Shown here: positions 1 to 23,132 of the stretch, piece by piece | How the letters are laid out: each line of letters begins with the position of its first letter | Position numbering within the stretch: the stretch's first letter is position 1 | From: a virus | Length of the DNA stretch: 23,132 nucleotides | IMG/VR virus record: IMGVR_UViG_3300042453_000843 | Location: 1-23,132 of that record | Strand: one strand, 5' to 3' | Notes under the pieces: model-generated | What the model saw: only the letters and a program-made list of their open reading frames with translations | Database searches by the model: none | Told to the model about the DNA's origin: nothing | Program-made: the position numbers and the translations under genes

Positions 1-1
1 C

Positions 2-18
2 AGCGGTTCCGTACCGCT
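2..18 (-). terminator. Small hairpin downstream of the last gene (possible terminator)
   Basis: AGCGGT-ACGGA-ACCGCT forms a 6-bp stem with a 5-nt loop, 52 nt beyond the stop of the giant internal protein. The sequence that would hold a T tract is outside the window. The rest of bases 1-69 shows nothing beyond a short gttag-c-ctaac palindrome at 53-63. Confidence 0.35.
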
Positions 19-69
19 CGTTGTGGTGCGCCGTCACTGAGGGCGGGCACACGTTAGCCTAACCCAACA

Positions 70-3000
70 CTATCGTCTAGCCTGAATCCTCTGCTCAACA
101 CCGGAGGGCTGAACCTCGCTGCGAGCCTTGCCCAGGTACTCTGCTCGCCCAGCCACGTTGAGCGCCTTGCCTTGGAACGACTTCAACTGCGGCTGCTGCT
201 GCGGAGTCTGCGTGCCGTACACCGACTGCGCCGTCATGCCCAGAGCGGGAGCGCCGTCAACGCTGGTCCCAAGCAACATGGACACCATCGCCCGCTGCTT
301 CACCGGCACCTTGCCCGTCTCCTTGATCTTGGCAATCAGCTTGCTCCTGACATCCTGCATCAAGGCAGGATAAACCGTGTTCAACGCCTCAACCTGCTCA
401 GGGAGCAGCGCACCCGTCGTCGCAAGCGAGAGCGTATCCATCGGACGCGCAACGGCCTCCTTGACACGCAGGAACTTGCGCTTGTCCTCGTCCATCGGCT
501 CCCACTCAGCAAGGCGCATCGGGGACAAACCCGCAGGCGGGCGCGGCATCTTGGAAGCCAAGTAATCAATCGCGGCGGTGTTGGTAGCCTGCGCGGAAGC
601 ATTGATGTTGGGCGCGCTGTCCTCAAGGTCGCCGAGCAGATCTTCAAGTTGATCTTGGCGCGCATCCGCATCAATCGTAAGCTTCTGCAACTGCTTGACG
701 GAGTTGTCGTAGTCGGACGCAAGCTTCTTCTTGTCGGCCCAGACCGCGATCCCCTTGCCCGTCATGCCAGCGCCGATCAAGGACCTTGCGGTCTTGGTCG
801 TAGGTGCAACTGCGCCGGTCAACTCGCTGGTAACAACATTGGTGTGCTGCTCAACAGCACGAGCCGCCTTCTCAAGCGAGGCCAAAGTCTTGGCGGTCGT
901 TGCAGGGTTGGCAAGGATGGATCGATAGCCGCCCATGACACCAAGCACGCTAGCGGCCCCAGGAAGGCCGGCCACCGCCGCACCAGCGCCTCCAAGGATG
1001 CCGCCCTTGGTGAGAAGCTTAGCGATCACATTCAATCCATTTGCGTTAGCACCATCCTTCAACAACTTGGCTTGTTCCCTGATCTGATCTCGCCGCCGCG
1101 CTACATCGGCGTTGTATTTCTTCGTCTGCTGCTGAATAATATTTTTATATTCGGCCGCAATTTGCTTGTTTTCCTTTCTAATAGTTTTGTTTAGCTCTTT
1201 TGTCAGATTATTATGAAGGTCGGCCACCACGGTGTCGATTGCGCGATCATATGCAAGAGACGTTTTGGACATATAATCAGCAGCAGCCTGACGATCAAAG
1301 TTCATGCGAGCGTATTGCGCCGACTCTTGTATCTGGTCTATTAGGCTTGCGCGAGCCGCCAAATAATCCTTCATGTAGCCACGACGCAACGCACCAGTGT
1401 CTTTATTCAAGTCACGAACAAAAGACCCAATGCCTTCGGGATTAACGCGCAGGTTCCGCATGGCTCCGCGCTCGTAATCGTAAATTATCAGCTTCGCCTT
1501 TTCTAGGTTTTTGATGGAGTCAATATATTTGGTGTAAACGCGATTGTACGCCTGTTCACGCACCGCAGCATCGCCATACAGAGCAACATCCTCAAGGTGT
1601 GCAACAAACCTTGACCGGAGATCACCGAGCGCGGCCTGCGTCTTTTGCGGCAGAAGCGCCATTTCGTTCTTGGGGATCTTGTAGTTTCCGCCAGCGTCCC
1701 ACAACTGACGCTTGAAAATCTTGACCTCGCGATGGATTTCCTCTGGCGACGGTCTTGAATCGGCAAAACGAACCAAGTCGTCATAGAAGTTTGAAAGCTT
1801 GGTGGCCACAGCCTGCGACTGTTGACTGACAGGTTGCTCCATCAATCTACGGACATCAGCAACAAGGTCGTTCAACGCACCCTGGTACTCGCCACGCACC
1901 ACGTCGCGAGCCTGAGCCTCAAGCGCCTTCTGCTCAGCAGCGGTGGCAACAGGAGCAGCACTAGCCAACAGATCGCTGACCTTGGCATCGACGGCAAGGC
2001 CAATCAATTTGTTGGCCTCCACCTTGCGGATGTTGGCGTTGGCCTCCATCGCAGCCTTCTCAAGCGCCTTGAGGTCGCCTTCCAGAGCAACACGCAACTC
2101 GCGCTGCGCGCTCTCAAAGTTTGCTGGAGTCAGCGGCACCTCGGGTCGCAGCACCGGGCCAGCAGGCGCACCGGGCTCAGGCACCTTGGGCGTCGCCTCC
2201 TCAAGGATGCGTCCGAGGTCTTCAACGGTCTTGCCCTTGAGCGCAGCCCGCTGCTCAAGGATGGCGCGAGTAGCATCCGTTGATGCCCCGGTCACCTCTG
2301 CTGACTTCTCAGGGAACCAACGCACGAACCAATCACGGAGTTGACGACCGCTGCTCTTGGCTCCGCGTACAGCGGCACGAGCAGCAGACGGAATCGTGGC
2401 CTCAAGCAAGCCACCGACGCCACCAAGCGCCGCATCAAACCCCATGTGTGCGTACGCGCTCTCAGCCACCAACGCTGGATCTCCAAGCGCCGTTTCGTTG
2501 GCGAGCGACTGCGCGCCAAACATCATCATCTCAGCAGAGCGTCCAAGGCCAAGGCCGATGGCCTTTGCCACCAACTCCTGCCGTGCTTGCAGCGTTGCAA
2601 GGTTCTCACTCGCCTTGGCGACCTGTGCCCCAGTAGCAACCTTCTCAGCACCAACCGCAAAGTTGTCTGCTTCACGAGCAGCGGCAAGCTCCAACTCAGC
2701 CAAGCGCGAGCTCAAGCCTGGCATATTGCGGATGCGCGACAACGCTGATGACTCAATGGCCTCAGCCATCTGCGTTCCGGCCTTAGAAAAAATGGCCGGC
2801 TGTGTCATTGCCGTGTTGCCGATGTAGTCAATTGCGTCCGCAAGAAAGCGGCGACCGGACGGAGCATTCGCAAGCAGATCGTCAGCCTTGGCTACCGAGA
2901 TGCGATTAGCGGCCTTGATCGCTTCCTGGCTGGCTCGCAGCACATCCTTGGTGACAAGCGACTCAAGTTCAGCGGGAACCTTACCGCCCTCGGCAGAGAG

Positions 3001-3807
3001 CGCCATCTGCATCTTGGATGCTTGATCAACGGCAACTTGCTTAGCAGCGTTGGCATCATTAAGCGCACGCTGCGCAACAACCACACGAGCCGCGTCACCA
3101 GTGCCACGAGCGGCAGCAAGATCACCCTGCGCCGTCATTAGCGCACGGTTGGCCGCGTTGAGTTGCGAGGCTTCATCAACGGCAGCAGCAAGCTTTGCAT
3201 CCGCAAGGATCGTGGACTTTGCAGCAACCTCGGGGACCAGTGCCGTCGTCGCGGACTTGAAGATCTTGTTAGCGGCGGGACCGACAAAGAAACTGCTCAG
3301 GGTGCCAGCCAACGCCGCGCCAGGGTAAGTCTCGCGCTCAGCCTTGATGGCCTCACGCGTTCGCAGCCCTGCCTCCTGCTGCAAGCCCGGCACGGTCATA
3401 AACCGCGCCATCTGGCCCGCCAACTCCATGCGCTTCTGTTCGGCGAGTTGTGCGGTTTCCTCGTCCACCAGCGACGGAGCGATCTTGCGCCCGATCTCGG
3501 CGGCACTCGGGATCAGCTCCATCGCCGTGACAGCAAGAGGAGCCATGGATGCAGCAACAGCACCAGCCGGCCCAGCGACCAGTGCGCCCGCCGCCGCAGG
3601 AGCTACGCCCTCCAAGAGCGCCTGTCCGAACGCCTTGCGGCCACCGGATACATCCTCAAGCGCAGCTTTCTTAGCCTTGAATTCAGAGATCTGCTGCTCA
3701 GAGGCCGGCGTGTACCCTGCGGCCATCGCCTTGAGCGCCTGTTCACTAGGAACAGTTCCAACGATGCCTGTTTCCGGCTGAACAAGGTACTCAACGTCGT
3801 TTGCCAT
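70..3807 (-). CDS. Giant internal virion (ejection) protein
   Basis: 1245 residues, the largest product here. ATG 3807 has GAGGG about 10 nt upstream and lies 22 nt after the previous stop. Residues 69-99 are a long Ala/Gly/Val hydrophobic region (GVAPAAAGALVAGPAGAVAA). A second hydrophobic Gly/Ala segment lies near 930-960 (LTKGGILGGAGAAVAGLPGA). Between them are long Ala-rich helices, coiled-coil-like. Near residues 850-896 there is a Lys/Asn/Gln-rich coil whose DNA is only about 30% G+C (1141-1200). The C-terminal region (about 1085-1190: MPRPPAGLSPMRLAEWEPMD, LLPEQVEALNTVYPALMQDV, LLGTSVDGAPALG) resembles the conserved end of giant internal proteins of other short-tailed phages. No lysozyme or transglycosylase signature is visible. 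The role inferred is a channel-forming protein injected ahead of the genome. Confidence 0.8.
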   Translation of the reverse strand: MANDVEYLVQPETGIVGTVPSEQALKAMAAGYTPASEQQISEFKAKKAALEDVSGGRKAFGQALLEGVAPAAAGALVAGPAGAVAASMAPLAVTAMELIPSAAEIGRKIAPSLVDEETAQLAEQKRMELAGQMARFMTVPGLQQEAGLRTREAIKAERETYPGAALAGTLSSFFVGPAANKIFKSATTALVPEVAAKSTILADAKLAAAVDEASQLNAANRALMTAQGDLAAARGTGDAARVVVAQRALNDANAAKQVAVDQASKMQMALSAEGGKVPAELESLVTKDVLRASQEAIKAANRISVAKADDLLANAPSGRRFLADAIDYIGNTAMTQPAIFSKAGTQMAEAIESSALSRIRNMPGLSSRLAELELAAAREADNFAVGAEKVATGAQVAKASENLATLQARQELVAKAIGLGLGRSAEMMMFGAQSLANETALGDPALVAESAYAHMGFDAALGGVGGLLEATIPSAARAAVRGAKSSGRQLRDWFVRWFPEKSAEVTGASTDATRAILEQRAALKGKTVEDLGRILEEATPKVPEPGAPAGPVLRPEVPLTPANFESAQRELRVALEGDLKALEKAAMEANANIRKVEANKLIGLAVDAKVSDLLASAAPVATAAEQKALEAQARDVVRGEYQGALNDLVADVRRLMEQPVSQQSQAVATKLSNFYDDLVRFADSRPSPEEIHREVKIFKRQLWDAGGNYKIPKNEMALLPQKTQAALGDLRSRFVAHLEDVALYGDAAVREQAYNRVYTKYIDSIKNLEKAKLIIYDYERGAMRNLRVNPEGIGSFVRDLNKDTGALRRGYMKDYLAARASLIDQIQESAQYARMNFDRQAAADYMSKTSLAYDRAIDTVVADLHNNLTKELNKTIRKENKQIAAEYKNIIQQQTKKYNADVARRRDQIREQAKLLKDGANANGLNVIAKLLTKGGILGGAGAAVAGLPGAASVLGVMGGYRSILANPATTAKTLASLEKAARAVEQHTNVVTSELTGAVAPTTKTARSLIGAGMTGKGIAVWADKKKLASDYDNSVKQLQKLTIDADARQDQLEDLLGDLEDSAPNINASAQATNTAAIDYLASKMPRPPAGLSPMRLAEWEPMDEDKRKFLRVKEAVARPMDTLSLATTGALLPEQVEALNTVYPALMQDVRSKLIAKIKETGKVPVKQRAMVSMLLGTSVDGAPALGMTAQSVYGTQTPQQQPQLKSFQGKALNVAGRAEYLGKARSEVQPSGVEQRIQARR

Positions 3808-3829
3808 TTAGCAAGCCCTCATAGATGGC

Positions 3830-6328
3830 TTATCGCATACCGGCAGGGTTCCCGCCGGGAGGAACGCCAACGGACGTTGCAGGAGCCGCAGCGGGCGCTG
3901 AGAGCGGACTGAACACGAAGCCTTCGCCACCGACATCTTCCGCGCTCACCACTTCCCGCGCACGCTGGATCTCTCGTTTAATCGCCTCGGTGGTGCGCTT
4001 GGAAGCGGGCTCGCGCACGTAGTTACGCACCGCGTCCACGTAGCCGCGCTGGAAGTCATCCCGCAGGGCCTTGATGCCCACCGATGGATCGCGGTCGGCA
4101 AAAAACTTCTTAGCAAGCGCTTGAACGCTGGTGGGATCTTGCAACGCTTCTTTGAGGAACTTGCCGGCGTTCAGCGAAATAGCACGCTGGAAACCCTTGC
4201 CGCCTGGATACTGCTCAATCAACATGGGCACTTCAGCAATCGCTTCGCCACGATACTTGGGCGACAGTGGATTGAAAATTTCGTACCCGCCCTCCTTAAA
4301 GAGTTCCTCCAACTTGATTGCCGCCTGCAATGCGGCGATGCGACCAGACAACTCTTTTCGAATGCCAGTGCTGCCGGTCTTGGTGCGAAGCTCAAGATCC
4401 TCGTCACCCACGTTGACCATGCGCTCTGCCTGTGCATCAAGACGCTTCTGCTCTGCCAACGCCTCCCGCTGTTCGCGAGCAAGACGCCTTTCCTCTGCTG
4501 CTGCGGCAGCACGGGCACCGCTTTCTGCCATCTGCTGCCTGCGAATATCGCGCTCGGCCGCACGCTCACCAGGTCGTGCCTCAATCTCAGCCACCTGAGC
4601 CATCTTCATAATCGCGTCGTTGGTCAGCTTGGCCTGCTCCAGCGCAAGGCTCGCCTTGACCTTGGGCAACTTGGTCATCGCCGCAAGTTTGCCGGCCTGG
4701 GCGCTCGCAACAAGCCGCGCCGACGCGCGCACCACCTCTTCGGCAGATTCAACGCTGTGCCCCGCATCGCGCAGTCGAGCGAACAGCGAGTCACGCTTCA
4801 TCTTCTGAAGTTCAAGATCCTTCTCAACAGCGTTGTTGAAGATCTGCATGGCGTAGTTGGGCATCCCGGTCATACCGGAAGCAAACGCACCAGCGGCGAG
4901 CGACAACGCTGAACCAATCGACCCGAGCGTGCCCAAGCTAGCGAAGTACGACTGCGGGTTCTTGAGGTGATCCATCTCCTCAAGGATCTTCTTCTGAAGA
5001 TCGCGCGACTCGTTGGCGCGAGTCTCAAGCGTGTTAAGGCGCTCCTTTTCCTTGTCAATAATGTCCTGCTGTGCCTTGATCTCTCCCTGGACCATCTCTT
5101 CGTCAGCAGTCGTCTGTGCCTCAAGCGCCGCCGCTTGCCGCACAAGACCCTGCGCTGCCATCTTCTGGAGCGGCGTCATCTTGTCGTAGGCAGTACGATC
5201 AAGACCAACGTCGGCAAGACGCTTGTTGAACAACTGCTCAGGCGTCAACTCGGCGGGCTTGACGGCAGCAGGAGGAGCCACAGCGGCAGGCGCGGCGACA
5301 GGGGCAACCGCAGCGGCAGGCGCAACAGCAACGGCGGGCGTAGGCGCGACCGGCGCGGCAGCGGGAGCCACAACAGGGGCGGGAGTCGGGGCAACAGCAG
5401 CCGCAGGCGCAACGGGCGATGCCTTGGGCGCAGGCGCAGCACTTGCTACGGCAATCGCCTCATTTGTTTGCTTAATCGCGTCCTCAAGAAGCTTGATTTC
5501 GTCTGGGTTTGGCTTGGCTTTGGACCGCTCCAGATCCAGATCTCGTTGGTAACCAGCCAGCATTTCTTCGTCCACGCTCATAACAGGCGCAGGCTTCATC
5601 ACGGGAGCAACCGGCGCGGGCCGACCCATCAGCGAACCGGCGACAACGCGCTCGAGCTTCACCGGAACGGATTGAGACTTAATGACCTCAATCGGCTGTG
5701 CGGCAACGCGCTCTACAACATTTACGGGCTGTGCATCCGTCACCAGCATCTCTTGTGCCTGCCGCGCCGCAGCGGCCTCCTCGGGGCGAGGACGGGGGCG
5801 ACCAGACTGCACCACCATGCCGGGACGCGGACGAGGACGAGTAGAAGGCGCTACCTCTTCAACTGCCGGCTCATCAGCAATCGCGCTCGCATCATATTCA
5901 CGAGACAAGTTAAACGCCTTAATAGCGTTTTTAATAAAATCTGCACGCTGAGTGGGATCTTCAAACAGCGCAGCTTCTCGCATCACGCTGGCCTGATAGT
6001 CTGCTGGGATAGTAGGCGCAGGGGTAGCAGCGTCGTCAGGATTGTCTTCAATTCCAGCAACCTTGGCAATGCGACGAGGACGAGGACGACCAGAAGGGGC
6101 ATCTCCACCAGCGCCCGCCATTTCGTCCATCAGGTCTTGCGTGTTCTGAGCATCCTGCTCAGTAGCCTCCTGCACCTCGCCCTCGCGGGCAAACTTCCGC
6201 AGCCGCCCCATCAGGTTGGGCGACAGCCCCTGCTTGGCGATCTTGATCGGGTTGCCTAGCGGGCGCACCACCTTGAAGTGGGTCGGCCCCTCAAACACTT
6301 GGCGCAGGCGCAGCGTCGGCTTCTTCAT
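3830..6328 (-). CDS. Internal virion (ejection) protein with RPRPR motifs and Ala/Pro linker
   Basis: 832 residues. The start lies 3 nt after the previous stop and AAGAGG within that gene acts as ribosome site. The N-terminus is basic (MKKPTLRLRQVFEGPTHFKV). Three arginine-proline motifs occur at 81-86 (RPRPRR), 164-170 (RPRPRPG) and 177-183 (RPRPRPE). Residues 296-358 are an Ala/Pro/Val-rich flexible linker. Residues 405-455 are a likely coiled coil. Residues 464-486 are hydrophobic (LGTLGSIGSALSLAAGAFAS), followed by GMTGMPNYAMQIFNNAVEKD, a phrase I associate with internal proteins of other phages. Residues 580-660 are an Arg/Ala/Glu helix. The end (815-832) is Ala/Pro/Gly-rich. No enzyme motif is visible. 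The likely function is forming part of the DNA-ejection apparatus. Confidence 0.77.
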   Translation of the reverse strand: MKKPTLRLRQVFEGPTHFKVVRPLGNPIKIAKQGLSPNLMGRLRKFAREGEVQEATEQDAQNTQDLMDEMAGAGGDAPSGRPRPRRIAKVAGIEDNPDDAATPAPTIPADYQASVMREAALFEDPTQRADFIKNAIKAFNLSREYDASAIADEPAVEEVAPSTRPRPRPGMVVQSGRPRPRPEEAAAARQAQEMLVTDAQPVNVVERVAAQPIEVIKSQSVPVKLERVVAGSLMGRPAPVAPVMKPAPVMSVDEEMLAGYQRDLDLERSKAKPNPDEIKLLEDAIKQTNEAIAVASAAPAPKASPVAPAAAVAPTPAPVVAPAAAPVAPTPAVAVAPAAAVAPVAAPAAVAPPAAVKPAELTPEQLFNKRLADVGLDRTAYDKMTPLQKMAAQGLVRQAAALEAQTTADEEMVQGEIKAQQDIIDKEKERLNTLETRANESRDLQKKILEEMDHLKNPQSYFASLGTLGSIGSALSLAAGAFASGMTGMPNYAMQIFNNAVEKDLELQKMKRDSLFARLRDAGHSVESAEEVVRASARLVASAQAGKLAAMTKLPKVKASLALEQAKLTNDAIMKMAQVAEIEARPGERAAERDIRRQQMAESGARAAAAAEERRLAREQREALAEQKRLDAQAERMVNVGDEDLELRTKTGSTGIRKELSGRIAALQAAIKLEELFKEGGYEIFNPLSPKYRGEAIAEVPMLIEQYPGGKGFQRAISLNAGKFLKEALQDPTSVQALAKKFFADRDPSVGIKALRDDFQRGYVDAVRNYVREPASKRTTEAIKREIQRAREVVSAEDVGGEGFVFSPLSAPAAAPATSVGVPPGGNPAGMR
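5255..5443 (-). repeat. Low-complexity Ala/Pro-coding tract
   Basis: About 190 nt of GC-rich degenerate repeats encode APAAAPVAPTPAVAVAP-like sequence (residues 296-358 of the 832-residue protein). It reads as a flexible linker and may vary in length among relatives. Confidence 0.75.
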
Positions 6329-6331
6329 CGG

Positions 6332-7378
6332 CTAACCCTCTTCCTCGGCCTCAAGATCAGCCAAGGCTTCCATAGCATTCAGCCGCGCCTCAAGCTCGTT
6401 CAATCGCGCCAACGCCTGTGCAAACGCCTTGGGCGAGGGGCGCTTCTGCTTCTTGATCGCGCTCACGAAGTCCTTGGCCTTCTCAGGAGCATCCTCAGCC
6501 TGCGCCACCGAGCGGGGCAGCACGATCTCGCCAGGACTCAGGAGCGCCGGCACCGTGTCGTTGCTGCGCGTGTCGCCCTTGAACTTAGCCTTGCCGGGAA
6601 TCTCGCGAGCAGGCATCTCGCGACCACGAGCAGCCTTCGCTGCCGCCGTGAATGCCGCCTGTGCGCCAGCCGCTCCCGCTCCAGCAACTGCGCCGGATCG
6701 TTTCTGCTCAATCTCCTGTTGTTCCTTGCCGTACCCAAGCACCATGCCCTTAGCGCGCTGGTCAAGTTCTGCCTGCGTAACCGCCTGCTGCGTACCAAGG
6801 CTTCCAGCGGTGCCGTACAGACCCGCCGCAAGCTGTCCGCCAAGAAGCTCCTGCTGGCGACGCTGCGTAAGAATGTTTCCAAGCGCCGCCTGAGCCGCCT
6901 GCTGCTCCTGCAACCGGAGTTGCGCCGACTGCGCTGCGGCTCCGGCACGAGCGCCGGCCTGTTGCGTCAGCATCAGCCGCTGCGCCTGAGCGGGCGTCAG
7001 GCCACGAGCAGAGGCCAACTGGGACGCCGCAGCCGCCTGCGATGCCTCAAGCGCCTGACGGTACTGCAACTGAGCAAGGCTCAGACCGCGACCCTCGGCC
7101 TGCGCCCGCAGCGCATCCGCAAGAGCCGCCTGCTCTGCACCTACGCCACGCGATCCCTCAAGCGCACCGAACGCTTCGCGCTCTGCGCCGGCAAACGCAG
7201 TGCCCGTTTGCGGTCCAGCGATCTGCGTTCGCAGCCCCCCGTAGCGGCGGCGAAACTCCTCACTGGTCGGGTCCATGTACTCAGGCGGGCCGCGCACGGC
7301 ATCAATCACGGACGGCAGTGCGCCACCGATCAGAGATGCACCACCCAGGATCCCAAGGGTAACCGGATCAATCGCCAT
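6332..7378 (-). CDS. Internal virion (ejection) protein, Ala/Gln-rich
   Basis: 348 residues. ATG 7378 has AGGAGG immediately upstream; the preceding gene's TAG is embedded in that region. Residues 5-23 form a Gly/Ala hydrophobic segment (VTLGILGGASLIGGALPSVI) that may insert in a membrane. Residues 60-230 are long Ala/Gln/Leu helices (ALEASQAAAASQLASARG; RLQEQQAAQAALGN). Residues 229-250 are a Gly/Ala stretch. At 268-290 there is GDTRSNDTVPALLSPGEIVL, a motif I know mainly from the ends of phage tail-length and internal proteins. The C-terminus (312-348) is an acidic amphipathic helix. It is followed after 3 nt by the next internal protein gene. The likely role is ejection with the DNA through the cell envelope. 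Confidence 0.75.
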   Translation of the reverse strand: MAIDPVTLGILGGASLIGGALPSVIDAVRGPPEYMDPTSEEFRRRYGGLRTQIAGPQTGTAFAGAEREAFGALEGSRGVGAEQAALADALRAQAEGRGLSLAQLQYRQALEASQAAAASQLASARGLTPAQAQRLMLTQQAGARAGAAAQSAQLRLQEQQAAQAALGNILTQRRQQELLGGQLAAGLYGTAGSLGTQQAVTQAELDQRAKGMVLGYGKEQQEIEQKRSGAVAGAGAAGAQAAFTAAAKAARGREMPAREIPGKAKFKGDTRSNDTVPALLSPGEIVLPRSVAQAEDAPEKAKDFVSAIKKQKRPSPKAFAQALARLNELEARLNAMEALADLEAEEEG

Positions 7379-7387
7379 TCATGCCTC

Positions 7388-10300
7388 CTAGCTTACGATC
7401 TGCGATGCAGGCACCTTGTTCAGACCCTGCTTTGCCCCAACCTCAAACGCCAGCGACGACAGACTCAACCCCTCGCCGCTGCCCGTCACTGAGGGCAAAT
7501 CTTCGATGATGAACTTTACCGCCTGACACTTCTGCCGCGCAAGGTCAATGCGCCACTGGTACAACTGGAACTGCCCACCGTAGCTGCCCGCGCCATAGGG
7601 GCTTGCGCCGCCAAACGTCGTCGGCGTTGTCGGACTGACCAGCACCTCTTGCACCACGGTGTCGTCAAAGTCGTAGCAGACGCTGATCTTCAACTGGTGC
7701 GCGCTCTTCCAAGCGCCCAGCAACTGAGCTCGACGCACACGCTGGAACCCCTGCACCTGAGCGAACGAGAACCACGAGGTCGCAAGCTTGAGGTGGATGG
7801 GTTGCCCGTCGTCGGTGTAGACGCCGCTCGTCTCTTGCAGCACCTTGCCATCAGCGCGAAGCAGCATCGTGCTGCCGTTCCAGATCAACGAGTCCACCGC
7901 GTCGCTGTTGGTGAACACGCCCCACTGCTGGACAAAGTAGTCGTAGACCAGGGTGACGCCAGACTCCAACGTGAACCGCACCTGGTTGGTGTTGTTCACC
8001 AGTGTAGCCGAGGTGATCGTGTCGTCGTTGTACGCCTCGACGGCAGCGCCGATGTACTGCACCGCAAGCGAGCGGTCGATCAGGTAGATGCCCTTACGGC
8101 TCTTGAACAGGATGCCAAACGGCGAGCCCACGATAGATCGAGGGTCGATGCAGCCCACGTCCGTGGTGATCAGGATCGCGTCCGACAGGTCGTTATTCAC
8201 GCCCGTGTTGGTTGGCCCTTGACCCACAATAAAAAATATTTGACTGTCTTTGAAAACCAAAAGCTTGTCGTCAATGGTTGACAGGGCCGTGATTGGTCCG
8301 CCCCGAGGATCAACCGTTTTGACCTGTTCATCGCTGAACGCAACTGGCGTAGCAGACCCGATCTCTTTGCTGTACCAGACATTGAGCGGGTTAGTGCTAT
8401 CCACCACCCACAGTCGGTTGCGATGCAGTTGCACCAAGCCGGTAGGCGGCGCAGGCTGATTAAAAATCTGATATTGCTCAGGCGCGGTTAGAAACTGAGT
8501 ATAAAGCTGCGGCGGCGCTGCAATGATGTTGCCGGTCGAGTTGAACGTCACAAGGTCAGCGTCAGACTGATTGTCCTGATAAGTCAACACCGTACCACCA
8601 GCATCGTTGAGATCTGGCGCCGTCAGACTGCTGATCCGATAAAAGATACTTCCACCACTAGTGGTGGCCTCAAGCGTCCGATAAACAATGACCTGTACCG
8701 GCCTAGACCCAACCTTAGCCGTTTGATTCAAATAGTTAATGCTCAGGGTGACGCGACTGTTGCCGGCAAGCGTAACCTCTACAGGATCAGCAGGCTGACT
8801 TTGATGAATGTTGCCCTGATTGTCCACCCACTCATAGCAGACAGTATACTGATATGTTCCCGCCGTGATGTTACCGGCCGCAACCGCGCTTACTTCAAAT
8901 ATTGGGTAAAGATGGAAGTTGTGCTCAACAACATCATTCCCATCGTACATTTGAAGCACACCACCGCTCAGATGCAGGTTATTGGCGAGGATCTCGTGAT
9001 TTACGGCGTACTCGGGCGCGGTCATGTCAAACGTGACCTGAGATACGTTGGTTTGAGTTTCCGTAATCTTGCCCTGAACCAGCACCTGATCCAGCATGGC
9101 GTATCGAAACTCTGAATCTAAAACGTTGCTGACGCCGGGCAGGATCGGAGCCGAAACAACGTCAAGATTCACCGCTGACAGCACACCGTCGTTGGTGTTT
9201 CCCGCATTCCAAAAAGCAAGGTTTTGACCGGCAGGCCCACCGGGTACATCCGAAAACGTAACGGTGCCGGTCGGGCTGGTGCCAACCACATAGGCAACGG
9301 TTCCAACGTTGGACGGGCTGGACGGACTAATGGTCCCGTTGATAACGCCATTGGTGCGAGACTGGACAGCCATGCCAACAGAAAAGTTGATGTAGTCACC
9401 AGGCGTCGCGAGCGTAGCCACTCCCGTTGTGCCGTTGAAGGATGTGCACACACCCAAGGTTGTGGGTGTAAAAGCCGCCGTAGCGTTGGCCGCGAGCGAG
9501 CCCGCAAACGCCTTGGCAACGATGAGCCCATCGCCATTGATCAGGAAATAACACGACTGAAGCGAGATTGCGCCAGCCAGCGTGTAACCGCTGCCACCTC
9601 CAAACGTCACATCAATGGATCGGTTGGGGTAGAAGTACACCACCGGCACATAGGTTTTCCCGTCAAAGAAAAAAGCCTTGCCGACCGGCGTCACCCGACG
9701 CTGCCAAATTGTATTGCTTACTACCGAGTACGTGTAATCAACAACAGCCCTATTGGTTGAAACCGGGTATGTGTCGCACTCGGAATAATAAACATCAAAG
9801 CCAACTGCGTCAGGTTGATTGTTGGCTGCTGTGATCGCCCTTGCTTGATAGTAGGTTAACCCAGACGCAATCGTGAAGCTGGCATACGGGACCAAGACCG
9901 GATCAAAAGCAATGGCTTTAATGGATGCAGTATATGGGGCCGTGTCTGAATCGGTTGAGTAAACAATAGCCGGCGCGGCCACACCGGTCGCAGCAGTATT
10001 AGCGCCAAATACGCAAATAGATCGGCTGAGTTCACCGATGATGTACTGGCCAAGGCTAAACATCGGTGACGAAAAACTATACTGGCGAAGAGTTGTGCCG
10101 CCGTTGTTGTTGTTGAAAGCAACGCAAATCTGCTGGCTTGGCGACGAGGTCACGTATGCAACGGCATCGTAATTTGTCGATGACGATGACAGCGCGTTGT
10201 CGTTCGCGCCCAAGGCGGTAATCTGGTTGATGTTAGGAGCCGCCAGCGGCCCGGCTAGCGGGATCTGCGCGAGCATGAGCGCATTCAGCGCCGTGTTCAC

Positions 10301-10849
10301 ATAGTAGATCAAGAAGTGTGTATCGTTCACAAGCACTCGAGGCTTGGCTGCATTGAGCGACAGCAGCGCCGACGATACAAGCGCCTGATTGTTGTTGCCG
10401 TCGATGATAGCGTACCGAACCGAGCCCGCCGTCAACGAGTCTTGCCAAGCGTAAGCCTGGAGGCCGTTAGCAGCCGTAGCACCGTCAGCGTTGGACTGAG
10501 CGTAACTATCTTTGCACACCGAGGAGGAAGTCACTAGCGCCGGCACGTAAGCGGATTTGTTGATCCATCCATCATTGGATCCGTCGTAGGTGTAAAGCCG
10601 TTCACCATCAGCAACCAGCAACTCGGTCCCATAAGTCGCCAAACCAACACCGTTGTCTACCAACACGCCAGAAGCACCTAAAACTTCTTGCCCGAGCGGC
10701 ACAGTGCCATCGCGCTTCTGGAGCGAGCGCAGGCGCGTGAAGATGCCGTTCTCAAGTTCCAGCAGTTTGCCTGCCTCAACTTGCTTCTCGTCCGTCTTGG
10801 TGTCCACGCCCTGCGCGAGCGGGACAACGATTTTCTGACGATCAAGCAT
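7388..10849 (-). CDS. Large tail nozzle / DNA-stabilisation-type tail protein
   Basis: 1153 residues. ATG 10849 has AGGAG 8 nt upstream. The N-terminus (IVVPLAQGVDTKTDEKQVEAGKLLEL... RLRSLQKRDGT) and C-terminal half (LHRNRLWVVDSTNPLNVWYS; GPITALSTIDDKLLVFKDSQ; VYDYFVQQWGVF) are typical of long podovirus tail proteins. These are likened to the P22 gp10 or T7 gp12 class, which form a beta-propeller-rich nozzle sealing the portal channel. A segment at about 460-547 (GVATLATPGDYINFS, TGTVTFSDVPGGPAG) looks like an added beta domain. Parts of the middle are AT-richer (8881-8940 is about 42% G+C). Its place between fibres and ejection proteins fits. It is an inference from family resemblance; a general tail-hub protein is the alternative. 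Confidence 0.78.
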   Translation of the reverse strand: MLDRQKIVVPLAQGVDTKTDEKQVEAGKLLELENGIFTRLRSLQKRDGTVPLGQEVLGASGVLVDNGVGLATYGTELLVADGERLYTYDGSNDGWINKSAYVPALVTSSSVCKDSYAQSNADGATAANGLQAYAWQDSLTAGSVRYAIIDGNNNQALVSSALLSLNAAKPRVLVNDTHFLIYYVNTALNALMLAQIPLAGPLAAPNINQITALGANDNALSSSSTNYDAVAYVTSSPSQQICVAFNNNNGGTTLRQYSFSSPMFSLGQYIIGELSRSICVFGANTAATGVAAPAIVYSTDSDTAPYTASIKAIAFDPVLVPYASFTIASGLTYYQARAITAANNQPDAVGFDVYYSECDTYPVSTNRAVVDYTYSVVSNTIWQRRVTPVGKAFFFDGKTYVPVVYFYPNRSIDVTFGGGSGYTLAGAISLQSCYFLINGDGLIVAKAFAGSLAANATAAFTPTTLGVCTSFNGTTGVATLATPGDYINFSVGMAVQSRTNGVINGTISPSSPSNVGTVAYVVGTSPTGTVTFSDVPGGPAGQNLAFWNAGNTNDGVLSAVNLDVVSAPILPGVSNVLDSEFRYAMLDQVLVQGKITETQTNVSQVTFDMTAPEYAVNHEILANNLHLSGGVLQMYDGNDVVEHNFHLYPIFEVSAVAAGNITAGTYQYTVCYEWVDNQGNIHQSQPADPVEVTLAGNSRVTLSINYLNQTAKVGSRPVQVIVYRTLEATTSGGSIFYRISSLTAPDLNDAGGTVLTYQDNQSDADLVTFNSTGNIIAAPPQLYTQFLTAPEQYQIFNQPAPPTGLVQLHRNRLWVVDSTNPLNVWYSKEIGSATPVAFSDEQVKTVDPRGGPITALSTIDDKLLVFKDSQIFFIVGQGPTNTGVNNDLSDAILITTDVGCIDPRSIVGSPFGILFKSRKGIYLIDRSLAVQYIGAAVEAYNDDTITSATLVNNTNQVRFTLESGVTLVYDYFVQQWGVFTNSDAVDSLIWNGSTMLLRADGKVLQETSGVYTDDGQPIHLKLATSWFSFAQVQGFQRVRRAQLLGAWKSAHQLKISVCYDFDDTVVQEVLVSPTTPTTFGGASPYGAGSYGGQFQLYQWRIDLARQKCQAVKFIIEDLPSVTGSGEGLSLSSLAFEVGAKQGLNKVPASQIVS
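8652..8667. repeat. 16-bp perfect palindrome inside the nozzle gene
   Basis: ccaccactagtggtgg reads the same on both strands and encodes TTSGG-type residues of the tail protein. No function is evident. Confidence 0.6.
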
Positions 10850-10858
10850 GAACGTCTC

Positions 10859-11923
10859 CTAGAGTTCGTAAGCGAAAAGAGATCCGTTCATTGCGAGGGT
10901 GGGAGTGCCACCACCAGAAAGGCTAGTACAGGCACATTGGAGGGTATACGTGCCCGCAGGCAAAACAACAATCCCATTAAGGCTTGAGGCAGGAATGATT
11001 AATGGTCCTGATGCAGAAACCTCACCCGCAAAAGCAATGTTAAGATAATTTCCAGCAGTAAACCCAACCGGAGGCGATGCCGATGTAATATTTACAGCAA
11101 TTGACGCGCTGCAATAATTAGCTCCAGCAGAATTATCCAGTCGGATTCCAGCAGAGTTAGGAGCCGTTGTTATGGTCGTAACGCCAACAAACAAGGGACG
11201 CCCTGTGGTCGTAATGTTTACTGGCAACAACAAGTTGCCTGGAGCAGTATTTGGACCGTCAAATTGATATGCTGGGACAATCTGGCCTACAGCAACAAGC
11301 ATGGAACGTTGAATGCCGCTGGTCTGCGTGATGTATCCGATTGTGCCGCCCGTAGTGCAAGTCAGAAACGAGTTACTCGCAGGAACCGCAGACGGCAGCG
11401 ACAACGTATAGGCACCAGAACCGGATGACCGATTTACGGTAATGCCATCAATTACCACAGATGAGCAATCAACGGTGCCTACGGTAAGTCCGGCGGGATT
11501 GGAATTTTCATCATCAAACACAAACGAAAGAGTTGGGGAGTCATAGTTGACGGCTGCGTTAGGCACGATCCCGCCAATATTACCGCTACCCCCAACGTTT
11601 ACAGTGCCACCGCTAGTGATCTGAACGTTGTTGCCTGAGCCGTCGTTCCACCAGAGCTCGCCGTTGTTGGCGTATACCGAGTTAAGCGAGGCAAGCGACG
11701 CCTGATCCAGCAGACCTAAACGCTTGACGTTGGTGAGCGCGTTGGTTGCCAACGACAGGTCCGCGTTGATATTCAGCCCCGTTACAGGCACCAGCGCGCC
11801 GTTGCCGCTCGTGTGGTTGTGCGAGTCGATCAGCGACAGGTCCGCGTTGATCTCGCTCGCCCACGTCGGTCCCGGCGTCTGCGACACCACCGGCAGGGTC
11901 AGGTTCATGTTTGGCGTCGTCAT
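10859..11923 (-). CDS. Second tail fibre / receptor-binding-type protein
   Basis: 354 residues. ATG 11923 has GGAGG 8 nt upstream. Residues 1-60 look like a conserved virion-attachment module of environmental phage fibres (WASEINADLSLIDSHNHTSG). It contains H35-x-H37, a pattern that binds iron in some phage spikes. NNGELWWNDGSGNNVQITSG at 86-105 is another common fibre phrase. From about 110 to the end the protein is beta-rich and low-complexity (Gly, Ser, Thr, Asn) and unfamiliar; it probably holds the host-contacting tip. The 5' part is about 63% G+C (11701-11880) while the distal part falls to about 46% (10981-11160), as expected if the tip was exchanged. The TAG stop lies next to the ribosome site of the following gene, 9 nt before its start. 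Confidence 0.8.
   Translation of the reverse strand: MTTPNMNLTLPVVSQTPGPTWASEINADLSLIDSHNHTSGNGALVPVTGLNINADLSLATNALTNVKRLGLLDQASLASLNSVYANNGELWWNDGSGNNVQITSGGTVNVGGSGNIGGIVPNAAVNYDSPTLSFVFDDENSNPAGLTVGTVDCSSVVIDGITVNRSSGSGAYTLSLPSAVPASNSFLTCTTGGTIGYITQTSGIQRSMLVAVGQIVPAYQFDGPNTAPGNLLLPVNITTTGRPLFVGVTTITTAPNSAGIRLDNSAGANYCSASIAVNITSASPPVGFTAGNYLNIAFAGEVSASGPLIIPASSLNGIVVLPAGTYTLQCACTSLSGGGTPTLAMNGSLFAYEL
11753..11851 (-). repeat. 18-nt exact direct repeat inside the second fibre gene
   Basis: The plus-strand string cgacaggtccgcgttgat occurs at 11753-11770 and again at 11834-11851, exactly 81 nt apart. It encodes INADLSL twice in frame (residues 25-31 and 52-58). Confidence 0.85.
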
Positions 11924-11957
11924 CTTGTCCTCCGAGGGCCGCTACAGTAGCACACCG

Positions 11958-13784
11958 TTACGCGCCCAGAAACTTTGCACTCGCGATAATACCGGGAATC
12001 TGCGGATACGGCGTAGCAGCGGTAATGGTTGAAATCTGAGCGTTGGTGCCAGAAGCCGTCAGCGCCCACTCAATGTAGTCGTTTGCATCCAGCCGGATTG
12101 TAAACGAGATTGCTGGGTACAACAGCGAGTTATTGTTGCCCAACTGCACGCGACTTGCGCTACGAGCCACGTTAGCGCCGTTTTTCATCACCCAAATCGT
12201 GATGTCATCGTTGCTTCCGGTCACAAGTTCCAACTGCGGCGAGAAGAAAAACTCGTATACTCCGTCGTACGGAACCGTGATCTCTGAGTTGCTTACAAGA
12301 GTGATGCCGTTGTTGTCTTCAACGGTGTCGTACGTTGCCATCAACGCAGTACCGCCGCTCGGGATAGCGGTTGCAACGGTATTGTCGGTCAGGCTAATAA
12401 AAATAGCTGGGAAGTCTTGTTGCGCTTGCGGAACCCATGAGGTTCCGTCGTACGTCAGCGTGTCGTCGGTGGCCGGAAGAACGGACGTAATGTCAATCGG
12501 CTGGCCCTGCCATGACAACGACGGCGGCGATGATGAAGCGCCGATTGCAATCGCTGCTGTGTTCTGATCGCCAATGATGACGCTGCCGTTAGTAGTTCCT
12601 GCGCCGCCTCGGATCGTGACATCGCCGCCCGTGGCGTTGGTGGACGTGTTCTGCCCGCCAATGATGTAAACGTCGCCGCCGTTGCGACCCGCGCCACCGC
12701 TGCCGCCCTGGACGTAGGCGTCGCCACCCGCAGTCGCGCTGTTGCCGGCGAACCCACCCTTGACGCGCACCACGCCGCCAGCGCCCGTGCCAACGCCCGT
12801 GCCGCCGACGATCTCCGCGTCGCCACCTACGCCGTTGGTCGCGCTGCCCTGCCCACCCTGCACATACGCGCCACCGCCCGCCCAGGTGCCGACGCCACCG
12901 TCGCCGCCGTACAAGTACGCGCTGCCGCCGCCGCCTCCGGTACTCGCGGAGCTCCCGGTGCCAGCCTTGATAGTGACATCGCCACCGGGAACGTTGACAA
13001 ACGGGTTGATGCCGTTCGCGTCGCCCGCCTTGATGCCGATGCTGCGATCCACATTCGTCGGCGTCGTGGACGTGGTGTCCATCTTGAAGAACGTCGTGAC
13101 GGGGTTGCCAAACGCATCCGCGCCATAACGGACTCGGATGTAGCCCTCACCGGGGACCGTAAAGGTGTCAGCCGCAAGTCCGTTGGGGTTGGGGTACGTG
13201 CTGCTCGTGTACCCCAGAACGCCGCCAGCAGGGCCGCTAGGCGTGGCCGTGGCCGCGCTGCTCGCCCAACCCGTGCCGGTGCTGGTCAGCACATTGCCAA
13301 TCGCGCCAGGACTCGAGAGGCCCGTGCCGCCGTTAACCGCCGCCACTACGCCGGTCAACGAGATGTCAGGCGTCGATCCACCGGACGAGGCCAGCGGTGA
13401 CGAGGCGGTGACGCTGCCAACCTTACTATTAAAGGTGACCCAGTCGGCAGAGTCAAGATAGCCGTCTGTGGTCGCGTTAGCCTGCGGGATCGACAGCACA
13501 CCGCTGGAAATCACCAGCGGAGGCAGCACGCTGGTCACCACGCTGCCAACGGTCCCTGGAGCCCACTGCGTGCCGTTCCAGACGATGGCTTGGCCGGTGC
13601 TGGGCGCCACGGCAGATAGCGAGCGCCCTTGCAGTCCAACGACACTAGGGCTCTCAAGCGGCCCCGTCAGGTCGCCCTGCACGTTGCGGAGAATGGGATT
13701 CAGCGCGGAAGCAAGCTGATCCTGCAACCTGTTCAGCGAGTCGTCTACGCTGAAGATGCGGGAGAGTTGCTTGATGGTCGGCAT
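11958..13784 (-). CDS. Tail fibre with glycine-rich repeat shaft and C1q-like tip
   Basis: 608 residues. Residues 1-35 form a helical attachment end (DSLNRLQDQLASALNPILRN). Residues 36-200 hold short fibre modules: TGQAIVWNGTQWAPG at 63-77, DGYLDSADWVTFNSKVG at 107-123, and VNGGTGLSSPGAIGN. Residues about 267-406 contain eight to nine copies of a repeat of about 16 residues, pattern GG-x-[VA]-x-[VIL]-x-GG (GGDVTIKAG, GGDAYVQGG, GGDVYIIGG, GGDVTIRGG). A second W-type motif, TYDGTSWVP, is at 444-452. Residues 458-608 look like a C1q/TNF-type jelly roll (ITVPYDGVYEFFFSPQL, ITIWVMKNG, FTIRLDANDYIEWAL), which usually trimerises and could bind the receptor. The start overlaps the adaptor stop, so translation is probably coupled. 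Confidence 0.83.
   Translation of the reverse strand: MPTIKQLSRIFSVDDSLNRLQDQLASALNPILRNVQGDLTGPLESPSVVGLQGRSLSAVAPSTGQAIVWNGTQWAPGTVGSVVTSVLPPLVISSGVLSIPQANATTDGYLDSADWVTFNSKVGSVTASSPLASSGGSTPDISLTGVVAAVNGGTGLSSPGAIGNVLTSTGTGWASSAATATPSGPAGGVLGYTSSTYPNPNGLAADTFTVPGEGYIRVRYGADAFGNPVTTFFKMDTTSTTPTNVDRSIGIKAGDANGINPFVNVPGGDVTIKAGTGSSASTGGGGGSAYLYGGDGGVGTWAGGGAYVQGGQGSATNGVGGDAEIVGGTGVGTGAGGVVRVKGGFAGNSATAGGDAYVQGGSGGAGRNGGDVYIIGGQNTSTNATGGDVTIRGGAGTTNGSVIIGDQNTAAIAIGASSSPPSLSWQGQPIDITSVLPATDDTLTYDGTSWVPQAQQDFPAIFISLTDNTVATAIPSGGTALMATYDTVEDNNGITLVSNSEITVPYDGVYEFFFSPQLELVTGSNDDITIWVMKNGANVARSASRVQLGNNNSLLYPAISFTIRLDANDYIEWALTASGTNAQISTITAATPYPQIPGIIASAKFLGA
12567..12986 (-). repeat. Glycine-rich coding repeat array in the fibre shaft
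   Basis: Eight to nine imperfect units of about 48 nt encode the GG-x-[VA]-x-[VIL]-x-GG motif. The units are degenerate at the DNA level (runs of gccgcc/ccgcc on the plus strand), so they read as an old protein repeat rather than a recent tandem duplication. Confidence 0.7.
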
Positions 13785-15136
13785 TAGGGAATACCGCCGC
13801 CGCCACCGAACCCGTTACCGAAGGGCCACGTTCCGTTCGTCCACTGCACGTCGGCAATCGTGGCCGGCGAGCCAGCGTCGCGGTTCTCGCCCGCAGCCTC
13901 AATCCGCTTGATGAGCGCCGCCTTCTGGAACTGGAGCGTGCTCGTGTCGCTCTCTTCCTTCTGGAGCATCTTGATCGCAGCGTCGGTGACCACGTACTCA
14001 AGCCAGCCGGACACGCCGTCAGCCACGAGCGACCCAGGGCCGACGCTGCTTGCCGACAGTTGCAGTCGCGTGGACGCGCCGGGCGTGGGCGTGGGCGAGG
14101 TGCTGTTGCCAACGCTAAGAGCCAGTTCCGCGCTGTCAGTCTGCACCAGCGTGATCACATTGCCGTTGGGTGTAGCGGTCACGTCGCCGTTGGTGATCGT
14201 CGCAGCGTTGATTGCAGTCGCAAGACTGGCGGCAGACTGCGTGTTATTCAAACCAACAAGCCATTCATTGCCAGCATAAAGAGTTGCGTTTCCGATGGAA
14301 AAATAATCCCCATCTGTCCCGCCGGTAAAAAACACAAATCCAAATGTTGCGCCTGGTGACGTTAGAACGCCAGGCACACCTGTGGTTTTGACTTGAAACA
14401 AGCAAGACGGGAAAGACGCTACCGCTGACTCAAAGTCGGCAACCGTAGTAACGCCAGAGTCATATTGAAAAATATATGACGAGCCAACGGCCGATAGCGT
14501 TCCAGCGCCGACTCCAGATGCGGTAAACAACAACTCAATGCTGTTTCCGGCAGGACCACCAGACACAGCCTCAAGAACCGTTGTAATAGCGCCGGAACTT
14601 GAAATATCAAGATCAAGTTCTGCCTTAGATGCCGCGATAGGACTGTTGACCGTCAGCGTCACCTCGTCCACCAGTTCAGCCAGACGCGGGATGTACCAGA
14701 TGCGGATCGTCTGACCCGTCTGCGGCGACGGCGTGAACCAAAGCTTGTTCCCGCTCAGTCGGTAGCGCAGGTTGGTGACGCCAATCCACGTCTGCACGTT
14801 CGCGGTCGAGTAGCGGTTACGCTCTGCCAGCGAGAACGGGCGCAACGACACATAGCCATCAGGGCCGCTGCCGATCTCCAGGTCCACGCCGAGCAGCTTG
14901 TAAAAGTCGTCGGGCAAATCGTAGCGCGACTGGTTGCCCACCAGGTTGAAGGAGTACTCCTTCACGTAGTAGTCGTTGCCGTACTTCTGCACCAACAGGT
15001 CGTACAGTTCGTAGTACGAGGCGTTGATGTAGCTGTTCAACTCCGCGTCGCTGATGAACGTCGAGTTCACCATGTCGGCGCGCTGCCGACTGGCCGTGCG
15101 GAGTTGCCCGAGGTTCATCTTGGGGTAGATCGCCAT
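13784..15136 (-). CDS. Head-tail adaptor (connector) protein with a large internal insertion
   Basis: 450 residues from ATG 15136. The N-terminal part (10-157) has the look of podovirus-type adaptors that bind under the portal ring: LRTASRQRADM, AELNSYINASYYELYDLLVQ at 31-50, YDLPDDFYKLLGVD at 72-85, and IRIWYIPRLAELVDE at 144-158. The C-terminal part (373-430) is also adaptor-like: DGVSGWLEYVVTDAAIKMLQ, an EESD-type helix, and AGSPATIAD. In typical members these two parts are nearly adjacent, giving roughly 200-250 residues. Here about 210 beta-rich residues (158-368) lie between them, with lower G+C (about 49% over 14221-14460 against 63% over 14641-14880). The protein ends in a Gly-rich tail. 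Its TAA shares one base with the next ATG (TAATG). Confidence 0.83.
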   Translation of the reverse strand: MAIYPKMNLGQLRTASRQRADMVNSTFISDAELNSYINASYYELYDLLVQKYGNDYYVKEYSFNLVGNQSRYDLPDDFYKLLGVDLEIGSGPDGYVSLRPFSLAERNRYSTANVQTWIGVTNLRYRLSGNKLWFTPSPQTGQTIRIWYIPRLAELVDEVTLTVNSPIAASKAELDLDISSSGAITTVLEAVSGGPAGNSIELLFTASGVGAGTLSAVGSSYIFQYDSGVTTVADFESAVASFPSCLFQVKTTGVPGVLTSPGATFGFVFFTGGTDGDYFSIGNATLYAGNEWLVGLNNTQSAASLATAINAATITNGDVTATPNGNVITLVQTDSAELALSVGNSTSPTPTPGASTRLQLSASSVGPGSLVADGVSGWLEYVVTDAAIKMLQKEESDTSTLQFQKAALIKRIEAAGENRDAGSPATIADVQWTNGTWPFGNGFGGGGGIP

Positions 15137-15141
15137 GAGAA

Positions 15142-15146
15142 CCTCC
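15142..15146 (-). promoter_or_regulatory. Ribosome binding site deciding the adaptor start
   Basis: GGAGG is 5 nt before ATG 15136 on the minus strand. It favours this ATG over an in-frame GTG at 15154. Confidence 0.7.
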
Positions 15147-15206
15147 ACAAGCACATCAAGGGAGCGCCCTACCCTACCGTAGAGCGCCCCCCGATGCTAG
15201 CGCGAG

Positions 15207-15482
15207 TTAGTACTCGCTCTCGTCCTCTTCACCGATGTCCTCGTGCACTCCCTCAACGTGCGGCATCGCATCAGCGATGTGGAACGCAGAGGCGAGCGCA
15301 GAGGCCACGGCCTGGGCATCGCCGGACTTGACGGCGTCGATCAGATCCTCGGCGCACGCAAGCATCGCGTGACCGGAACCCATCTTGCCGCCGCCATGCT
15401 CGGCCTTGCCCTCGCCCATGTCCTTCTTGGGCTTCATCTTGCCGAGGATGATTGCCACCGCAGCCTTGTCATCGTGAACCAT
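15207..15482 (-). CDS. Small acidic-tailed phage protein, function unknown
   Basis: 91 residues. ATG 15482 has GGAGG 7 nt upstream. The N-terminus is a short amphipathic basic segment (KAAVAIILGKMKPKK). A Gly/Lys/His-rich linker follows. Next is a helix pair around AEDLIDAVKSGDAQAVASAL (about 44-63), and a strongly acidic end EDIGEEDESEY. Small proteins with a similar 'DAVKSGDAxA' helix occur near capsid genes of many environmental phages, to my knowledge without a settled function. The gene sits between the accessory head protein and the head-tail adaptor. A role in head assembly or completion is plausible but unproven. Confidence 0.72.
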   Translation of the reverse strand: MVHDDKAAVAIILGKMKPKKDMGEGKAEHGGGKMGSGHAMLACAEDLIDAVKSGDAQAVASALASAFHIADAMPHVEGVHEDIGEEDESEY

Positions 15483-15494
15483 GACAGCCTCCGG

Positions 15495-15971
15495 TTAGTA
15501 CGCGGTCGTGTTGGACAGCGTAAGCTCAACATACATCACGGTGCCGTTGTCAGGCACGGTGCTGACGCTCAGAGCAAGCGGAGAGCCACCAACAGTAACC
15601 GTCGTAAAGGTAATAGACGGATTGCCAGAGGAGCCGTTCACGTTGTCGTTAATCACCCAGAGCTCAATCGGAGCGGCAGCAGTGCCACCCGGGACCGCCG
15701 ACATAGACACGTTGAGCAAGCGCACATACGGGTCGTAGGTCGGCACGCCGCCGTTGCTGGCGCCCAGCGTCAGCGTGAAGTCACCGTTGCCAAGATCGGT
15801 CAGCGACACAAAACCCTGCGACGGGTTGATGGTGACGGGCGACGTGCTGCTGTTCAGCACCTCGCTGAGAACCAGCGACGGAGCGCCACCGCTGTACGTG
15901 ATCTTGGCAAACAGCTTGATGACCTTGCGCTCAAGCGTGCCGCCAAACTGGTTGTAGGTACGGTTAGCCAT
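15495..15971 (-). CDS. Beta-rich virion accessory protein (possible head decoration)
   Basis: 158 residues. ATG 15971 has AAGGAG (15977-15982) 5 nt upstream. The protein is almost entirely alternating short beta-strands and Gly/Asn/Ser/Thr turns (FVSLTDLGNGDFTLTLG, ITFTTVTVGGSPLALSV), with one basic segment near the start (ERKVIKLFAK). There are no cysteines, signal peptide or membrane segment. Directly downstream of the capsid gene, such small beta proteins often decorate or stabilise the capsid, or serve as head fibres. That role is inferred from place and fold type only. It is separated from capsid by the terminator-like hairpin and precedes the next gene by 12 nt. Confidence 0.75.
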   Translation of the reverse strand: MANRTYNQFGGTLERKVIKLFAKITYSGGAPSLVLSEVLNSSTSPVTINPSQGFVSLTDLGNGDFTLTLGASNGGVPTYDPYVRLLNVSMSAVPGGTAAAPIELWVINDNVNGSSGNPSITFTTVTVGGSPLALSVSTVPDNGTVMYVELTLSNTTAY

Positions 15972-15988
15972 GTTTTCTCCTTACACAA

Positions 15989-16020
15989 AGGGCGGACCCG
16001 GGACAATCCGAGCCCGCCCT
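15989..16020 (-). terminator. Rho-independent-type terminator or attenuator after the capsid gene
   Basis: On the minus strand a 13-bp stem, including two G-T wobbles, with a 6-nt loop ATTGTC pairs AGGGCGGGCTCGG with CCGGGTCCGCCCT. It is followed by TTTGTGT. It lies 16 nt after the capsid stop and just before the next gene's AAGGAG. The T tract is imperfect, so partial termination or mRNA stabilisation is likely, which would lower expression of downstream genes relative to capsid. Confidence 0.75.
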
Positions 16021-16036
16021 CCGTGCGGGTTAGTTG

Positions 16037-17323
16037 TTAGGCGCCGAGCTGCACGACGGCGTTGAAGCCGGGAGCGTTGCAGCCGAGGTTCGCGTAGGAC
16101 ACCACGCGGAGCTCAGCGGCGTCGCTGTTGTACACGCGGAGCATCTCAAGCCCGTCCGCGTACTTGGCGATGTGGGGCGCCGGCCCGAGCGAGTAGAGCT
16201 TCCACGTGTCCATCTGGAGCAGGAACGCGGTCTTCGCCGGGCACGAGCGGTCGGGGAACACCTTGATCTGGCCGGCGGCGCCGTTGATCAGGATGCCGGG
16301 GTAGTAGAGCTTCGCCGGGCCGTCGAACGAGATGTACTGCGCCTTGGCACCGAGGCTCTTCTCAAGCGCGGCGTACGAGGCGAAGTTCATGATGCACACG
16401 TCCGGCGTGCCACCTTCGCGGGCGACGAGGAGCGAGGCGTCGATCACGGCCTCCTCGATGCTCTGCGACGTGCCGTTGAAGCGAACGCCGCCGAGGCGGG
16501 TCGGATCAACGCTGCGGTCCACGCCGAAGAAGTTGTCGCCGGTCGTCGGAGCGGTCGTCGGAACCCACGCCGCAAGACCCTTGAGCGCGAGGCCCTGGTC
16601 GCCCTGCACGACGAGCGAGTCACCGATCTGCCAGCCAGCGGGGTTACCAGCGGTGCTGCCCATCGTGGTGGCCGAAACGGTCACAACGCCAGTGGTGCGG
16701 TTCACGGCGATCACCCAGCCGGAAGCGCCACGGTCAACGCCAGCGGGCGAAACCGCGCGCAGCGTCATGTTGACCTCAAAGTTCACCACGTCCGAGGCGT
16801 TCGCCAGCGTCACGACGCCAGGCGTCAGGCCGGTGATGTTGCCGATGGTGCTGAGAGCGCCCGAGCCATCGCGGAAGAGCTGCGTGGCAAGCGAGTTGGT
16901 CAGAGCGCGGATCGCGCCGTCGATCACCACGGTCGCGCCGTTGATGAACGCCATCTTGTCCGTCTTGCTGGCAAGCATGGTCTGGTTGTCGATCTGCGCG
17001 ATGCTGTAGTTCGCAACGCGGGTCAGGGCGAACGACTCCACCGTGGCGGCGGTCTGGTTCGTCTGCGCGTTGCTGAACGTGCCGCTGCGGCCCTGCGAGG
17101 TGTTCACGATCAGGGGGATCGGCATATACTTGCCGCCGAACTCCTCCATCTTCGGAACCATCGCGAGGAACGGGTTGTTCTTGTAGACCAGGTTCGCGAT
17201 CTTCTGGTCGTCGTAAAGCTCCTTGAGAGCCGCGTTAGCAGCGCCAAGGTCGAACGAGAACGAGGGACCGCCAACCTGATTAAGAGCGGGGGTGGGGGGA
17301 GTACCAGCGCCGGGCCAAGCCAT
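16037..17323 (-). CDS. Major capsid protein (HK97-type fold inferred)
   Basis: 428 residues from ATG 17323 (MAWPGAG). An in-frame TTG at 17344 would add 7 residues but has no better ribosome site. The product should build the icosahedral shell. N-terminal residues 30-60 include ALKELYDDQKIANLVYKNNP. A long helix at 125-150 (INGATVVIDGAIRALTNSLA) resembles the spine helix region. Residues about 168-242 form a beta-rich insertion (VNFEVNMTLRAV, VIAVNRTTGVVTVS, WQIGDSLVV), as in a family of capsid proteins with an extra barrel. FFGVDRSVDPTRLGG at 265-279 is typical of that family as I know it. It follows the scaffold gene, and a strong hairpin follows the TAA stop. No cleavage site is evident. 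Confidence 0.87.
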   Translation of the reverse strand: MAWPGAGTPPTPALNQVGGPSFSFDLGAANAALKELYDDQKIANLVYKNNPFLAMVPKMEEFGGKYMPIPLIVNTSQGRSGTFSNAQTNQTAATVESFALTRVANYSIAQIDNQTMLASKTDKMAFINGATVVIDGAIRALTNSLATQLFRDGSGALSTIGNITGLTPGVVTLANASDVVNFEVNMTLRAVSPAGVDRGASGWVIAVNRTTGVVTVSATTMGSTAGNPAGWQIGDSLVVQGDQGLALKGLAAWVPTTAPTTGDNFFGVDRSVDPTRLGGVRFNGTSQSIEEAVIDASLLVAREGGTPDVCIMNFASYAALEKSLGAKAQYISFDGPAKLYYPGILINGAAGQIKVFPDRSCPAKTAFLLQMDTWKLYSLGPAPHIAKYADGLEMLRVYNSDAAELRVVSYANLGCNAPGFNAVVQLGA

Positions 17324-17455
17324 GTGAGTACCTACCGCAGACAACGCATCATGCGTGTCCGCAAATCCGCGTCGAGCGCGCCATGCGCTACCAGCGGAGA
17401 GTTAGCAGTCAGTTGAAAGGAACAGTTCGCCTAGCGTCGCTGCCGTACCTAGTGG
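17324..17455 (-). other. 132-nt intergenic leader before the capsid gene
   Basis: The longest gap in the window. It lies between the scaffold stop and the capsid ATG. It contains a perfect odd palindrome, acgcatcatgcgt (17344-17356), 21 nt upstream of the capsid start. I see no convincing sigma70 -35/-10 pair. A leader controlling the abundant capsid protein, or a phage-specific promoter, is possible. Confidence 0.4.
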
Positions 17456-18358
17456 TTAACGTCCCTCAAGACGGGCGAGCGCGGCTGCAATCCGATCCGC
17501 GTCAGAGCGCGGTGACTTCGGAACGCCAGCGGCAACATTCGCACTCAGGTCGTTCGACAGCGTGGGACCCATCCTAGGTGCCGGTGCTGCCGTCTGTGCC
17601 TGCGTCGAGGCCACTTTCTGCTGCGTCACTGCAAACTTCTTGGTCTGCTGGGCCTTACGGGCCAGGTCTTCGTAATGCTCCTCGACGAGTTTAGCAGCCT
17701 CGGGAATCGTCAGCAACTTCCCGCTCTGCTTGAAATGCTCCTCGATCACATCCGAAACAAGATTTGCACCGCCGTAAAGATTTGTCAACTCATACGTTTC
17801 AACGTGCTGCGAAACGTACTCACCGACCTCCTCGCGGAAGCTTTCAATGATCGCCTGCTGCTCGCGCGTCTGCATCTCGCGCGTCTGCTCAAGAAGCTTC
17901 TCCTGCTCCTCGCGCTGCGCCCGCTTGAACTCTTCAAGCTCCTGGCGAACAGACATCACCTCGGCGTTGGGCGTCGGCTTGTTGTCGTTGAGGACGAACT
18001 CGGTGATCTGCTCGTAGGTCAAGCCAAGCTGCTTGATTGCGTCCAGCGGGTTCAGCAGCGCCTGCTTCTTCGCCTGCTCAAACGCACGCAACTCCTCCGC
18101 TTGGCGCGCCAACTGCGCCTGCTGCTGCCTCACCGCCTGCTGCTTGCGGAGCAAATCCTGCTCTTTGCGTGCAAGCAACGCAAACCGGTCAGCACGAGGT
18201 TTCTCAGGCGCAGGCTCCGGTGCCGGCGCGGGCGCCTCGGGCGCTGCCTCCGGTGCGGTCCCCAACACCTCCTGCGCGGTCGGCGCAGCGGCCTCGGGCA
18301 CAGGCTGACCACCCACCGTACCAGTGGTCATGTTCGTCATCACTCCCTCAACACCCAT
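17456..18358 (-). CDS. Probable capsid scaffolding protein
   Basis: 300 residues, strongly charged and Gln/Glu/Ala-rich. Residues 20-55 form a Pro/Ala/Glu-rich disordered region (PEAAPEAPAPAPEPAPEK). Residues 56-105 and 135-185 look like coiled coils (ARKEQDLLRKQQAVRQQQAQ). The C-terminus ends in a short helix, SDADRIAAALARLEGR. This mix of long coiled coil, disordered N-terminus and small C-terminal helix, between portal and capsid genes, is that of phage scaffold proteins. These fill the procapsid, bind capsid subunits by their C-terminus, and leave before packaging. No protease motif is visible, so scaffold removal may use another route. ATG 18358 is preferred because AAGGAG lies 8 nt upstream; ATG 18340 is a weaker alternative. 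Confidence 0.8.
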   Translation of the reverse strand: MGVEGVMTNMTTGTVGGQPVPEAAAPTAQEVLGTAPEAAPEAPAPAPEPAPEKPRADRFALLARKEQDLLRKQQAVRQQQAQLARQAEELRAFEQAKKQALLNPLDAIKQLGLTYEQITEFVLNDNKPTPNAEVMSVRQELEEFKRAQREEQEKLLEQTREMQTREQQAIIESFREEVGEYVSQHVETYELTNLYGGANLVSDVIEEHFKQSGKLLTIPEAAKLVEEHYEDLARKAQQTKKFAVTQQKVASTQAQTAAPAPRMGPTLSNDLSANVAAGVPKSPRSDADRIAAALARLEGR

Positions 18359-18372
18359 CCGTCACTCCTTGG

Positions 18373-20268
18373 TTACTGTACCGGGACATTCGGTACCAGT
18401 TCGCTGGCAGGCATCGGCATCGGCGGCGCCAACGGCTCCCCAACCGCGCCAGGCATCGGCAGCGGCATCGGAGCGGGCGGCATCATGGCCTGCTCAATCT
18501 CGTTGATCTGCTCCAGATACCGGCGCAGCAACTCCAGTCGGTCCTCGCGCAGGTTGTTGAACTTGCCCTTGGCGTAGTACTCAAGGCACAACTGCTTGCT
18601 CAACTGGAGGTCGTCCAGCGGGTCAGGCGAGGTGTAGTCGCCCTCGTCCACGATGCGGTCAAACACGCTCTGAAGGTACTCCTCCTCCGCGTTTGCCAGC
18701 GACTCAACCTGCTCGAGATCGGGGAAGTCCAGCAGCCGTCGCGCTTGGCGCGGCGTCAGAAAGCCCGCCTGAGCGTACTCCTGGATCGTCGCCAAACGAC
18801 CGGCGGGATCGTTGGGCAACGACGACACAGGGAAGCACTGCATCACGTAGTCTTCGTCGTTGAGCTTGATGTCCTTCCACTCAATCATCGCCAGCGACTT
18901 CTTGCCGGGGACGCGGACTTGGTAGCCCTTGTCCGCAGCGGCGATCATCTTGACCACCTCAATGCTCAGGCGGCCCACGTCCATGAACATCTGCTCGTAC
19001 GACTTGGACGGCACCGACAGACGATCCGTCTGGATGTCGTTGTACTCGCGGATGGCGCGACCGCTGTTCAAGCCCTCAGGCTTCAGCGAGGACGCCGCAA
19101 GTTGCGACACGCCCGCTTGCTCATACCCCTTGTTGATCAGCGTCTGGAGGTGCGCGTACACCTCGGGCGCGACGATGGGCGGCGTCACGTACATCGGCGG
19201 CGTGCCGGTGTAGTTGATGATGCTTCCCACGTCGTTGTTGAGGTGCTCCTTCACGATCTTGCTGCCGTTCTCGATGAACACCTTGAACGAGCCCATCAGG
19301 TGCATGGAACGCTGGATCACCCAGAGCAGCTTGTTGATCTCCAACTGGATGTTCTGCAACTGCTCGGCAAGACCCTGGCCCCAGTACCCGTACAGACGCG
19401 GCGACCACTGCACACGCGCAAACGGGAACCACTGGTGCGGCCACGGCTCCATCTCGCCCAGCACCGCGCCGTCGATGGTGATGCAGTGCTTGCCGTCGTC
19501 CGCCCCAGGGCCGCTGGGCAGATGCCACGACTCGCGCACGGTGATCATGTCCGCGACAATGCTGCGGCCCGCCTCCTCCGTCCTCGACGGCTTTGCGCCG
19601 CCAATCACGTCCGCGTTGTCAGGGAACAGGTCAAACAACACCTGACGGTCAACCTGCTTCACGCGGTGCATCTGGCGCGGCTGGCCGTACAGCGACTCCA
19701 CGTCGTCCACGAAGATCTCGCTGGACATCACGCGCTCGTGGCAAACGCGGTCGCCCTTCGCGAACACATGGATGAAGCCATCGCCCCACACGGACGCGTC
19801 GCGGAACACCACCTTGCCGATGTCCTGCGTGCCGTTCTCGTAGAACACGCCCTCGAGGAAGGCGTTCAGCTTCTTCGCTTCCCGCTGCTTGCGGTAGTCG
19901 CCGCCGCTGGTCAGGAAGAACGGACGAGGCCGGTTGCGGGTCACCTTCGCGACCACGGTGTCCACCACCGACTGCACCAGGTTGTAGCTGATGCGGTCAC
20001 GCAGCGCCGGCTGCTGCGCCGCGATCTTGCTGAACGACACGCCCGCCAGCGTCGTCGGCGCCAGGTTGCCGTACAGACGCGCGCTCACGATCCACTGCGT
20101 CGCCCGAAACGACTGCGCGTCGCGGATCAGGTTCAGCGTCCCGCTGATGGAGTCCGCAGCGTCCTGACCCTTGAGCATCCACCAACGACGCTCCTTGTTG
20201 TCAGGCAGCTTCTCAGGCACGCCAGATCGCTCACCGCCAACCGTGAAGTCCCGAAATTCAATTGGCAT
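18373..20268 (-). CDS. Portal protein
   Basis: 631 residues. The portal forms the dodecameric ring at one head vertex through which DNA is packaged and leaves, and to which the adaptor and tail attach. Support includes place (after terL, before scaffold and capsid), size, and portal-like features: an N-terminal region with YNLVQSVVDTVVAKVTRNRP near 95-115; a central region with QNIQLEINKLLWVIQRS before a long helical segment; and LNSGRAIREYND at about 399-410, a phrase typical of this class of portals. The C-terminus (about 596-631) is a Pro/Met-rich tail (PPAPMPLPMPGAVGEP). Start ATG 20268 has TGGAGAGG upstream and overlaps the preceding gene. The stop is 14 nt before the scaffold gene. Confidence 0.9.
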   Translation of the reverse strand: MPIEFRDFTVGGERSGVPEKLPDNKERRWWMLKGQDAADSISGTLNLIRDAQSFRATQWIVSARLYGNLAPTTLAGVSFSKIAAQQPALRDRISYNLVQSVVDTVVAKVTRNRPRPFFLTSGGDYRKQREAKKLNAFLEGVFYENGTQDIGKVVFRDASVWGDGFIHVFAKGDRVCHERVMSSEIFVDDVESLYGQPRQMHRVKQVDRQVLFDLFPDNADVIGGAKPSRTEEAGRSIVADMITVRESWHLPSGPGADDGKHCITIDGAVLGEMEPWPHQWFPFARVQWSPRLYGYWGQGLAEQLQNIQLEINKLLWVIQRSMHLMGSFKVFIENGSKIVKEHLNNDVGSIINYTGTPPMYVTPPIVAPEVYAHLQTLINKGYEQAGVSQLAASSLKPEGLNSGRAIREYNDIQTDRLSVPSKSYEQMFMDVGRLSIEVVKMIAAADKGYQVRVPGKKSLAMIEWKDIKLNDEDYVMQCFPVSSLPNDPAGRLATIQEYAQAGFLTPRQARRLLDFPDLEQVESLANAEEEYLQSVFDRIVDEGDYTSPDPLDDLQLSKQLCLEYYAKGKFNNLREDRLELLRRYLEQINEIEQAMMPPAPMPLPMPGAVGEPLAPPMPMPASELVPNVPVQ

Positions 20269-20593
20269 AGTGCCTCTCCACCCGGCGCATGATCCGGTTC
20301 TTCTTCACACCGTAGAGCTTCCCCAACATCTTGAACGCCTGCGCCTCGTTGTCGCCGGTCATCTCGGGGAAGTAGTACTTGCAGATCTGCGCGATCACGA
20401 ACACGCGCTCCTCGGTCGTCAGCGGCCCCAGTTCAGAATACCAAGGCGTCTTGCTTGCCCGCAGCGACTCGATGATCATCTCGCCGTGCGCGAACCCCGC
20501 CCACAACGCCGCACGCCACAGGTGCTCGCGGGAGTTGGCCTTAGCCTGCTCCTCCTCGGTCATCACCTCGTCGCCCGTCTTGACCTCACTCAT
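20258..20593 (-). CDS. Small helical protein of unknown function upstream of portal
   Basis: 111 residues. It is predicted by eye to be mostly helical, with aromatic and hydrophobic helices (HLWRAALWAGFAHGEMIIESL; VFVIAQICKYYF) and a basic C-terminus (KKNRIMRRVERH). Its start overlaps the upstream stop by 8 nt, and its own TGA lies inside the portal start region, an 11-nt overlap. It is therefore translated as part of the same unit. The upstream G-rich stretch GGGGGGA is a poor Shine-Dalgarno, so coupling is likely. The basic end could contact DNA or the acidic portal, but no family is recognised. Confidence 0.72.
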   Translation of the reverse strand: MSEVKTGDEVMTEEEQAKANSREHLWRAALWAGFAHGEMIIESLRASKTPWYSELGPLTTEERVFVIAQICKYYFPEMTGDNEAQAFKMLGKLYGVKKNRIMRRVERHYAN

Positions 20594-20861
20594 ACGTCGT
20601 CCCCCCGGCGCTTGAGCACAGGTCGTGCGAGCAACCCATCAAGCAGCCATCCACGCCATGCTCGGTCGCCCACGAGTGGCCGCACGCACAAATGGAGCCG
20701 GTGCCGTCCTCAAACACTCCAGCGGTTGCCACAGGGGCTTCTTGGGCTGAATAGGACGATGAGGAGGCACCGAGCTCCAACCGCAGTCCGCTGACCGCAA
20801 GAGACTTGATCCCCTGCTCGCGCATGAACGCAACCCAGGTGGCAACCTCCTGCTGTGTCAT
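20586..20861 (-). CDS. Small Cys-rich protein of unknown function
   Basis: 91 residues from ATG 20861. The N-terminal half is a short helix followed by a beta-like turn (EVATWVAFMREQGIKSLAV, then GLRLELG). The C-terminal half carries five cysteines, C58, C60, C73, C77 and C82, and three histidines, H62, H68 and H79, which could bind a metal. The linker at 33-48 is Ser/Ala-rich. I do not recognise a family. It lies between the tRNA and a small gene preceding the portal, and its TGA overlaps the next ATG by 8 nt. Because it is the second small Cys-rich protein flanking terL, it may be a packaging or head accessory factor, but nothing in the sequence proves this. Confidence 0.7.
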   Translation of the reverse strand: MTQQEVATWVAFMREQGIKSLAVSGLRLELGASSSSYSAQEAPVATAGVFEDGTGSICACGHSWATEHGVDGCLMGCSHDLCSSAGGTTYE

Positions 20862-20866
20862 ACGGA

Positions 20867-20871
20867 CCTCC
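20867..20871 (-). promoter_or_regulatory. Ribosome binding site deciding the start of the 91-residue gene
   Basis: GGAGG lies 5 nt before ATG 20861 on the minus strand. It favours this ATG over the upstream in-frame TTG at 20909, which would begin almost at the tRNA 3' end. Confidence 0.7.
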
Positions 20872-20897
20872 ACGCGGCGGACGGTATACGGTAACTG

Positions 20898-20910
20898 CTT
20901 GACAATCAAG
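20898..20910 (-). repeat. 13-nt inverted repeat just downstream of tRNA-Gln
   Basis: On the minus strand CTTGA-TTG-TCAAG forms a perfect 5-bp stem with a 3-nt loop, 3 nt after the tRNA CCA end. It could help 3'-end maturation or be chance. It is too short, and lacks a T tract, for a good terminator. Confidence 0.35.
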
Positions 20911-20913
20911 AAC

Positions 20914-20987
20914 TGGTTGGGGCGCTTGGATTCGAACCAAGACTGCCGGAGTCAAAGACCGGATGCCTTCCGTTAGCAGACGCCCCA
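20914..20987 (-). tRNA. tRNA-Gln (anticodon UUG), CCA encoded
   Basis: Folded by hand on the minus strand. The acceptor 5' arm TGGGGCG (20987-20981) pairs fully with CGCCCCA (20924-20918), followed by discriminator A and an encoded CCA (20916-20914). The D stem is TGCT/GGCA with an AACGGAA loop. The anticodon stem CCGGT/TCCGG has a U-U mismatch at its last pair. The loop CTTTGAC gives U33, anticodon UUG and A37. The T arm is CTTGG-TTCGAAT-CCAAG. The acceptor, anticodon stem and T loop closely resemble bacterial tRNA-Gln. The gene starts 4 nt after the terL stop and is followed by a short palindrome, so it is probably cut out of the late mRNA. It should read CAA, and CAG by wobble. Confidence 0.93.
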
Positions 20988-20991
20988 ACAA

Positions 20992-22494
20992 CTAATGCTG
21001 AATCAACGGCTGGCCCCACAGCGCAATCTCTTCGTCCTGCGCCTGTCGATCCGCAAGGAGTCGCTCCATCTCCTGCTCCTCTTGCAGCAGCATCCAATCC
21101 GCCTCGCTCTTGCCGTACTTGAGGCCGTTGTTCTGCCGCACCTCGGCCACCCACTGGTAGCAGTGCCTCCAGGCGTACAGCGCCGCGTCCGCGCAGTGGT
21201 TGGGCGACGCCGGATGCTCCTCCCGCCTCATGCTCCGCTCGTCCCAGATCAACTGCCCGTACTCTTCGATCAGCGGTGCCGCTGCCTTCTTGTGGACCTT
21301 GATGTACTGGCTGGCAAACTCGCCGTTCATAATCTCAATAAAGTCCGCCTTGCCCGTCTTCTCGGCCGGCGTCAGCGGGATGTCGTGCCTGCGCCGCATC
21401 TCCTCCACCGCCTGCTTGTTCGCGTTGTCGATCACGATGCGGTCAAACTCAAACCGGCCCATCAGCTTGCGCGTCTGGTCCGCCACCTCGGTGATGTCGC
21501 ACTTGGCCTTCTTGTGCGCGCCCAGTACGTACAGCGTCCGGTCGTGGTCGTGGTACGCGCACACCACCCATGCAGTCGGGTCGTTGAACCCCAGGTCGAT
21601 GCCCAGCACGTAGTGCCAGCGCCCGCCCTTGTTCAGCACCGGCAGTTCGTCAAACGTGTTCTTGTCGTAGTCGAAGCGGTAGACCAACTTGCTATCGTCC
21701 ACCACCCACTTGCCGAGGTACATCTGCTGGAACCCTGGCGTCTCCTCCACCAGGGGGTTCGCCAACTTCAGATCCTCAATCTCCTCGCGCCACTTGTCCG
21801 CCAGCTTGGGGTTGTCGAACGTCGTCCAGCGGTAGCAACTCCAACCCATCTTTTCCCACTGCCCCGGCTCCCCTGGGTTCTGCCCCTTCGTCAGGTCGAA
21901 GAACAGCCCGCGCTTCATGTTGCCGGGGGTGCCGATCAGAGCGATGGTGCCGCGATAGTCCGCCGTCGCAGGCTTCAAGATGTCGTACACGATCTCCCGC
22001 AAGTCCACGTTGTAGGACGCTGCCTCGTCCACGGCCACCGCCATGAACTTCTGGCCCAGCGCCTTGTCCTTCTCCTGCTCGTCCGCGTCCATGCCAAGCA
22101 TATAGATCACGCTGCCGTTGGGCAGAGTCGCGCTCAACTCCGTCTCGTTGAACCGGCACCCGAGCCCCTGCGCGCGGTCAATCTCCTTCAGCACGTCCTT
22201 CCACATGATCCGCTTGGCAGACGCTCGCGTCAGCGCCACGTACAGGCACGACACGCCGGGGTTCTTGTACGCTGCCTCCAAGAGCATCAGCCCAGCCGCG
22301 TACGACTTGCCCGCTCGACGGGTACACAGCAGCGCCTTCATGCGCGACGGGTCGTCAAGAAACTTGGTCTGCCACGCGTGCTCAGGCGTCCGAAACACCG
22401 GCTCTTTCTTCTCCGCTGCCACCAAGGCAAAGAACTCGCTCCGCTCTGCCGGCGTCATCTTGGCAATCAGCTTGTCGAGTTCTTCCTTGGTCAT
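20992..22494 (-). CDS. terL: Terminase large subunit (packaging ATPase and nuclease)
   Basis: A 500-residue protein, the usual length for TerL. It is the motor that pumps DNA into the empty head through the portal and cuts the concatemer. The ATPase domain shows a Walker A-type motif, CTRRAGKS at 57-64, in the variant form common in TerL. A Walker B follows, with hydrophobic MAVAV leading to D156-E157, then a coupling motif IGTPG at 187-191. The RNase H-like nuclease domain shows its three expected acids: D300 in GIDLG, D355 in RIVIDN and D436 in HCADAALYAW. Both domains look intact. Start ATG 22494 overlaps the upstream TGA by 4 nt, with AAAGG about 8 nt upstream. The TAG stop lies 4 nt before the tRNA gene. 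The packaging strategy (cos, pac or direct repeats) cannot be told from the protein by eye. Confidence 0.96.
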   Translation of the reverse strand: MTKEELDKLIAKMTPAERSEFFALVAAEKKEPVFRTPEHAWQTKFLDDPSRMKALLCTRRAGKSYAAGLMLLEAAYKNPGVSCLYVALTRASAKRIMWKDVLKEIDRAQGLGCRFNETELSATLPNGSVIYMLGMDADEQEKDKALGQKFMAVAVDEAASYNVDLREIVYDILKPATADYRGTIALIGTPGNMKRGLFFDLTKGQNPGEPGQWEKMGWSCYRWTTFDNPKLADKWREEIEDLKLANPLVEETPGFQQMYLGKWVVDDSKLVYRFDYDKNTFDELPVLNKGGRWHYVLGIDLGFNDPTAWVVCAYHDHDRTLYVLGAHKKAKCDITEVADQTRKLMGRFEFDRIVIDNANKQAVEEMRRRHDIPLTPAEKTGKADFIEIMNGEFASQYIKVHKKAAAPLIEEYGQLIWDERSMRREEHPASPNHCADAALYAWRHCYQWVAEVRQNNGLKYGKSEADWMLLQEEQEMERLLADRQAQDEEIALWGQPLIQH

Positions 22495-22934
22495 CGCTCA
22501 ACCTTTAGCGTCAGTCGCGAACGCTCTTCTGCAACCGTTGTTTGCTTTTCGGGGCGCAACGCTGCCTGCGCCACCTCAAACGTCGCGCTGCGAGACACGC
22601 CCAAAGGCCTGCAGTAGTCGCATCCGCAGTCATCTGAGTGCGATGCCACACCCAACTGCTGCTCTGCCATTAACTGGTCATGCCTCGCCCGCTCAACTGG
22701 TTGCGCTAAAACCGATTTGCGGTTATTTATTTGCTCCATTGCCACAGGGAAGCACTTGTCGCACCAGTAACTCCGAGCGTTTGTTTTATCAAAATGCGGG
22801 TCGTGCTCAATAACAACCGACCAGCATTGACTGCACGTTGTTTTCTTCCACAACTTCTCTGGAGCAGTCAGCATCAACGCAACTTCTTCTTCGGTCATGT
22901 CCTCGTACAATACGTTGCGCTGCTCTTCAGCCAT
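22491..22934 (-). CDS. Cys-rich zinc-ribbon-like phage protein, function unknown
   Basis: A 147-residue protein. It has two CxxC knuckles, C34-x2-C37 and C58-x2-C61, 20 residues apart, as in a zinc ribbon. A further cluster C103-x-C105-x2-C108 sits next to His99. The N-terminus (residues 1-28) is acidic and helical and the C-terminus is charged, ending KVER. Start ATG 22934 has GGGAGG about 8 nt upstream. It overlaps the preceding gene by 8 nt, and its TGA overlaps the terminase ATG in an ATGA arrangement, so it is probably translationally coupled to terminase. The middle of the gene (22681-22800) is near 50% G+C, lower than the terminase. I do not recognise a named family. From position it might be a packaging accessory or DNA-binding factor; this is inference only. 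Confidence 0.75.
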   Translation of the reverse strand: MAEEQRNVLYEDMTEEEVALMLTAPEKLWKKTTCSQCWSVVIEHDPHFDKTNARSYWCDKCFPVAMEQINNRKSVLAQPVERARHDQLMAEQQLGVASHSDDCGCDYCRPLGVSRSATFEVAQAALRPEKQTTVAEERSRLTLKVER

Positions 22935-23132
22935 CCTGCGCCTCCCGCATCATCCGCTCGTACTCCTCGCGAGACACGCTCTTCGGAGCCGGACCATCAA
23001 GCAGCGCGTCATGCTCCGCCTTGCTGATCGTCCGCGCTTGCAACTCTACCCGTTTCGGCGGCTCCAACGTCGCTAGCGTCTCCTTCGCGTACCGCACCGC
23101 TACCGCTGCGTCCCCCTTGCCCGCCAACGCCC
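22927..23132 (-). CDS. Probable terminase small subunit, C-terminal part (partial)
   Basis: The frame is open to the right edge of the window, so the gene is cut at its 5' end; an in-frame TTG at 23127 is possible as a start but is probably internal. About 68 residues are visible. A helical segment (AGKGDAAVAVRYAKETLATL) is followed by PPKRVELQAR and a charged tail ending EEYERMMREAQDG. This pattern, a helix ending in a 'PPKR' turn before an acidic helical tail, resembles the end of many phage small terminase subunits, which recognise viral DNA and load the large subunit. The place, one gene upstream of the large terminase, fits. The stop overlaps the next start by 8 nt. The DNA-binding N-terminus is not visible, so the call rests on context and a weak motif; it could be another small packaging protein. 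Confidence 0.45.
   Translation of the reverse strand, partial: ALAGKGDAAVAVRYAKETLATLEPPKRVELQARTISKAEHDALLDGPAPKSVSREEYERMMREAQDG

Follow-up and report, generated by a model that had tools for sequence, protein, structure and literature searches.

A putative SU10-type head-to-tail adaptor carrying an insert of small, apparently exchanged modules

The head-to-tail adaptors of phages SU10 and T7 are built from a helix bundle and a fibre-dock domain, together with an embracing element at the C-terminus, the dock holding the bases of the fibres (PMC9509320, PMC6702177). These proteins (gp11 in both phages; PF24175; structures 7z47 and 6r21) are about 190-230 residues long and lack any domain at the step from the dock strand to helix a3. 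The window analysed here, a 23,132-nucleotide stretch of viral DNA (IMG/VR record IMGVR_UViG_3300042453_000843), encodes a protein that resembles them in its core fold, in its setting beside an SU10-type major capsid protein and portal, and in the fibre-like gene directly downstream (PMC9509320), but that carries an insert at this position.

The adaptor of Staphylococcus phage 812 (gp96) has a beta-sandwich domain that lies on the outside of the neck and touches the capsid (PMC12886913). Although phage 812 is contractile-tailed and its adaptor is of a different type from the window's, this outer domain provides a precedent at the neck; we found no evidence there of cassette exchange in the 812 adaptor. 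The extra Ig-like domains known from phage structural proteins are promiscuous and horizontally exchanged beta-sandwiches of uncertain accessory role (Fraser 2006, cited in PMC9230969). The two modules described below appear to be exchanged in a similar way, but have no Pfam Ig-like match. For the extra domains of tail sheaths, weak host adhesion or particle stabilisation have been offered as roles (PMC9230969), and the domain mosaicism of phage proteins, neck proteins included, is already known (PMC10684548). In the literature searched, which left many journals outside its coverage, we found no description of sheath-type modules in a podophage adaptor.

The adaptor core and the limits of the insert

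The adaptor ORF encodes 456 residues from a GTG codon at 15154, or 450 from an ATG at 15136 (Table 1). Its N-terminal flank matches PF24175 (SU10_adaptor) with an E-value of 3.6e-14, residues 13-166 covering profile positions 1-133 of 194 with a score of 54.1 bits against a curated cut-off of 27. The C-terminal flank alone gave no scoring match in the Pfam profile search, and aligns with the insert-free relative L012, in which the PF24175 match runs unbroken over profile positions 1-190. In an AlphaFold2 monomer prediction built from 36 natural sequences, the helices and strands of the flanks were mostly confident, whereas most of the insert, as well as the C-terminal residues 420-449 where the portal-gripping embracing loop or helix would lie, had pLDDT values below 50. 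The modelled core overlays the SU10 adaptor (7z47_B) with Z 12.0 over 191 residues at 3.4 A, the overlay spanning model residues 2-421 and both flanks, and also overlays the podophage adaptors of cyanophage A4 (Z 12.9), Pa223 (12.9) and T7 (6r21; 9.7). By this structure comparison, the two flanks together form the helix bundle and beta fibre-dock fold.

Profile matches place an SU10-type major capsid protein, a P22/SU10-type portal and a terminase near the adaptor, and another window protein matches an internal virion protein family. Taking together the PF24175 match, the unbroken match of L012, the single fold made by both flanks, and the capsid and portal genes nearby, the identification of the protein as an SU10-type head-to-tail adaptor, putatively a dodecameric ring, is supported by sequence comparison and modelling. 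Since no sheath or tube gene was recognised among the 14 window proteins scanned, the phage is likely short-tailed. Searches of the phages collection with the whole adaptor protein and with an insert-free homologue returned nothing, the adaptor profile gave spurious matches only against PDB sequences, and a scan of genome contigs for adaptor relatives yielded two, neither named as an insert carrier.

Table 1. Features of the adaptor locus in window coordinates
Feature	Coordinates	Strand	Basis
Head-to-tail adaptor gene, SU10/T7-type (putative), with inserted modules	13784..15154	-	ORF list, PF24175, core fold
N-terminal adaptor core: helices a1-a2 and beta fibre-dock domain, ending ..IRIWYIPRLAELVD	14666..15136	-	Alignment; AF2 pLDDT mostly 70-96
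Whole insert, ~214 residues (164-377), between last dock strand and core helix a3	14024..14665	-	Alignment with insert-free relatives
Exchanged (recombinant) block relative to L001, as proposed: module A and first part of module B	14225..14648	-	DNA alignment, difference map, dS, GC3
Module A (SGGPAGNSIELLFTASG ... FTGGTDG), low GC	14312..14647	-	Absent in L001
Module B (GDYFSIGNATLYAGN ... SLATAINAATITNG ... STRLQLSASSVGPG), predicted beta-sandwich like tail sheath domain II	14024..14311	-	AF2 and fold match
Retained second part of module B, normal GC	14024..14224	-	Sequence comparison with L001
C-terminal adaptor core: DGVSGWLEYVVTDAAIKMLQKEESD helices and C-terminal tail	13787..14023	-	Protein alignment; 55% identity to insert-free L012
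Fibre-like gene, 608 aa, downstream of adaptor, overlapping its stop codon (TAATG)	11958..13784	-	

A first-pass annotation, made from the sequence alone, had proposed that a block at 14033-14665 (211 codons, numbered from the ATG at 15136) splits a normal adaptor. The ORF is present as it described, along with the two flank motifs and the two modules, and alignment extends the limits to approximately those in Table 1. Its G+C values were reproduced at 49.2% over 14221-14460 and, for the flank at 14641-14880, at 62.5% (150/240, the hand count having been one base higher). Its reading of the insert as low in G+C holds for the block at 14225-14648 and fails for the last third of the insert, which is core-like. 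A 417-bp test segment of the block (14231-14647) has 48.7% G+C and a GC3 of 0.40, against 65% and 0.75 in the rest of the insert (14024-14230) and a GC3 of 0.84-0.90 in the adaptor core; so low a GC3 is found in 0.9% of same-sized in-frame segments of the window, a set that includes segments overlapping the block itself. The idea that the whole insert is one foreign block was rejected, since the odd composition is confined to part of it. Two further low-GC patches lie inside window genes, at 10877-11473 (GC3 about 0.36-0.45) and 961-1587 (G+C about 45-49%), and are perhaps further exchanged segments in tail genes.

Distribution of inserts and exchange within the clade

We surveyed 100 distinct adaptor ORFs from IMG/VR loci, 99 of which could be measured at the junction between dock and helix a3. 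Relatives with -3 to +9 residues at this point made up 85 of the 99, and 12 of the remaining rows had about 98 residues or more. On a core tree computed without the insert columns, insert-bearing rows were clustered (2 changes, compared with a shuffled mean of 11.4): the 11 carriers of an insert of the window's kind formed one clade (SH-aLRT 91), with the insert-free L086 and L087 as its sisters (support 99*). Most relatives, these sisters included, thus have an adaptor without the segment, and the conclusion that the insert is dispensable for the adaptor fold is supported. That the segment belongs to the ordinary adaptor core was ruled out, its probability being next to nil given its absence from so many relatives and a core that folds without it.

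According to the tree, a single gain, recent in evolutionary terms, accounts for the insert in the window's clade. L136, placed elsewhere in the core tree, has an insert of another kind at this junction, 109 residues long and with no similarity to the module B profile in hhalign; its adaptor (L136:2968-4101) has no PF24175 or other Pfam match, although the core is 57% identical to the window's. A more distant SU10-type adaptor (L050:695-1993) also has a long insert there, of different and possibly propeller-like sequence. Counting the window's clade and these two unrelated inserts, the junction would have received inserts at least three times.

The closest comparison is with L001, which is 97.9% identical to the window over 5.2 kb of DNA and has a 100% identical adaptor core protein, but whose insert is a single module. 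The differences between the two are concentrated in 14225-14648. Protein identity is 46% in the first part of module B and 93% in the second, and the retained part opens with 50 nt (14175-14224) that are identical in both (SLATAINAATITNGDV). Estimates of dS follow the same steps: the core has 0.06 (dN 0), the first part of module B reaches 1.85 and its second part returns to 0.15, such that synonymous divergence of the exchanged block is near saturation. From the steps in identity, dS and GC3 between core, block and retained part, we read 14225-14648 as a tract that has recently been replaced, the right breakpoint lying at a conserved LATAIN segment inside module B. Pattern searches of IMG/VR with the block sequence returned no relative that might have been its donor.

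Across the insert clade the core is 80-95% identical and module B 41-68%. In compared pairs of distinct lineages, module dS exceeds core dS, which argues for exchange between lineages beyond faster amino-acid change. Because single-module inserts are the majority in the clade, the state seen in L001 is probably older than the two-module state of the window. Another clade member, L010, has an independent two-module insert of 229 aa, both modules of which are weakly B-like in hhalign. That a breakpoint falls within module B, that a twin with one module exists and that the junction has been used repeatedly had not been noticed in the first-pass annotation.

Fold relationships of the two modules

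The proposed layout of two modules was borne out, and we refer to them as A and B. Predicted alone from 15 natural sequences, module B reached a pLDDT of 86.4. Its best fold match is the outer domain II of a contractile tail sheath (8kee_C; Z 8.6, 76 residues, 2.0 A), followed by sheath 9cba and residues 160-240 of the cyanophage P-SCSP1u nozzle gp23 (8i4m_A), both at Z 8.2. The latter places the fold in a podophage tail protein, but in a nozzle as opposed to an adaptor. Sheath, nozzle and baseplate chains range over Z 6.5-8.6, flagellins (D2/D3) and the Milano sheath over 4.5-6.0, and the hook protein FlgE2 stands at 4.1, with the first unrelated row at 3.6; in Foldseek the sheath match had a weak E-value of 0.24. 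The suggestion that the insert resembles modules of phage tail and flagellar hook proteins therefore suits module B, with sheath domain II and the nozzle at the top, then flagellin D2/D3 and FlgE2.

Profile comparison connects module B with sheaths through intermediates. By hhalign, the adaptor modules match modules of non-adaptor phage proteins (E 2.7e-14), and the profile of these intermediates, which had been selected for a motif they share with module B and include a tail tube protein as well as proteins similar to sheath domain II, matches solved sheath structures (E 1.2e-5), sheath 8fop_T among them. The adaptor-only profile of module B reached no sheath among PDB sequences. Pfam gave no family for it at E-values up to 10, neither PF17481 nor Ig/Big; PHROGs gave nothing significant, and the phages collection one weak tail-tube match (E 0.04). 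Thus, module B shares a predicted fold with domain II of contractile tail sheaths (PF17481; 8kee, 9cba, 8fop), together with a profile link via intermediates; unlike that domain, it sits in an adaptor, in a window where the 14 genes scanned include no sheath gene. We have good confidence, based on the models, that its fold is that of outer sheath domain II, with a weaker likeness to flagellin and hook domains. Formal membership of PF17481 was rejected, as there is no direct profile match and the carrier protein is an adaptor, and sheath-like beta-sandwich modules in proteins of short-tailed phages should not be annotated as tail sheath. A module-B-type domain is also inserted in a Phage_tube_2 tail tube protein (L067:4200-6029, also L068-L072).

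Module A had no relative in Pfam (E up to 10), PHROGs, the phages collection or IMG/VR, gave only non-significant matches to PDB sequences, and showed no similarity to the module B profile in hhalign. Its AlphaFold2 model had pLDDT values mostly below 50.

The fibre-like gene and possible roles of the modules

All the insert-bearing phages that we examined share a conserved N-terminal segment of the fibre-like protein. Short proteins encoded beside many insert-free adaptors have a related segment (E 1.5e-6 for L079, others down to marginal): about 35 N-terminal residues resemble the N-terminus of a protein of some 100-120 residues encoded at the same position in insert-free phages (for example L079:3669-4022). 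Judged from the sequences, this shared N-terminus may be one and the same peptide for docking to the adaptor, attached to different cargo. In L086 and L087 the adaptor is directly followed by an unrelated fibre-like gene (MATPNMGLVLPAVGVTVGP...), which would place the acquisition of the insert and the switch of the following gene on the same branch. Within the window's fibre-like gene, 12600-12900 encodes a glycine-rich repeat region with 73% G+C.

The explanation we favour is that the adaptor of an SU10-like short-tailed phage, putatively a dodecameric head-to-tail ring, has one or two small beta-sandwich modules set as a cassette into the linker between fibre dock and helix a3, an addition that the adaptor fold would not need. 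After a single gain in the clade, recombination would have kept renewing the cassette. To judge from the sequences, in the window module A together with the first part of module B replaced the matching part of a single-module form like that of L001, probably the ancestral state, with breakpoints at the cassette start and at the LATAIN segment. We consider this account of the anatomy and exchange highly probable, a judgement that leaves the function of the modules aside. Given the insertion site and the precedents, each of the 12 subunits may display its modules outside the neck, near the fibre bases. Because the N-terminus encoded by the fibre gene is conserved while the cassette varies, fibre docking probably depends on the conserved core of the adaptor, with the insert as an accessory. 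The modules may then be an accessory surface decoration, most likely acting through weak contacts with material on the host surface, a role that would account for fast module change beside a stable core.

We give accessory host contact about an even chance and rank it above the main alternative on account of the rapid turnover and exchange of the modules. That alternative is a structural clamp, with the modules bracing the fibre bases or the capsid-neck groove in the manner of a cementing or collar protein. The insertion site does adjoin the fibre-dock domain (PMC9509320, PMC6702177), one fibre-gene N-terminus is common to the insert-bearing phages examined while the insert-free sisters have another, the outer beta-sandwich of the phage 812 adaptor touches the capsid, and stabilisation has been proposed for additional sheath domains (PMC9230969). 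However, one would expect a clamp that grips conserved partners to show conservation itself, and here the modules vary in number (one or two) and in sequence (41-68% identity) while the fibre N-terminus and the adaptor core do not; moreover, the related N-terminal segment also occurs beside insert-free adaptors. We therefore regard a clamp as possible, though rather unlikely.

Neutral or other explanations together receive a still smaller share. The modules could be near-neutral domain parasites, a promiscuous fold tolerated without function in a permissive linker, and the unrelated inserts at the same junction as well as the commonness of domain mosaicism in phages (PMC10684548) would fit. 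Against this, the insert has been kept, always in frame, in all 11 rows of the insert clade after core dS of 0.6-0.9, and module dN is below dS in the compared pairs, such that we judge it improbable. Finally, the exact combination of A and B occurs in the window's contig only, and the low-GC block is sharply bounded, as might arise from a metagenome contig chimeric at 14225-14648. An assembly artefact is nevertheless very improbable: the block is in frame at both ends, its module B part matches the family found in the clade (50% identity to L009), L010 independently carries two modules, and inserts as such are present in many contigs from different samples.

Adaptors have usually been treated as conserved connectors, whereas the window's adaptor, on the reading of accessory and exchangeable modules, carries a decoration caught between two states on identical cores. 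This would extend phage domain mosaicism to the podophage neck ring, and the junction would be a naturally permissive site for fusions on a ring of 12 copies. Tentatively, the junction of fibre dock and helix a3 in podophage adaptors may be a cassette site for repeatedly exchanged, unrelated surface modules, forming a neck-borne, 12-copy, fast-changing layer of host contact distinct from the tail fibres.
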